Part shown: positions 1 through 64,000 of the stretch, piece by piece
Numbering within the stretch: the stretch's first letter is position 1
Layout of the letters: the number at the start of each line of letters is the position of its first letter
Made by a program: the position numbers and the translations under genes
Source of the DNA: Polynucleobacter sp.
GTDB lineage: Bacteria > Pseudomonadota > Gammaproteobacteria > Burkholderiales > Burkholderiaceae_D
Length of the DNA stretch: 64,000 nt
Assembly (NCBI GenBank): GCA_021737945.1
Contig: JAIPCX010000005.1
Span: forward strand, 1 to 64,000
Direction of reading: 5' to 3'
Notes under the pieces: generated by a model
The model's input: only the letters and a program-made list of their open reading frames with translations
The model's database searches: none
Told to the model about the DNA's origin: nothing

Positions 1-89
1 TTTTCATCCATAACAAAACAAGAAATAATTTTTCAGACTATCTCTGATACAAAGCACTCCGTCCCAGCCCTAAACTCCTGGAGGTAAAC

Positions 90-977
90 ATGACATCATC
101 CAACGTTCCCGAGACTCGTCCAGAACCGGGCAGTAACCTTAACATTAGTGCAGCGACCGGCGATACGAGCTGGCAAAGACAAGGCAAACTCTGGTCAAAT
201 TTAAAGGAACTATGCGAACTGTTGCGTATACCTGCGACATCATCAGTCAATGACGAAGAGTTTTTATTTCAGCATGTGCAATTCAAAACTGGACAACGCG
301 TACACACCATAGGCCAACCCTTTGACACGCTATTCATTGTTCATTCGGGCTTTCTGAAAACCGTCCTGATCGACGAATTCGGTAATGAACAAGTACTAAG
401 TTTTCCTATGAAAGGTGATTTATTTGGTGTCGATGGAATTCACACAAAACGATACGCTTCTGAGGCAGTCGCCCTATCGAACTGTGATTTGATACTTCTA
501 CCATTTAAAAAATTTATCGCTTTAGGACGTACGCATTCCGAATTGGAACATGCCATGTACAGCGTGATGAGTCGAGAACTAGTACGTGAACAAGGCATGG
601 TTAGTATGCTGGGTGCATTGTCCGCAGAAGCACGTGTTGCTCGCTTTTTAGTATCGTTGTCGGAACGCTTTGCAGAAATGGGCTACTCCAGCAAATTATT
701 TAATTTGCGCATGACTCGCCATGAAATCGGTAGCTATCTCGGCCTCACACTGGAAACCGTGAGTCGCACGCTCTCTGCATTTAATGAGTTTGGGTTGATT
801 ACTGTTGATCAGCGGTCGATCGGAATCAAGGATATTGATTCACTTCGTACGCTGCGACGACTTCCACCCTCCAGTGCTCGCTCCAAAAAAGCCAGCAAGA
901 AGGCGCGTGAAGCATCACTGATTCGTAACGGTAATGGCAGCTCGGGTAACAGCGATTTACAAATAGCTTCACTTTAA
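90..977 (+). CDS. Crp/FNR-family transcriptional regulator
   Basis: This is a 295-residue Crp/FNR-type transcription factor. A cyclic-nucleotide-binding-like beta barrel spans roughly residues 58-150 and is followed by a dimerisation helix. A winged helix-turn-helix lies at about 205-240. The recognition helix (LETVSRTLSAF, E222/S225/R226) carries the E..SR signature that reads TTGAT half-sites in FNR, so FNR-like DNA specificity is inferred. Unlike true FNR, the N-terminus has no cysteine cluster: only Cys42 and Cys132 are present in the whole protein, so a [4Fe-4S] oxygen sensor is unlikely. The first 55 residues are long and polar, and a basic low-complexity tail follows residue 258. The start is supported by GGAGG at 80-84, five bases before the ATG. 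Its signal is unknown. Confidence 0.88.
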   Translation: MTSSNVPETRPEPGSNLNISAATGDTSWQRQGKLWSNLKELCELLRIPATSSVNDEEFLFQHVQFKTGQRVHTIGQPFDTLFIVHSGFLKTVLIDEFGNEQVLSFPMKGDLFGVDGIHTKRYASEAVALSNCDLILLPFKKFIALGRTHSELEHAMYSVMSRELVREQGMVSMLGALSAEARVARFLVSLSERFAEMGYSSKLFNLRMTRHEIGSYLGLTLETVSRTLSAFNEFGLITVDQRSIGIKDIDSLRTLRRLPPSSARSKKASKKAREASLIRNGNGSSGNSDLQIASL

Positions 978-1073
978 GAGTTCGTTAAAAATCGGAACGC
1001 GAATGAGATAGCAATCGAGGATTCATTCATGCTACGGTGAGATAACTAAGTGCGTAACGCTCTACTCAATTGA

Positions 1074-1130
1074 GGATAGTCTGGTAAGCCAGCTTGGCTG
1101 GCGTAGCCTCCCAGGCTATCCAATTTTTTT
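1074..1130 (+). terminator. Intrinsic terminator after the FNR-like regulator gene
   Basis: An 11-bp stem (GGATAGTCTGG with CCAGGCTATCC, one T-G pair) encloses a loop that itself holds a small AGCCA/TGGCT hairpin. It is followed by seven T. It lies about 100 bases after the stop codon and would end plus-strand transcription before the opposing phasin gene. Confidence 0.75.
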
Positions 1131-1166
1131 CATCAATGGCATTAAACCTTACGAATTCCGCGCGGC

Positions 1167-1799
1167 TTAATTTTTACGTTGTTCACTCCTCTGCCGTTTG
1201 TGTGAGCTAACCGATCTCGAGTGAGTACCCTGAGCAGCATCCATAGAATGATGAGCCAGTTCATCAGCCACCTCACTACTATGCTCCGCACCATTCTGAG
1301 CTCTCGCTACATTCTCCGCCATGGCCTGACCCGCCTCTTCAAATGTATCCCTCCAAACCGAAAGCATTCCTGCAAAAGGACTGCCTGCCACTAACTGCTG
1401 CGCTTGAGATTTTTCGCTACGAAACTCAGTTTGATGCGCTAAACGCTCTAACTGTCCACGAGATAATTCGCTCAATCGATCAAAATATTGCCGCGTTGAT
1501 CGACCGATCTCCGTCTGAATTTCGATCATTGCCGACATAATTTGTTGATGACATTGCATTGCTTTATCAGGACGACATAGCACCGACTCCCGCAATTCGA
1601 CTATGCGCGACTGATCGCGCATATCCGCAGCGACACTCCCGCATTTTCGTTGTGCATCGAGCATCTGATGAGCTACGTCCATCAGGGCGTGATCAATCTT
1701 CTCGAATCCGGAAAAAATAGCATTTGCTAGTTCTGTCGACGCGCTGAGTTGGTTCTTAGCTAGATCAACTAATGAATTCTGCTGCTGAGTGTTCGGCAT
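1167..1799 (-). CDS. Phasin family protein (probable)
   Basis: A 210-residue, helix-rich, Ala/Gln/Glu-rich protein without membrane segments or a signal peptide. Its N-terminal half (about residues 10-130) has the amphipathic-helix pattern of phasins, including stretches such as NAIFSGFEKIDHALMDVAHQ, and the C-terminus is charged and basic. Phasins coat polyhydroxyalkanoate granules. The acetoacetyl-CoA synthetase further along (4870-6864) fits that metabolism but is not in the same operon. The start at 1799 is chosen because AAGGAG sits 7 bases upstream; an in-frame codon further upstream lacks a ribosome-binding site. Phasins diverge strongly, so the family call rests on composition and helix pattern. 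A generic coiled-coil protein is the alternative. Confidence 0.6.
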   Translation of the reverse strand: MPNTQQQNSLVDLAKNQLSASTELANAIFSGFEKIDHALMDVAHQMLDAQRKCGSVAADMRDQSRIVELRESVLCRPDKAMQCHQQIMSAMIEIQTEIGRSTRQYFDRLSELSRGQLERLAHQTEFRSEKSQAQQLVAGSPFAGMLSVWRDTFEEAGQAMAENVARAQNGAEHSSEVADELAHHSMDAAQGTHSRSVSSHKRQRSEQRKN

Positions 1800-1926
1800 C
1801 GTTGTGCTCCTTAATTTCAATAGGAAGTAAGCGCCGGCCAGCACCTAATCGAACTGACCAACGATCTTTGATGCTGAGACACCCAGATTCAGACGCTTTG
1901 CGTAGGATCAAAGCATGCGCCGAGGG

Positions 1927-1932
1927 TATAAT
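1927..1932 (+). promoter_or_regulatory. Candidate -10 element for minC
   Basis: A perfect TATAAT lies 75 bases before the minC start, in the divergent region between the phasin gene and minC. No good -35 hexamer is found at 16-18 bp spacing (AGGATC at 17 bp), so it may be activator-dependent or fortuitous. Confidence 0.35.
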
Positions 1933-2007
1933 ATTATCCGGTAAGGCTTGGCATTGCCCCGAACGCTCCGCCACTGGAGCCGACGGCTGTATAAACACCG
2001 GGACTGT

Positions 2008-2784
2008 ATGTCAAAGAACCAAACCAGGAAACCCCTGGAAATAAAAATTTCTACGGTGGTCGCTGTTGCTGCCCTGTTGGCCGACACCGACCCAGCGAAA
2101 TTGTCTTCAGCACTTTCACAAATCACTGGCGGAACTCCTGATTACTTTGAAGATGAGTTCACGCTGCTCGATTTCAGCGCACTCAGCCCAATACCTGCAC
2201 CGGGCACAATTAATTGGTCCGCATTAATTTCAACATTTAAAGAACACCGGCTTCATCCCGTGGCGGTGCGTAATGCTCCGCCCTCACTGGAAGAAGAAAT
2301 ACGTAGCCATGGACTGAGCATCGATGTTGTCGATCAATCCAAACAATTTGAATTGACGCCACCACCCTCACCCGAGGTTCCTGCTGCGCCGATTCCCGAG
2401 CCCGTTGCACCCACAGCTCCCACGGCGCCTGCTACTACTATTACGGCGAATACGATGGTGATAGATACGCCAGTGCGTGCCGGTCAACGTGTTTATGCTC
2501 GCGGTGCCGATCTGGTGATCATGGCCGTGGTGAATCCGGGCGCTGAAGTGATCGCCGATGGCAGCATTCATGTGTATGCCCCGTTGCGAGGTCGTGCTCT
2601 GGCTGGAGCTTCAGGCAATAGTGATGCTCGAATTTTTTCGCTGTCGATGGAAGCTGAGTTGGTATCTATCGCTGGCGTGTATCGTACCTTTGACGAAGGT
2701 TGGTCGACAACGCTGGCCGGCAAACCTGCTCAGATTCGGCTCAACAACGATAGTCTGGACATTACTGCGATATCGCTCAAATAA
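2008..2784 (+). CDS. minC: Septum site-determining protein MinC
   Basis: MinC inhibits FtsZ polymerisation away from midcell and is brought to the membrane by MinD. The protein has 258 residues: an N-terminal FtsZ-inhibiting domain (about 10-110), a Pro/Ala-rich linker (117-146), and the C-terminal right-handed beta-helix dimer domain (154-226). The RAGQRVYA stretch at 157-164 matches the MinD-binding RSGQ region of Escherichia coli MinC. The first 20 codons of the longer open frame are rejected because they do not resemble MinC; MSKNQ matches the usual start, although no clear Shine-Dalgarno precedes it. minD follows after an unusually long 182-base gap. Confidence 0.93.
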
Positions 2785-2823
2785 TTTTTAATTTAATTGA
2801 TCAAAGTAAGAAAATTTGATGTA

Positions 2824-2851
2824 TTACGATTTTTATTCTTACGATTTTTAT
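2824..2851 (+). repeat. 13-bp direct repeat between minC and minD
   Basis: TTACGATTTTTAT occurs twice, at 2824-2836 and 2839-2851, separated by two bases. Downstream lies a perfect 8-bp hairpin, GACCTTCC-AAA-GGAAGGTC (2891-2909), with no T-run. Together they occupy the minC-minD gap and may be a regulatory region for minDE. Confidence 0.6.
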
Positions 2852-2966
2852 AGTCAGCACGACTGTGCATGGTTAAATTAAGTAAATGAAGACCTTCCAA
2901 AGGAAGGTCAGTGTAAAAAATTCCTGAATTAATGTAATCAGTGCTTCTGCAGACAAGGAGTTTTCC

Positions 2967-3782
2967 GTGGCAAAAATTATCGTCGTAACTTCGGGCAAAG
3001 GTGGCGTAGGCAAGACTACCTCCAGCGCCAGCTTTTCATCCGGCCTCGCATTGTTGGGCCACAAGACGGCTGTCATCGATTTTGACGTTGGTCTTCGCAA
3101 TCTCGATCTGATCATGGGTTGTGAGCGTCGCGTGGTGTATGACATGATTAATGTCATCAATCGCGAAGCCAGCCTGACTCAAGCGCTGATTAAAGACAAG
3201 CACTGCGATAACCTTTATGTACTTCCAGCCTCCCAGACGCGCGACAAAGACGCGCTGAGCGAAGACGGTGTAGAACGTATCTTGAATGAGTTGAAAGAAA
3301 TGGGATTCGACTACATCGTGTGCGACTCACCCGCCGGTATTGAACGCGGTGCCGTGATGGCGCTGACCTTCGCCGATGAAGCCATTATTGTGACCAATCC
3401 GGAAGTATCCTCAGTGCGTGACTCAGATCGCATACTGGGCATTATCCAAGCTAAATCACGCCGCGCGCAAACCGGTGATGAGCCTGTGAAAGAGCATTTG
3501 CTGATTACGCGCTACGTACCTAAACGCGTCGAAGCCGGTGAGATGCTCTCGTATGGCGATGTGCAAGAAATTCTCCGCATACCATTGATAGGCATCATTC
3601 CTGAGTCAGAATCAGTTTTGCATGCCTCCAACCAAGGCAATCCCGCGATCCACGTAGAAGGAAGCGACGTTTCAGAAGCCTACAAAGATGTCGTTGCTCG
3701 CTTCCTGGGAGAAGAGAAACCCATACGCTTTGCGGATTACGAAAAGCCGGGCATCCTTTCACGGATCTTTGGAGGTAAGTGA
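2967..3782 (+). CDS. minD: Septum site-determining ATPase MinD
   Basis: MinD is the membrane-associated ParA-type ATPase that carries MinC and oscillates with MinE. In its 271 residues the deviant Walker A motif SGKGGVGKTT (residues 9-18, with signature Lys11 and Lys16) is at the N-terminus. The switch region DFDVGLRNLDLIMGCERR follows at about 38-55. The C-terminal amphipathic membrane-targeting helix (ILSRIFGGK) ends the protein. The start is a GTG eight bases after AAGGAG (2954-2959). minE begins one base after the minD stop, so the two are translationally close. Confidence 0.97.
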   Translation: MAKIIVVTSGKGGVGKTTSSASFSSGLALLGHKTAVIDFDVGLRNLDLIMGCERRVVYDMINVINREASLTQALIKDKHCDNLYVLPASQTRDKDALSEDGVERILNELKEMGFDYIVCDSPAGIERGAVMALTFADEAIIVTNPEVSSVRDSDRILGIIQAKSRRAQTGDEPVKEHLLITRYVPKRVEAGEMLSYGDVQEILRIPLIGIIPESESVLHASNQGNPAIHVEGSDVSEAYKDVVARFLGEEKPIRFADYEKPGILSRIFGGK

Positions 3783-3783
3783 T

Positions 3784-4047
3784 ATGTCACTCCTATCGTT
3801 TCTCTTCAATAAAGAAAACAAATCTGCCAACACTGCTAAAGAGCGCTTGCAGATCATCATTGCCCGCGAGCGAACAATTCATAACGGGCCCGATTTTATG
3901 CCGGCGTTGCATCAAGAACTGCTTGCAGTCATTTCCAAATATGTACAAGTGAATCCAGAAGACATCAAAATCTCTTTAGATCGTCAAGGTAATCTGGAAG
4001 TTCTCGATGTGAATGTCGTCTTACCGGATGCCACGGCATCCAGCTAA
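3784..4047 (+). CDS. minE: Cell division topological specificity factor MinE
   Basis: MinE stimulates the MinD ATPase and drives Min oscillation. The 87-residue protein has the expected N-terminal membrane-targeting stretch (MSLLSFLFNK), the MinD-contact helix (TAKERLQIIIARER, about 17-30) and the C-terminal topological-specificity beta/alpha domain. The ATG at 3784 is chosen over an in-frame upstream codon inside minD because it gives the standard MinE N-terminus. The 3' end overlaps the next gene by up to 35 bases. Confidence 0.95.
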   Translation: MSLLSFLFNKENKSANTAKERLQIIIARERTIHNGPDFMPALHQELLAVISKYVQVNPEDIKISLDRQGNLEVLDVNVVLPDATASS

Positions 4048-4861
4048 CAGCGCTGCATCACCCTTATTGCATGGTGTGGATTTCACGTCTGCACCACGCA
4101 AGGCCAAAGGCATCACGATTGCATCCGGTCAGCTGATTCACGATGCCTTTGAGCTGCAGCAATTGCAGACTTTTCATGACTTCTCCGAATTTCAGCGATG
4201 GCTGCACATCCCAGGACCTTGGGTCGCCGGTTTTGATTTTCCATTTTCATTACCGCGCGAGCTAATTACTTTGCTGAACTGGCCCACCGAATGGCCTGCA
4301 CTCATACAGTACTACGCTTCCCTCTCGCGTGAAGAAGTTCGCAACGCCTTCAAGGCCGTCTGCGATAGTCGTGCCGTTGGTAATAAATTTATCCATCGTC
4401 AAGGCGATAGCGCTGCAGGTTCATCTTCATCAATGAAATGGGTTAACCCACCCGTAGCCTACATGTTGCATGCGGGTGCGCCCTTGTTATTGCAAGCGGG
4501 AGTCACTATCCCATGTATGCACTCCGGTGATTCACAACGAATCGCGCTCGAAGCCTATCCCGGCATGGTGGCGCGATCGATTACTCGCGAATCCTACAAA
4601 AGCGATACGCCTTCTATGCAAACCCCCGCGCGGCGCGCGGCGCGATTGCAAATTATCAAGGCGCTAGAAAAAGCTGAGCATCCCTATCGCATCAAACTAC
4701 ACACTGGCACATTTAGAGACCAGCTACTAAACGATGGCAGCGGTGATTTATTGGATGCTGTCTTGTGCGCCGTGTTGGCTACCTGGGGCTGGCAGCGCCG
4801 CGATGCTAACTACGGCCTACCCGCACATGATGCGCTGGAAGGTTGGATCGTCGGCGCGTGA
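4013..4861 (+). CDS. DUF429 family protein, predicted RNase H-fold
   Basis: A 282-residue protein that I place in the DUF429 family. Key features are an early GVDFTSAPRKAKG strand-loop (about 21-33) with an aspartate, a second acidic motif GFDFPFSLPR (about 73-82), and EAYPGM near residue 180. The family is predicted to have an RNase H-like fold with acidic active-site residues; no function is established. The start overlaps the minE 3' end by 35 bases, or by 20 if the second ATG at 4028 is used, implying translational coupling. It ends 8 bases before the opposing acetoacetyl-CoA synthetase gene. Confidence 0.7.
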   Translation: MSSYRMPRHPANSAASPLLHGVDFTSAPRKAKGITIASGQLIHDAFELQQLQTFHDFSEFQRWLHIPGPWVAGFDFPFSLPRELITLLNWPTEWPALIQYYASLSREEVRNAFKAVCDSRAVGNKFIHRQGDSAAGSSSSMKWVNPPVAYMLHAGAPLLLQAGVTIPCMHSGDSQRIALEAYPGMVARSITRESYKSDTPSMQTPARRAARLQIIKALEKAEHPYRIKLHTGTFRDQLLNDGSGDLLDAVLCAVLATWGWQRRDANYGLPAHDALEGWIVGA

Positions 4862-4869
4862 TGCAGTGT

Positions 4870-6864
4870 TTACGAACTCATAGCTTGCAAACGCCTCTGT
4901 GCGAATTCGGCATACCACTGCAACGATCCGGGATTACTCATTGCATCAGGATTCGCAATTTTCTCTATCGGTGTACCAAGTAACAGTTTTTTAATCGGTA
5001 GTTCCATTTTTTTTCCTGTGAGCGTACGAGGAATTTCAGGAACTAGGAAAATTTCATTCGGCAGATGCCGTGCTGATAATTGTGTACGAATTTTTTCGCG
5101 TAAGCGATGCTCGATTTCACTATCAAGCGCCTGCCCATCGCGCAAAACAATAAATAACGGCATGTACGATTCGCGGCCCAAATATTCTAAGTCAACCACC
5201 ATACTGTCTAAGATTTCAGGTAATTCTTCAACGACACGATAAATTTCGGCAGTGCCCATACGTATACCATAGCGATTAATCGTGGCATCCGATCGACCAT
5301 AGATGATGGCACCACCGCGTGGCGTAATACGTATCCAATCACCATGCCGCCATACGCCAGGATAATGATCAAAGTAACTATCGAGATAACGCTTATTACC
5401 CGGATCGTTCCAGAAAAATAAGGGCATCGTCGGCATAGGTTGAGTGACGACCAATTCCCCTACTTCATCGATCACTGAATCACCCTGATCATTAAACGCA
5501 TGCACCGCAATACCTAAGGACCGACATTGCATTTCACCCGCATAGATAGGCAGCACAGGACACGCACCTACAAATGAGGCCACCACATCAGTACCGCCAC
5601 TGATGGATGCCAGCATAAGGTCAGCATGTACCTGCTGATAAATCCAATGAAAGGCTTCATCGGCCAACGGTGAGCCGGTGGAGCCGAGGCTACGTAATCG
5701 ACTTAAGTCAGCAATCTTGTTAGGTTCGATACCGGCTTTCATGCAGTTCGCATAAAAGGCCGCACCCACCCCCATAAATGTGAGCTGCATATCTTCTGCA
5801 AAACGCCACAAACGACTCATATCGGGATAACCCGGATTGCCGTCATAAATACAAATCGTCGATCCCACTAAGAGCGCTGTGATCTGCGCATTCCACATCA
5901 CCCAACCGGTTGTGGTGAACCATAAAAAACGATCCTCTTCGCCTAAATCGAGCGCTAAGGCATTGCCCTTAACAGCTTCAACTAAGCTTCCACCATGTCC
6001 ATGCACAATCGGCTTCGGCATACCGGTGGTACCCGACGAATAAAGAATCCATAACGGATGATCAGAAGCTACTTGCTCGAAAACCATTGGTGATGCATGG
6101 GCTGCAGGATGTGAAAATAATTCTTCCCACAACATCGCGCCATCGAGATGAGCAGCTTGATCAAGATATGGAAAAAGAATCGTGTGCTGTAGAGTTTTAA
6201 GTTCATCCTTGAGCGTGGCAACCACACTCATGCGGTCAAAGTCTTTGCCGCCATAACGATAACCATCAACGGCTATCAGTATCTTAGGCTCGATCTGTAA
6301 AAATCGATCCAATACACTCGACGTACCCATATCTGGCGAACACGATGACCAAATAGCACCAACACTGGCACACGCAAAAAATGCCACCACAGCTTCCGGT
6401 GTATTCGGAAGATAAGCCGCTACACGATCGCCAGGTTGCACACCCAATGCGCGCAACGTATTTGAAACCGCCGTGACTTGTTCTCGCAGCTGCTGCCATG
6501 ACAAACGGGTACGTGCACGCGTTTCAGATTCGGCAATCAACGCAGGTTTATCGCCGCTGCCTTGATCGACATTAAATCTAAATAACTGCTCGGCGAAATT
6601 GAGACGAGCGCCCTCGAACCACACTGCACCTGGCATAGCGCGATTTGCGAGTACTTGCTGGTAAGGTAACGAGCATGGGATATCGAAATACTCCCAGATC
6701 GAGGCCCAGAATTCATCGATATTCTCGACCGACCAATGCCATAGTTCGTTGTAATCGGCAAAATGCTTGCCTTGCGTAGCCAGCCACTTCTGATAATGAT
6801 TCAAACGACTACGCGCAATGCGCTCAGGACTGGGCGTCCACAAGAGTGGATGCGGATCTGCCAT
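4870..6864 (-). CDS. Acetoacetyl-CoA synthetase
   Basis: An ANL-superfamily ligase that activates acetoacetate to acetoacetyl-CoA with ATP, linking ketone bodies and polyhydroxybutyrate turnover. The 664 residues match the family length. The ATP-binding P-loop LYSSGTTGMPKPIVHG, the central GRSDATINRYGIRMG and the C-terminal TLTGKKMELPIKKLL, which contains the catalytic lysine region, are all present. An N-terminal ACAS_N-like region (WHWSVENIDEFWASIW) is also seen. Two ATG codons lie six bases apart; GGAG directly abuts the first, so the second (6864) has proper spacing and is preferred. The gene appears to be a single unit. Confidence 0.92.
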   Translation of the reverse strand: MADPHPLLWTPSPERIARSRLNHYQKWLATQGKHFADYNELWHWSVENIDEFWASIWEYFDIPCSLPYQQVLANRAMPGAVWFEGARLNFAEQLFRFNVDQGSGDKPALIAESETRARTRLSWQQLREQVTAVSNTLRALGVQPGDRVAAYLPNTPEAVVAFFACASVGAIWSSCSPDMGTSSVLDRFLQIEPKILIAVDGYRYGGKDFDRMSVVATLKDELKTLQHTILFPYLDQAAHLDGAMLWEELFSHPAAHASPMVFEQVASDHPLWILYSSGTTGMPKPIVHGHGGSLVEAVKGNALALDLGEEDRFLWFTTTGWVMWNAQITALLVGSTICIYDGNPGYPDMSRLWRFAEDMQLTFMGVGAAFYANCMKAGIEPNKIADLSRLRSLGSTGSPLADEAFHWIYQQVHADLMLASISGGTDVVASFVGACPVLPIYAGEMQCRSLGIAVHAFNDQGDSVIDEVGELVVTQPMPTMPLFFWNDPGNKRYLDSYFDHYPGVWRHGDWIRITPRGGAIIYGRSDATINRYGIRMGTAEIYRVVEELPEILDSMVVDLEYLGRESYMPLFIVLRDGQALDSEIEHRLREKIRTQLSARHLPNEIFLVPEIPRTLTGKKMELPIKKLLLGTPIEKIANPDAMSNPGSLQWYAEFAQRRLQAMSS

Positions 6865-6966
6865 GCTCATCTCCGTTTATTTTTTTTCATTGACGGTAAA
6901 TGATAAAGCAAAGACCCGCACCCAGTACCAACTCAGTACAGCCTACAATAAAGCTGAATGATTTTC

Positions 6967-7677
6967 TCAGTGCAGCCTATCTCCCTGCTCTTCAGTTGAT
7001 TCAGCGTTAGCTTTTTTACTCTCGTGACTTGATGCTTCTGTTTGCTGTAAATCCATTTGATTTTCGGAGAATGATTGCCTAGCAGCGTCTCTCGCTTCAG
7101 CTAACGCAGTTCGGTCACGCGTCAGTCGGTATAAAACTCCGAGTCCTGCGCTAACAGCACACACCAAAGAAACCGTGTCCACCACAGACCAACCCGTGCG
7201 ACGGATAGCATTGTCAGCTGAACGTATCTCGAGATTGTGCTGCACCGCCTGGACACCGGGTATCGCTTCTACCATCTCAAGTAACCGCGACTCTTCTTCT
7301 GCGCTGATATTGCCGGACAAACTAATCGTTCCCTCGCGAGCACTGATATGCACGTCATCGAACTGAGGAATTTCGCGACCCAGTCGCGATCGTACTCGCG
7401 CTTCCAACACATGGTTATCAATCGGCTTGAGTGATTTGGGTGCCATGATGCGCCGCGCTTGTGCTTGCAAGCCTAGCAATCGGTTATGAGCATCTCTGAC
7501 AAATCGATCCATTAATTTGGATGTTTTGTGAGTGGCATTACTCATTTTGTCTTGCAACTGCGATCTGCGTCGACTGCCCTGAGAGGGGTCGACTACAAAC
7601 ATAGCTAAGGCTCCCACTGCCAGCCCTCCAAGCAAGAATAACCAAGAATATTCTTCGCGCCGATTCTGATAGTCCAT
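6967..7677 (-). CDS. BON-domain membrane protein
   Basis: A 236-residue protein with a hydrophobic segment at about 11-29 containing glycine repeats, then a basic YtxH-like stretch (FVVDPSQGSRRRSQLQDK). A BON domain follows at about 87-153 (EARVRSRLGREIP...GVQAVQHNLEIR), then a second hydrophobic segment at 164-184 and a polar C-terminal tail. BON domains are thought to bind phospholipid or envelope surfaces, so a role in envelope stability is plausible but inferred. The start is preceded by GAGGAG. The gene is divergent from the exported nuclease gene, with 188 bases between them. Confidence 0.75.
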   Translation of the reverse strand: MDYQNRREEYSWLFLLGGLAVGALAMFVVDPSQGSRRRSQLQDKMSNATHKTSKLMDRFVRDAHNRLLGLQAQARRIMAPKSLKPIDNHVLEARVRSRLGREIPQFDDVHISAREGTISLSGNISAEEESRLLEMVEAIPGVQAVQHNLEIRSADNAIRRTGWSVVDTVSLVCAVSAGLGVLYRLTRDRTALAEARDAARQSFSENQMDLQQTEASSHESKKANAESTEEQGDRLH

Positions 7678-7865
7678 TTTGTTCTCCTCATCGAATGTGC
7701 TTCTGCATCGCCAGACAGCGTCAGGCCATCACCTCTTTGACACATTCGCTCAACGAAAGCTCAATCTTTCTTGAGAGTAAAATTCGTCAATACCGTTCGA
7801 AAGCCGAATTGAACTTCCTTTAACCGGCCAATTCGAAATGAATAAGACACCTCAATGGCATTTAG

Positions 7866-8654
7866 ATGAGAAAAATCACCCCATTACTGCTGGCGCTCTC
7901 ACTCTGTTTGACGGCGCTCACCTCGCTACCCGCCTCTGCGCAAAATCAGGCTTGTCTCAAACATTTTGTGGATGGCAAAGCGCCGGTCTTTATTCGAGCT
8001 AGCTTACAGACGCATACTGTGGCTCTGTGCTACGAAGCATTTGCCGTGATGCACTCGGGCGTTTCACGCACGCCATTGTGGTCGGCAGAACATCTGACTC
8101 GCACCAGCCTCGTACAAGCGCGCGAAATCAAACGCAAGGATGCATTCCATGCGGATGAAAACATCCCATCGGATCAGCGTGCCGAATTATCTGACTATGC
8201 GCGCTCAGGCTATGACCGCGGTCATATGTCACCCGCCGCTGATATGCCGTCAGAGGAATCGCAACATCAAAGCTTTTCGCTCGCGAATATCGTTCCACAA
8301 GATAGAGAGCACAATCAAATACTCTGGTCTGCCATCGAGGGAGCTACAAGGCATCTGGTGAATCAACGCGGGGAGTTATTCGTTATTACCGGACCAGCTT
8401 TTGAAGGCGATCGCATTGCCCGAATTAATGGGCGAGTATTTATACCGACGCATATTTTTAAAGCCGTTTACGACCCGATAAAAAAAGAAGGTGCGGCCTG
8501 GCTATCGCCTAATATGGCGGGTAATGAGTACGAAGTCGTTTCACTGGCTGAGCTCGAAAAACGGATAGGCATTACCCTTTTTCCAACGCTGCCCGCCGAC
8601 ATCAAATCAAAACATATCAATTTGCCGGAACCACGAATTCGTTCACGCAAATAA
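7866..8654 (+). CDS. Exported DNA/RNA non-specific endonuclease
   Basis: A 262-residue beta-beta-alpha-metal nuclease of the Serratia NucA/EndA type. The catalytic motif YDRGHMSPAAD sits at about 116-126, with the general-base His120. The metal-binding region SLANIVPQDREHNQILWSAIE follows at about 138-158. Residues 1-25 form a clear signal peptide (MRKITPLLLALSLCLTALTS, cleavage likely after ASA), so it acts in the periplasm or outside the cell. The start codon has only a weak ribosome-binding site. A small acidic protein gene follows after 16 bases. Confidence 0.9.
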   Translation: MRKITPLLLALSLCLTALTSLPASAQNQACLKHFVDGKAPVFIRASLQTHTVALCYEAFAVMHSGVSRTPLWSAEHLTRTSLVQAREIKRKDAFHADENIPSDQRAELSDYARSGYDRGHMSPAADMPSEESQHQSFSLANIVPQDREHNQILWSAIEGATRHLVNQRGELFVITGPAFEGDRIARINGRVFIPTHIFKAVYDPIKKEGAAWLSPNMAGNEYEVVSLAELEKRIGITLFPTLPADIKSKHINLPEPRIRSRK

Positions 8655-8670
8655 ATAATCGGGGATGAGC

Positions 8671-8922
8671 ATGCCTGACATGGAACCTTTTAAAAACGAA
8701 ACCGAGTCCATCACCCTCGGTCAGCTCACCATTGAAAATCGGCTTGATCAAGTCGAGCTGTATGGATCGCTATCGATTACACGCGACCAGGTGGGGTTGG
8801 CCTTGGCGCTGCAACTAAAATCCGTACTCGATGCAGCGATTAATCATCTTCAACACGCCAGCGATCTGCCAGCACATATCGCCATTCAACCGACTGACAA
8901 AATAGACAATCCCTTTAAATAA
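8671..8922 (+). CDS. Small acidic protein of unknown function
   Basis: An 83-residue protein that I do not recognise. It is acidic overall, has no signal peptide or membrane segment, and contains a likely beta strand pair (LGQLTIENRLDQVELYGSLSI) followed by one helix (GLALALQLKSVLDAAINHL). It begins 16 bases after the nuclease stop and is surely co-transcribed with it. The ATG at 8671 is preferred over the one at 8665 because GGGG directly touches the first. A role as an inhibitor of the neighbouring nuclease is a guess from context only. It might equally be an unrelated conserved small protein. Confidence 0.6.
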   Translation: MPDMEPFKNETESITLGQLTIENRLDQVELYGSLSITRDQVGLALALQLKSVLDAAINHLQHASDLPAHIAIQPTDKIDNPFK

Positions 8923-9116
8923 TCTGTGATTCATAAACTGTAATGGGTAATCTGTAGTGGCTGATCAGTAATCCGCACTAAATAAGCCGAATATTCGGGG
9001 CATATCCCCTTAAGCTCTGCAGGGGAAAAGCTGCACTCATGATAAAAAGTCCGCAACCAACGCACTATCGGTAACACTGGCATACTCTAGCCCTAAATTC
9101 CACCCGCAAGCACAGC

Positions 9117-11297
9117 ATGACCCCCACACCCAAAAATCTACGTTCCTTTCCGCCGTATCGGCCGGGCTTAAAGCCCGCCCCTATGCTGCCGATGTCGCGC
9201 GCCGAAATGAACACATTGGGATGGGACAGTTGCGACATCATCATCGTGACGGGCGATGCCTACATCGACCATCCCAGCTTTGGGATGGCTTTGATTGGGC
9301 GATTACTCGAATCTCAGGGTTTTCGGGTCGGCATCATCAGCCAGCCCGATTGGCTATCGGCAGAACCGTTTCGCGAGTTAGGCAAACCAAATCTGTATTT
9401 TGGTATCACCGCCGGCAACATGGATTCCATGATCAACCGTTACACGGCTGATCGAAAGATACGTTCGGATGACGCCTACACCGCAGGTGGTCACCCTAAT
9501 AAACGTCCTGACCGTGCTGTCACGGTGTATGCACAACGTGCACGCGAAGCTTTTCCTGGTACACCTATCGTTATCGGCAGCATAGAAGCTAGCCTGCGCC
9601 GGATTGCGCATTACGACTATTGGTCAGATACCGTGCGGCGCTCAGTGCTCACTGACTCCAAAGCCGATATTCTTTTGTTTGGTAACGCTGAACGCGCCTT
9701 GCTCGATCTTTCGCATCGTCTGGCAGCAGGTGAATCGGTAAAATCAATTCGCGATTTGCGTGGCACGGCATTTATGGTGACGCGCAACTGGAAGCCTGAA
9801 GATGACTGGAGTGAGGTTGATTCCACTCGAGTCGACACGCCGGGCAAAGTAGAGCCTCATCCGGACCCGTATGAAATGAAGGAAAAGGATCCGACCGCGT
9901 GTGGCACTGATGGCCAGCCGGCTGAACCCAAGCTCGCGCCTATCAAATTAATGACACGCGAAGAACGCCTCGCGCAGCAAAAAGAAATCCGTTCGCGCAG
10001 CGTCGTTCGATTACCTGCCTTTGAAGTCGTCAAAGAAGATCCCATCAGTTACGCGCATGCCTCGCGTGTATTTCATTTGGAATCTAATCCGGGCAATGCG
10101 CGTGCGATGGTGCAAGCGCATGGCGATCGTGATGTATGGCTTAACCCTCCTCCACTGCCGCTGGCGATGGAAGAGATGGATTATGTATTTGATTTACCCT
10201 ATGCACGCACTCCGCATCCCGTGTACGGCAAAGAAAAAATCCCTGCATGGGACATGATTCGCTTCTCAGTCAATATCATGCGCGGCTGCTTTGGTGGCTG
10301 TACTTTTTGCTCCATCACAGAACATGAAGGTCGCATTATTCAAAGTCGATCCGAGCCATCGATTTTGCGCGAGATAGAACTTATCCGCGACAAAACCAAA
10401 GGCTTCACTGGCACCATCTCTGATCTGGGTGGCCCTACTGCCAACATGTATCGCATGGCCTGCAAAGACAAGACGGTTGAAGAATCGTGTCGTCGCCTGT
10501 CGTGCGTGTATCCGACGATATGCTCGAATTTAAATACGGATCACAGCAAACTCATACAGCTGTATCGCCGCGCACGCGATATTCCAGGCGTAAAGAAAAT
10601 TTTGATCGGATCCGGTTTACGTTATGACTTGGCAGTTCGCTCACCTGAATATGTAAAAGAACTCGCAACACACCATGTGGGTGGTTTATTAAAAATCGCT
10701 CCTGAGCATTCTGAAGATGGGCCGCTGTCAAAAATGATGAAGCCCGGTATGGGTTCATATTACCGCTTCAAAGAACTGTTTGATAAGTACTCCAAAGAAG
10801 CCGGCAAAGAACAGTATTTGATTCCGTATTTCATCGCAGCGCACCCGGGCACTACGGATGAAGACATGCTGAATCTCGCTATATGGTTAAAGCAAAATGA
10901 TTTTCGCTTAGATCAGGTACAAACCTTTTTGCCAACGCCGATGGCGATGGCGACTACCATGTATCACACGCGCAAAAATCCACTGCGTAAAATTTCTAAA
11001 GATTCAGAAACAGTAGAAACACCGCGCTTGGCAAAAATTCGTAAATTACATAAAGCGCTGCTGCGCTACCATGATCCGAATAACTGGGAAGCTATTCGTG
11101 AAGGACTTAAGCGAATGGGGCGCAGTGATCTGATCGGTAATGGCCCTCAACATTTGGTGCCGCGCACGGATGGAACATCGGCTCACGTTCGCCAACATGC
11201 GCGTGATGAAACGCCACCACTTAAAGTGATGGCTAAAAAATTTGGTCACAAAAAACTACGCGTAGGTGCCGCTATTTCACGCAAGCGCGCCGGCTAA
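9117..11297 (+). CDS. ygiQ: YgiQ family radical SAM protein
   Basis: A 726-residue member of the YgiQ/UPF0313 family. An N-terminal B12-binding-like domain carries [31 protein letters not shown]. The radical SAM domain has the iron-sulfur motif CFGGCTFC, with cysteines at 391, 395 and 398. A C-terminal family extension ([25 protein letters not shown]) follows. The substrate is unknown in any organism that I know of. The start matches family alignments although no clear Shine-Dalgarno precedes it. It stands alone between a 194-base gap and a bidirectional terminator. Confidence 0.92.
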
Positions 11298-11331
11298 ATC
11301 AGCAGACATTGGGCAGAAATTAAGCAGATAT

Positions 11332-11361
11332 AAAAAACCGACCTTGTAGGTCGGTTTTTTT
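11332..11361. terminator. Bidirectional intrinsic terminator after ygiQ
   Basis: AAAACCGACCT-TGT-AGGTCGGTTTTTTT forms a strong stem flanked by A- and T-runs, so it can work in both directions: for ygiQ on the plus strand and for the tRNA-Val/dnaQ side on the minus strand. Confidence 0.85.
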
Positions 11362-11370
11362 ATGAGTCGG

Positions 11371-11445
11371 TGGTGGGAAGTGCAAGTTTCGAACTTGCGA
11401 CCTATCGCGTGTGAGGCGATCGCTCTACCCCTGAGCTAACCTCCC
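11371..11445 (-). tRNA. tRNA-Val (anticodon CAC)
   Basis: The reverse strand folds as a full cloverleaf: acceptor GGGAGGT/ACTTCCC, D-stem GCTC/GAGC, anticodon stem ATCGC/GCGAT with loop CTCACAC (anticodon CAC, reading GUG), T-stem GCAAG/CTTGC with TTCGAAA loop, and an encoded CCA end. It lies between dnaQ and the terminator shared with ygiQ. Confidence 0.95.
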
Positions 11446-11475
11446 TTGAGGGCGCAGATTATCGCATAAAGCGTA

Positions 11476-12180
11476 TCAATCGCCCACAGATTGCCGCCAC
11501 AAACAGCTACCTTTAACTTGTTTATCTAGCGACGTGAGTATGGCTTCATGCTCGGCCAGCTCTGCTTCTGTTGGTGCGACAATTAATACTTCGGCCAAAC
11601 CAGCCCGGACATCATTCTCGCCATCAGCCTCATAGTCGTTATGCATATCGATCGTCAGGCTCTCCTGACCACGCGTCATCGCGAGATACACCTCCGCCAA
11701 CAACTCAGCATCGAGCAATGCACCATGCAATGTGCGATGCGAATTCGAAATGCCATAGCGCTCACATAAGGCATCCAGTGAATTTCGTTTACCCGGATGC
11801 AGCTCTTTTGCTTGCACTAACGTGTCGACCACGCCTTGCACCTGCTTTGGGAAAACAGGCAAACCTAGCTTTTCAAGTTCGGCATCCAGAAAGCCCACAT
11901 CAAACGGCGCGTTATGAATGATGATCTCAGCATCACTAACAAACTCGCACAGCTCTTTCGCGATATCGGCAAATTTAGGTTTGTCTTTTAAAAATTCTGT
12001 CGTCAAACCATGCACGGCCAAGGCACCTGGGTCTGAATCACGCTCGGGATTCAAGTAGTAGTGAAAATTATTACCTGTCAGTCGACGGTTAAGTAATTCA
12101 ACACAGCCGATTTCGATAATGCGATCACCGCTACGGGGGTTCAGGCCGGTCGTTTCGGTATCAAGAACAATTTGACGCAT
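11476..12180 (-). CDS. dnaQ: DNA polymerase III epsilon subunit (proofreading exonuclease)
   Basis: The 234-residue DEDDh 3'-5' exonuclease that proofreads for the replicative polymerase. Visible motifs are Exo I DTETTG (residues 7-12), Exo II HNAPFD (about 94-99) and Exo III HGALLDAELLAEVYL (about 157-171). The C-terminal tail that binds the alpha subunit follows. Length is close to the family norm. It lies 44 bases downstream of rnhA on the same strand, the common rnhA-dnaQ pair, and just upstream of tRNA-Val. Confidence 0.95.
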   Translation of the reverse strand: MRQIVLDTETTGLNPRSGDRIIEIGCVELLNRRLTGNNFHYYLNPERDSDPGALAVHGLTTEFLKDKPKFADIAKELCEFVSDAEIIIHNAPFDVGFLDAELEKLGLPVFPKQVQGVVDTLVQAKELHPGKRNSLDALCERYGISNSHRTLHGALLDAELLAEVYLAMTRGQESLTIDMHNDYEADGENDVRAGLAEVLIVAPTEAELAEHEAILTSLDKQVKGSCLWRQSVGD

Positions 12181-12224
12181 GTTAAAAATACTTTGATGAA
12201 GAAGTTGATTAAAAACGAATTCGA

Positions 12225-12689
12225 CTAAAAATCAGAGCGAGCATCAGACGCTGTCTGCAATAACAACTCAACGCCTCGATTAGCAAGTGCGTCAGCCCGT
12301 TCATTGCCCTCGTGTCCTGCATGACCTTTGACCCACCGCCATTCTATCGTGTGGCGCGACTGTGCTTCGTCGAGCGCCATCCATAAATCGACATTTTTTA
12401 CCGGTGCCTTACTAGCCGTGCGCCAGCCACGCGCTTTCCATCCTTCCAGCCATTCACTGATGCCTTTTTGAACATACTGACTATCGGTGTGAACCACAAC
12501 ATCACAAGATCGATTCAACGCGTTCAAGGCTTCAATCACCGCCATTAATTCCATGCGGTTGTTGGTGGTGTTGAGCTCACCACCGCATAACTCTTTACTG
12601 TTTTCACCCGCGATCAGCCATGCGCCCCAACCACCCGGCCCGGGATTCCCTTTGCATGCGCCGTCGGTATAAATAGTCACTTTACTCAT
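12225..12689 (-). CDS. rnhA: Ribonuclease HI
   Basis: RNase HI cleaves RNA in RNA-DNA hybrids. The 154-residue protein contains the four acidic catalytic positions in [28 protein letters not shown] and NERADALA, plus the basic handle ([12 protein letters not shown]) and the catalytic-loop histidine ([10 protein letters not shown]). Its start overlaps the end of the upstream methyltransferase gene by 8 bases, so the two are coupled. dnaQ follows. Confidence 0.96.
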
Positions 12690-13494
12690 CTGTCTGCTTG
12701 TTATTCATATGATTAGTGGCAGGGACTACGCTACGCACTCGCGCGCCTTGCTTTTGCCACGCCGGTCCCACTAGACGCATACCTTGCACTCGCTTAATCG
12801 CTTGCACCATGTACAAGGCTCCCAGATACGGCCACCATCGATTACCGGCTTTTTCAAGGAAACCAAAACGCTGCAGCCATTTACTTGTATCGCACGGTGG
12901 AGCATAGCAACCAAAATGTCCGCGGTTGATTTCCATATTCAGTAGCTTCAACCAGTCTTTCAGTCGCGGCACGCTAATAAATTCACCGTGCACAGGCAAA
13001 AAATGTGCGCCAGTCACTCGACCAAAAATTTGCCGCGCACCCCATAAGCTCACAGGATTGAAGCCACAAATAATCACTTGCCCTTCGGGTATCAGCACAC
13101 GTTCTACTTCACGCAATACATGATGCGGCTCAGCGGCAAATTCCAATACATGCGGCAAAACGACCAGATCCAAACTTTGAGACGCAAACGGCAATTCAGC
13201 GTAATCATGCAATAGAACGACTTGGCGACGCGCTTCATCATCCTGCGACTGTGAATTATTTTCAGTACCACTTGATATAACGCTATCGGTCAACCAGCGA
13301 TTCGGCATGCGATTCGCCGCCAGCGTATCCATCTCAGGCATACCCAGCTGCACCGCGTTGTAACCAAAAATATCGGCGGTTAACTCCGCCAGGCGTTCCT
13401 GCTCCCACGTGCGCGCGTAACTACCCGGCGGCGTATGGAACCATTCGCTGAGCGATATAATCAAATTTTTGGAATCGTTGCTTACTATACTCAT
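12682..13494 (-). CDS. SAM-dependent methyltransferase
   Basis: A 270-residue class I methyltransferase. Motifs for the later part of the Rossmann fold are clear ([19 protein letters not shown], then [19 protein letters not shown]), but the glycine-rich SAM loop is poorly conserved. It resembles the methyltransferase commonly found between gloB and rnhA in betaproteobacteria; the substrate is unknown. The chosen ATG (complement of 13492-13494) interlocks with the gloB ATG (13493-13495) in a shared CATG, so the two divergent genes have no intergenic DNA. An alternative start nine codons upstream would lie inside gloB. Confidence 0.8.
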
Positions 13495-14290
13495 GTCAGT
13501 CAATCGATCACTACAAGTCACAGCTGTGCCGGCGTTTGCCGATAATTATCTTTGGCTGATACACAATGAGCAGCATGCCGTTGTGGTCGACCCGGGTGAT
13601 GCAGGCCCCATCAATGAAGCACTCGACTCGCGTCAACTCTCTCTGGTCGCTATTTTACTCACTCATCATCATGCTGACCATGCAGGTGGAGTCAGTGAGC
13701 TAATTAATCGCTGGAATATCCCCGTGTATGGTCCAGCGAAAGAAAAGATTGCCGGCGTAACTCATCCTCTGTCTGAAAACGATAGTGTGAACTTTGCTCA
13801 ACTAGGTCTTACATTGCATGTACTGGATGTCCCCGGACATACTGCTGGTCACATCGCCTATGTTGAACAAAATCAGCATTGGCTTTTTTGTGGTGATACG
13901 CTGTTTGCCGGTGGCTGCGGTCGATTGTTTGAAGGCACCGCCGAACAAATGACACAATCGCTCGCAAAATTTTCTGCCTTGGCCGATGACTATAAAGTCT
14001 ATTGCGCACATGAATACACCGCTTCTAATCTTCGCTTTGCGGTGGCCGTCGACCCCAACAATACGGCTTTATCCACGCGATTCAAGCAAGTGCTGGCAGC
14101 TCGGGAGCGTGGTGAATCGACCGTGCCCTCTACTTTAGGTGAAGAAAAGCACACGAATCCTTTTCTTCGCTACGATCAGCCTGCGATTATTCAAACATTA
14201 CGCGATACGGGAAAGTTAAGCCATGCCGAACCTGTGGCATCAGTAGCAGCTTTTGCCGCACTTCGAGAATGGAAAAATTCTTTCCGATAA
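13493..14290 (+). CDS. gloB: Hydroxyacylglutathione hydrolase (glyoxalase II)
   Basis: Hydrolyses S-lactoylglutathione to lactate and glutathione, the second step of methylglyoxal detoxification. The 265-residue protein is a metallo-beta-lactamase fold enzyme with the metal motif [10 protein letters not shown] (about residues 54-63), further metal ligands in [11 protein letters not shown] and [13 protein letters not shown], and the family C-terminal [11 protein letters not shown] region. The ATG at 13493 gives the usual N-terminus ([13 protein letters not shown]); a TTG eight codons earlier is possible. No Shine-Dalgarno lies in its own leader because the upstream DNA is the methyltransferase coding region. 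Confidence 0.95.
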
Positions 14291-14308
14291 TGGCTATTGA
14301 CTAACATC

Positions 14309-14347
14309 GTTAGCAAACTGTCACCATTAATCACCAGATTTGCTAAC
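14309..14347. promoter_or_regulatory. Inverted repeat upstream of the mltD promoter
   Basis: Perfect 9-bp arms GTTAGCAAA (14309-14317) and TTTGCTAAC (14339-14347) are spaced 30 bp centre to centre, about three DNA turns, and end 7 bases before the -35 element. This looks like a two-site operator. A terminator is unlikely because no T-run follows. Confidence 0.45.
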
Positions 14348-14354
14348 ATTTCCC

Positions 14355-14384
14355 TTGACTTGCTTTCATTTCGTTAACTACACT
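14355..14384 (+). promoter_or_regulatory. Candidate sigma-70 promoter for mltD
   Basis: TTGACT (14355-14360), an 18-bp spacer and TACACT (14379-14384) give a plausible promoter about 120 bases upstream of the mltD start. An IR (GCATCGTTA/TAACGATG) in the leader could form a small hairpin. Confidence 0.5.
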
Positions 14385-14507
14385 GCGGTGGTTCCTACGT
14401 GCATCGTTAATAGCTTTGATCTGTAACGATGAAGCTCAGGCGGCCTCTGACTCAGTCATCATCGTCAAGTGCACGCTCCGATTACAACCTGCAAGTCATC
14501 AATACAC

Positions 14508-16091
14508 ATGACTCTGCACAGCCTAACCAGGCTAACCACCAGATTATTGATACTTTTGCAGACCTTCCCCAGGCAGACAGAGCTTTTCCAATTCGCACAG
14601 TTGATTAAGCGTGCGACGTTTTTTACGCTCGCGCTAAGCGCTTCGATCGCCTATGCAAATGATTTAACCATCGCACCCTCTTCCGTTAACACGGAACGCA
14701 GCGAACTAATTAAAGAGCTCGAACGCGAGCCCTTAGGCCTTGATGGCGCCGCTCTACCACCCGACTACGCTCTTCAGCTAGAAGATATTCAGATTGAAAA
14801 CTTTGATCTCTGGGAGAGAATACGCAAAGGCTTTGCGATTCCCGATCTGAACAATCCTCTGGTTGCGACACAAACCACTTGGTATAGCGCGCGTCCTGAA
14901 TACATACAGCGGATCTCGCAACGCGGATCTCGGTATCTGTTCCACGTTGTGCAAGAACTAGAAAAACGCAAGATGCCGACGGAAATTGCGTTGCTGCCTT
15001 TCATAGAATCCGCCTTTAATCCACAAGCGTTTTCGAGTGCGAAAGCGGCGGGCATGTGGCAGTTCATTCCCAGCACGGGACGCGACTACAACTTAAAGCA
15101 AAATGCCTTTCGCGATGACCGCCGCGATGTGCTCGCATCCACCAATGCAGCATTGAATTACCTACAAAGGTTGTACGGCATGTTTGGCGATTGGCAATTA
15201 GCGCTGGCGGCTTACAACTGGGGAGAGGGCTCGGTCTCGCGTGCGATTGCCAAGGCAGAAGCCGCCGGAAGACTGACGGATTTCAATAGCCTATCGCCTT
15301 ACATGCCGGCTGAAACACGTAACTACTACCCCAAGCTGCAAGCAGTAAAAAATATCATTGCAACGCCATCGCAGTACGGCGTTAAATTACCCGCCGTAGA
15401 AAATCAACCGTATTTTGTTACGATCAAAAAAACGCGCGATATTGACGTGAAATTGGCTGCACAGCTGGCTGAATTGCCAATGGAAGAATTCCGAGCGTTG
15501 AATCCACAATTTAACCGTCCTGTGATTACCGGTAGCCCATCAACACAAATCCTGCTACCCGAATCGAATGCAGAAAAATTTAAAGAAAACCTGTCCAACT
15601 GGACCAAGGCCTTGTCGAGCTGGACTGCGCACAGAGTAACTGCTGCACGTGAACGCATTGAGAGTATTGCCGCACGATTTAAGACCACGCCAGAAATCAT
15701 TCGTGAAGCTAATTCGATTCCAGCCAACATGCATCCCAAGGCAGGGTCAACCGTACTGGTTCCAAAGTTAACCACCACGCCTGACAAAGATATCAGTCAA
15801 GAGATCGCTGACAATGCCATGCTGGCAGTGGAAGCGGATGAACCACCACGTAAAAAAATTAGTATCAAGGTGAGTAAGCGCGACACAATCGACAGTATCG
15901 CAAAGCGCTACAAGGTCAAAGTCGCTGATATACGTCAGTGGAATGGCATGAAGGACGACAAGCTAACGCCTGGGCAATCGTTAAAGTTAGAAGTTCGTGC
16001 GCCCAAAAAAGGCAAAATCAAAACCGACAAAGCTTCTGAAGGTAGACGGCCTAAGCACGGCCAATCAGAGCATCAACGTCAACACCGTTAA
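14508..16091 (+). CDS. mltD: Membrane-bound lytic murein transglycosylase D with LysM domains
   Basis: Cleaves peptidoglycan glycan strands to 1,6-anhydro products. The 527-residue protein has a long N-terminal region ending in a signal-type segment (ATFFTLALSASIAYA, about 36-50) and an SLT domain at about 145-260. The catalytic glutamate is E167 in FIESAFNP, and GMWQFIPSTGRDY and LALAAYNWGEG are also present. Two C-terminal LysM repeats follow (about 385-430 and 455-500). No lipobox cysteine is evident at the signal cleavage region, so it may be soluble in the periplasm. The ATG at 14508 is preferred; a GTG at 14469 is possible. Its stop directly abuts the stop of the opposing yejF. Confidence 0.9.
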   Translation: MTLHSLTRLTTRLLILLQTFPRQTELFQFAQLIKRATFFTLALSASIAYANDLTIAPSSVNTERSELIKELEREPLGLDGAALPPDYALQLEDIQIENFDLWERIRKGFAIPDLNNPLVATQTTWYSARPEYIQRISQRGSRYLFHVVQELEKRKMPTEIALLPFIESAFNPQAFSSAKAAGMWQFIPSTGRDYNLKQNAFRDDRRDVLASTNAALNYLQRLYGMFGDWQLALAAYNWGEGSVSRAIAKAEAAGRLTDFNSLSPYMPAETRNYYPKLQAVKNIIATPSQYGVKLPAVENQPYFVTIKKTRDIDVKLAAQLAELPMEEFRALNPQFNRPVITGSPSTQILLPESNAEKFKENLSNWTKALSSWTAHRVTAARERIESIAARFKTTPEIIREANSIPANMHPKAGSTVLVPKLTTTPDKDISQEIADNAMLAVEADEPPRKKISIKVSKRDTIDSIAKRYKVKVADIRQWNGMKDDKLTPGQSLKLEVRAPKKGKIKTDKASEGRRPKHGQSEHQRQHR

Positions 16092-17717
16092 TTAATCTGC
16101 CGCTGCAGCCACAGTAACCGTGGCCGCGACTGACTCTGGGTCGCTTAACTTAAAATTAGCAGCCGCTAATAACTTCTGGGTATAGGCTTCTTTCGGCGAA
16201 TTCAACACGTCTGAGGTTTTACCACTCTCCACCACCAAACCATCTTTCATCACGATCACACGATGCGCCATCGCACGTATGACAGCCAAATCATGGCTGA
16301 TGAAGAGATAAGCAATCCCATATTTGCGCTGCAAATCGGCCAGCAATTCCAACACTTGGTATTGGACGGAAACATCCAGTGATGAGGTTGGCTCATCCAA
16401 TAAAATTAATGCAGGCTTCAAAACCAGCGCGCGCGCAATCGCAATTCGTTGGCGCTGCCCACCCGAAAATTCATGCGGATAGCGTGACATCAGCGCGGGC
16501 GATAAACCCACTTCTTGCAAACCAGCCGCTACCGCATCACGCAAAGAATGGCGCGGTAAACCCGGCTTATGCAGCTCCAAGCCTTCAGAGATGATTTGCT
16601 CTACCGTTCGGCGCGGCGAAAGCGATGCAAACGGATCTTGAAACACCACCTGCATCTGAGCTCGCACAGAACGTAGCTGATTACTACTCATATTTGTGAT
16701 GTTGTTACCGTTAAACCGAATGTGCCCTTGCGTCTTAGCCACTGACAATCGTAGCAAGGCCATACCTAGGGTTGATTTACCCGAGCCCGACTCACCCACG
16801 ATGCCTAGTGTTTCTCCGCGTGGTAGCGAAACATCGAGACTTTCAACAGCAACGAATTCTTTTTGTCTGAACCATCCCTTGCGAATGAAAAAGCTACAGC
16901 GCACCCCTTTGGCTTCTAACAAAGGCTCAGCATTCGGTATGGCATCTTCCACCATGCGCTTAGCATGGCTGGCTAACAAGCGCTGCGTGTACTCTTCGCG
17001 AGGCTGGCCAAATAAGCGACTCGTATCTGCTGATTCAATCAGGCGTCCGTCCTGCATCACGCCTACGCGGTCAGCAAAACTTTTAACCAGATTCAGATCA
17101 TGCGTGATCATCAAAACCGCCATGCCCTCTTCGCGCTGTAATTGATTCAGCAACTCAAGTATTTGAACCTGAATCGTTACATCCAACGCAGTGGTGGGCT
17201 CGTCTGCAATCAACAGCTTAGGTTTACAAGCGAGCGCCATGGCAATCATTGCGCGTTGTCGCTGACCACCCGAGAGTTGGTGCGGGTAAGACAAGGCGCG
17301 GCGAGCTGGCTCGGGAATGCCTGTTTTTTCTAATAATGCAACCGCGCGATTAGCTGCCTCACGTGCACTTAAGCCTTCGTGCAGCATCAATACTTCAGCA
17401 ATTTGATTACCAATCGTGAACAGCGGATTCAAGGCCGTCATCGGCTCTTGAAAAATCATCGCGATATCTTTGCCTCGTAACTGGCGCAAGGCATTTTCAG
17501 ACATCAGCTGAATTTTCTGACCATCAAACAGTTGATTGCCACGTATCTGCGCCTCCGGTAAAAGACGCATCAGCGCTAGTGCACTCACCGTCTTACCAGA
17601 ACCAGACTCACCCACTAAGGCAAATTTTTCGCCTGCTTCAATACGAAAACTGACGTTATCAACGACTCGGTTCGAGCCAAAGCTGACCGAGAGATTCTCA
17701 ACGCGTAATAAACTCAT
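16092..17717 (-). CDS. yejF: Peptide ABC transporter, fused dual ATPase (YejF type)
   Basis: A 541-residue ATP-binding protein with two complete nucleotide-binding domains in tandem. The first has Walker A GESGSGKT, signature LSGGQRQR and Walker B LLIADEPTTALD. The second has GESGSGKST, FSGGQRQR and LILLDEPTSSLD. Each is followed by an oligopeptide-transporter-type C-terminal extension. It energises the YejBE permease for uptake of peptides; in Escherichia coli this system takes up microcin C. It is the last gene of the operon and overlaps yejE by 4 bases. Confidence 0.93.
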   Translation of the reverse strand: MSLLRVENLSVSFGSNRVVDNVSFRIEAGEKFALVGESGSGKTVSALALMRLLPEAQIRGNQLFDGQKIQLMSENALRQLRGKDIAMIFQEPMTALNPLFTIGNQIAEVLMLHEGLSAREAANRAVALLEKTGIPEPARRALSYPHQLSGGQRQRAMIAMALACKPKLLIADEPTTALDVTIQVQILELLNQLQREEGMAVLMITHDLNLVKSFADRVGVMQDGRLIESADTSRLFGQPREEYTQRLLASHAKRMVEDAIPNAEPLLEAKGVRCSFFIRKGWFRQKEFVAVESLDVSLPRGETLGIVGESGSGKSTLGMALLRLSVAKTQGHIRFNGNNITNMSSNQLRSVRAQMQVVFQDPFASLSPRRTVEQIISEGLELHKPGLPRHSLRDAVAAGLQEVGLSPALMSRYPHEFSGGQRQRIAIARALVLKPALILLDEPTSSLDVSVQYQVLELLADLQRKYGIAYLFISHDLAVIRAMAHRVIVMKDGLVVESGKTSDVLNSPKEAYTQKLLAAANFKLSDPESVAATVTVAAAAD

Positions 17718-18766
17718 GTCTTTCTCCGTACATCGAGAGAGTTACGCAAAGCATCGCCGATATTCGTTAGCAGTAATAAAGTAATCGTCAACACTGCAAA
17801 GGTAGACAGAGCAATCCACCAGGCATCTAAATTATTTTTACCTTGCGCTAGCAACTCACCCAAACTTGGCGTCGATGGTGGAACACCCAAGCCCAGAAAA
17901 TCCAGACTCGTTAATGAAAGAATCGCTGCACTCATACGAAACGGTAGAAAAGTGACTACCGGCGTCAAGCTGTTGGGGAGAACATGTCGCCAGATGATTT
18001 GCCAGTTCGACAAACCCAATGCGCGTGAAGCCTGTACATAATCGAGATTACGATTACGCAGAAAATCGGCCCGCACATAATCTGACAAGCCCATCCACCC
18101 AAACAACGACAACAACACCAACAGCAATAGAATGCTGGGCTCAAAAATTGACGCAAAAATAATTAGCAGGTAGAGCTCAGGCATCGAGCCCCAAATTTCC
18201 ATAAACCGCTGAAACAACAAATCCGTTCGACCCGCGAAGTAGCCCTGCACCGCTCCGGTAATCACACCGAGGACCACGCCAGTAATGGTCAGCGCCAATC
18301 CAAACAAGATCGATACGCGAAATCCATACACCAGTCGCGCGAACACATCTCGTCCGCGATCATCCGTACCTAGCCAGTTATCTGTTGTGGGCGGCGCAGG
18401 ATTAGGTGACTTAGCAAAATAATTTAATGTGTCGTAGCGATAGCGATTGATGGGATAAATCGCCCAATTACCCTCCGTTTGAAACTGCTTCTGAATGAAG
18501 GGGTCGAGATAGTCGGCAGGCGAATCAAAATCACCACCAAACGCCGTTTCTGCATAGTCAGTCAAAATTGGAAACATGATTTGGCCGTTATAGCGTGCCA
18601 GCAGCGGCCTATCATTGGAGATGAGCTCAGCGCCCATGCTCAACACAAACAGAATAAGAAACAGCACCAGACTCCAATAGCCGCGCCTATCTTGTTTAAA
18701 TCGCAGCCATATGCGTCTCGATGGCGAGATCGATGGCTCAGCCGAGGAATAAGTGTTTGTATTCAT
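17714..18766 (-). CDS. yejE: Peptide ABC transporter permease (YejE type)
   Basis: A 350-residue inner-membrane permease of the DppC/OppC group. The N-terminal membrane segment (YWSLVLFLILFVLSMGAELI) is followed by the large YejE-specific periplasmic insert (about 50-135). The permease core contains GTDDRGRDVFARLVYGFR and the ATPase-coupling EAA-like loop (SRALGLSNWQIIWRHVLPNSLTP). It overlaps both neighbours by 4 bases, so the three genes downstream of yejA are tightly coupled. Confidence 0.93.
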   Translation of the reverse strand: MNTNTYSSAEPSISPSRRIWLRFKQDRRGYWSLVLFLILFVLSMGAELISNDRPLLARYNGQIMFPILTDYAETAFGGDFDSPADYLDPFIQKQFQTEGNWAIYPINRYRYDTLNYFAKSPNPAPPTTDNWLGTDDRGRDVFARLVYGFRVSILFGLALTITGVVLGVITGAVQGYFAGRTDLLFQRFMEIWGSMPELYLLIIFASIFEPSILLLLVLLSLFGWMGLSDYVRADFLRNRNLDYVQASRALGLSNWQIIWRHVLPNSLTPVVTFLPFRMSAAILSLTSLDFLGLGVPPSTPSLGELLAQGKNNLDAWWIALSTFAVLTITLLLLTNIGDALRNSLDVRRKT

Positions 18767-19824
18767 CGCGCAAGACTTTCAAATTGCACACGTGGATCGG
18801 CCCACACGTAGCATAAATCTCCCAACAATTTCAAAACGAGCCCTATCAACGTAAACAAATACAGCGTGCCTAGTACGACGGGGTAATCACGTCGCACCAC
18901 CGACTCATACGACAACAGACCTAAACCATCGAGAGAAAACAAGGTCTCTATCAATAAACTACCGGCAAAAAAAGCGCCGATGAATGCAGCAGGAAATCCT
19001 GTCACCAGCGGTATCAAGGCATTGCGAAACACATGCTTATAAAGCACAGTGCGTTCAGACAATCCTTTAGCGCGCGCTGTCAGCACGTACTGTTTGCGTA
19101 TCTCTTCAAGAAAAGTGTTTTTAGTCAGCATCGTCATAACGGCAAATGAGCCTGCGACCGATGCGGTGACTGGCAAGGTGATGTGCCACAGGTAGTCGAT
19201 AGTTTTACCAGACCAAGAAAGCGACTCCCAATCGTCTGAGGTCAGCCCACGCAAAGGGAACCACTGAACAAAACTGCTACCTGCAAAAACCACCAATAAA
19301 AAAACGCCCAGCACAAAACCTGGAATCGAATAGCCGATCAACACCAACATACTGGTGAGACTATCAAATCGACTTCCTGCTCTCACCGCTTTGGCGACAC
19401 CGAGCGGTATCGAAATAAAGTAGGTCAGAAAAAAAGTCCACAGTCCTATCGTGATTGACACCGGCAATTTAGATTTCACTAATTCCCACACATCCTTGTG
19501 GTGATAAAAACTCTGACCCAAATCAAATTTAGCGAAGCCCTGAAGCATTAACCAAAAACGTTCAGCGGGCGGCTTATCAAACCCATACAGCGCCTTAATC
19601 TCGGCAACGCGTTCACTATCGACGCCTTGACGACCGCGGTATTCAGAAGCGCCAGCACCAGACGATTCGCCGGCACCGGTTTGTCCTTTTTTAAGTTCAA
19701 TCAATACTTGTTCCACCGGACCACCGGGAACAAATTGAATCACTGCAAAGGTAATGGCGATCACACCCAGCAGCGTGGGAATCATTAACAAAATGCGTTT
19801 AGCTATGTAGGACCAGAGGTTCAT
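18763..19824 (-). CDS. yejB: Peptide ABC transporter permease (YejB type)
   Basis: A 353-residue permease of the DppB/OppB group. The first membrane helix (RILLMIPTLLGVIAITFAVIQFVPGGP) is typical. A charged insert (KKGQTGAGESSGAGASEYRGRQG) at about 43-70 is characteristic of YejB. The EAA-like loop TARAKGLSERTVLYKHVFRNALIPL couples to YejF. It begins 20 bases after yejA and overlaps yejE by 4 bases. Confidence 0.93.
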   Translation of the reverse strand: MNLWSYIAKRILLMIPTLLGVIAITFAVIQFVPGGPVEQVLIELKKGQTGAGESSGAGASEYRGRQGVDSERVAEIKALYGFDKPPAERFWLMLQGFAKFDLGQSFYHHKDVWELVKSKLPVSITIGLWTFFLTYFISIPLGVAKAVRAGSRFDSLTSMLVLIGYSIPGFVLGVFLLVVFAGSSFVQWFPLRGLTSDDWESLSWSGKTIDYLWHITLPVTASVAGSFAVMTMLTKNTFLEEIRKQYVLTARAKGLSERTVLYKHVFRNALIPLVTGFPAAFIGAFFAGSLLIETLFSLDGLGLLSYESVVRRDYPVVLGTLYLFTLIGLVLKLLGDLCYVWADPRVQFESLAR

Positions 19825-19844
19825 GGAATCTCAACTCGGTTTTA

Positions 19845-21647
19845 TTACTGCCTTGGTTTGACTTGCCACCAACTCGAAATAACATACGGATCGGCTTGAT
19901 AATATTTTGGCGCAACGGAAGGAATACCGAAACGATTGCGATACGCCACGCGATGAGTCGCTGAATACCAGTGAGGCACCACGATATATTTATGCAGCAG
20001 CACACGATCTAAGGCGCGCGATGCCGTAACCAGCTGCTCACGTGAATCGGCTTTAACTAATGCTGTCACCAGCTTATCAACCACCGGATCTTTCAATCCC
20101 CAGTAATTACTCGATCCTTTTTCATCAGCCGCTTTGGAACCCAGCATGTCAAACATCTCATTGCCCGGGCTGGTCACATCACCGAAGCGTTGACTGGTCA
20201 TATCAAAATCAAACTCTTCCATCCGCTTCTGCACTAACGCAAAATCTGCCGTACGTTGATTCACGCGTATGCCTAGTTTTTCCAAATTGCGTACATATAC
20301 GGCAATGATGCGTGAGAGTGCGGATTGATCATCCAGAATTTCAAAAGTAAAAATTTCACCACGTGAATTTCGCAAGGCGCCATCTTGATATTCCCATCCT
20401 GCTTGCTTGAGCAAATCACGCGCTTGCAAAAGATTAGCGCGCAATGATGCAGGTGCATTAGTGGTCGGTGGCACGGGTGCAGGCTCAAACACTGCGGGGT
20501 CTAACTGATCGCGCATGGGCTCAAGCAAGGCCAACTCAGCCGGTGATGGTGACGCTTTTGCACCCAACTCAGAATTACTAAAGAATGAATCGATACGCTT
20601 GTACTGACTGTAAAACAATTGACGATTCATCCATTCAAAATCCATCGCCAAGCCTAGAGCACGGCGCACGCGCACGTCTTGAAATTGTGGCCGCCGCAAA
20701 TTCATTACAAAGGCTTGCATGCCCGCACCGTTCGAATGCTTGAGCGTCGCCTTGATAAGTTCACCACGTTCGAATTTCGGGCCCTTGTAAGCACGCGCCC
20801 AATTTTTAGCACGGTACTCCACCACCACATCAAACTCACCCGCCATGAAAGCTTCAAGGCGCGCCACATCATCTTTATAGAAACGATACATGATGCGGCT
20901 AAAATTAAACGCACCTTTGCGTGCGGATATGTCGTTACCCCAGTAACTAGTATTACGCTTAAAAGCAATCGATCGGCCTAAGTCATATTTTTCAATCAAA
21001 TAAGGACCGCTGGATATGGGGGGAGTTAACTGAATTTTGTCAAACGGTGTACCGGCTGCCCATTTGCGTGAGAACACCGGCATTCCACCAACGATTAAGG
21101 GTAATTCGCGATTCGCTGTTTTAAACTCAAATCTGACGGTCAGTTCATCCACAGCAACGCATTGTTTTACATCCGCATAAATCATCTTGAATTGTGGTGC
21201 GCCTTTAGCCATGAGCGTATCGAACGAATGCTTCACATCCTCAGCTAGTACAGCATCACCATTGTTGAAGCGCGCCTTCGGGTTAATCCGAAACGTCATC
21301 GCCATGCGATCCGGTGATAGCGTCATATCCTCCGCCAACAAGCCATACATGGTTGCCACTTCATCTGCAGAATTAATGGCGAGTGATTCAAACATCAAGT
21401 TAGACACACCGGCGGCGGCAACGCCCTTCATAGAAAACGGATTAAATTTATCAAAGCTGGTACGTGAATCTGGATTGGCGAGATAAAGCTCACCGCCCTT
21501 GGGGGCATCCGGATTTAAGTAATCGAAGTGGGTAAATTGCGGCGGGTATTTGGGCGTGTCATACAAAGAAAAAGCATGCGCGGCCCAAACCGAAGCAGAA
21601 AAACTGCTAACTGCGGCAACAATAATGATGGCGAAAATTCTAATCAT
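19845..21647 (-). CDS. yejA: Peptide ABC transporter substrate-binding protein (YejA type)
   Basis: A 600-residue family 5 solute-binding protein that captures peptides in the periplasm for YejBEF. The N-terminal signal peptide is MIRIFAIIIVAAVSSFSASVWA, followed by the YejA hallmark HAFSLYDTPKYPPQFTHFDYLNPDAPKGG. Internal family motifs include MTFRINPKARFNNGDAVLAEDV and RVRRALGLAMDFEWMNRQLFY. The ATG at 21647 is preferred to the one eleven codons earlier because it starts the signal peptide directly. It is the first gene of the yejABEF operon and diverges from fabI. Confidence 0.92.
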   Translation of the reverse strand: MIRIFAIIIVAAVSSFSASVWAAHAFSLYDTPKYPPQFTHFDYLNPDAPKGGELYLANPDSRTSFDKFNPFSMKGVAAAGVSNLMFESLAINSADEVATMYGLLAEDMTLSPDRMAMTFRINPKARFNNGDAVLAEDVKHSFDTLMAKGAPQFKMIYADVKQCVAVDELTVRFEFKTANRELPLIVGGMPVFSRKWAAGTPFDKIQLTPPISSGPYLIEKYDLGRSIAFKRNTSYWGNDISARKGAFNFSRIMYRFYKDDVARLEAFMAGEFDVVVEYRAKNWARAYKGPKFERGELIKATLKHSNGAGMQAFVMNLRRPQFQDVRVRRALGLAMDFEWMNRQLFYSQYKRIDSFFSNSELGAKASPSPAELALLEPMRDQLDPAVFEPAPVPPTTNAPASLRANLLQARDLLKQAGWEYQDGALRNSRGEIFTFEILDDQSALSRIIAVYVRNLEKLGIRVNQRTADFALVQKRMEEFDFDMTSQRFGDVTSPGNEMFDMLGSKAADEKGSSNYWGLKDPVVDKLVTALVKADSREQLVTASRALDRVLLHKYIVVPHWYSATHRVAYRNRFGIPSVAPKYYQADPYVISSWWQVKPRQ

Positions 21648-21727
21648 GGCTCTATCTGCATGCGTAAACCCGTTAAGCATAGCGTTTTTCGCTCGATACC
21701 GCGCATTAATGCTTCATTCGATGGCAT

Positions 21728-21757
21728 TTGCCCTCGACTGGTCATCCGCCCTAAAAT
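21728..21757 (+). promoter_or_regulatory. Candidate promoter for fabI
   Basis: TTGCCC, an 18-bp spacer and TAAAAT lie about 50 bases before the fabI start in the yejA-fabI divergent region. The match is partial, so this is tentative. Confidence 0.35.
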
Positions 21758-21808
21758 GGCGCGTTTGGCTGGCACACGCGCTGGTTTATGGTCTGACAGG
21801 AGTTTGAC

Positions 21809-22597
21809 ATGGCATTCTTGCAAGGTAAAAAAATACTGATTACGGGCGTTCTTTCAAATCGTTCTATTGCTTATGGCATCGCGCAAGCCTGCCATCGTGA
21901 GGGCGCTGAACTGGCTTTCACGTATGTCGGCGAACGATTTAAAGACAGAATCACTGAATTTGCCCGTGATTTCGGCAGCGAATTGATATTTGACTGCGAT
22001 GTCGGCAGCGATGAGCAAATTAACGCGGTCTTTGCCGACCTCGGCAAATCCTGGAGCCAGCTTGATGGCCTGGTTCACGCGATTGGCTTTGCACCACGTG
22101 AAGCGATAGCCGGTGATTTTCTGGACGGCCTCTCGCGAGAGAACTTTCGAATTGCTCACGATATTTCAGCCTACAGCTTCCCCGCACTCGCTAAGGCAGC
22201 TTTGCCTATGCTGTCATCGAAATCAGCCTTGCTAACCTTGTCGTATCTGGGCGCGCTGCGCGCTCTGCCTAACTACAACACCATGGGCCTTGCCAAGGCA
22301 TCGCTCGAAGCTAGCGTGCGCTACTTGGCTGAATCGCTGGGTAAACGTGGCGTACGCGTGAACGGTATCTCGGCTGGCCCGATCAAGACGCTAGCCGCTT
22401 CTGGCATCAAAGACTTTGGCAAAATTTTGAATTTTGTAAAAGAGAATGCACCGCTACGCCGCAACGTCACATTAGAAGATGTAGGTAACGCATCCGCGTT
22501 CTTGCTATCCGATCTGGCAGCAGGTATTACGGGCGAGATCACCTATGTTGATGGTGGATTCTCGCAAGTGGTCGCAGGTATGGGTGGAGAAGAGTAA
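21809..22597 (+). CDS. fabI: Enoyl-[acyl-carrier-protein] reductase (NADH)
   Basis: Reduces enoyl-ACP in the last step of each fatty-acid elongation cycle. The 262-residue short-chain dehydrogenase-fold protein has the FabI-type cofactor loop [20 protein letters not shown]. The active-site Tyr/Lys pair lies in [15 protein letters not shown], where the Y-x6-K spacing is diagnostic of enoyl reductases. The C-terminal [14 protein letters not shown] is also typical. AGGAG (21798-21802) fixes the start. A strong hairpin with a short T-run follows directly. Confidence 0.97.
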
Positions 22598-22625
22598 GAG
22601 GCTGGGGCAATGCCCCACCTCTTTT
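22596..22625 (+). terminator. Intrinsic terminator after fabI
   Basis: AAGAGG-CT-GGGGC-AAT-GCCCC-AC-CTCTTTT forms a long stem beginning at the fabI stop codon and ending in four T. Confidence 0.8.
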
Positions 22626-22638
22626 AGTAAAACTACTG

Positions 22639-22876
22639 TACAATTTGCCCGCGCTGCAGCATTTGGCGCTTAGTTGCATCGCAAACCCTTAGCATCAACC
22701 TGAAGCCCCCCGCCTCCTGGTGCCCGTTTTCTGAGCACCGTCCCGGCGCAAAGCTTTTGTGCCGAAACTCTATTCCGTTTCGTTTGTTTCGCTGGTAGGC
22801 GTTGCTTTTGTCATGTCGTTTTCCGTCGTCGGTGCTATCACCGCGTGCGTGTTGACGACCCTCTGAAAGACGCACA
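22639..22876 (+). promoter_or_regulatory. Structured 5' leader of rhlE
   Basis: A candidate -10 TACAAT (22639-22644) precedes about 230 bases with no supported coding region. Two consecutive hairpins are visible: GGTGC/GCACC (22719-22739) and GGCGCAAA-GCT-TTTGTGCC (22745-22763, one G-T pair). They are followed by pyrimidine-rich sequence up to the start codon. Long leaders are known to control other DEAD-box helicase genes, so post-transcriptional control is plausible here. No good -35 is seen. Confidence 0.45.
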
Positions 22877-24274
22877 ATGAATTTTGAATCCCTAGGACTC
22901 CATCCGCTAGTCCTCAAGGCAGTTACTGATGCCGGCTATACCGAAGCCACTGCAGTGCAACAACAAGCCCTGCCTGCTGCCATCGCTGGTCGCGATTTGC
23001 TGGTCTCGTCGCAAACAGGCTCGGGCAAAACCGCCGCCTTTATGCTGCCTGCATTACACAAATTTGCCAGCGCGCCAGTAGCCGCCGCGCCAGCTAAAAC
23101 TCCGAATCAAGTAGCTCAATCAGCACGTTCACGTGGTAACGAGCGCACGCGCTTTACGCCTGCGACGCCAAAAATGCTGGTGCTGACACCGACGCGTGAA
23201 TTAGCTCTGCAAGTTACTACCGCCACTGACAAATACGGCATTCATATGCGCCGCATTAAAGCGGTGTCTATTTTGGGTGGCATGCCTTATCCAAAACAGA
23301 TGCAACTGCTGTCTCGCAATCCAGAGATTCTGGTCGCAACCCCAGGTCGTCTGATTGACCACATGGAATCCGGCAAGATCGATTTCTCGCAATTAGAAAT
23401 TTTGGTGCTCGATGAAGCCGATCGTATGTTGGACATGGGCTTTGTCGATGACATCGAGCTAATCATCAGCAAGACACCTGAAAGTCGTCAGACCATGCTG
23501 TTCTCAGCAACCTTGGATGGCATGGTGGGTAATATGGCTCGCCGTATCACTAAAGATCCTATGCTGATTCAAATTGCTGGTTCGTCAACCCGTCATGAAA
23601 ATATTCAGCAACGCGTCCATTTTGTAGATGATCTGTCCCATAAAAATCGTCTGCTTGATCACCTCTTGCGTGACACAACGATTGGTCAAGCAGTAGTTTT
23701 TACTGCCACCAAACGTGATGCAGACACTATTGCTGATCGTTTGAATATCGCTGGCTTCGCTGCCGCCGCACTGCATGGCGACATGCATCAAGGTGCACGT
23801 AACCGTACCCTAAACAGTTTGCGCCAAGGCCAGTTGCGTGTTTTAGTCGCTACCGATGTAGCCGCTCGTGGTATCGACGTTCCTGGCATCACTCACGTAT
23901 TCAACTACGATTTGCCAAAATTCCCTGAAGATTATGTGCACCGTATCGGTCGTACAGGTCGTGCTGGCCGTAATGGCATTGCTATTTCTTTGGTCAATCA
24001 TGCAGAGGGCGTGCATGTTAAACGCATTGAGCGTTTTATTAAACAAGTGATCCCTATCGATGTCATCGAAGGTTACGAGCCTAAGAAAAAAGCCAGTGCA
24101 GCTGCACCGAGTCGTCGTCCCGGCTGGCGTCCCGGCGATGGCCGCAATGATTCACGCGGAGGCAAACCTGCTAAGCCGGGTCAACGTACCTTTGCTAAAC
24201 CCGCCGCTCCCCGCAAGGATAGCGCCGGATTTCGCGGTGATCGCAATCAACGCGGCGACACCGGCCGCGGTTAA
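22877..24274 (+). CDS. rhlE: DEAD-box RNA helicase, RhlE type
   Basis: An ATP-dependent RNA helicase for RNA unwinding in ribosome assembly or RNA decay. All core motifs are present in the 465 residues: Q motif region FESLGLHP and TAVQQQALP, Walker A SSQTGSGKT, PTRELALQ, TPGRL, DEAD (VLDEADRMLDMG), SAT, and motif VI HRIGRTGRAGRNG. The helicase core carries a short Ala/Pro-rich insertion at about 65-95. The C-terminal tail (from about 395) is basic, Arg/Gly/Pro-rich and probably binds RNA. It is expressed behind a long structured leader. Confidence 0.93.
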   Translation: MNFESLGLHPLVLKAVTDAGYTEATAVQQQALPAAIAGRDLLVSSQTGSGKTAAFMLPALHKFASAPVAAAPAKTPNQVAQSARSRGNERTRFTPATPKMLVLTPTRELALQVTTATDKYGIHMRRIKAVSILGGMPYPKQMQLLSRNPEILVATPGRLIDHMESGKIDFSQLEILVLDEADRMLDMGFVDDIELIISKTPESRQTMLFSATLDGMVGNMARRITKDPMLIQIAGSSTRHENIQQRVHFVDDLSHKNRLLDHLLRDTTIGQAVVFTATKRDADTIADRLNIAGFAAAALHGDMHQGARNRTLNSLRQGQLRVLVATDVAARGIDVPGITHVFNYDLPKFPEDYVHRIGRTGRAGRNGIAISLVNHAEGVHVKRIERFIKQVIPIDVIEGYEPKKKASAAAPSRRPGWRPGDGRNDSRGGKPAKPGQRTFAKPAAPRKDSAGFRGDRNQRGDTGRG

Positions 24275-24293
24275 TCCCTAGCTCGTCGTCACT

Positions 24294-24317
24294 CACTGGC
24301 TCATGCGGGAGCCAGTG
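24294..24317 (+). terminator. Hairpin after rhlE, possible terminator
   Basis: CACTGGCTC-ATGCGG-GAGCCAGTG is a 9-bp perfect stem about 20 bases after the rhlE stop. Only a weak TCATTTG follows, so termination may be inefficient. Confidence 0.5.
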
Positions 24318-24382
24318 TCATTTGTAAGACGCATTTTCGAATGCGAGATAATTCAATCGTTATTTTCGTAAAGTACCTCATC

Positions 24383-25426
24383 ATGAATGCACCTATTCGA
24401 CTGACTTCTTTTTCACACGGCGGTGGTTGCGGCTGCAAAATCGCACCGGGTGTGTTGTCCAGCATATTGAAGCAAAGCCCCGGCTTTCCCGTACCGTCCC
24501 AACTATTAGTTGGTATAGAGACCTCGGATGATGCAGCGGTATATAAACTGAATGATGAGCAAGCCTTAATCGCCACCACCGATTTTTTCATGCCCATCGT
24601 CGATGATCCGTTTGATTTTGGGCGCATCGCTGCCACCAACGCGATCTCGGATGTGTATGCGATGGGTGGCACGCCCATCATGGCACTCGCCTTAGTCGGT
24701 ATGCCTATCGATAAATTACCAATAGAAACCATAGGGAAAATTCTCGCAGGTGGAGAATCGATCTGCGCTGAAGCGGGTATACCGGTCGCAGGTGGTCACA
24801 CTATTGACTCAGTCGAACCTATCTATGGATTAGTGGTGATGGGGCTGATTCATCCCGATCGCATCAAACGTAACTCGCATGCAAAAGCAGGCGACAAACT
24901 TGTACTAGGTAAACCACTAGGTGTAGGCATACTCTCAGCCGCGTTAAAAAAAGGCGCGCTAAATGCGCAGGGCTACGCTGCGATGATCGCCAGCACCACT
25001 CAACTCAACACACCCGGTAAAGATTTATCTACGGTAGAAGGTGTACACGCCATTACGGATGTGACAGGGTTTGGTTTACTCGGTCATGCACGCGAAATGG
25101 CTTTAGGCGCACATTTATCTGCGCGCATCCATGTATCGTCCGTACCTTATTTACCGAATGTTGAAAAACTAGCCGCTGACGGTTTTATTACCGGCGCCTC
25201 GGGTCGCAACTGGGCTGGCTATAGTAAAGATATACAACTCTCTAGCAGCGTCGACGACATCACCCAAGCCTTGCTATGCGATCCACAAACTTCCGGTGGA
25301 TTATTAGTTGCATGCTCAGAGAGTGCAGTAGAAAAAGTGATGCAAATTTTCCATAGTCATGGATTCGCTCAGGCTGCTGTAATCGGCGACTTGCAGCAAG
25401 GGCCCGCTGGAGTGCAAGTTATCTAA
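24383..25426 (+). CDS. selD: Selenide, water dikinase
   Basis: Makes selenophosphate from selenide and ATP, the selenium donor for selenocysteine and for selenouridine in tRNA. The 347-residue protein has the N-terminal catalytic motif GGGCGCK with Cys16 and Lys19 (a cysteine, not selenocysteine, at the first position). ATP-binding motifs are ETSDDAAVYKL, DFFMPIVDDPFDFGRIAATNAISDVYAMGG, and GGHTIDS. The ATG at 24383 is chosen because upstream in-frame codons do not resemble SelD. No other selenium gene (selA, selB, mnmH) is in the window, so which product it feeds cannot be told here. Confidence 0.95.
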   Translation: MNAPIRLTSFSHGGGCGCKIAPGVLSSILKQSPGFPVPSQLLVGIETSDDAAVYKLNDEQALIATTDFFMPIVDDPFDFGRIAATNAISDVYAMGGTPIMALALVGMPIDKLPIETIGKILAGGESICAEAGIPVAGGHTIDSVEPIYGLVVMGLIHPDRIKRNSHAKAGDKLVLGKPLGVGILSAALKKGALNAQGYAAMIASTTQLNTPGKDLSTVEGVHAITDVTGFGLLGHAREMALGAHLSARIHVSSVPYLPNVEKLAADGFITGASGRNWAGYSKDIQLSSSVDDITQALLCDPQTSGGLLVACSESAVEKVMQIFHSHGFAQAAVIGDLQQGPAGVQVI

Positions 25427-25526
25427 AAGTTTAAGCCACTTTGGATCGCTGTTGGCTGCAGATGGCGTGCGCTCTGCAATCATTCAAAGGGATTGTTACA
25501 CTGCAGGTTACTAACCTCTTTTCATC

Positions 25527-26222
25527 ATGCTTCCCACTAGCGCCTCTCCCCTTTCTCTCACGTGTCATCAACTGACTAAGTCATACGGCCAACGCGCTGT
25601 GTTGTCTAATGTCGAGTTAAGCCTTAAGCCGGGAGAGTATGTTGCCATTATGGGCGAATCGGGCGTCGGTAAATCAACGCTGCTCAATGTTATTGCAGGA
25701 TTAGATACGTTTGATTCAGGTAGTTTACTGATCGATGGCATAGCACTCAATACGCTCGATGACGAACAATCAACCTTACTGCGGCGACAGAAACTAGGTT
25801 TCATCTTTCAAGCATTTCATTTGCTGCCACATTTAAACCTTTTACAAAATGTGGCCCTCCCCTTAGTTCTGAATAAACTTCCTTTAGATCGTGCCAATCA
25901 CATGTTGGCCTGCGTAGGACTCGCTTCGCGCGTGAATGATTTTCCGCGTCAATTATCCGGCGGCGAAATGCAGCGCGTTGCGATTGCTCGCGCGCTGGTG
26001 CATCAACCACGATTACTGCTAGCCGATGAACCCACAGGCAATCTGGATCCCGAGACCGCGGCTGACATATTATCGCTACTTAAAAATGAAATTCGCGCCA
26101 GTGGTGCTTCTGCGATTATCGTGACGCATTCACCTGCTGCTGCAGCCAGCGCTGATCGAGTTTTACAATTGACGCATAAAGGCTTGACCGAAATTCGCTT
26201 CAACCCCACATCCATTTCATGA
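25527..26222 (+). CDS. ABC transporter ATPase, LolD/MacB/AttE type
   Basis: A 231-residue ATPase of the class that pairs with FtsX-like permeases. Motifs in order are Walker A GESGVGKST (about 41-49), Q-loop FIFQAFHLLPHLNLLQNV, signature LSGGEMQR, Walker B LLLADEPTGNLD and H-loop IVTHS. These ATPases usually drive mechanotransmission or lipid/lipoprotein handling rather than classical transport. It is the first of four overlapping genes (ATPase, permease, lipocalin-like protein, ABC exporter), with a 4-base overlap to the permease. Confidence 0.88.
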   Translation: MLPTSASPLSLTCHQLTKSYGQRAVLSNVELSLKPGEYVAIMGESGVGKSTLLNVIAGLDTFDSGSLLIDGIALNTLDDEQSTLLRRQKLGFIFQAFHLLPHLNLLQNVALPLVLNKLPLDRANHMLACVGLASRVNDFPRQLSGGEMQRVAIARALVHQPRLLLADEPTGNLDPETAADILSLLKNEIRASGASAIIVTHSPAAAASADRVLQLTHKGLTEIRFNPTSIS

Positions 26223-28738
26223 GTGTTCACCACACCACGTTCAACCGCATCACTAGCTGGTTACTCGTTGGTGAATGGCGCGCTCATCCAGTACGCGCAT
26301 TGATTGCGCTAATCGCGATCATGTTAGGTGTCGCATTGGGATTTGGCATTCACTTGGTTAATGAGGCGGCGTTCAGTGAATTTTCTGCTGCTACGCGTAG
26401 CTTGTCAGGTAGCGCTGATCTTCAGGTGCGCGGCAGAAATCCTCAGTTTGATGAAACTATCTATGAACAATTAGTAGCGTTACCTGAAGTTGATGTCGCA
26501 GCACCAACGTTAGAGCTTGATCTTTCTGTTCCTGGTCAACGTAGCTCACTCAAGCTGATTGGTATTGATGGTTTTCAGTCGGCTGCTATCTCACCCGATT
26601 TACTGGGTGTCTCAGAAGCAGGTAAGCCTTTTGATACGCTGATGGCTGATACGGTGTTTCTCTCTCCCGCTGCGATGGAATGGCTCAAGCTTAAAACCGG
26701 TGATCAACTCAAACTCATCTCCGGCACGCGCTTAGTCTCACTTCGTGTCGCAGGTTCGCTCTTACGTGCACGCGCAGGACAACGACTTGCGGTGATGGAT
26801 ATCGCTAGCGCGCAATGGCAATTCAACCGTCTTGGTCAATTGTCACGTATTGATCTAAAACTAATCGCAGGTATTGATCGCATTAGTTTCCGTCAGCAGC
26901 TGGAATCACGCTATCCATCACTTGCCTTCACCGAATCAGACGATCAGGATAAGCGTACTTCAACTATGTCGCGTGCTTATCGTGTGAATCTGAATGTACT
27001 TGCGCTAGTCGCTTTATTTACCGGTGCATTTTTAGTTTTCTCTACACAAGCCTTGTCGGTACTGCGACGTCGACCCCAATTTGCATTGCTACGCACGTTA
27101 GGTATGACACGTGCTCAATTAATCGTACAAGTGATTATTGAAGGTGGTCTCTTAGGCGTAACAGGTGCTGTCTTAGGAATAGCTGGCGGTTATGCATTAG
27201 CAGCGGCAGCCTTATCATTGTTTGGTGGTGATTTAGGCGGCGGGTATTTTCCTGGTGTGCGACCCGTGCTTATTTTTGATCCAATCGCTGCTGCTATCTT
27301 TTTTATCGCGGGGTGCGGCGTTGCATTGCTCGGCAGTTTATCGCCAGCCTTAGAAGCGGCGCGTGCTCGTCCAGCTGCAGCGCTTAAAGCGGGTAGCGAA
27401 GATGTAGCTCTCGCACCATTAGCACTGCCCTGGCCGGGTCTGACGGCTATCGTTACCGGAGCCATTTTCACGCAACTGCCACCCGTGCAAGGCTTACCTA
27501 TTTTTGGTTATCTGGCGATTGCACTACTGCTACTTGGAAGTATTGCACTCATGCCGCGCGCCGCCGCTTTACTCTTTAATGTGTTGGCTAAACGCTCCCA
27601 TGGCTTAACAGGCAGTCTCTCGCTCGCACGACTGGCCAATGCTCCGAATCAAGCAGCGATTGCTTTAGGTGGAGTGTTAGCAAGTTTTTCCTTGATGGTG
27701 GCGATGGCGATTATGGTATCGAGCTTCAGAGATTCGGTCGATGATTGGTTACAGCATTTGCTATCGGCTGATATGTATGTGCGCATACAAAATGGTGGTG
27801 AGCAAGCGCGCTTTGGCACTGCGGAACAACAGCAAATCGCTCAACTACCGTCGGTCGCAAAGCTTGAGGCCACACGACATCAACTGATTACACTGGCTCC
27901 TGCACGCCCTGCTGTTGCACTGATTGCTCGTTCTATCGATGTGAATGCGCCGGATCGATCACTGACCATAGTAGGTGAACCTATCAAGGGTTTGCAACGA
28001 CCTGTGTGGGGTTCGGAAGCGATGGTCGATTTGTATGGTTGGGCAGCAGGACAAACCGTTCAACTACCGATCGCTGGTCACATGCAAAGTTTTACTGTCG
28101 CGGGTATCTGGCGTGACTACGCACGACAATCCGGCGCCATCATGATGCGGATTGAAGATTATCGTCAGCTCTCCGGCGACATGAATGTAAATGATCTTGC
28201 ATTGTGGGCGAAGCGCGATAGCTCTCTACCATCTCTGCGCCAGCAACTGGATGCACTTCCTTTTGCCGCCACGCTGGAATATGCTGAGCCAGGTGAAATA
28301 CGCTCAGTGAGTTTGAAAATTTTTGATCGTAGCTTTGCAGTGACTTATGTACTTGAAGGTATTGCGATTGTGATTGGTTTATTTGGTGTCGCTGCCACCT
28401 TCTCAGCACAAACACTATCGCGCGCAAAAGAATTTGGCATGCTGCGCCACATTGGTATTACACGCCGACAGATACTGATGCTGTTAGCGAGCGAAGGAAG
28501 TTTGCTCGCTAGTTTGGCCATACTGGTTGGATTTGTACTGGGTTGGTGCATTAGTTTAATTTTGGTGTTTATTGTGAACCCACAATCATTTCATTGGACG
28601 ATGGAATTACACATACCCAGTACCTTGCTCGCTAGTGTCGCCGCTCTGTTGTTACTCTCTGCCGCTGCGACTGCATTGATTTCTGGTCGCCTAGCTGCAT
28701 CGGGAAGTGCGGTACGTGCAGTAAGAGAGGATTGGTGA
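26219..28738 (+). CDS. FtsX-like ABC permease with two permease domains
   Basis: An 839-residue inner-membrane protein of the YbbP/AttFG type. An N-terminal membrane segment (ALIALIAIMLGVALGFGIHLV) precedes a periplasmic MacB-like domain (about 45-250). The first FtsX domain contains three helices (about 260-390) and LLRTLGMTRAQLIVQVIIEGGLLG. A middle pair of helices follows (about 400-460), then a second periplasmic domain and a second FtsX domain (about 695-830) with MLRHIGITRRQILMLLASEGSLLA. The duplicated arrangement is normal for this family. It overlaps the ATPase gene by 4 bases and the lipocalin gene by 4 bases (GTGA). Confidence 0.87.
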   Translation: MSVHHTTFNRITSWLLVGEWRAHPVRALIALIAIMLGVALGFGIHLVNEAAFSEFSAATRSLSGSADLQVRGRNPQFDETIYEQLVALPEVDVAAPTLELDLSVPGQRSSLKLIGIDGFQSAAISPDLLGVSEAGKPFDTLMADTVFLSPAAMEWLKLKTGDQLKLISGTRLVSLRVAGSLLRARAGQRLAVMDIASAQWQFNRLGQLSRIDLKLIAGIDRISFRQQLESRYPSLAFTESDDQDKRTSTMSRAYRVNLNVLALVALFTGAFLVFSTQALSVLRRRPQFALLRTLGMTRAQLIVQVIIEGGLLGVTGAVLGIAGGYALAAAALSLFGGDLGGGYFPGVRPVLIFDPIAAAIFFIAGCGVALLGSLSPALEAARARPAAALKAGSEDVALAPLALPWPGLTAIVTGAIFTQLPPVQGLPIFGYLAIALLLLGSIALMPRAAALLFNVLAKRSHGLTGSLSLARLANAPNQAAIALGGVLASFSLMVAMAIMVSSFRDSVDDWLQHLLSADMYVRIQNGGEQARFGTAEQQQIAQLPSVAKLEATRHQLITLAPARPAVALIARSIDVNAPDRSLTIVGEPIKGLQRPVWGSEAMVDLYGWAAGQTVQLPIAGHMQSFTVAGIWRDYARQSGAIMMRIEDYRQLSGDMNVNDLALWAKRDSSLPSLRQQLDALPFAATLEYAEPGEIRSVSLKIFDRSFAVTYVLEGIAIVIGLFGVAATFSAQTLSRAKEFGMLRHIGITRRQILMLLASEGSLLASLAILVGFVLGWCISLILVFIVNPQSFHWTMELHIPSTLLASVAALLLLSAAATALISGRLAASGSAVRAVREDW

Positions 28739-29811
28739 AACACTTGCGCTGGCTAATCTATCTTATGCTGTGTTTCGCGACAGGTATCGTACTAGCTGCG
28801 CCACCCGTGTTTAGCAAGGTCACTCAAGGTCGTTCATTGAGCTTTCCGCGAGACTTTGGCGCTCATCCTGACTTTAAAACGGAATGGTGGTACGCCACTG
28901 GCTGGTTACAAACGCCGGATGGCAAGCCACTCGGTTTTCAAGTCACCTTCTTTCGCTCAGCCACTGAGCATGACACTAAAAACACCAGTCGCTTCGCACC
29001 TAAACAATTAATCATTGCGCATGCAGCATTGTCAGATATGGCTGTCGGCAAACTTCAACATGATCAAAAAATTTCGCGTTCAGGATTTGGACGTGCCTTT
29101 GCAGACGACGCCACGACTAATGTAAAACTTGATTCATGGACTATGCAACGCGCTGGTGATGGCCGATACCAAATACAGTTACCTGCTCGCGATTTCACAT
29201 TGTCGCTAACGTTGCAACCCACTCAAGCTGTGATGCTACAGGGCGACAGCGGATACTCACGCAAAGGCGCTCTATCTGAGCAAGCCAGTTACTACTACAG
29301 TGAACCGCAACTCGCAGTAAGCGGCACCATTACTCGCCGAGGCAAGCCCGTCCAAGTCACAGGCAATGCGTGGTTAGATCATGAATGGTCGAGTACGGTA
29401 CTGGATAAAAATGCTGTGGGTTGGGATTGGGTAGGTTTAAATTTAGCCGATGGCGGCGCGCTCATGGCTTTCCAAATACGCAGCTCAGAGGGCAAGCCCG
29501 TGTGGCAACATGCGACGCTGCGCGATGCGAAAGGTCGCATGCAATCCATTGATCAGTCGCGCATACGCTTTGTGCCATTGAAGCAGTGGCGCTCGCCGCG
29601 CACCGGCGCAAGCTACCCGACCTCCATGCAAATAATTATCGATGATGTGCACTGGGAAGTCGTGCCTTTACAAAATGATCAGGAATTAGATTCGCGTCTA
29701 TCAACTGGATCCGTGTATTGGGAGGGTGCTGTAAAGGTACTACGTAATGGTCAGCCAGCTGGACACGGCTATCTTGAAATGACCGGCTATCTGAAAGCCT
29801 TGAAACTATGA
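28735..29811 (+). CDS. AttH/CrtC-like lipocalin-fold protein
   Basis: A 358-residue exported protein. The signal peptide is MKHLRWLIYLMLCFATGIVLA (start GTG at 28735, preceded by AGAGAGG and overlapping the permease stop). The hallmark FPRDFGAHPDFKTEWWYATGW at about 36-56 and the later GNAWLDHEWSS (about 220) and GWDWVGLNLADGGALMAFQIR mark the AttH/hydroxyneurosporene-synthase-like family with two lipocalin-type domains. The biochemical role is not established for the AttH branch; hydrophobic ligand binding or hydration is inferred from fold and from CrtC. Its place behind an FtsX-type ABC pair matches the attEFGH arrangement known from Agrobacterium. Confidence 0.85.
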   Translation: MKHLRWLIYLMLCFATGIVLAAPPVFSKVTQGRSLSFPRDFGAHPDFKTEWWYATGWLQTPDGKPLGFQVTFFRSATEHDTKNTSRFAPKQLIIAHAALSDMAVGKLQHDQKISRSGFGRAFADDATTNVKLDSWTMQRAGDGRYQIQLPARDFTLSLTLQPTQAVMLQGDSGYSRKGALSEQASYYYSEPQLAVSGTITRRGKPVQVTGNAWLDHEWSSTVLDKNAVGWDWVGLNLADGGALMAFQIRSSEGKPVWQHATLRDAKGRMQSIDQSRIRFVPLKQWRSPRTGASYPTSMQIIIDDVHWEVVPLQNDQELDSRLSTGSVYWEGAVKVLRNGQPAGHGYLEMTGYLKALKL

Positions 29812-31610
29812 AACCACTGAGTGAACGACCCAAATCGAGTAGCGGATTAAAAACGCTTGCAGGATTACTCCCTTTTTTAGTGCCTTACAAAAAACGCATA
29901 GCCATTGCAGCAGTCGCACTGGTAATTGCGGCTGGCTCTACCTTAGCGATACCGTATGGGTTTCGTCAGTTAATTGATTTGGGATTTGCCAGTAAAGGCG
30001 TAGAGCAAGCCTCGAGTGTGAATCTCACTTTCATTGCGCTGTTCGGCATAGCCAGTGTGCTCGCCATCGCCACTGCAGCACGCTTTTATATGGTGTCTTG
30101 GTTGGGCGAACGAGTGACTGCTGATATACGCAGTGCTGTGTACGCCCATGTACTGCGTCAGAGCCCAGAATTTTTTGAAGTCACACAAACCGGTGAAGTG
30201 CTGTCGCGCTTAACTACCGACACCACGTTGATACAGACGGTAGTCGGCACCAGTATTTCAATGGCATTACGTAACGTGCTACTACTGATCGGTGGCTTGC
30301 TGATGATGTTTATCACTAGCGTTAAGTTATCGGCCATCATTATTGTGATGTTACTAGCCGTGATACTACCTATCGTCACCATTGGGCGACGGGTACGTAA
30401 GCTCTCACGTGCATCGCAAGATCGTATCGCCGATGCCTCCGGTTTAGCAGGTGAACGATTGAATGCAATCAATGTTGTCCAATCCTTCGCACACGAAGAT
30501 CACGAAGCAAAACAATTTGGCAATGCCGTCGAGCGTGCCTTTGTGACGGCGATTGACCGAGTTCGAGCTCGCTCGGTGCTTACCGTTACCGCCATTTTGT
30601 TAATTTTTGGTGCTATCGTTTTTGTGCTTTGGTTGGGCGCACACGCGGTGATGGAAGGACGCATGAGTGCGGGTGAATTGGGGCAGTTTGTACTGTACGC
30701 AGCGATTATTGCCGGTGCGATTGGGGCACTCTCTGAAACGCTAGGCGATGCACAACGCGCTGCCGGTGCCAGCGAACGCCTACTTGAATTACTCGCAGAG
30801 CGCTCACCTATCGTCTCGCCCGAATACCCAACACCTTTAGTCAAACGCGCAGCGAATGGCGCGAGTTTGCAATTAGATCATTTGAGTTTTAACTATCCTT
30901 CACGACCTGATCAACCGGCGCTTACTGACCTGTCATTAAACGCTGAGCCGGGTGAAACGATTGCGATCGTCGGTCCGTCGGGTGCTGGTAAAACCACTTT
31001 GTTTCAGTTGTTGTTGCGCTTTTACGATCCGCAAAAAGGACGTATTTTTTTAGATGGCATTGATATCCGCCAACTCGATCTGCAAGCTTTGCGCAATGCG
31101 ATTGGTATTGTGCCGCAAGATACGGTGGTGTTCTCGGCGAATGCACTCGAAAATATTCGCTATGGTCGACCCGATGCGACCGATGATGACGTGATAGCCG
31201 CCGCTAAGTTAGCAGCAGCGCATGAATTCATAGAACGTTTACCTGAAGGCTATCAATCGTTTTTGGGTGAGCGCGGTGTGCGACTCTCCGGCGGCCAACG
31301 TCAGCGTATTGCGATTGCGCGCGCACTCCTTAAAAATCCACCGTTGTTGTTACTGGATGAAGCCACTAGTGCCCTAGATGCCGAATCCGAGCGGCTTGTG
31401 CAACATGCGCTGGAAGCGGCGATGGTGGGTCGAACCACGTTAGTGATTGCACATCGACTCGCCACTGTGCAACGCGCTACTAAAATTGTGGTGATGGATC
31501 AAGGCCACATCGTGGAAACCGGTACGCATGCTTCGCTGGTGGCGGCCGATGGTCTGTATGCCAGTCTGGCGGCATTGCAGTTTTCTGCCACGATACAAGG
31601 ACCCGCCTAA
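29808..31610 (+). CDS. ABC exporter, fused membrane and ATPase domains (MsbA-like)
   Basis: A 600-residue half-transporter that should work as a homodimer. Six membrane helices span about 25-320 (for example RIAIAAVALVIAAGSTLAIPYGF and VTAILLIFGAIVFVLWLGAHAVM). The ATPase domain has Walker A GPSGAGKTT, Q-loop PQDTVVF, signature LSGGQRQR, Walker B LLLLDEATSALD and H-loop IAHRLAT. It belongs to the MsbA-related multidrug/lipid exporter group; the substrate is unknown. The ATG overlaps the lipocalin gene stop (ATGA), so it belongs to the same operon, which is an addition to the classical att gene set. Confidence 0.88.
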   Translation: MKPLSERPKSSSGLKTLAGLLPFLVPYKKRIAIAAVALVIAAGSTLAIPYGFRQLIDLGFASKGVEQASSVNLTFIALFGIASVLAIATAARFYMVSWLGERVTADIRSAVYAHVLRQSPEFFEVTQTGEVLSRLTTDTTLIQTVVGTSISMALRNVLLLIGGLLMMFITSVKLSAIIIVMLLAVILPIVTIGRRVRKLSRASQDRIADASGLAGERLNAINVVQSFAHEDHEAKQFGNAVERAFVTAIDRVRARSVLTVTAILLIFGAIVFVLWLGAHAVMEGRMSAGELGQFVLYAAIIAGAIGALSETLGDAQRAAGASERLLELLAERSPIVSPEYPTPLVKRAANGASLQLDHLSFNYPSRPDQPALTDLSLNAEPGETIAIVGPSGAGKTTLFQLLLRFYDPQKGRIFLDGIDIRQLDLQALRNAIGIVPQDTVVFSANALENIRYGRPDATDDDVIAAAKLAAAHEFIERLPEGYQSFLGERGVRLSGGQRQRIAIARALLKNPPLLLLDEATSALDAESERLVQHALEAAMVGRTTLVIAHRLATVQRATKIVVMDQGHIVETGTHASLVAADGLYASLAALQFSATIQGPA

Positions 31611-31674
31611 GAACGCTTACAGCGGCTCCGACTAGCTAAGCGGTTAAAATACGGGCTTCGCCGGAGTTACGTCA

Positions 31675-32469
31675 ATGCGCCAATACCTCGATTTTATGCG
31701 CCATGTCTATGAACATGGCACCACCAAAACGGATCGCACCGGTACCGGTACTCGATCAGTATTTGGTTATCAAATGCGTTTTGATTTGCAAGAAGGCTTC
31801 CCTATGGTCACGACCAAGAAGCTGCACTTGAAATCTATCGTTCATGAACTGATCTGGTTTTTGGCTGGCTCGACCAATATCGGCTACCTGAAAGAAAACG
31901 GCGTATCGATTTGGGATGAATGGGCTGATCCGAATGGCGATCTCGGCCCAGTGTATGGGTCGCAGTGGCGTTCTTGGCCTACTCCCGACGGCGGTCACAT
32001 CGACCAAATTAAACAATTGGTCGATCAAATCAAAAATAATCCTGATTCGCGTCGATTGATAGTCTCTGCCTGGAACGTGGCTGACATACCGCGCATGAAA
32101 CTGCCGCCTTGCCACGCCTTCTTTCAGTTTTATGTAGCCGACGGCAAACTGTCGTGTCAGCTGTATCAGCGCAGCGCTGATATTTTTCTGGGTGTGCCTT
32201 TCAATATTGCCTCGTATGCTCTGCTGACCCATATGATGGCCGAGCAAACGGGTTTGCAAGTCGGAGATTTCATCTGGACCGGCGGTGATTGCCATATCTA
32301 CTCGAATCACTTTGATCAAGTGCAGGAACAACTCTCGCGCTCGACCTTCCCCTTGCCCAAGCTGGTACTCAAACGTAAGCCGGACTCCGTGTTTGACTAT
32401 CGCTATGAAGACATAGAGATCGTCGGCTACGAGTGCCACCCAGCCATCAAAGCACCGGTGGCCGTCTGA
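31675..32469 (+). CDS. thyA: Thymidylate synthase
   Basis: Methylates dUMP to dTMP using methylenetetrahydrofolate. At 264 residues it has exactly the Escherichia coli length, with the catalytic Cys146 in [10 protein letters not shown]. The folate/dUMP site residues lie in [13 protein letters not shown], the dUMP-binding RRLIVSAWN and [13 protein letters not shown]. The stop overlaps the folA start by one base (TGATG), coupling the pair that makes dTMP and recycles the dihydrofolate it releases. Confidence 0.98.
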
Positions 32470-32954
32470 TGTCTGCTCAACTGACTCTCATCGTCGCGAC
32501 CGAACGTCACAACGGTATAGGCGTACGCAATACCCTTCCTTGGCGCTTGCCTGAAGATCTGGCGTTTTTCAAACGGACCACCACCGGTCACACCATTGTC
32601 ATGGGCCGCAAGACCTTTGACTCTATTGGCCGCCCACTTCCCAATCGTCGCAGCATCGTCATCACACGCAACCCCGATTGGCAGCATGAAGGCGTAGAGA
32701 CGGCATCTTCGCTGGCACAAGCGGTTGAATTAGCGGGTTCGGGTGAAGCCTTCGTGATCGGTGGCGCCCAGATCTATATTGAAGCCTTGCCACTGGCGAG
32801 CCGATTGATCGTCACTGAAATTGCAGGCGATTTCGAGTGTGACGCTTTTTTCCCCGCTATCGACTCGTCTACCTGGAAAGAGGTCTCACGTGATCCACAT
32901 CATTCTGAGGCACTCGGATTAAGTTACGCTTTTGTTATCTACCAGCGCCGCTAA
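32469..32954 (+). CDS. folA: Dihydrofolate reductase
   Basis: Reduces dihydrofolate to tetrahydrofolate with NADPH. The 161-residue protein shows IVATERHNGIGVRNTLPW near the start, the acidic active-site residue in LPWRLPEDLAFFK (about residue 28), VMGRKTFDSIGRPLPNRRSIVITR, and the cofactor-binding FVIGGAQIYIEALPLA. The start codon shares its A with the thyA stop. Length agrees with chromosomal FolA proteins. Confidence 0.97.
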   Translation: MSAQLTLIVATERHNGIGVRNTLPWRLPEDLAFFKRTTTGHTIVMGRKTFDSIGRPLPNRRSIVITRNPDWQHEGVETASSLAQAVELAGSGEAFVIGGAQIYIEALPLASRLIVTEIAGDFECDAFFPAIDSSTWKEVSRDPHHSEALGLSYAFVIYQRR

Positions 32955-33098
32955 ATACACCTCAACTGAGCTAGCCAAGGGTGCGATTTAGCACTACGTC
33001 ATTTAGTACTGCAGATTTCTACCCACCTGCTCGCTTATCTGCGAAAATCCGGCTTTCTTTTTTCAAGCCCAGACCCAGTGTCTGCATCAGGAGCTCGA

Positions 33099-35351
33099 AT
33101 GAAATTCCGCTTTCCCATCGTGATCATCGATGAAGACTTCCGTTCCGAAAATACCTCTGGCCTAGGCATTCGTGCGTTAGCCGACGCGATCGAGAAAGAA
33201 GGTATGGAGGTCGTCGGCGTCACCAGCTACGGTGATTTGTCGCAGTTCGCGCAACAGCAATCGCGCGCATCGGCCTTCATACTCTCAATTGATGATGAAG
33301 AATTCGGTGGTGGCTCTGACAAAGAAACCGAAGAAGCCTTGAAAGCTCTGCGCGCCTTCGTTGAAGAAATTCGCTACAAAAATGCCGATATTCCACTTTA
33401 TCTCTATGGAGAAACGCGCACTTCGCGGCATATTCCTAATGATATTTTGCGTGAACTGCACGGCTTCATTCATATGTTTGAAGACACGCCCGAGTTTGTG
33501 GCGCGTCACATCATTCGTGAAGCTAAAGCCTACCTCGATGGTTTATCACCGCCGTTTTTTCGCGCACTGGTGCATTACGCACAAGATGGTTCGTATTCAT
33601 GGCACTGCCCTGGTCACTCAGGCGGAGTCGCATTTTTAAAATCTCCAATCGGTCAAATGTTTCACCAATTTTTTGGTGAAAACATGTTGCGTGCTGACGT
33701 ATGTAACGCGGTGGAAGAGTTGGGTCAGTTGCTAGACCATACCGGGCCTGTTGCAGCTTCGGAACGCAATGCAGCGCGTATTTTTAATGCAGACCACTGC
33801 TATTTCGTCACCAACGGAACATCGACCTCCAACAAAATGGTCTGGCATTCCACCGTCGCACCCGGCGATATCGTGGTGGTCGATCGTAATTGCCATAAAT
33901 CAGTGCTGCACTCCATCATTATGTGCGGTGCGATTCCTGTATTTCTGATGCCAACGCGTAATCATCTGGGCATCATCGGCCCGATACCGATCGAAGAATT
34001 CAAGATGGAAAACATCATGAAGAAGATCGAGGCTAATCCCTTTGCACGCGAAGCAAAAAATAAAAAACCCCGCATCCTAACCATCACGCAATCGACTTAC
34101 GATGGCGTGATCTATAACGTCGAAACTATTAAGAGCATGCTCGATGGAGAAATCGACACGCTGCATTTTGATGAAGCTTGGTTACCACATGCTAGCTTTC
34201 ATGATTTTTATAAAGACATGCATGCCATCGGTAAAGATAGGCCGCGTGCAAAAAAATCATTGATCTTTTCGACGCAATCAACTCACAAATTATTGGCCGG
34301 CTTGTCACAGGCATCGCAGATTTTGGTGCAAGAATCAGAAACCGTTCAGCTTGATCGCGACAGCTTCAATGAAGCCTACTTAATGCACATCTCCACCTCA
34401 CCGCAGTACGCCATCATCGCTTCATGCGATATTGCTGCTGCCATGATGGAACCACCCGGTGGTACGGCCCTAGTAGAAGAAAGTATTTTAGAAGCGCTCG
34501 ATTTCCGCCGCGCGATGAAAAAGATTGATCAGGAATGGGGTAAAGATTGGTGGTTCCAAGTCTGGGGACCAGAAACGTTTGCAGAAGAAGGCATCGGTGA
34601 ACCCTCCGACTGGATGATCAATGGTAAAGACCAGTGGCATGGATTTGGAAAAATCGAGTCCGGCTTCAATATGCTCGACCCAATCAAGGCCACCATCGTT
34701 ACACCGGGTCTTTCACTCGATGGTCATTTCAGCGAGACAGGCATCCCTGCTTCTATCGTAACTAAGTACCTCGCTGAACATGGCGTTATTGTTGAAAAAG
34801 CGGGTCTATATTCCTTCTTCATCATGTTCACCATTGGTATTACCAAGGGCCGCTGGAATACGCTACTCACAGCGCTACAGCAGTTCAAGGATGATTACGA
34901 CAAGAATCAACCAATGTGGCGCATCCTGCCGGAATTTACTGCAGCGAATCCGCATTACGAGCGCACTGGCTTACGTGATTTGTGTCAAAAGATTCACGAC
35001 ATGTATAAATCGTACGATGTAGCACGTTTGACGACCGAGATGTATCTGTCAGATATGATACCCGCGATGAAGCCGTCTGATGCCTTTGCCAAAATGGCTC
35101 ATCGCGAAATAGAACGCGTGCCTATCGATGAACTAGAAGATCGTGTAACAGCGATCTTATTAACTCCCTACCCACCCGGCATTCCTTTGTTGATTCCGGG
35201 AGAGCGTTTTAACAAAACGATTGTGGATTATTTGAAATTCGCTCGCGATTTCAATGAACACTTCCCAGGCTTTGAAACCGATGTACATGGATTAGTAAAA
35301 ACGGTCGTGAATGGTGTGACCGGTTATTACGTTGACTGTGTACCGCAGTAA
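33099..35351 (+). CDS. Lysine/arginine/ornithine decarboxylase (fold type I)
   Basis: A 750-residue PLP decarboxylase of the large bacterial family. An N-terminal response-regulator-like wing domain (about 1-130) precedes the PLP-binding core, which carries the cofactor lysine K397 in STQSTHKLLAGLSQAS. Upstream are WHCPGHSGGVAF, NGTSTSNKMV and LHFDEAWLPHASFH. A C-terminal domain starts near 600. The motif around the lysine matches lysine and arginine members better than ornithine decarboxylases, but the substrate cannot be fixed by eye. Products would be cadaverine, agmatine or putrescine, used in acid resistance or polyamine supply. AGGAG seven bases upstream sets the start. Confidence 0.88.
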   Translation: MKFRFPIVIIDEDFRSENTSGLGIRALADAIEKEGMEVVGVTSYGDLSQFAQQQSRASAFILSIDDEEFGGGSDKETEEALKALRAFVEEIRYKNADIPLYLYGETRTSRHIPNDILRELHGFIHMFEDTPEFVARHIIREAKAYLDGLSPPFFRALVHYAQDGSYSWHCPGHSGGVAFLKSPIGQMFHQFFGENMLRADVCNAVEELGQLLDHTGPVAASERNAARIFNADHCYFVTNGTSTSNKMVWHSTVAPGDIVVVDRNCHKSVLHSIIMCGAIPVFLMPTRNHLGIIGPIPIEEFKMENIMKKIEANPFAREAKNKKPRILTITQSTYDGVIYNVETIKSMLDGEIDTLHFDEAWLPHASFHDFYKDMHAIGKDRPRAKKSLIFSTQSTHKLLAGLSQASQILVQESETVQLDRDSFNEAYLMHISTSPQYAIIASCDIAAAMMEPPGGTALVEESILEALDFRRAMKKIDQEWGKDWWFQVWGPETFAEEGIGEPSDWMINGKDQWHGFGKIESGFNMLDPIKATIVTPGLSLDGHFSETGIPASIVTKYLAEHGVIVEKAGLYSFFIMFTIGITKGRWNTLLTALQQFKDDYDKNQPMWRILPEFTAANPHYERTGLRDLCQKIHDMYKSYDVARLTTEMYLSDMIPAMKPSDAFAKMAHREIERVPIDELEDRVTAILLTPYPPGIPLLIPGERFNKTIVDYLKFARDFNEHFPGFETDVHGLVKTVVNGVTGYYVDCVPQ

Positions 35352-35365
35352 TTTGCGCTGACCAT

Positions 35366-35393
35366 AAAAAAACGGGCCTAGGCCCGTTTTTTT
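35366..35393. terminator. Bidirectional terminator between decarboxylase gene and dcd
   Basis: AAAAAAACGGGCC-TA-GGCCCGTTTTTTT is a perfect stem flanked by A- and T-runs between two convergent genes. Confidence 0.9.
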
Positions 35394-35407
35394 ATTTCTT
35401 AAACTTT

Positions 35408-35974
35408 TCAGGTTTTAGGCAGCGTCACACCCTTTTGGCCCTGATACTTGCCTCCACGGTCTTTGTAGGATATCTCACACACTTCATCACTCTCAAAGAA
35501 CAGCACCTGAGCACAGCCCTCACCCGCATAAATTTTGGCGGGTAGCGGCGTGGTATTAGAAAATTCCAACGTGACGAAGCCTTCCCACTCGGGCTCGAAC
35601 GGAGTCACGTTAACGATGATGCCGCAGCGCGCATACGTCGATTTGCCCAAGCAAATAGTCAAGACATTGCGTGGTATCCGAAAATATTCAATCGTGCGTG
35701 CTAAAGCAAACGAGTTGGGTGGAATGATGCAGACATCACTTTTAATATCCACGAACGAATTTTCATCGAAATTTTTTGGATCAACAATCGTGCTGTTGAT
35801 ATTCGTGAAAATTTTAAATTCGTCGGCGCAGCGTATATCGTAACCATAAGAGGACGTACCGTAGGAAACGATGCGATGGCCATTTTGCTCACGCACCTGG
35901 CCAGGCTCAAAGGGTTCGATCATGCCGTGGGATTCCGCCATGCGGCGTATCCACTTATCAGATTTTATGGTCAT
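35408..35974 (-). CDS. dcd: dCTP deaminase
   Basis: Deaminates dCTP to dUTP, the main proteobacterial source of dUMP for ThyA. The 188-residue trimer-forming protein has the family motifs [17 protein letters not shown], the nucleotide-binding [33 protein letters not shown] split across the core, with the catalytic Glu in that stretch, and the C-terminal lid [13 protein letters not shown]. It ends 15 bases from the shared terminator. Confidence 0.97.
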
Positions 35975-36073
35975 GTTAGTAAATCAAGGTCTGGTGTATC
36001 CAAAAAATGAGATTTTACGCCAAGCGCACAGATGAAGCTCGAATGTCTTTTACGACCCTATTAAAACAGCTAG

Positions 36074-39000
36074 CTACCGCTGCATGGACTCCCAGACCTT
36101 CTGTAATCGTTTAACCGAAACTGGCATCGGTGTCTTGAGCTCTTGCGCAAACAGCGAGACCCGCAGTTCTTCCAGCATCCAGCGAAACTCGTGCATTTTT
36201 GGATCACCATACGAGCCACTTTTCAACGCACGCTGCCAAGGCATAGCGGCTTGCTGCCATTCGCTCAATAGCCGCGCATCGCGAGTAGGATCTGTTCTCA
36301 ACTTATCCATCCTCACCTGGACGGCTTTCAAATAACGTGGGAAATGAGCCAGTTGCCCATGCTCCGTCTCCACCACAAAACGTTTGTGTATCAATGTCTG
36401 TAATTGCGCTTGCATGTCGGCCTGCGCCGCCGCATGCGATTTGAGCGCTTGTAGCTTTTTGGGCAGGGTATGGTATTCACCTAAAATCTGCCCGATCAAC
36501 CGTGCTATTTCGTTGACTAATAAATTCAACCGCGCTTTACCTTCATCGCGCCGCTGATTAAATTCATTAGCATTCGTGGGCAATGGTAATTGCAAGCAAG
36601 CGCGTGTTAAACCTGCCTGTATGATTTGATCGCGCAATTCTTCTTGGGAACCCAGTGCCATAAACTGCATACCCATTTGCTGCAAACCGGCGACATTTTT
36701 TTCTAGGTACTTCAGCTGCTCTTTAAGCTGTAATGCAAAGAGGCGGCACAAACCAGCACCATGGATGGCAGCAGCTTCATTCGGATCATCAAACACTTCA
36801 AGATCGCAATGCGTTACGCGATCAACTAATGCCGGGAAACCAATCAGCGTTTGTTTACCTTGCTGAATCTCGAGCAACTCAGGCAAAGCATCAAACGACC
36901 AGGTTGTTAAATTCTGAAAATTAGCTGGGCCAGCAGCACTACGACTTTGCGTGGGCTTGTTATTAACTGCGGTACCTGACCTAACCGCACTATCAACGGG
37001 AACTGCTTGCTCGGCAATTTTCTGAAACTGCTCGCGCGCCTGCATGCCTAACTCGGCTTGCAATGCCGAGAGATTGCGCCCCATATCTAATTGCCTGCCG
37101 TGCTCATCAATGATTTTAAAATTCATGAAATGATGAGCTGGTAGTGTTTCAAGCTTGAAGTCGGCAATTTTAATCACCACAGTGGTCTGGCTACGCACAT
37201 CAGCGATGACAGCATCTAACAAACTACCCTGACCGAATTTTTTTGCTTCGTGCACTCGATCACAAAACCCAGCCGCATAATCAGGCAAAGGTACGCAATG
37301 ACGGCGCAATTTTTGCGGCAACGATTTAAGCAGTAAATGTGCTTTGTCTTTCAACATGCCGGGCACCAGCCATTCGCAGCGCGCTAAAGAGACTTGATTA
37401 AGTGAATACAAGGGAACCGCCAGTGTTACGCCATCGCGTACTGCACCCGGCTCAAAGTGATAGGTCAGCGACATTTCTATACCCGCTGTTCGCATCACCT
37501 TGGGGAATAAATCGGTAGTAACACCTGCGGCCTCATGCCGCATCAAATCATCACGACTGAGATACAGTACCTTGGGATCGTCTTTACTCGCCTTGCGCAA
37601 CCACTGTTCGAAATCAACCGTATTATGAATCGACTCGGGTAGTAACTTATCGTAGAAGGCAGCTATTAATTCTTCATCGACCAGCACGTCTAAGCGTCGT
37701 GATTTGTGCTCGAGATTTTCTATCTCACGAATTAATTTTTGATTGTGCGCGAAAAACGGAGCACGGGTTTCAAAATCACCCTGCACCAAGGCACTGCGAA
37801 TAAAGATTTCGCGCGCTTCGACCGGTTGAATTTTCCCGTAATCCGTTCGACGCTGACTGTAAACCACCAAGCCATACAAGGTAGCCCGCTCATACGCAGA
37901 TACTTGCCCACTCTTTTTTTCCCAACGAGGATCGCCCCAGGATTTTTTTAATAAATGTCCACCTACCCGCTCCAACCATTCGGGCTGAATGGTGGCGATA
38001 GTTCGCGCAAACAAGCGCGAGGTTTCCACTAACTCGCCAGCCACAACCCACCGTCCAGCTTTTTTTGATAAAGACGAACCAGGCCACAAATGAAAACGAA
38101 TACCACGCGCGCCCAAATACAAAGGTTCATCATCTGACTTATAACCCACGTTACCCAGCAGACCCGTTAGCAACGCTAAATGCAGTTGCTCATACGTGGC
38201 TGCCGCATCATTCATGCGCCAACCTTGCTCACGCACCAGCGTAAATAATTGTGAATGCACATCACGCCATTCGCGTAAGCGCATTTGCGATAAAAAATTC
38301 TCACGACATTGTTCTTGCAATTGTCGGTTCGATTTTTTCTGATCAATCGCTTCTTCAAACCATTTCCAGATTTTCAGATAGCTGAGAAATTCAGATTTTT
38401 CATCGGCAAATATTTTATGAGCATTATCTGCAGCAGCTTGGGCTTCTGCTGGCCGATCACGCGGATCTTGTACTGACAGCGCAGCAGCGACTATCAACAT
38501 CTCAGATAAACAATCATGATCCCGACCAGCGAGCATCATTCGGCCTACCCGCGGATCGAGCGGTAACTTGGCCAGTTGTCGGCCTAAGGGTGTGAGCTCG
38601 CGCGCATCATCCACCGCGCCCAGTTCTTGCAATAGCTGATAGCCATCTGCAATCGCCCGACCTAAGGGTGGCTCGATAAATGGAAACTGTTCTACATCGC
38701 CTAACTTCAGCGATTTCATTTTTAAAATAACGGCTGCTAATGACGAACGCAGAATTTCCGGATCAGTAAATTTCGGTCGCTGCAAATAATCTTGCTCATC
38801 ATATAAACGTATGCATACACCTGCAGCGACACGTCCACAACGACCCGCACGTTGATTCGCCGCTGATTGAGCGATCGCTTCAATCTGCAATTGTTCAACC
38901 TTGTTACGGTAGCTATAGCGTTTAACGCGTGCGGTACCTGCATCCACCACAAAACGTATGCCAGGCACCGTTAATGAAGTTTCTGCGACATTGGTCGCAA

Positions 39001-40000
39001 GTACCAAGCGACGCGCATTACTCGTTTTGAATACACGCTCTTGCTCTTGCGCCGAGAGACGCGCAAACAAAGGCAAGATCTCTACATGCGGCGGATGATG
39101 CTTGCGCAAGGCTTCAGCAGCATCGCGTATTTCGCGCTCACCGGGAAGAAATATCAAAATATCACCAGGGCCATTCAATGCCAATTCATCGACCGCATCG
39201 ACAATTGCATCCATCAAATCGCGTTGCTGTTTACCGCGCGCTGCGCTAGTAGTGGGTGCTACTACTTGTTTGGTCGCGCCTGTTGTTCCTGCATTCGCAT
39301 TTTTTTGCGTCAGTTCAGATTCGACTGGGCGATAACGTATCTCAACCGGATATAAACGTCCTGAGACTTCAATCACGGGAGCGGGACGGCCGTTGATTTC
39401 GAAATGACGTGAAAATCTATCCGCATCAATCGTTGCCGAGGTGATGATTACTTTCAGATCAGGTCGCTTAGGTAATAACTGCTTCAGATAACCTAAAAGA
39501 AAATCGATGTTCAAGCTGCGCTCATGCGCTTCATCGATAATCAATGTGTCGTAGTTGCGCAGTAGCGGATCGCTTTGAGTTTCAGCTAGCAAAATGCCAT
39601 CGGTCATTAGCTTGACCCACGCGCCATCGGACAACACATCATTAAAGCGAATCTTGTAGCCCACATGCATACCGGGCGCAGAACCCAACTCCTGCGCAAT
39701 ACGTTTGGCCGTGGCGGTCGCCGCAATGCGACGCGGCTGGGTATGCCCAATCAAGCCGCGCTCACCACGTCCTAGCGATAAGCAGATTTTCGGCAGCTGG
39801 GTGGTTTTGCCGGAACCGGTTTCACCACTGACGATAATGACTTGATTTGCTTGCAGCGCAGCAGCGATCTCCGCACGACGAGCAGAAACCGGCAGCTCTT
39901 CAGGAAAGCTGACAGGCGGCAGCGGGTGGCGAGGCGGCGGTAAACGAGTGGCGGCGGCGGAAGCAGGCCGCACTTTTTTCGGGGTTTCAGAGGCGGACAT
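36074..40000 (-). CDS. hrpA: ATP-dependent RNA helicase HrpA
   Basis: A 1308-residue DEAH-box helicase, the usual length for HrpA. Motifs from the N-terminus are Walker A GETGSGKTT (about 60-68), TQPRRIAA, DEAH (IIDEAHERSLNIDF), SAT, and motif VI QRAGRCGRVAAG. The helicase-associated and OB-fold domains follow, then the long C-terminal DUF3418-type region (from about 700) with SWGDPRWEKKSGQVSAYERATLYGL. HrpA has been linked to mRNA processing and ribosome rescue. The ATG at 40000 leaves 25 bases to the divergent argA. The longer frame to 40033 would overlap argA and is not preferred. Confidence 0.95.
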   Translation of the reverse strand: MSASETPKKVRPASAAATRLPPPRHPLPPVSFPEELPVSARRAEIAAALQANQVIIVSGETGSGKTTQLPKICLSLGRGERGLIGHTQPRRIAATATAKRIAQELGSAPGMHVGYKIRFNDVLSDGAWVKLMTDGILLAETQSDPLLRNYDTLIIDEAHERSLNIDFLLGYLKQLLPKRPDLKVIITSATIDADRFSRHFEINGRPAPVIEVSGRLYPVEIRYRPVESELTQKNANAGTTGATKQVVAPTTSAARGKQQRDLMDAIVDAVDELALNGPGDILIFLPGEREIRDAAEALRKHHPPHVEILPLFARLSAQEQERVFKTSNARRLVLATNVAETSLTVPGIRFVVDAGTARVKRYSYRNKVEQLQIEAIAQSAANQRAGRCGRVAAGVCIRLYDEQDYLQRPKFTDPEILRSSLAAVILKMKSLKLGDVEQFPFIEPPLGRAIADGYQLLQELGAVDDARELTPLGRQLAKLPLDPRVGRMMLAGRDHDCLSEMLIVAAALSVQDPRDRPAEAQAAADNAHKIFADEKSEFLSYLKIWKWFEEAIDQKKSNRQLQEQCRENFLSQMRLREWRDVHSQLFTLVREQGWRMNDAAATYEQLHLALLTGLLGNVGYKSDDEPLYLGARGIRFHLWPGSSLSKKAGRWVVAGELVETSRLFARTIATIQPEWLERVGGHLLKKSWGDPRWEKKSGQVSAYERATLYGLVVYSQRRTDYGKIQPVEAREIFIRSALVQGDFETRAPFFAHNQKLIREIENLEHKSRRLDVLVDEELIAAFYDKLLPESIHNTVDFEQWLRKASKDDPKVLYLSRDDLMRHEAAGVTTDLFPKVMRTAGIEMSLTYHFEPGAVRDGVTLAVPLYSLNQVSLARCEWLVPGMLKDKAHLLLKSLPQKLRRHCVPLPDYAAGFCDRVHEAKKFGQGSLLDAVIADVRSQTTVVIKIADFKLETLPAHHFMNFKIIDEHGRQLDMGRNLSALQAELGMQAREQFQKIAEQAVPVDSAVRSGTAVNNKPTQSRSAAGPANFQNLTTWSFDALPELLEIQQGKQTLIGFPALVDRVTHCDLEVFDDPNEAAAIHGAGLCRLFALQLKEQLKYLEKNVAGLQQMGMQFMALGSQEELRDQIIQAGLTRACLQLPLPTNANEFNQRRDEGKARLNLLVNEIARLIGQILGEYHTLPKKLQALKSHAAAQADMQAQLQTLIHKRFVVETEHGQLAHFPRYLKAVQVRMDKLRTDPTRDARLLSEWQQAAMPWQRALKSGSYGDPKMHEFRWMLEELRVSLFAQELKTPMPVSVKRLQKVWESMQR

Positions 40001-40010
40001 GTCAGAGCGA

Positions 40011-40018
40011 ATTATAAT
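40011..40018. promoter_or_regulatory. Symmetric -10 element shared by hrpA and argA
   Basis: ATTATAAT contains TATAAT on both strands. On the plus strand it ends 7 bases before the argA ATG; on the minus strand it ends 10 bases before the hrpA ATG. Neither side has a recognisable -35. If used, argA mRNA would be leaderless and hrpA nearly so. Confidence 0.4.
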
Positions 40019-40025
40019 GCGAGCC

Positions 40026-41336
40026 ATGGACAATCTGACTCAGTTCGTTAGCTGGCTGCGCTCTGTCGCACCCTACATTCACGCCTTCCGCGGCAAAACC
40101 TTCGTGGTGGCGTTTCCGGGTGAGCTTGTCGTAGCGGGTGCACTACCCGTACTAGCACATGATCTCTCACTACTGCATGCACTAGGCATAAGAGTGGTAC
40201 TGGTGCATGGCTCCCGGCCGCAGGTGGAAGAACAACTCGCACTGCGTAAGGTCGAGTCGCGCTTTCACAATGGGCTACGGATTACGGATGAGGTAGCGCT
40301 GGAATGCGCCAAAGAAGCCGCCGGTGAATTACGCCTCGATATCGAAGCCGCATTTAGTCAGGGATTGCCGAATACACCGATGGCGAATGCAGCTATACGC
40401 GTTATCTCTGGTAATTTTGTGATTGCTCGCCCAGTTGGCATCATTGATGGCGTTGACCATGAACTGACAGGCCTAGCTCGAAAAATCGCCTATGAAGCCA
40501 TTAATCCGATTCTAAATGCCGGTGGATTGGTGCTGCTCTCGCCGCTGGGTTTTTCACCCACGGGCGAAGTGTTCAATCTCGCCATGGAAGATGTCGCGGT
40601 GGCTGCTGCGACTGCACTACGCGCTGACAAACTTATTTTTATTACCGAGATACCGCTGATTACGGATGCTGCAGGGACTGAGATTCGCGAAGTATCGACG
40701 CATCAGGCTGGAGCCATATTGGATTCAGGTTCGCTGAACACAGATGCTGCCTATTATTTTGAAGCCGCTACACGCGCCACGCACTTGGGCGTACCGCGAG
40801 CTCATCTTGTTCCTTATACTGTAGATGGTTCTGTTCTGCTAGAAGTCTTTACCCACGATGGTGTGGGTACCATGATCTCGTCAGAAAATCTGGAAAGTCT
40901 GCGCGAAGCCACGATTGAGGATGTGGCGAGTATTTTGCATCTGATTGAACCATTGGAAGCCGACGGTACCTTGGTCAAACGTGGCCGTGAGCTGATAGAA
41001 CGTGAGGTCGATTATTTTTCGGTGATTGAGCACGACGGCGTAATTTTTGGCTGCGCCGCCCTGTATCCTTTCCCTGCCGAAAAAATGGCTGAAATGGCAT
41101 GCCTGACGGTGAGCCCCGATTCACAGGCACAAGGCGACGGCGAGCGTTTGTTAAAGCACTTAGAAACCCGCGCGCGTGCCGCCGGATTTCGACAATTATT
41201 TGTGCTGACGACGCGTGCGGCACATTGGTTTTTAAAACGCGGCTTTGTAATGGCCAGTATTGATGATCTGCCCAAAGATAGACAAAACATGTATAACTGG
41301 CAGCGCAAATCGATGGTGCTGATAAAGAAGCTTTAA
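40026..41336 (+). CDS. argA: N-acetylglutamate synthase
   Basis: Acetylates glutamate with acetyl-CoA, the first step of arginine synthesis. The 436-residue protein has an N-terminal amino-acid-kinase-like domain (about 20-290, with LGIRVVLVHGSRPQVEEQL) that normally binds arginine for feedback inhibition. A C-terminal GNAT acetyltransferase domain follows (about 295-436, with CLTVSPDSQAQGDGERLLKHLE). The ATG at 40026 gives the standard length. No Shine-Dalgarno lies upstream, consistent with a leaderless start. Confidence 0.95.
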   Translation: MDNLTQFVSWLRSVAPYIHAFRGKTFVVAFPGELVVAGALPVLAHDLSLLHALGIRVVLVHGSRPQVEEQLALRKVESRFHNGLRITDEVALECAKEAAGELRLDIEAAFSQGLPNTPMANAAIRVISGNFVIARPVGIIDGVDHELTGLARKIAYEAINPILNAGGLVLLSPLGFSPTGEVFNLAMEDVAVAAATALRADKLIFITEIPLITDAAGTEIREVSTHQAGAILDSGSLNTDAAYYFEAATRATHLGVPRAHLVPYTVDGSVLLEVFTHDGVGTMISSENLESLREATIEDVASILHLIEPLEADGTLVKRGRELIEREVDYFSVIEHDGVIFGCAALYPFPAEKMAEMACLTVSPDSQAQGDGERLLKHLETRARAAGFRQLFVLTTRAAHWFLKRGFVMASIDDLPKDRQNMYNWQRKSMVLIKKL

Positions 41337-41387
41337 ATCGCGACCCACCGAAACGACAAGACTATAATTTTTCGCACGGAGTTTTCA

Positions 41388-41660
41388 ATGACACGCATGG
41401 TTCACTGCATCAAGCTAGAAAAAGAAGCCGAAGGTCTGGATTTCGCACCGTATCCCGGCGAGATGGGTAAAAAAATCTGGGAGAGCGTCTCCAAAGAAGC
41501 CTGGGCCGCGTGGTTAAAGCACCAGACTATGCTGGTGAATGAAAATCGGTTGAACTTAGCTGATGCGCGCGCACGTAAATATTTAGCGACGCAAATGGAA
41601 AAACACTTTTTTGGCGATGGTGCGGATGAGGCGCAAGGGTATGTGCCTCCTGCTAATTAA
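41388..41660 (+). CDS. yggX: YggX family Fe(II)-trafficking / oxidative damage protection protein
   Basis: A 90-residue protein that protects iron-sulfur enzymes from oxidants and may move Fe(II). The N-terminus [21 protein letters not shown] contains the single conserved cysteine, and the remainder ([27 protein letters not shown]) follows the family closely. GGAG precedes the ATG. It lies 51 bases after argA and is followed by a terminator. Confidence 0.95.
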
Positions 41661-41706
41661 TTATCAGCCCCGATTCGATAAAGGTCGGAGAGCTAACAAA
41701 CACAAA

Positions 41707-41736
41707 CGCCCAGCTGAAAAGATGGGCTTTTTATTT
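41707..41736 (+). terminator. Intrinsic terminator after yggX
   Basis: CGCCCA-GCTGAAAAGA-TGGGCTTTTTATTTT: a short GC-rich stem followed by T-runs, between yggX and the convergent vapC. Confidence 0.7.
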
Positions 41737-41752
41737 TGACCCTCAGTTATCT

Positions 41753-42154
41753 TCAGACAAGCCAATTCTCTGTCTTGATACCAGGGTATTTTTCAAAGTC
41801 CTTCAGATTGTTAGTGACCAAAGTCACTGACAGTGCCTTTGCATGGGCAGCAATCAACTTGTCGAGATGGTCCTTCTTACTTTCACGCGTTGCGAAACGA
41901 ATCGGCCCGTACTCCGCTCCAGCAAGATAATCGAAAGGAGCTACGGGAATATCATCCACAATTGAAGAAAGATTGCGGGCGTCTATTTTGGGGTTCGCTG
42001 AAACTGAAACTCCATAGCTCAGCTCAGCGAATGTTATCGCAGACATCACTACTTCACCCACGTAGCACTGCGCAAAACGATCTGCAACCTGAGTAGGTTG
42101 GTTCTTCATTAGATAGATACACATATTAGTATCCAGCATGTACTTCGGACTCAC
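41753..42154 (-). CDS. vapC: VapC-type PIN-domain ribonuclease toxin
   Basis: A 133-residue PIN-domain protein. The acidic active-site residues are visible in MLDTNMCIYLMK (near the start), FAELSYG (about 43), and the LDKLIAAHA/TLVTNNLKDF region (about 97-118). VapC toxins cleave tRNA or rRNA when free of their antitoxin. The GTG start overlaps the vapB stop (GTGA), the normal coupling. An ATG five codons later is an alternative start. The target is not predictable here. Confidence 0.93.
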   Translation of the reverse strand: MSPKYMLDTNMCIYLMKNQPTQVADRFAQCYVGEVVMSAITFAELSYGVSVSANPKIDARNLSSIVDDIPVAPFDYLAGAEYGPIRFATRESKKDHLDKLIAAHAKALSVTLVTNNLKDFEKYPGIKTENWLV

Positions 42155-42387
42155 AGTGAATCTCGCTCCACTTGATCGTGATCTCCTCTTCCCTCAGCAA
42201 GGAAATCAGGAGAGAAGCGCGCAAATTTATCAAGCACCTTTCCCAAGGTCCGACGAGCAGGCCTTATTAGAATCTCCTCGCCTCGGCGCTCGATTTCAAG
42301 CTCAATATCGGTTCGCTCGTAGGCAAGTTCGGATGGAATTCGAACTGCCTGAGAGTTGCCATTTTTGAAAATTTTTGTGGTGTGCAT
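42151..42387 (-). CDS. vapB: VapB-type antitoxin
   Basis: A 78-residue AbrB/MazE-fold antitoxin. The swapped-hairpin DNA-binding region is at the N-terminus (MHTTKIFKNGNSQAVRIPSE). The C-terminal half (LGKVLDKFARFSPDFLAEGR) should wrap VapC. The complex is expected to repress its own promoter in the 42388-42534 gap. The ATG at 42387 is chosen because it gives the conserved N-terminus; the longer frame is not supported. Confidence 0.92.
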   Translation of the reverse strand: MHTTKIFKNGNSQAVRIPSELAYERTDIELEIERRGEEILIRPARRTLGKVLDKFARFSPDFLAEGRGDHDQVERDSL

Positions 42388-42534
42388 GAACGCTTTCCAG
42401 AGCATTACAACATTCAGCAATTTAACCTAGAGGGAGACAGATGTAAACACATGGATGTACAATTCTTTTCGGCAAGCTTTTGAAGCTGATGATGCGCACA
42501 GCGAATCGCATGTTTTATTTCACGTCTAACAACC

Positions 42535-43206
42535 TCAAAATTTCAAGGTCTTCACACCAGAGCCCGAGCCCAGCAAACAAACTGAGGCCGCTTTTTTCGC
42601 AAATAGCCCTACGCTCACCACACCGGCGATCTCATTAATTTTCTGCTCGAGTTCAAGTGGATGATGAATCTGCAAACCACGAGCATCGAGTATCCAACAG
42701 CCATTGTCGGTAACGTAGGGTTTGCCTTCTTTCATACGCAGTTCAGGCTGAGCGCCTAGCGCAAGCAATTGCCGCATGACGGCTTTTTCCGCCATCGGTA
42801 TTACTTCCACCGGTAGCGGGAATTTGCCCATCACGTCGACTAGTTTGGATTCATCGGCAATGCAGATAAATTGATCGGCGATAGAGGCGACAATTTTTTC
42901 TCGCGTTAACGCACCGCCACCCCCTTTAATCATTTGACCTTGATGATTGATTTCATCCGCGCCATCGACATACACCGATAGTTTGGTCACATCATTTAAA
43001 TCAAATACGGTGATCCCGTGAGATTTCAATCGCTTAGCCGTTGCTTCGGAGGATGCAACTGCACCCCGAATACGATGGCGGATCTTGCCTAGTTCATCGA
43101 TGAAAAAATTCGCTGTTGAACCAGTGCCAACCCCAATAATTTCGCCATCCACTACGTAGTCGATTGCAGAGCGTGCGACTGCTTGTTTGAGTTCATCCTG
43201 AGTCAT
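42535..43206 (-). CDS. rpiA: Ribose-5-phosphate isomerase A
   Basis: Interconverts ribose 5-phosphate and ribulose 5-phosphate in the pentose phosphate pathway. The 223-residue protein shows [18 protein letters not shown] at the start, the phosphate loop [11 protein letters not shown], the catalytic region [29 protein letters not shown] (acid/base residues within), and [18 protein letters not shown]. The ATG at 43206 matches the family; upstream in-frame codons reach back toward the LuxR gene and lack family similarity. tal and pgi lie nearby but on the other strand. Confidence 0.95.
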
Positions 43207-43285
43207 AAGGGCCACCATCGTGCGAGAAGTCTGCATTTTAGCGGATGAAGGTCTAAGGAACTTAAGCAATGCCCGTAAGCGCGAA

Positions 43286-44314
43286 TTAAACGGGTGCTGC
43301 ATTGGTTGCCAAATACTGGGCCAGCGACATCTTGTCGTGCAGATTCAACTTGCGGTACAAATGCGCTAGCTGATTGCGCACAGTGTGATGTGAAACGCCG
43401 AGTTCGCGTGCAATCTGCTTATGACTCATTCCTGCAGCAAAACGTTTTGCCACTACAAATTCACGTGGACTGAGTATTTCCATTGCTCCAACTGGACGCA
43501 CACGACAAGCCAAACTTCCATTCTGACGATGCAGACTGATTTCAATTTGCGTTCCGCGAAATGTTTTACCCACCATCAAAATTTCCATCACCTGTGCAGG
43601 AATACGATCGGGCGCGCTCTCTGGCCACTCGCGCTCCAACAAATCAAATAAACGCTGATCGCCTATTTCTATTTGGCCATCGGATGAAATCAAACACGAT
43701 GCAATGGCATGGGACTTATCGCGCTGCGCATTCCGTTCGTACACGCGACTGCGATTAATCGCTAATGCGCGCGACAGATGTATCCACAATCCATGCAAAC
43801 AGGCAGCATCTGCATCCGCAAAGCGTATATCGTGTTTGCGATACAGCACAATCCAGCGTGCTGGAGCGACACGCTTGGGATCATCACCATGGACCATCAG
43901 ATGGCATAAGCCCAACTCTTCAGCAAGATTTCGCGTACCGGATAACTCTTTAGCGGGCGCTTTCTTACCATCACGACTCTTGCGATACAGCTCGCGCACA
44001 CCGCCTCGCTCGGGAGAAAACGGTGCATCACGAAATCCGCGTGCTACGGGGTCATTGGCAAAACGTGAGCTGGCATCCCCCGGTGAGCCTGCCGTCGAAA
44101 TAATGGTCTCAGGTACGGTGGCGGTGGGTGCTTCCATCGAGGATTCGAGCAGCGCCAAGGTATTTTTTTGCGCGCCTTCACCGGTACCAAAGATAGCTCC
44201 ATCAAAACGTATCCACATTTGAAGCAGATTGATTGCCTGCGTTAAAAATTGATCAGGCGCTGCGTATTCAGCCAACGCATACATGTCCCTAACTGTGCTT
44301 GAAAATGCTTGCAT
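43286..44314 (-). CDS. LuxR-family transcriptional regulator
   Basis: A 342-residue regulator with a C-terminal LuxR/FixJ helix-turn-helix at about 280-335 ([36 protein letters not shown]). The N-terminal 250 residues show no receiver-domain aspartate pattern and no known autoinducer-binding motif that I can recognise. They may form a GAF-like sensor ([24 protein letters not shown]-like strands with weak similarity). GGGGAGG precedes the ATG. The 364-base region upstream, shared with pgi, is AT-rich near this gene and could hold an autoregulatory site. Regulon unknown. Confidence 0.8.
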
Positions 44315-44678
44315 GATGACCTCCCCATTCGCTCAAAAACATCACTGGAAAATCGAGCTCTGAATTAATTATCTTTAAAACAACATTTAGTTTAGTAAAT
44401 TAACAACTAAAAAGCTGCAATTTTCGAACAAAGTGTTGTTAATCGCACAAATAATTTGAATTTAGGGGGTTGAATGGGATTTCTTAGGGGGAATTTGGCG
44501 AGGTTTGCGCTGACACAAGACGAAGAAAGCCTGAAAAGGCTCCAATGAACGGACTTCAGGTTGCGATAATCACGAACTAACAGCAAGAATTGTCGGAAAT
44601 TTGCAAAATTTCAAGTTCCTGCAGGTAACATTGCGGTTTTGACGCATGCGGCATAGCAAAGCACCAGTCGCCCTTTTG
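44315..44678. promoter_or_regulatory. LuxR-gene/pgi divergent intergenic region
   Basis: This 364-base stretch has no supported gene. The first half is AT-rich (44345-44460), with an imperfect TTTAGTT/AACTAAA inverted pair. TTAGGGGG occurs twice (44462-44469 and 44484-44491), 22 bp apart on the same strand, so both copies lie on one DNA face. A small AGCC/GGCT hairpin is near 44529. No consensus promoter is evident. Confidence 0.4.
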
Positions 44679-46298
44679 ATGTCCGACTTCACTTCTAACA
44701 AAACAGCCTCCCTGGCAGCGCTTACCGATCACGCAGCGCTGGCGCGAGCGTGGCAACTACCTGCGCTGTTCGCTCAGGATAAAGAACGTTTCCACCATTT
44801 TTCGCTGGAAGCGGCCGGCCTGTTTCTCGATTACTCAAAAAACCATATCGATGCGACCACAGTATCGCTACTGACCAGCTTTGCCCGCTCATGCGACTTA
44901 GAGCAACGACGTGATGCGATGTTCCAAGGTGAACCAGTCAACGCAACAGAACATCGACCTGCGCTTCACACTCTGTTGCGCGCTCCTGCAGAGCAGCGCT
45001 ATGAACTCAATGGCGAAGTTCTAAGTAGCGAAGTCCAGCAAGTGTTGGATCGCATGGATAAGCTATCCCAACGAGTGCGCAGCGGCGAATGGCTAGGCTT
45101 TACTGGCAAGGTGATTACCGATGTGGTGAATATTGGTATTGGTGGATCAGATCTCGGTCCAGCGATGGCATGCTCAGCGCTGCGACCCTTTATCAAACCG
45201 GGATTACACGTACATTTTTTATCCAACGTCGATGGTCATGCCATCGATGCCGTTCTGGCTGATTTATCACCTGAAACAACACTCTTCATCGTCGCATCGA
45301 AAAGTTTTACCACACAAGAAACGTTGATTAATGCACGCGTCGCACGCGAATGGTTTCTAACTAAAGGTAAGACGACCGATCTAGCAAAACACTTTGTTGC
45401 TGTATCAACGAATGCGAAAGCCGTGGCTGAATTCGGCATTGATACAGCCAACATGCTGCCCTTCTGGGATTGGGTAGGTGGTCGATATTCTGTATGGTCG
45501 GCGATTGGTCTGTCAGTCGCTATCGCTGTTGGCATGGAAAATTTTCGCGCGTTCTTAGCGGGCGCGCATGCGATGGACAAACATTTTCAAGAGTCACCGC
45601 TTGAGAAAAATATGCCCGTGATGCTGGGCTTACTCGGCTGGTGGTACCGTCAGTATTTCGGAAGCGCGTCGCACCTGATTGCGCCCTATCACGAAGACTT
45701 GCGTTTATTCCCCGTCCACTTGCAGCAAGTTGATATGGAAAGTAACGGTAAGCGTGTTAACAACGCTGGCATCCCTGTCACGTCACCGACCGCACCAGTG
45801 ATTTGGGGTAGCACGGGCACCAACGGTCAGCACGCTTACTTCCAAATGCTGCATCAAGGTACCGATTTAGTACCCGTTGATTTTATCGCTGCGATCAATC
45901 CATCACATGATCGCGCTAACCAACAACACACTTTGCTCGCGAATTGTTTCGCACAAGCAGAGGCATTGATGGTGGGGCATCAAAAAGATGAACGAGCCGG
46001 TCATGAAGGTGAAGCACTCGCTGAGTTTCGTGTGCTGCCAGGTAATCGGCCCAGCAACACATTACTCATGGATAGGCTGACGCCTACGACTTTGGGCGCC
46101 CTGTTAGCCCTCTACGAACACAAAACATTTGTGCAGGGGGTGCTGTGGGATATCAATAGTTTTGATCAGTGGGGTGTAGAACGTGGCAAGACACTCGCCG
46201 CGCGCATACTACCTGAACTCGAAGGCAAAACATCAACTCATACCCATGACGGATCTACTGCGGGCTTGATCGCCCGCACTTTGCAAAAGAAACACTGA
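44679..46298 (+). CDS. pgi: Glucose-6-phosphate isomerase
   Basis: Interconverts glucose 6-phosphate and fructose 6-phosphate. The 539-residue protein contains the sugar-phosphate loops [15 protein letters not shown] and SKSFTTQET. It also has the family signatures [12 protein letters not shown] and [22 protein letters not shown], and the C-terminal [10 protein letters not shown] with the conserved lysine. The ATG at 44679 (MSDFTSNK) is preferred, though one at 44646 in frame is possible; neither has a good Shine-Dalgarno. tal starts one base after the stop, so the two form an operon. Confidence 0.96.
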
Positions 46299-46299
46299 A

Positions 46300-47235
46300 A
46301 TGAATCAACTCGACCAGCTAAAACAGTACACTACTGTAGTTGCTGATACCGGCGACTTTCAATCGATGCAAGCCTTTGCGCCGCAAGATGCGACTACGAA
46401 TCCTTCACTGATACTTAAAGCGGTTCAAAAACCTGAGTATCGTTCTGTGTTGGATCACGTACTACAAAACCATCCAGGTAAATCAACCAGCGAGATGGTT
46501 GATCATTTACTGGTCGAGTTCGGGAAAAAAATACTGGCGATTATTCCAGGCCGGGTATCCACCGAAACTGACGCACGCCTTTCATTTGACACGCAAGCCA
46601 CCCTACAAAAAGCACGACAGTTAATTGCTCTTTACGATGCCGCAGGTGTATCTCGTCAACGTGTGTTAATTAAAATCGCTTCGACTTGGGAAGGTATACA
46701 AGCCGCCAAAGTACTTGAGAAAGAAGGCATACACTGCAACATGACGCTGTTGTTTTGTCTGCCACAAGCCATTGCTGCAGCGGAAGCAGGTGCGCAATTA
46801 ATTTCGCCATTTGTAGGCCGAATCTATGACTGGCACAAAAAAGCGACGGGCACAGAGTACACAGGTGCCGATGATCCTGGTGTGCAGTCGGTAGACCGTA
46901 TTTATGAGTACTACAAAAAATTTGGCTACCCAACGGAAGTCATGGGTGCGAGTTTTCGCAATACATCGCAAATCCTTGAATTAGCGGGATGTGATTTGTT
47001 AACCATCAGCCCAGAGCTCTTGCAAAAATTACGTGATGCGCAGGATCAAATTGAGCCCAAGTTATCGGCAAAAAAAGCGGCCGCTGCTGTGATTCAAAAA
47101 ATCACCTTGAATGAGTCAGCTTTCCGACTTGCTTTGAATGATGATGCGATGGCCACAGAAAAATTAGCTGAAGGTATACGACTCTTTTGTGCTGACTCAG
47201 AAAAATTAGAGCAATTAATCAACGCAGCAAAGTAA
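46300..47235 (+). CDS. tal: Transaldolase
   Basis: Transfers a dihydroxyacetone unit in the non-oxidative pentose phosphate pathway. The 311-residue TalB-type enzyme has the Schiff-base lysine K125 in [12 protein letters not shown]. Other family marks are [14 protein letters not shown] and the phosphate-binding [14 protein letters not shown]. The spacing to pgi is one base. It faces the CoA-transferase gene across 74 bases in which I see no clear terminator. Confidence 0.96.
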
Positions 47236-47309
47236 AGCTATGGTGGTCGTACACACCTAAACGTCTACACATACACGCCATCACTCAGGGTGAGAGCCAC
47301 ATCACTGAA

Positions 47310-48569
47310 TTAAACAACGCCTGCATTCCGAAATTCAGCAATCTCTGGATCTGAATAACCGAGTGTTTTTAGTACTTCGTCCGTATGCTCACCCAAGTCC
47401 GGCCCTATCCAACGCGTTGAGCCTGGCGTTTCAGATAATTTCGGCGTCACCGCAGGCAGCTTGATAGAAGTGCCATCTTTGAACATATGCTGTTCAAACA
47501 TTTGCCGCGCAAGAAACTGCGGATCTTGCATCATGTCGCGCACTGAATAAATTTTCGATACCGGCACGTCAGCCCCTTGAAGCACAGCCAATGCGGCATC
47601 AATCGTCTGCGTAGAACACCATGACTGAATCGCTTCATCAATCGCTTGGGTTGCAGGTACCCGACCGGCATTGTTTGCCAGCGCAGGATCGTCGGCCATA
47701 TCCTGTCGTCCAATCGCGCTCATGAGTCGCTTAAAGATGGCATCGCCATTCCCTGCAATCACGATATTTTCACCGTCACCGGTTGTGTAGGTATTCGACG
47801 GCACAATCCCTGGTAACGCACCGCCTGTGCGCTCACGCACTACACCCGCGTGATCATACTCTGGCACCAGCGACTCCATCATGTTGAATACCGCTTCATA
47901 CAAAGCCACATCAACCATCTGACCTTGCCCTGCTACGCACTCTGTGCCAGATTTTCCATTCCAGCGACCGCCGGTTGCATCACGATGACGTAAGGCCATC
48001 AACGCACCAATGGCACCATGCAAAGAGGCGACCGAATCACCAATAGAAATACCAATACGAACCGGCGGCCGATCAGGATGACCCGACACATAGCGCAAAC
48101 CACCCATCGATTCACCAATCGCGCCAAAGCCCGGTGCATCACGCAAGGGTCCTGTCTGCCCATAACCCGACAAACGCACCATGATCGCAGCAGGATTAAT
48201 CACTTTTAATTGATCGAAACCGAGATTCCATTTCTCAAGCACACCAGGTCGATAATTTTCAATAATAATGTCGGCGTCCAACGCCAGACGTTGTGCAATT
48301 TCTTGCGCACGCTTGTCCTTCATATTGAGAGTAATACTCTTTTTATTTCGACTCTGGACGTACCACCAGAGCGAATTTCCATCTTTCAGTACACGCCATT
48401 TACGAATCGGATCGCCCTCACCCGGCGCTTCGATTTTAATGACCTCCGCACCAAACTCAGCCAACATACGTGCACAAAAAGGGCCGGCAATTAAAGTACC
48501 CAATTCGAGTACTTTTATTCCTGCCATGGGTCCTACCGAAGCTGATTCTTTATTTTTTTTATTCATCAT
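47310..48569 (-). CDS. Family III CoA-transferase (CaiB/BaiF type)
   Basis: A 419-residue CoA-transferase that moves CoA between carboxylic acids. The N-terminal motif IKVLELGTLIAGPFCARMLAEFGAEVIKIE and the later VRIGISIGD, which carries the likely catalytic aspartate, are typical. The acyl substrate cannot be inferred from sequence alone (frc, caiB, bbsF and mct-like enzymes look alike). Start choice is uncertain: an ATG 14 codons inside (48527) is preceded by AGGA and would begin right at the conserved region. It lies 31 bases downstream of recR and may be read through from that operon. Confidence 0.88.
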   Translation of the reverse strand: MMNKKNKESASVGPMAGIKVLELGTLIAGPFCARMLAEFGAEVIKIEAPGEGDPIRKWRVLKDGNSLWWYVQSRNKKSITLNMKDKRAQEIAQRLALDADIIIENYRPGVLEKWNLGFDQLKVINPAAIMVRLSGYGQTGPLRDAPGFGAIGESMGGLRYVSGHPDRPPVRIGISIGDSVASLHGAIGALMALRHRDATGGRWNGKSGTECVAGQGQMVDVALYEAVFNMMESLVPEYDHAGVVRERTGGALPGIVPSNTYTTGDGENIVIAGNGDAIFKRLMSAIGRQDMADDPALANNAGRVPATQAIDEAIQSWCSTQTIDAALAVLQGADVPVSKIYSVRDMMQDPQFLARQMFEQHMFKDGTSIKLPAVTPKLSETPGSTRWIGPDLGEHTDEVLKTLGYSDPEIAEFRNAGVV

Positions 48570-48600
48570 AAGCTCGGAAAAAGTATTTGAAGATAGTTGT

Positions 48601-49197
48601 TTACGTGCTGCGCCTGTCTAGCATGGCGCGCGCAATAGTTCCTGCATCGACATACTCAAGCTCGCCACCTACGGGTACCCCACGCGCAATGCGACTTACG
48701 CTCAGTCCACGTTGTTTTAAGGTCTCACTAATGTAATGCGCGGTCGCTTCACCTTCGTTGGTGAAGTTAGTTGCTAGTACAACTTCAGTCACAACACCGT
48801 CCGTCGCACGACTAACCAGCCTATCGAGGTGCAAATCTTTTGGCCCGATACCATCGAGTGGAGAAAGACGACCCATCAATACAAAATACAAACCTTTGTA
48901 CGTCATAGTCTGCTCAATCATCAACTGATCTGCTGGTGTCTCAACGACGCACAACAAACCGGCATCGCGATCAGCATCCAGACAGGTTTCGCAGACGTCG
49001 CTTTCAGTAAAGGTATTGCACAGTGCGCAGTGATGAACGCGATCAACCGCTTGCGTTAGTGCGCGCGCTAGTTGTGCTGCTCCCTCACGATCATGCTGCA
49101 TGAGGTGATAGGCAATTCTTTGTGCAGACTTTGGACCGACACCTGGCAAGCGACGCAATGCATCACTCAAAAAATCAAGGCTAGAGGAAATTTTCAC
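48601..49197 (-). CDS. recR: Recombination mediator protein RecR
   Basis: RecR works with RecO (and RecF) to load RecA at gaps. The 198-residue protein has the N-terminal helix-hairpin-helix ([19 protein letters not shown]), the four-cysteine zinc finger ([16 protein letters not shown]), and a Toprim domain ([16 protein letters not shown] through [18 protein letters not shown]). It is the third gene of dnaX-ybaB-recR, 12 bases after ybaB. Confidence 0.96.
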
Positions 49198-49209
49198 TCG
49201 CCAGCGCTT

Positions 49210-49536
49210 TTAGAACGGCAGCTTAAAGCCGGGAGGCAAAGGTAAACCCGCCGTCATGCCCGACATTTTTTCATTAGTGGTCGCTTCAGCCTTGCGAACG
49301 GCATCATTAAATGCCGCTGCAACTAAATCTTCCAACATATCTTTATCATCACCCAATAGCGAAGGATCAATCGATACGCGCTTCACATCGTTTTTACAGG
49401 TCATCAATACTTTAACCATTCCTGCACCAGCCTGACCTTCGACTTCTATCATCGCGAGTTGGTCCTGCATCTTTTTCATGTTGTCTTGCATGGCCTGCGC
49501 CTGTTTCATCAGACCGGCAAGTTGGCCCTTCATCAT
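49210..49536 (-). CDS. ybaB: YbaB/EbfC family nucleoid-associated protein
   Basis: A 108-residue DNA-binding dimer of the YbaB family. The sequence begins with the family helix ([21 protein letters not shown]), followed by the beta sheet ([48 protein letters not shown], split here by its turn residues), and a Met/Pro-rich tail ([16 protein letters not shown]). It is located between dnaX and recR, its usual place. The start is preceded by GAGGAG, and the dnaX stop is 14 bases upstream. Confidence 0.95.
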
Positions 49537-49550
49537 GGTGAACTCCTCAT

Positions 49551-51470
49551 TTAATCAAATAAAATCGGTCGTACAGATCCGGGCACAATCGTCGCACCGA
49601 ATTCGCGCTTTAAGGTTTGTACAAAGGGATCGTTTTCTAAGGTTTGCTCAGCTTGCTGCAAACGATCTGCCTGCTCAGCCAGAGTGGCCGCGTGTGCGGT
49701 CTGGCGCACCACACCGATCTCGGTCGTAATCGACACTTTTTTGTGTAGATAGCCCGTCAAGGCGGTCGCGAGCTTTTCAGTACTTCCCGCTGATAGCAAG
49801 GTGTCAACTGGAATTCGCAAGTCGATTTTAATGACGACATCATCTTCATGCACACGCAACAACTCGCTTTGTGTTGCTAACTGGTGAGCCACACCGCGTA
49901 GCTCTAGTTTTGTCACTATTACGGGCCAATCGATCGCTGTCGTCGCATTCGTGGTCGCCATCGTTGCTGTCAGCGATGATGATACTGTGACATTGATTGG
50001 CACTGCACTCTGCTCGACGACCTCATCAACAATCGTCTTTACTGGTGCTGAATTCAGTTCAGTTTTTTTTTGAGAATGTGTAGCAGAAGAAACGCGCGAA
50101 TCTGACGTTACGGGAAAAGGTGGCGAGATAGGATCGGATGCAAGCTCGCCCGATAACTTCGATGTTTTTCCGCCGCGTGCTGCTGCTAATGCAGCCATCG
50201 CAGGGCTAGGCGCTTTAGTACCAGCGGGAGCTGAACTATCGTTTACCTTTGAAACCACGACTGTTGCTGCCGCTGGAATTGAAGCTTTTGCAGCAGTCGA
50301 TGTTTTTGCTAATGCCGCAACCGATTTTGCTGAGGCAGGCATAGACTGGGGCTTGTTATCGCCGCCGGAATACAGCGGAGTAAACGCCAGCATCCGCAAC
50401 AAGGTCATGGTGAAGCCCGCATATTCATCCGGCGCGAGCCCCAACTCTTGGCGTCCATGAACCACAATTTGATAAAACAGTTGGACATCTTCTGCCGAGA
50501 ACTGCGCAGCTAAGCGCTGTATATCTTCCAGTTCAGGCAAATCATCGGGTAACGCAGCAGGTACAGCTTGTGCAATCGCGATGCGATTTAATAGCGTGCC
50601 CAAATCTTGAAGCGCGGCACTCCATGAAAGACTACGCGCAGCCATATCGTCAGCCACTGCGAGTAATGATGCGCCGTCTTGAGCGGCCAGCGCATCCATC
50701 AGCCTTACTAAGTACGTGTGATCTAAAGCGCCCAACATGCCTTGCACGGCCTCGAGCGTGACCTTACCCGCCGAGTACGCAATCGCTTGATCAGTTAATG
50801 ACAAAGCATCGCGCATAGAACCTTGCGCTCCTTGCGCGAGCAAGCGTAAAGCGGGCGTATCGAAACTAATCTGCTCTTGCGCAAGAATATTTTCTAAATG
50901 CGAAACAATATGCCCAGGCGGCATTTGTTTAAGATTAAATTGCAGACAGCGTGACAGCACAGTCACCGGAATTTTTTGTGGATCAGTGGTCGCCAATATG
51001 AACTTCACATGCTCAGGAGGCTCTTCGAGCGTCTTTAGCATCGCATTGAATGCGTGGCTGGTGAGCATGTGGACTTCATCGATCATGTAGACCTTGAAGC
51101 GCGCATTGGACGGAGCATAAATAGCTTGCTCTAACAGCTGCGCCATCTCATCGACGCCGCGATTCGATGCAGCATCCATTTCGATGTAATCAACGAAGCG
51201 GCCGGCATCAATCGACGTACAGGCATCGCAACGGCCACAGGGATGAGCAGTGATATCGCCTTGCCCATCGACACCCTGACAATTCAGCGATTTGGCAAGA
51301 ATACGTGACAGCGTGGTCTTACCTACACCGCGTGTCCCTGTAAATAGATAGGCGTGATGCAAACGCTTGTTTTCAAGCGCGTGCGTGAGCGCACGAACCA
51401 CGTGATCCTGCCCAACCAGGCTGTCGAAATTTTTGGGACGGTATTTGCGGGCAAGAACCTGATAAGACAT
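49551..51470 (-). CDS. dnaX: DNA polymerase III subunits tau/gamma
   Basis: The clamp-loader ATPase and replisome organiser. The 639-residue tau form has Walker [10 protein letters not shown] (about 45-53), a four-cysteine zinc site (C-x9-10-C-GRC-DAC, about 63-82), Walker [10 protein letters not shown], and sensor motifs. Collar domain III ends near 370. An Ala/Ser/Pro-rich linker (about 375-480) leads to the C-terminal alpha-binding domain. The linker contains an A9 run (minus strand, 50063-50071; codons 467-470) at which slippage would give a gamma-like product of about 470 residues. [12 protein letters not shown] at 51470 is the universal DnaX start. The 4.5S RNA gene lies just upstream. 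Confidence 0.96.
50063..50071 (-). promoter_or_regulatory. Candidate programmed slippage site in dnaX
   Basis: On the coding strand the frame reads CAA AAA AAA ACT with nine consecutive A. A -1 shift (or one added A) gives AAC TGA at once. One A lost gives CTG AAC TGA. Both alternative frames therefore stop within three codons. A short CTGAA/TTCAG hairpin follows. No internal Shine-Dalgarno is seen upstream. Confidence 0.6.
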
Positions 51471-51549
51471 AGACGGCACTGTGAAGTTCAAGTGCGTCAT
51501 TTTACCCGAGGGTGGGCTATGCGCAGGAAGAATACAGGACGATAAAGGC

Positions 51550-51649
51550 GAGCCTTGTCTGCGGCACTTGCAGTATATGGCTGTGGCTGCTTCGTTCCCG
51601 ACCTGACCAGGTTGACCATGCCACAATGCGCAGGGGCCCGCCAGGCTCG
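51550..51649 (-). ncRNA. ffs: Signal recognition particle 4.5S RNA
   Basis: The reverse strand carries the conserved SRP RNA apical domain, GGTCAGGTC-GGGAA-CGAAGCAGCC (51579-51608 region), which binds Ffh. The terminal arms CGAGCCT (51643-51649) and AGGCTCG (51550-51556) pair, giving an RNA of about 100 bases as one long hairpin. The position just upstream of dnaX is common in proteobacteria. Exact ends are inferred from pairing. Confidence 0.93.
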
Positions 51650-51706
51650 ATTCTATCAGCAATCACTCACTCAAAAACGCAGGTGAGGCGACTATCTGAA
51701 TAAGTA

Positions 51707-53230
51707 TCAACCCAGATTCAAGCCCTGCCATATAGCATCAACGCGCGATTTCACTTCTGCATCCATTGCAATCGTGCGCCCCCATTCACGCGACGTCTCA
51801 CCGGGCCACTTGTTGGTGGCATCGATGCCCATTTTGCTACCTAAGCCACTCACCGGCGACGCAAAATCAAGATAATCGATCGGCGTGTTATCAACGAGTG
51901 TGGTGTCACGTATAGGATCAACGCGCGTAGTTATGGCCCAGATCACTTCTTTCCAGTCGCGTATATCGACATCATCATCCACCACCACAATAAACTTGGT
52001 ATACATGAACTGCCGCAAAAAACTCCACACGCCGAACATCACGCGCTTGGCATGGCCCGGATAGGATTTTTTTATCTGCACCACCGCCATGCGGTAACTG
52101 CAGCCCTCGGGCGGTAAGTAAAAGTCGGTAATCTCGGAAAACTGCTTTTGTAAAAGCGGCACGAACACTTCATTCAATGCCACACCGAGCACCGCAGGCT
52201 CATCCGGTGGTTTACCAGTGTAGGTCGAGTGATAAATAGGGTTGCGTCGCATCGTAATGCGATCGACGGTAAACACCGGAAACCAATCCTGCTCATTGTA
52301 ATAACCCGTATGGTCACCAAAGGGACCTTCGAGCGCATGTTCAAAACAGGTATTCGGTGGTGGCGATACGCCATCGGGCACGATACGCTCTGAATCAGTC
52401 TCCGGGTAAATATGCCCCTCTAAAACAATCTCAGCCGAGGCTGGCACACGTAACTCGCTGCCTATCGCTTTGACCAACTCGGTCCGACTGCCGCGCAATA
52501 AGCCAGCAAACTGATATTCCGACAAACTGTCTGGCACTGGAGTAACGGCTCCTAATATAGTGGCGGGGTCTGCGCCCAGTGCCACGGCTATTGGGTAGGG
52601 TTTGCCAGGATTGGTCAGGCAATGTTCGCGGAAATCCTGCGCCCCACCCCGATGAGCCAGCCAACGCATGATGAGCTTATTGCGACCCAGGACTTGCTGG
52701 CGATAGATACCAAGATTTTGACGCTTCTTATTAGGGCCTCTAGTAATAACCAGACCCCATGTAATTAGAGGAGCAATATCGCCCGGCCAACAGTGTTGAA
52801 TAGGTAGGCGCGACAAATCGACATCCGCCCCCTCCCACACTATCTCTTGGCAAGGCGCCGAACTCAGTTCCTTAGGCGCCATGTCCCAGACGGACTTAAC
52901 GAGTGAGCCCAGACCCAGCACATCACGAAAGCCTTTTGGGGGCTCCGGCTCTTTGAGCCTAGCTAACAGGTGCCCGATGCGCCTTAACTCGCCGACATCA
53001 CTGGCTCCCATGCCCATGGCTACCCGCTTGGGTGTTCCAAATAAATTACCCAAGACTGGAATCGTGTGGCCGGTGGGTTGATTAAACAAAAGGGCCGGGC
53101 CGCCTGCACGCAGCGTTCGATCGCACAGCTCTGTCATTTCCAGATTCGGAGAGACAGGAACATCAATCTCGACCAAGTCACCAGATTGTTTCAGCTTGGC
53201 AATAAAATCTCTCAGATCAGAATATTTCAT
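51707..53230 (-). CDS. ubiD: 3-octaprenyl-4-hydroxybenzoate decarboxylase UbiD
   Basis: A prenylated-FMN-dependent decarboxylase of ubiquinone biosynthesis. The 507 residues cover the usual length. The signature [11 protein letters not shown] (about 308-318) contains an acid residue near the cofactor. [35 protein letters not shown] and [21 protein letters not shown] are further family marks. A short Pro-rich insertion ([12 protein letters not shown]) precedes the signature and is seen in betaproteobacterial members. The maker of its cofactor, ubiX, is not in the window. The gene stands alone, divergent from the transglycosylase leader. Confidence 0.93.
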
Positions 53231-53327
53231 CAGTTTTTGAGTTTTTTCAAAGTGGTATGTAGATGCTTAGCTAATTATTCTAAGTAGCTGATTTTATGGG
53301 TAATTGCTAGTTAATACATAAAATGTC

Positions 53328-53342
53328 ATAACTTATAGTTAT
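53328..53342. promoter_or_regulatory. Palindrome upstream of the transglycosylase promoter
   Basis: ATAACT-TAT-AGTTAT is a perfect 6-bp inverted repeat centred about 62 bases before the inferred transcription start, the position typical of a class I activator site. The sequence does not match the FNR or CRP consensus. Confidence 0.4.
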
Positions 53343-53362
53343 AGATTTTCTTTTATTCAGTA

Positions 53363-53391
53363 TTGACTCGATATAAACGCAACCATACAAT
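53363..53391 (+). promoter_or_regulatory. Sigma-70 promoter of the transglycosylase leader
   Basis: TTGACT (53363-53368), a 17-bp spacer and TACAAT (53386-53391): one of the best promoter matches in the window. Transcription should begin near 53398, giving a leader of about 370 bases before the ATG at 53767. Confidence 0.8.
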
Positions 53392-53397
53392 CCGCAA

Positions 53398-53592
53398 AAT
53401 TTTAAAGGACAGCGGCTGGAGCGATCCAGACCAGAGGGGGAAGTAAAGCTGTCCCGCAACCAGGGGGAATCGTTCAAATTTGTTCGGTTCAATGTAAGCC
53501 CCACAAAAGATTGCTTTCGCACCCAAACCGGTGCGTACCAAAGCAACACCGACATTTGCAAGGCCTGCAGTTTGGCTGCAAATGATTTTTTT
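53398..53592 (+). ncRNA. Structured leader RNA ending in an intrinsic terminator (riboswitch/attenuator or sRNA candidate)
   Basis: Helices visible in order are as follows. GGACAGC/GCTGTCC (53407-53413 with 53448-53454) encloses CTGGA-GCGA-TCCAG (53416-53429), which has a GNRA tetraloop. GGGG/CCCC (53463-53466 with 53499-53502) encloses GAATCG/CGGTTC. TTGCTTT-CGCACC pairs with GGTGCG and AAAGCAA (53511-53546). Last comes the terminator hairpin at 53553-53584 with T7. GGGGGAA occurs twice (from 53436 and from 53463). No match to a known riboswitch class could be made by eye. The remaining 174 bases to the gene carry nothing that I recognise until the ribosome-binding site. Confidence 0.65.
53553..53592 (+). 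terminator. Intrinsic terminator inside the transglycosylase leader
   Basis: CATTTGCA pairs with TGCAAATG (8 bp), with an inner GCC/GGC pair, followed after one base by seven T. No plus-strand gene lies between the upstream promoter and this terminator, so it must end a short leader transcript. Confidence 0.8.
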
Positions 53593-53766
53593 GTCTCGCG
53601 GTGAATTGAAGCACGAAGCACGCTTGCAATTGGCCTCATCTCAGAGTGCCTGACAAAACATAACTGGCGACTTGCCATGCTAGCAACGGAGATTGCAGCA
53701 TCGCAGGGAAGACACCAGGTAGGTTTTGCCAGGCGCTTTGAGGGCCGCGAAGATTCAGGAGGTAAT

Positions 53767-54642
53767 ATGAATACTCGACACAAAGTAGCAGCGTTGGTCA
53801 GTGCAGATAAATGGATGCAGCAACTCGGCAGTATCAGCAGCAGCCTGGCTTCTAAAGCTCACAACGCATTAACGTTGCTGGGTTTGGCCTCGATCGCAGC
53901 CATGACCCTAATGTTTTTCAGGCCAGAGCTGACCGATCGTATCAAAGTACTCTCCCCTTTTTGGGATGAATACAGTTATGAGAGTCAATCGCGTGAACTC
54001 GGCTATGTAGACGTTGCTCAGTTTCAGAACAACGCCGCAGATGCAGCACTATCAGCCAGCGACTCACCTGCCAATTCTGCATCAGCAAAAGAGCAGGTCT
54101 ACGTCATCAACTGGATCGCGAAGCGGTATCGTATCGCTCAGTCGGCCAGCAAGATGCTGGTAGAAACTGCGTATAGCTCAGCACACGAAGTCAAACTTGA
54201 TCCGCTGCTAGTGCTCTCTGTTATGGCGATTGAATCCCGTTTCAATCCTTTTGCAGAGAGTTCCGTTGGCGCTCAAGGTCTGATGCAAGTCATGGCCAAG
54301 GTTCATCAAACGAAATTTTATGACCATGGCGGCAGTAAATCGGTGTTGAATCCTGTGGCTAACATTCAGGTGGGTGCTCAGATTCTAAAAGATTTGATCC
54401 GCCGCTCGGGCTCGGTGGAAGCTGGCTTGAAGCTGTATGTCGGCGCTGGCAACTTGGAATCGGATGGTGGCTATGCTGCCAAGGTGTTAGCTGAATACTC
54501 GCGACTACAGGCCGTAGCCAGTGGCAAGCGGGTACCAACGTTTACACCACAGGCACCTGCGCCGGAAACTGATGGCCTACGCGAAGCCAAAGCACTGGAA
54601 GAATCAGCGCCTATCCGCATGCATGTGGACGAGCCCGCCTGA
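53767..54642 (+). CDS. Membrane-anchored lytic transglycosylase (SLT domain)
   Basis: A 291-residue protein with one N-terminal membrane helix (ALTLLGLASIAAMTLMFF, about 34-51) that should anchor it with the catalytic domain in the periplasm. The SLT domain covers about 135-245, with catalytic E156 in AIESRFNP, then GAQGLMQVMAKVHQTKF and a glycine-rich LKLYVGAGNLESDGGYAAKVL. It cleaves peptidoglycan strands. AGGAGG (53757-53762) five bases before the ATG is the best ribosome-binding site in the region and fixes the start. Its expression seems to depend on read-through of the leader terminator. A strong terminator follows. Confidence 0.9.
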   Translation: MNTRHKVAALVSADKWMQQLGSISSSLASKAHNALTLLGLASIAAMTLMFFRPELTDRIKVLSPFWDEYSYESQSRELGYVDVAQFQNNAADAALSASDSPANSASAKEQVYVINWIAKRYRIAQSASKMLVETAYSSAHEVKLDPLLVLSVMAIESRFNPFAESSVGAQGLMQVMAKVHQTKFYDHGGSKSVLNPVANIQVGAQILKDLIRRSGSVEAGLKLYVGAGNLESDGGYAAKVLAEYSRLQAVASGKRVPTFTPQAPAPETDGLREAKALEESAPIRMHVDEPA

Positions 54643-54659
54643 TAAAAAAAGCGATATTC

Positions 54660-54682
54660 AAAAAGAGTCGAGACTGACTCTT
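54660..54682 (+). repeat. Hairpin preceding the terminator
   Basis: AAAGAGTC-GAGACT-GACTCTTT forms an 8-bp hairpin 9 bases before the main terminator. It has no T-run of its own and might protect the mRNA 3' end. Confidence 0.45.
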
Positions 54683-54691
54683 TCAATAAAT

Positions 54692-54723
54692 AAAAAACCC
54701 CGTTACTTAGACGGGGTTTTTTT
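54692..54723. terminator. Bidirectional terminator between transglycosylase and EthD-like genes
   Basis: AAAAAACCCCGT-TACTTAG-ACGGGGTTTTTTT: strong stem flanked by A- and T-runs between convergent genes. Confidence 0.9.
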
Positions 54724-54761
54724 ATGCCGCTAAAGAGAAACTTCAGCGCATGAACAACGTA

Positions 54762-55088
54762 TTAGTCCAGCATCAAATAGTCTTCCACCACCAATGGATG
54801 AATGCTGTCGGTGAAGTTCGGCAGATCGGCTAACAAGGTTTTCCCTTCCGGACTTCCGAGTGATGCCTTGAGTGACTCCTCTGAATCAAACCACAACTCA
54901 GAAAAACCATCGTAGCCAAAGGCGGCAACTTGTTCGCGCGCTACTAGGTTGACCGAGTAACGGTGCATATTCGGCAGCTTCTTACACAACTCAGCATGCA
55001 CATTCAGCCAATGATCGACGAATTGTTCGTAGCTCAGGTCTTTGCGTTTCTTAACCAGACCGATACGTTTTACAAAGTTAGGTTTCAT
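54762..55088 (-). CDS. EthD domain-containing protein
   Basis: A 108-residue ferredoxin-like-fold protein of the EthD group. It opens with the family pattern RIGLVKKRKDLSYEQFVDHWLNVH and continues with ELWFDSEESLKASLGSPEGKTL. EthD proteins are small dimers near degradation genes; most have no proven reaction. AAGGAG directly touches a first ATG (55094), so the second ATG at 55088 is taken as the start. It lies 68 bases after the aminotransferase gene and may be co-transcribed with it. Confidence 0.85.
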   Translation of the reverse strand: MKPNFVKRIGLVKKRKDLSYEQFVDHWLNVHAELCKKLPNMHRYSVNLVAREQVAAFGYDGFSELWFDSEESLKASLGSPEGKTLLADLPNFTDSIHPLVVEDYLMLD

Positions 55089-55156
55089 AGTCATCTCCTT
55101 TAGTTTTTATTAATGGAACGGTGGGGTGGGATTCATTGAGTAAAGACGGTTCGTTA

Positions 55157-56335
55157 TCAATCCAAGGAATGGCGGTTTCGAAAAAATTCAGTAAGTCGAC
55201 GCACCGCCTCGACCAGATTGTCCATTGAGGTCGCATACGATACACGGATGTAACGCTGCGCTGAATGGGTACCAAAATCTGCACCCGGCACCAACACAAC
55301 GCCGGTGCTTTCTAAAATATCGCTAGCTAGCTTTTCTGCATTATCGCTCCAATGAGTGCAATCGGCATAAACGTAAAACGCGCCGTCTGGTAACACTGGA
55401 ATGTCGAACTGTAGTTTTTTCAGCGCCGGCACAATGAAATCACGACGACGTTGAAATTCAGCCTTACGCGACTCATAGATCGCACTTGCCTCGGAACTAA
55501 AACACGCTAAGGCTGCGTGCTGCGCCACACTGGAAGCACAGATAAACATATTTTGCGACAGCTTCTCAATCGCAGACAGCATCTGTGGTGGCACCACTAA
55601 CCAACCTAGGCGCCATCCAGTCATGTTGAAGTATTTTGAAAAGCTATTAATCACAATGACATCATCTCCTAGGGCGAGCGCCGATTCTGGTGGTGAGTCA
55701 TAACTCAAGCCTTGATAGATTTCATCCACTAGGGTAAATCCACCTTTTGCACGAACCACCTCAACAATACGTGATAATTCGTCCGCAGCAATCGATGTAC
55801 CGGTGGGATTCGAAGGTGATGCTAGTAACACACCTGATGTGTCAGGACCCCAATGAGATTCGACTTGATTCGCTGTCAGCTGAAAACGCTCTGCGGGGCC
55901 ACTGGGAATTAATTTTGCGCGACCTTCAAATGCAGCAACGAAGTGTCGATTGCAGGGATAACTAGGGTCGGGCATCAACACTTCACTATCGCGCTCTATC
56001 AGTGCCGCGCACGCCAACAGCAACGCACCGGATGCACCTGCAGTTATAACTATGCGTGAGGCTGGCACATCCAGCGTAAATTTATTTTGATAATGATCTG
56101 ACACTGCTTGACGCAACGTCGGCAAACCCATCGCCGAGGTGTAGCGCATGGCACCCTCTTCCATTGCGCGCGCGGCTGCCTTAAGTACGGGTTCAGCGGT
56201 TGGAAAATCTGGCTCGCCTATGCCCATGTGAATAACGGAACGACCCGCCTGCTCTAATTCAGCAGCACGCTTGATCACTTCCATTACACGAAATGGTGCT
56301 ATCTCTTGCAGGCGATGTGCGAGAGTGAAATTCAT
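55157..56335 (-). CDS. Class I/II PLP-dependent aminotransferase
   Basis: A 392-residue fold type I aminotransferase. It shows the N-terminal VIHMGIGEPDFPTAEPVLKAA, the cofactor-contacting SPSNPTGT and DEIYQGLSY, the cofactor lysine in SFSKYFNMTGWRLGW, and the substrate-carboxylate arginine in YIRVSYA near residue 367. It resembles the aspartate/alanine-type enzymes that commonly sit next to nusB in betaproteobacteria; the amino-acid specificity is unknown. It begins 27 bases after nusB. Confidence 0.9.
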   Translation of the reverse strand: MNFTLAHRLQEIAPFRVMEVIKRAAELEQAGRSVIHMGIGEPDFPTAEPVLKAAARAMEEGAMRYTSAMGLPTLRQAVSDHYQNKFTLDVPASRIVITAGASGALLLACAALIERDSEVLMPDPSYPCNRHFVAAFEGRAKLIPSGPAERFQLTANQVESHWGPDTSGVLLASPSNPTGTSIAADELSRIVEVVRAKGGFTLVDEIYQGLSYDSPPESALALGDDVIVINSFSKYFNMTGWRLGWLVVPPQMLSAIEKLSQNMFICASSVAQHAALACFSSEASAIYESRKAEFQRRRDFIVPALKKLQFDIPVLPDGAFYVYADCTHWSDNAEKLASDILESTGVVLVPGADFGTHSAQRYIRVSYATSMDNLVEAVRRLTEFFRNRHSLD

Positions 56336-56362
56336 AGCAAAAGTCAGACTGGAAAGCTGAGG

Positions 56363-56827
56363 TCAACGACCTGCAGCAATCTCGGTGGCACGCAAACTAC
56401 CAGCGAGTTTATCCAACACGCCGTTCACGTATTTGTGACCATCGATACCACCAAATGATTTAGTGAGTTCAACGGCTTCATTGATCACTACTTTGTAGGG
56501 AATTTCGATGTGATGCTTGAGTTCAAACGCACCAATCAATAAAGCAGCGTGTTCAATCGGTGATAGCTGATCAATAGAGCGATCAATCAATGGACTAATT
56601 TCTGCCCGCAGAAGATCCACATCACGGATGGTGCCGTGCAAGAGCACATCAAAATGCTCGGCATCAGCTTTTTCAAAACCAAACGCATTGCGGATGTGCG
56701 CGTCAATCACTCCGGCATCATCGCGATTGATCAGCCACTGATAAAGACCCTGAAGCGCAAATTCGCGCGCACGATGACGTGGCGTACGATTTTTATTCGG
56801 ATTAGCGTGTATAGATTTGAGGGTCAT
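56363..56827 (-). CDS. nusB: Transcription antitermination factor NusB
   Basis: NusB binds boxA RNA with S10 (NusE) to antiterminate rRNA transcription. The 154-residue all-helical protein shows [23 protein letters not shown] at the N-terminus and the C-terminal signature [33 protein letters not shown]. The basic N-terminal tail ([11 protein letters not shown]) should contact RNA. It follows ribH after 7 bases, the usual ribH-nusB pair. Confidence 0.96.
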
Positions 56828-56834
56828 ATTTCAC

Positions 56835-57320
56835 TTAATCATCACCGGCTTCATCAGCCAGTTCATCCAAGACCATCACTAGATTGGCCATTTCAACCGC
56901 CACTCGTGCTGCATCTGTCCCTTTTTCTGACATACGCGCTTCGGCTTGTTCGTCATCTTCAGTCGTTAAAACGGCATTCGCTACGGGTATTCCAAACTCT
57001 TTACCAATGTTGGAAATACCCCGGCCCGATTCATTAGCGACTAATTCGAAGTGATAGGTTTCACCACGAATTACAGCACCCAGCGCAATCAACGCATCGA
57101 ACTGTGCCGACTCGGCCATCTTCTGCAAAGCTAAAGGTATCTCAAGCGCGCCTGGCACAGTGACTAGCAAGACATCGTCATCTTGAACGCCGAGTTGTTT
57201 TAATTCAGCCAAACACGCTGAGCGCAAGCCATGACAAACGTCTTCATTAAAACGCGCCTGAACGATGCCGATGCGTAAACCCTCGCCATCAAAATTCGAT
57301 TCGTAAATTCCTATACTCAT
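56835..57320 (-). CDS. ribH: 6,7-dimethyl-8-ribityllumazine synthase
   Basis: Condenses the RibBA product (3,4-dihydroxy-2-butanone 4-phosphate) with the pyrimidine from RibD to make lumazine. The 161-residue protein contains [17 protein letters not shown], the phosphate region [16 protein letters not shown] and the catalytic-histidine loop [25 protein letters not shown] precedes the start by 4 bases. It follows ribBA after 13 bases. Confidence 0.96.
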
Positions 57321-57333
57321 ATCGCCTCCTGCT

Positions 57334-58446
57334 TCAGAGTTCAGGACTGGCCTGATAGCCAGTCACTTCCAGATTGAAACCCGCCATTGAAGGCATTTTG
57401 CGGGGATTAGCTAGCAACTTCATTCGTGCCACACCTAACTGTCGCAAAATTTGTGCGCCAATGCCATAGGTGCGCAAATCCATACGCTCGGTACGCGTTG
57501 GCTTGGTCGGTTGTGGTTGGCACAGCGCATTGAACTGCGCAAACATCTGCTCAGCCGACTCCTCACAATTGAGCAATACAATCACGCCGCGCTCAGCCCG
57601 CTGTATGGCCTGCATAGCTGTGGCGATATTCCATGAATGCGTGGTCGCTTCGGTGTCGAGCAAATCCAGTATTGACACCGGTTGGTGTACCCGAACCAGC
57701 GTTTCTTTATCAGGGCTAATGTCACCATGGACCAACGCCAGATGAGCACCTCGGCTTGGCGTATCGCGAAACGCAATCGCATGAAATTGACCGTACGAGG
57801 TTTGCATGCTGCGCTCAGCAACACGCTCCACAATACTTTCTGTCTGACTTCGGTAATGAATCAGATCGGCAATCGTACCGATTTTTAATTGATGCTCGCG
57901 CGCGAATTCCATCAGGTCAGGCAAGCGCGCCATGCTGCCGTCATCCTTAAGTATTTCGCAAATGACCGCCGCTGGCGTCAAACCCGCAAGCTCAGATAAA
58001 TCGCAACCTGCCTCGGTATGACCTGCACGCATAAGCACGCCACCGCGCTGTGCGCGCAAAGGAAACACATGGCCTGGCTGCACAATGTCAGACGACTTGG
58101 CATGACGAGCGACCGCCACTTCTATGGTTTTAGAACGATCAGCAGCAGAAATCCCTGTGGTGACGCCCTCAGCCGCCTCAATCGATACGGTGAAGTTGGT
58201 TCCGTAAGAAGTGCCATTGCGCGATGTCATCAACGGCAGGTTCAGCTGATCGCAGCGTTCCTCGGTCAGGGTCAAGCAAATTAAACCGCGACCATGTCTG
58301 GCCATGAAGTTAATGGCTTCAGGTGTCACGAACTCGGCAGCTAAAACAAGGTCGCCCTCGTTTTCACGGTCTTCCTCGTCAACGAGGATGACCATGCGGC
58401 CGGCACGTAGCTCAGCAATGATCTCTTTGGTACTGGATATGGACAT
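57334..58446 (-). CDS. ribB: 3,4-dihydroxy-2-butanone 4-phosphate synthase with degenerate GTP cyclohydrolase II domain
   Basis: A 370-residue fusion. The N-terminal RibB domain (about 1-205) is intact: [36 protein letters not shown], and [11 protein letters not shown] carry the metal and substrate residues. The C-terminal half is homologous to GTP cyclohydrolase II but lacks its zinc-binding C-x10-C-x-C motif: after [14 protein letters not shown] no cysteine cluster occurs, and the following [17 protein letters not shown] is the only well-kept part. This matches the RibBX arrangement of many proteobacteria, so GTP cyclohydrolase II activity must come from another gene. The ATG at 58446 matches the family start. 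Confidence 0.9.
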
Positions 58447-58539
58447 GAAGGCGACTCTCGAACGGCTCGCCATTTTATAGGATTTCGCCAGCGAGCCGTC
58501 ACCAATCTCGCAAGGTAGTCGCAGGCCACCCCAAAGAAT

Positions 58540-59163
58540 TTAAACTTTTTTTGACAACATTTCAGAACTCAGCATGCGTTCCACATAGCGCGCAATCAAA
58601 TCAACCTCAAGGTTCACTCGGCTGCCCACCTTCAAATGCTTGAGGGTAGTAACGCTAATGGTATGCGGTATGAGATTGATTGAGAGGGTGCAGCCTTGCT
58701 GGCTATCGAGCACGCTATTAACGGTGAGCGAGACGCCATTAACCACAACGGAGCCCTTGTAGGCGAAGTACTTTGCCAGCGCTTGCGGAGCCAATACATC
58801 CAAACGCCAGGACTCTGCGACCGCAGCAAAATGCGTAACTATACCCAAACCATCCACATGCCCTGACACCAGATGACCTCCGAGGCGCTCAGCCAGCGTG
58901 AGTGCTTTTTCTAAATTGACTTCGCCCTCAGCATCTAATCCTGCTGTGCAATTCAAACTTTCACGCGAAACATCGACGCAGAAACCCTGAGCAGTTTTTT
59001 GCGTCACCGTCATACAGGCGCCATTGATCGCAATCGAATCACCGATAGCCACATCGTCCATAGGCAAACCACCGCTATCGATCTGCAGGCGCACGCCGCC
59101 GTTATTATCAAACGGTTCGATCTTCTTAATCTGGCCTACTGCTGCAACAATTCCTGTAAACAT
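58540..59163 (-). CDS. ribE: Riboflavin synthase alpha chain
   Basis: Dismutates two lumazine molecules to riboflavin. The 207-residue trimer subunit has the two tandem beta-barrel halves: the first begins MFTGIVAAVGQI and contains SIAINGACMTV, the second contains GHLVSGHVDGLG and VVNGVSLTVNSV. Length agrees with RibC/RibE proteins. It lies 36 bases after ribD and 93 bases before ribB. Confidence 0.96.
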   Translation of the reverse strand: MFTGIVAAVGQIKKIEPFDNNGGVRLQIDSGGLPMDDVAIGDSIAINGACMTVTQKTAQGFCVDVSRESLNCTAGLDAEGEVNLEKALTLAERLGGHLVSGHVDGLGIVTHFAAVAESWRLDVLAPQALAKYFAYKGSVVVNGVSLTVNSVLDSQQGCTLSINLIPHTISVTTLKHLKVGSRVNLEVDLIARYVERMLSSEMLSKKV

Positions 59164-59199
59164 AATGTAGTTTTATCCGGCTGAAAATTTTTTAAATAA

Positions 59200-60291
59200 T
59201 TAAGACATACGAACGAGCAGACGCAAATCATCACCGATAGAACGCACATCATGAAAGTGACAATGTATACGCGACGATAACTCGCTCAACTTAGGTAAGT
59301 TGGCGATCCCCTGCGCTGGACCTAATAAACAAGGCGCCATATAAATCAGCAATTCATCAACGCAGCCCGCACGCAATAACGAACCATTTAATTTGAATCC
59401 TGCTTCTACATGCAACTCATTAATTTCGCGCTTTCCTAATTCCTGCATCAGCGCATGTAAATCGACCTTACCCGCATTCGAAGGCAAATGAATAATCTCT
59501 GCACCGCGCGCAGTCAATTCAGCTTCGCGCACATCATCACGCTGCGCGCTGACTATCCATGTACCACCACCTTCCAGTACGCGAGCTGAAGAACTGATCT
59601 GCAACTGACTATCCAGCACAATTCGTCGCGGCTGACGTGACGTGCTTACTGCACGCACGGTTAACTGAGGATCATCTTGCTCAACCGTACCCATGCCAGT
59701 GAGAATGGCGCAAGCACGTGCACGCCAAGCATGACCATCAGCACGTGCAGGCTCTGAGGTAATCCATTGACTGACCCCATTCAGCAGCGCGGTTCCCCCA
59801 TCAAGGCTAGCGGCGATTTTCATACGCACCCAAGGCCGGCCACGCTGCATGCGCGAAAAAAAACCGATATTCATTTCTCGCGCCTGATCAGCCAACACTC
59901 CAACCTCGGTGAGTATTCCTGCTGCGCTTAGTCGTGCCAGCCCCTGACCTGCAACCATGGGATTCGGATCGTCAATGGCGGCAACCACACGACCGACACC
60001 TGCTTGAATCAGCGCGTCCGTGCACGGCGGGGTTCGCCCATGATGGCTACACGGCTCAAGCGTTACATACACCGTTGCGCCGCTCACATCGACTCCACGC
60101 GATGCCGCATCACGCAGTGCCGCAACTTCCGCATGTGCCTGACCCGCCGGCTGCGTATGACCTTGAGCTATCACGACACCCTCTTTAACGATCACGCAAC
60201 CAACCCGCGGATTTGGGCTGGTGATGAAAAGACCCAGCTCCGCCTGCTTTAGGGCGAGCTGCATGGCTTCGATGTCATTAGAAATTTTCAC
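59200..60291 (-). CDS. ribD: Bifunctional riboflavin deaminase-reductase RibD
   Basis: Carries out two steps of riboflavin synthesis. The N-terminal deaminase (about 1-145) has the zinc site HAEVAAL and PCSHHGRTPPC. The C-terminal reductase (about 146-363) has RPWVRMKIAASLDGGTALLNGVSQWIT and the NADPH-binding ELHVEAGFKLNGSLL. The 363 residues match the family. It is the first gene of the rib-nusB cluster, 68 bases after the minor pilin genes. Confidence 0.96.
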   Translation of the reverse strand: MKISNDIEAMQLALKQAELGLFITSPNPRVGCVIVKEGVVIAQGHTQPAGQAHAEVAALRDAASRGVDVSGATVYVTLEPCSHHGRTPPCTDALIQAGVGRVVAAIDDPNPMVAGQGLARLSAAGILTEVGVLADQAREMNIGFFSRMQRGRPWVRMKIAASLDGGTALLNGVSQWITSEPARADGHAWRARACAILTGMGTVEQDDPQLTVRAVSTSRQPRRIVLDSQLQISSSARVLEGGGTWIVSAQRDDVREAELTARGAEIIHLPSNAGKVDLHALMQELGKREINELHVEAGFKLNGSLLRAGCVDELLIYMAPCLLGPAQGIANLPKLSELSSRIHCHFHDVRSIGDDLRLLVRMS

Positions 60292-60359
60292 GTGATTGCG
60301 AATTCAGGGTGTGCAAAAAAAGGGGATGAACAAGCCGCGGATGCGAAAGATTCATCATT

Positions 60360-60941
60360 TTAACAAGTGGCGCTGTCTTTATCGGGATCGCATACGCGAA
60401 CACGGCCTAAAAAACTAATAATGATCTTAAGACGCTGAGCACTGACTGCAAAAATGAATGACCCGATTTGCGGAATTTGGCTACTGGCTGCGCTACGCGG
60501 ACGTCCACTCGTATCAAAGGCAAGGTAGGATTTTTTACTATCACGCAGCTTAGCTTCTACGGCCAACCCCTTAGTTTCAGACTGACTGTGATGCAGTAGT
60601 ACATCGCCCGCATCCAATTGCTGATTATTGTTTACGTCAATCAGCACCAACCATCCTTTGCTCCAATCCTTAGAATCTAAGGGAATCACATCAATACGAG
60701 TCTGTCGCCGCATAGCCTCAGCTCGTGCCAGCAATATAGCTGTGTGAAACTCACTCATCGCCGCGGTAACACGTGATCGATCAATCACAGGTCGAAAATT
60801 GGACGATGTCATCAATAACAGAATCGCTGCGATCACAAGCGTCGCGAGATATTCGATCATGCTAAACCCTGATCGTGGATCCAGTCGATTCAGACAAAAA
60901 AATCGCTGGCCATATCCATTGGTTAGAACGTGCTTAGTCAT
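60360..60941 (-). CDS. Type IV minor pilin, FimT/GspH-like
   Basis: A 193-residue prepilin. The class III signal is visible as RSGFSMIEYLATLVIAAILLL at about 24-44, with cleavage after the glycine and the standard Glu at mature position 5. The following domain contains helix and strand elements of the FimT/GspH type (SEFHTAILLARAEAMRRQTRIDV). A C-terminal cysteine pair (VCDPDKDSATC) could form a disulfide. It overlaps the preceding pilX-like gene by 8 bases and is the last of four pilin genes. Confidence 0.8.
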   Translation of the reverse strand: MTKHVLTNGYGQRFFCLNRLDPRSGFSMIEYLATLVIAAILLLMTSSNFRPVIDRSRVTAAMSEFHTAILLARAEAMRRQTRIDVIPLDSKDWSKGWLVLIDVNNNQQLDAGDVLLHHSQSETKGLAVEAKLRDSKKSYLAFDTSGRPRSAASSQIPQIGSFIFAVSAQRLKIIISFLGRVRVCDPDKDSATC

Positions 60942-61467
60942 CTAACCTCTCTCTCCAAGCGAGTTGGCGTAGCCGTCGTTCACACGGATCCGTTAAATCT
61001 TCCGGACACAACTGAATGGCGTAATCAGCCTGAGCAACAAATCGCGTCGTCGCAAACAAGCCACGACCTATTGCTGTAATTCGAACAATACCTGCATACC
61101 GAAAGGCGCTAACCATTTCAAACTGATACTCGGGAGGTAATTTCGATTGCATTCGACCGCCCGAGGGAAAGTTATCTCCAGTTACGCTGCCAAATTCATA
61201 CACCACGTCGTTACTCATTAATGACAGTGGATCATCCATCATAGTCAGATGTTGATGCGCATCGTGTAATGCCGCCTCTGCAGCTTCACTGGCAATCAAT
61301 CGATCGACATTGCCTGCAGTGAGCGTTCGAAAATCATGTCCTATCCGAAGCGTGGCTAGTGACATCACCAGCAAAATTGACGTCAACACAATGCAAGGCA
61401 GCAAAGTAAAGCCACGACGGCCATGGCACCCCCAAGAAATCTTTGTCGATTGATTTGTCATCGTCAC
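60934..61467 (-). CDS. Type IV minor pilin, PilX-like
   Basis: A 177-residue prepilin-like protein. The cleavage region RRGFTLLPCIVLTSILLVMSL (about 18-38) lacks the usual Glu at mature position 5 (a Pro is there), as is common in PilX/GspK-type tip pilins. A membrane helix and SEAAEAALHDA follow, typical of PilX. C-terminal cysteines (LCPEDLTDPCE) are probably disulfide-bonded. It lies 17 bases after the pilW-like gene. Confidence 0.75.
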   Translation of the reverse strand: MTMTNQSTKISWGCHGRRGFTLLPCIVLTSILLVMSLATLRIGHDFRTLTAGNVDRLIASEAAEAALHDAHQHLTMMDDPLSLMSNDVVYEFGSVTGDNFPSGGRMQSKLPPEYQFEMVSAFRYAGIVRITAIGRGLFATTRFVAQADYAIQLCPEDLTDPCERRLRQLAWRERLDD

Positions 61468-61484
61468 GCAAAGAAGAAAGTCGG

Positions 61485-62414
61485 CTACTGATTACGTTCG
61501 CTTTGTTGCGGCCCAGTTTGTTGATTCAGTAGGGCGTGATTACGTAAAAAAACTAACCTATCAAATACTCGACTCAAACGTTTTCTCTGTATGGATGGAA
61601 AATCCGACAAAGAAAAATGAGTACCCCGATCTGTCAAGGCATAGGCATCCGAATAAAAACTACCAAAGAGATCGAGCGTATCAGGTGGAGATTGGTCAAC
61701 TAAGTCTGCCGACGCCTGCATAACTAACGCGATATGAACTGCAACGATATGCCGCCAGACACTGCCTTCAGATTGACCGGTGGCACTTTCTTTTTGGTTA
61801 ATCGTCGCAGCATTAAGAAACTGATTCGGCAAACCGTCGTTGTCGGTATCTAAGCCATAAAGAAATTGAAGCGTGAGAACTCCACTTGCCAGCGATTGCG
61901 AATCCCATTGATCGGTCCCGCGATATTTACAGCGAAAATCTCCATTGCCATTCGTGCCTCGGACTAGATAAAAAATACTCCATCCACGATCGATTCCATC
62001 GAGCGACGTGGGAGCCACAGCCAATCCTGCGCAATTATGCAGAATCATTTTGCTATCCAGACTCGAGGCTGAAAAATGAATCGCAAGTACATCACTCCCA
62101 TGAAACCCTGAACCCGTCGTCACGCTACTATCTTCTGCAGTCCCGCTAATGATGGCATTGTCCAGGCCACGTAACGCAATTGCAGAATCGTCTGCCAGAT
62201 CGAGTGGATCGTTATGACCGGCTTGCTGTATAGCGCGTGCCATGTGATCGAGCAGGAAATAGGCATCTTGCTCGATGATAAAAATTTGTTCCTGCCTAAA
62301 ATGCGTTATCACCGCTGCTCGTACAACTCGGGCAAGTGGCAGCAAAATGACTAAGCCCAGACCGATAGCAATCAACATATCCAGCATTGCTATGCCCTGC
62401 CCATGCTTTCTCAT
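61485..62414 (-). CDS. Type IV minor pilin, PilW-like
   Basis: A 309-residue prepilin of the PilW type. The leader MRKHGQG is followed by IAMLDMLIAIGLGLVILLPL, in which position 5 is Asp rather than Glu and position 1 is Ile rather than Phe. Long globular domain to the end, with LQFLYGLDTDNDG near residue 205 as seen in PilW proteins. The ATG at 62414 overlaps the stop of the pilV-like gene (ATGA), which decides the start over the longer frame to 62498. Confidence 0.75.
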   Translation of the reverse strand: MRKHGQGIAMLDMLIAIGLGLVILLPLARVVRAAVITHFRQEQIFIIEQDAYFLLDHMARAIQQAGHNDPLDLADDSAIALRGLDNAIISGTAEDSSVTTGSGFHGSDVLAIHFSASSLDSKMILHNCAGLAVAPTSLDGIDRGWSIFYLVRGTNGNGDFRCKYRGTDQWDSQSLASGVLTLQFLYGLDTDNDGLPNQFLNAATINQKESATGQSEGSVWRHIVAVHIALVMQASADLVDQSPPDTLDLFGSFYSDAYALTDRGTHFSLSDFPSIQRKRLSRVFDRLVFLRNHALLNQQTGPQQSERNQ

Positions 62415-62989
62415 GGAATGGAGCCTACGTTGAGCACAATCGAAGGATAAAAATTGACCGCACCGCGACGATCTGGCCATCCCAGTTTGAGTACCCAAGG
62501 TGATGAGTCATCCTCCACTGAAGGACACGGCCATTCAAATACTGTCGAGTCCCTCGCTCTACCATCGCGACACAGCACAACACGCGCACCGGGCAGATCC
62601 GATACCAAGCGCCGTCGCCAATGCCATAAGTAAAAATCAGCTGCATCGCTTGTGGTGCAAGCTGCCTTATAACAATCCAACGGAGCAGCTAAATTGTGAA
62701 CACGCTGCAAAAGATTCGTCGATGAGCCAGACAGCGACTGCGCTCCACCCGCCCTTAGCCAAGTGGCCATCTCTACGCCAAGACGCCTGCCCACATGCTC
62801 CTTTACTACAACACGAATGGCGACCTGCGCATGACTGCTGATAAATGCCATAGCCAACGTACTCGTGGTGACCACGACCAAGGAGACCATGACTTCCACG
62901 AGAGCGAAACCTATCGCGTAGTGTTGACCGATCACAGGCAAGGGGGAAAAAATCAAATCAGGAATGTGATCTGATAGAAATCGCGGCAC
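62411..62989 (-). CDS. Type IV minor pilin, PilV-like
   Basis: A 192-residue prepilin with AIGFALVEVMVSLVVVTTST at about 25-44: cleavage after Gly and Glu at position 5 are intact. The globular part has a cysteine pair near 110 (LDCYKAACTT) and two more further on. The GTG start gives a 27-residue leader, longer than usual; a GTG at codon 19 would give a 9-residue leader, but neither has a clear Shine-Dalgarno. It is the first of the four pilin genes and is separated from nrdR by 117 bases with no clear terminator. Confidence 0.75.
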   Translation of the reverse strand: MPRFLSDHIPDLIFSPLPVIGQHYAIGFALVEVMVSLVVVTTSTLAMAFISSHAQVAIRVVVKEHVGRRLGVEMATWLRAGGAQSLSGSSTNLLQRVHNLAAPLDCYKAACTTSDAADFYLWHWRRRLVSDLPGARVVLCRDGRARDSTVFEWPCPSVEDDSSPWVLKLGWPDRRGAVNFYPSIVLNVGSIP

Positions 62990-63106
62990 AAGCTAAGTTA
63001 GTTTATTTCTAAAAAACTCAGCCGCTATATGCATTTTTTGACTATTGGTTCGGTCACCAATAATTTTTGGGGGGAATATTTTGTAGCGGTTGAAGAGTTA
63101 AAGCAA

Positions 63107-63598
63107 TTACTTAGGAAGTGAATCTTTGCGTTTATTGGCCGCGGCGCGTTCCAGATCAACCTCATCAATCACATCTCTGAATTCGGCCACATCTTCAAAA
63201 CTACGATAGACCGAAGCAAACCGAATATAGGCAATTTTGTCCAAGCGCTTTAATTCGCGCATCACCAGCTCACCAATTTGGCCCGACAAAATTTCTCGCT
63301 CACCCGAAGAAAGTAATTTTTCTTCGATGCGATGAATCGCCGTATCCACGGCATCGGCCGACACAGGACGTTTTCTAAGCGCAAGCATCAAACTTGCACG
63401 GAGTTTGGCTGGCTCAAATTCCGTGCGACTACCGTTCTTTTTGACGATAACAGGCATCGCCAACTCAATCCGCTCAAACGTCGTAAAACGTTTGTCGCAA
63501 TCATTGCAACGACGACGGCGACGGATACTGTCCCCTTCATCCGACGCCCGGGTATCTAGCACTTGTAAATCTTCATTCTGGCAATAGGGACAACGCAC
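63107..63598 (-). CDS. nrdR: Transcriptional repressor NrdR
   Basis: NrdR represses ribonucleotide reductase genes in response to ATP/dATP. The 163-residue protein begins [17 protein letters not shown], with the zinc ribbon cysteines CPYC and CNDC. The ATP-cone domain follows (about 45-140, [19 protein letters not shown]). GTG at 63598 is chosen as start because AAGGAG lies 9 bases upstream; the longer frame to 63619 would include that ribosome-binding site in the coding region. It follows glyA by 21 bases, the common glyA-nrdR pair. Confidence 0.95.
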
Positions 63599-63619
63599 GG
63601 GGACAGTCTCCTTAAACAA

Positions 63620-64000
63620 TCAAGCGTGATACACAGGGAATGCGTCAGTCAATTTCTTAACCTCTGCTCTCACACGCGCAAGATTGGCGTCATCATGCGG
63701 GTTATCCAGCACATCGGCAATCAGCTGTCCGACCTTAGTCGCTTCGGCCACACCAAAACCACGCGTCGTCATCGCTGGACTACCCAAGCGAATACCGGAC
63801 GTTACGAACGGTTTTTCCGGATCATTAGGAATCCCATTTTTATTGCAGGTGATGTGCGCTAAACCAAGTACGGCTTCCGCTTCTTTGCCGGTCAATTTTT
63901 TAGCTCGCAGATCAACCAGCATTACATGCGACTCGGTACGTCCTGAAACTATTCGTAATCCGCGTTGTATCAGCGATTTGGCCAGCGCATCGGCATTTTT
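63620..64000 (-). CDS. glyA: Serine hydroxymethyltransferase, C-terminal part
   Basis: The last 126 codons of glyA; the frame is open to the window edge and begins outside it. Sequence features are [22 protein letters not shown]-like continuity, [27 protein letters not shown] and the C-terminal helix region. SHMT converts serine to glycine and makes methylenetetrahydrofolate, which thyA uses. The catalytic lysine would lie upstream, outside the window. Confidence 0.95.

Follow-up and report, generated by a model that had tools for sequence, protein, structure and literature searches.

The window analysed here, a stretch of 64,000 nt, carries on its plus strand a gene for a lytic transglycosylase, whose divergent neighbour encodes a UbiD decarboxylase. 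Relatives of the transglycosylase (E 1e-20 or better) occur in 247 of 255 genomes of the family, representing 44 of 44 genera; the family of the sampled relatives appears to be Oxalobacteraceae, presumably within the order Burkholderiales. A structured leader of ~370 nt lies between a promoter and this gene, with the following elements:

53363..53391, plus strand: promoter TTGACT-17-TACAAT with a GC-rich discriminator, close to the consensus and resembling the -35 to -10 stretch in relatives
53407..53454, plus strand: P1, 53407-53413/53448-53454 (GGACAGC/GCUGUCC, 7 bp), with a same-genus compensatory series
53416-53429, plus strand: GNRA hairpin CUGGA-GCGA-UCCAG inside P1, from the fold
53463..53502, plus strand: P2 region, GGGG/CCCC with inner helix GAAUCG/CGGUUC; related closing pairs in the same genus, by eye
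53511..53546, plus strand: P5, UUGCUUU/AAAGCAA (53511-53517/53540-53546) with inner CGCACC/GGUGCG (53518-53523/53530-53535), from fold and alignment
53553..53592, plus strand: P6, hairpin CAUUUGCA/UGCAAAUG followed by U7, terminator-like in the genus of the window; a family counterpart exists
53596..53750, plus strand: 3' domain, closed by P7 UCGCGG/CCGCGA (53596-53601/53745-53750), folding z -4.7
53604-53631, 53634-53659/53723-53743 and 53677-53701, plus strand: P8, P9 and an inner hairpin, all within the 3' domain
53757..53762, plus strand: Shine-Dalgarno site AGGAGG, 6 nt after P7, conserved in same-genus leaders
53767..54642, plus strand: SLT-domain lytic transglycosylase gene, 291 aa (PF01464, E 5.5e-15)

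The original prediction, made from this sequence alone, is borne out in most of its anatomy: the near-consensus promoter, the GNRA-capped helix inside a 7-bp helix, the second helix, the two-part 13-bp hairpin (53511-53546) and the strong AGGAGG with its ATG at 53767 are all present. The promoter agrees with 10 of 12 consensus positions and has one match in its own genome with up to three mismatches allowed; the region has three promoter-like sites, where shuffled sequence gives 1.0 on average (sd 1.3). A promoter was also seen in 70 of 80 upstream regions from other genera, by a loose pattern and without a control. The 3' domain was missing from the earlier description. A 200-nt piece of the leader folds better than its shuffles (z -2.6; two of 200 were as good), and the strongest folding belongs to 53596-53766 (z -4.7), the 3' domain reaching the Shine-Dalgarno site. 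An in-frame ATG at 53677 would extend the transglycosylase by 30 residues (53677-53766); since it lies inside a conserved RNA domain, gene callers may place the start too early. Further upstream, a bacterial small SRP RNA gene (51544-51642, minus strand) precedes dnaX, and in six of the ten relatives' loci scanned the transglycosylase likewise has such a gene ~2 kb upstream.

Conservation within the genus and the terminator-like hairpin

Fourteen leaders, from promoter to start codon, were aligned from 13 of the 21 genomes of the genus. The opening ~200 nt of these leaders diverge quickly. Over the final ~170 nt, other genomes of the genus remain 72-96% identical to the window, and the 3' domain (53596-53750) is the best conserved part of the leader; DNA similarity reveals it in 16 of 21 same-genus genomes and in 0 of 35 other relatives. 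P1 could be aligned in nine of the 14 leaders and is hard to make out in the remaining five; by eye it shows a compensatory series: GGACAGC/GCUGUCC, GGGCGGC/GCCGCCC, GGGUAGCC/GGCUACCC and GGCAGCC/GGCUGCC.

Pairing was counted from P5 onwards, over 68 pairs, using the structure of the window's own row as the reference. Altogether, 87.8% of cells pair, compared with 35.6-42.4% when the partners are slid, although support is uneven within P5 (81.6% of cells paired in the outer helix, only 54.8% in the inner CGCACC/GGUGCG). Changes on both sides affect 21 of the 68 pairs, against 10.9 in shuffles, none of 500 of which reached 21. Under a tree-aware null pairing is still kept (0.878 against a null maximum of 0.648), but the both-side count was reached by 48 of 200 nulls, and the G score, at 194.2, lay below the null mean of 239.8 and was attained by 184 of the 200.

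The claim of a complete internal terminator stands only in part. The P6 hairpin (53553-53584) and T7 (53586-53592) are there, but one terminator-like site in the region against 0.5 expected is, taken alone, not above chance, and the U-tract is seen mainly in this genus. Runs of five or more T follow in 12 of 14 same-genus leaders versus 11 of the 80 other-genus leaders with a located tail, the scan windows having differed slightly between the two groups; in 63 of those 80 the run is three or less. The conserved linker AUUUCUGAU, common outside the genus, stands in place of the U-tract. Transcription attenuation is therefore at most a local elaboration: in the genus of the window, part of the transcription may end at the U-tract that follows P6.

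A pseudoknotted core RNA in the family

The family was sampled with 80 upstream regions fetched from 42 other genera, many of which have in common the core UUCACGGGGUCGGGGCCCCACAUGACAUUUUAAGGAGUGUUUUCAAAAGGCGUCUGCCUUACCCCCGAAAA. A model of this core, R1, was seeded by alignment A2 (19 leaders chosen for few indels); of 102 leaders in all, 13 without a P3 anchor were left out of the MAFFT alignment. Counting its seeds, R1 matches 85 of the 100 upstream regions given, spread over 31 of the 42 other genera; it has no match at E 0.001 in the other 11 sampled genera or in the genus of the window. In most sampled genera the order is P1, a pseudoknotted core (P2, P3, P4), P5, P6 and P7. The core is a hairpin, P2, with a UCGGGG loop that can pair with CCCCGA further downstream, directly after P4; P3 contains a ribosome-site-like AAGGAG and carries GGA in its loop.

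Because the C-runs of the core were wrongly placed by MAFFT, pseudoknot pairs were counted from independent G-run and C-run anchors and on A6, an alignment of 19 hand-chosen leaders. Five or more pairs can form in 84 of 85 leaders. With one row dropped for want of a run, 84 of 84 leaders scored have a standard pair next to the G/C run (80 C-G, 4 U-A), and 62 of 82 have one at the following position. Compensatory changes include UGGGGA/UCCCCA, UCCGGG/CCCGGA and UUUGGG/CCCAAA. In A6, 28 cells have both-side changes against 9.0 in shuffles, and 95.0% of cells are paired against at most 56.8% when slid. Variant pseudoknot loops fit the leader's own partner with a mean of 5.33, little above the 5.17 for the consensus partner.

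Tree-aware covariation summed over the structure exceeded every null in both alignments used (63.3 against a maximum of 33.0 in 100 nulls for A6; 297.2 against 82.5 in 60 nulls for A3). Among single pairs, A3 has two, in P2 and in P4 respectively, that are significant over all column pairs; in A6 none is when all column pairs are tested, and three are, one of them in the pseudoknot, if structure pairs alone are tested. When partners were swapped between leaders, a helix's own partner scored better than a swapped one for P5 (8.03 vs 7.07, n=69), P6 (6.06 vs 4.62, n=65) and P7 (5.07 vs 4.46, n=45); P2 taken by itself fell short of significance, with 36 of 500 swaps reaching its score. Compensation is clear in P7 (UCACGGC/GCCGUGA, UUCGUGG/CCACGAA, CACGCC/GGCGUG), which closes directly upstream of the Shine-Dalgarno site. 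Across the family the helices covary, as those of a structured cis-acting leader should; for the genus of the window the picture is mixed.

R1 has no match to the window's own leader, and of the 14 same-genus loci only two are hit at the right place (L004, E 0.038; L010, E 0.52, which is chance level). The window leader and the family have in common the promoter, position, gene, P6, P7, ribosome site and the word before P6, which reads AAGCAACACCG in the genus of the window and AAGCAACTCCG in other genera. The P2 region of the window is unlike the family P2 and occupies the place of the P2 hairpin and pseudoknot of other genera. Given shared features but weak R1 scores, we regard the window leader as a probable divergent member of the family, placed there by synteny and helix order more than by score.

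Mode of action

R1 was also run over 399 genomes of the same order: ten matched, all in the family and with one copy each. Filters in this large search were strict, so that weak matches can be lost, and at least three family members were missed, the window's own genome included. In nine of the ten matches, those with gene coordinates listed and hence checked for position, the core lies on the same strand ~180-290 nt upstream of the extrapolated gene start, the fixed place ahead of one gene expected of a cis-acting leader. One genome (G009) has two transglycosylase paralogues (C15, C69; L027, L020), with promoter and leader on each copy. A core found once per genome, ahead of the transglycosylase where position was checked, and a leader on each G009 copy favour action in cis.

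From these sequence comparisons we consider it likely that the transglycosylase mRNA carries a structured 5' leader that acts in cis and is part of an Oxalobacteraceae RNA family for which no described counterpart was found; most likely it controls the adjoining enzyme gene. Of the original alternatives, a riboswitch or attenuator on the one hand and an sRNA on the other, the cis-acting leader with a riboswitch-like build is retained, the terminator is not general, and the sRNA has become the less likely option because the core was found only ahead of the transglycosylase where its position was checked.

Such an sRNA would be ~195 nt long, end at the P6 hairpin and act on targets of its own, the gene being reached by read-through. 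The promoter with its GC-rich discriminator, the hairpin with at least five T in 12 of 14 same-genus leaders and the very conserved core sequence in other genera would suit it. We nevertheless judge it improbable, as the U-tract is absent from most other leaders, the structure runs on to the ribosome site, and the core, over the 399 genomes, is confined to this family and to its place before the transglycosylase in the nine of ten matches checked.

It is also unlikely that the leader senses nothing and acts as a passive structure, either stabilising the mRNA or holding the ribosome site open. Such a role agrees with the lack of a demonstrated alternative fold and with an Undibacterium MAG that has only ~60 nt between promoter and gene; near-invariant unpaired letters and the conserved pseudoknot suggest instead specific binding or tertiary contacts. 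That MAG (L088, 2285-2380), in which promoter and gene are kept, represents a natural leader loss.

Much less probable still is a temperature-responsive leader of the cspA kind, its Shine-Dalgarno site masked by a U-rich linker. In many genera UUCAGGAG is a possible partner for the conserved UUUCUGA linker, which lies at the base of P7, and predicted pairing between linker and Shine-Dalgarno site is as high as 0.97 in single leaders. On the other hand, the Shine-Dalgarno side differs in Massilia-type leaders (AAAGGGG) while the linker is nearly unchanged, little such pairing is predicted in the genus of the window, and RF01766 has no match. Chance folding or a coding stretch is very improbable: covariation contradicts it and, despite a 158-codon minus-strand frame in the window, open frames are not kept among the 14 leaders of the genus, in which the longest on the minus strand has from 38 to 137 codons.

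For the preferred cis-acting leader, the fold, perhaps on binding of a ligand or protein, would set the efficiency of ribosome start on the transglycosylase. Predicted pairing of the Shine-Dalgarno site with the linker averages 0.24 over 87 family leaders and 0.04 over the 14 of the window genus, values obtained without a control and by a script that chose the wrong ribosome site in some rows; they are no more than suggestive of masking by UUUCUGA, which may be possible in many genera but not all. Binding of CsrA at the GGA loop was set aside as unlikely, since PF02599 had no match in any of 42 same-order genomes, the window's own included; it was found in three of 14 named control genomes. 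As a tentative proposal, the leaders may form a new class of riboswitch or protein-sensing RNA confined to Oxalobacteraceae, in which the pseudoknotted core, the AAGGAG loop of P3 and the UUUCUGA linker would switch transglycosylase translation on a cell-wall or growth signal.

To our knowledge, little is known of RNA control of transglycosylases in Gram-negatives. Here a family-wide cell-wall gene is preceded, in 31 of 42 other sampled genera, by a structured RNA that has a pseudoknot fold of its own, and the R1 model and the compensatory pairs make the leader directly testable in benign laboratory species.

Comparison with known RNAs

The leader was originally described as unassigned, and so it stays: no Rfam family matches it at gathering score in the window or in the relatives' loci scanned, and its helices are kept in relatives. 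Five weak rows in 53230-53800 (mir-3117, mir-3927, S15-Methanomicrobia, Bp1_738 and speF) are far below gathering; Bp1_738 on the minus strand of a relative's locus (L011) gave 24.9 bits against a gathering score of 45. A table of 20 Rfam-named Herbaspirillum sRNAs in PMC7011215, whose full list numbers 117, does not include this leader, and the northern probes of that study have no good match to the leader loci. The published literature searched, including passages of PMC6337395, yielded no description of the leader, which is not proof of absence.

A known housekeeping RNA, raised at the outset as the finding that would overturn the prediction, is not indicated by Rfam. 6S RNA (RF00013) is similar in size to the leader, but has no match here; the 6S RNA of this genome lies elsewhere (G000:C3:14776-14953, 72.2 bits). 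Some ydaO riboswitches control cell-wall hydrolases, and the leader resembles the c-di-AMP riboswitch (ydaO, RF00379) in its GGGGGAA words. The suggested kinship with ydaO and cobalamin riboswitches was not upheld. There is no Rfam match to ydaO at gathering in the window nor up to E 10 in 53230-53800, and none to cobalamin in the window, up to E 10 in that region or up to E 0.5 in ten relatives' loci. By eye, the first GGGGGAA occurs in five of the 14 aligned same-genus leaders, the window's included; the second and CTGTCCCGCAAC occur in the window leader only. A c-di-AMP link to the transglycosylase leader is unsupported here.

The cspA leader (RF01766) is a long structured leader in which control of the ribosome site is possible. 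The present leader is likewise long and structured, but differs in the type of gene and in having no Rfam match. From the H-type pseudoknot riboswitches preQ1 and SAM-II the family appears to differ by two hairpins inside the long loop, and the window has no Rfam match; the family would be like them in a short hairpin whose loop pairs downstream, in an A-rich stretch after the pseudoknot and in its position in a leader.
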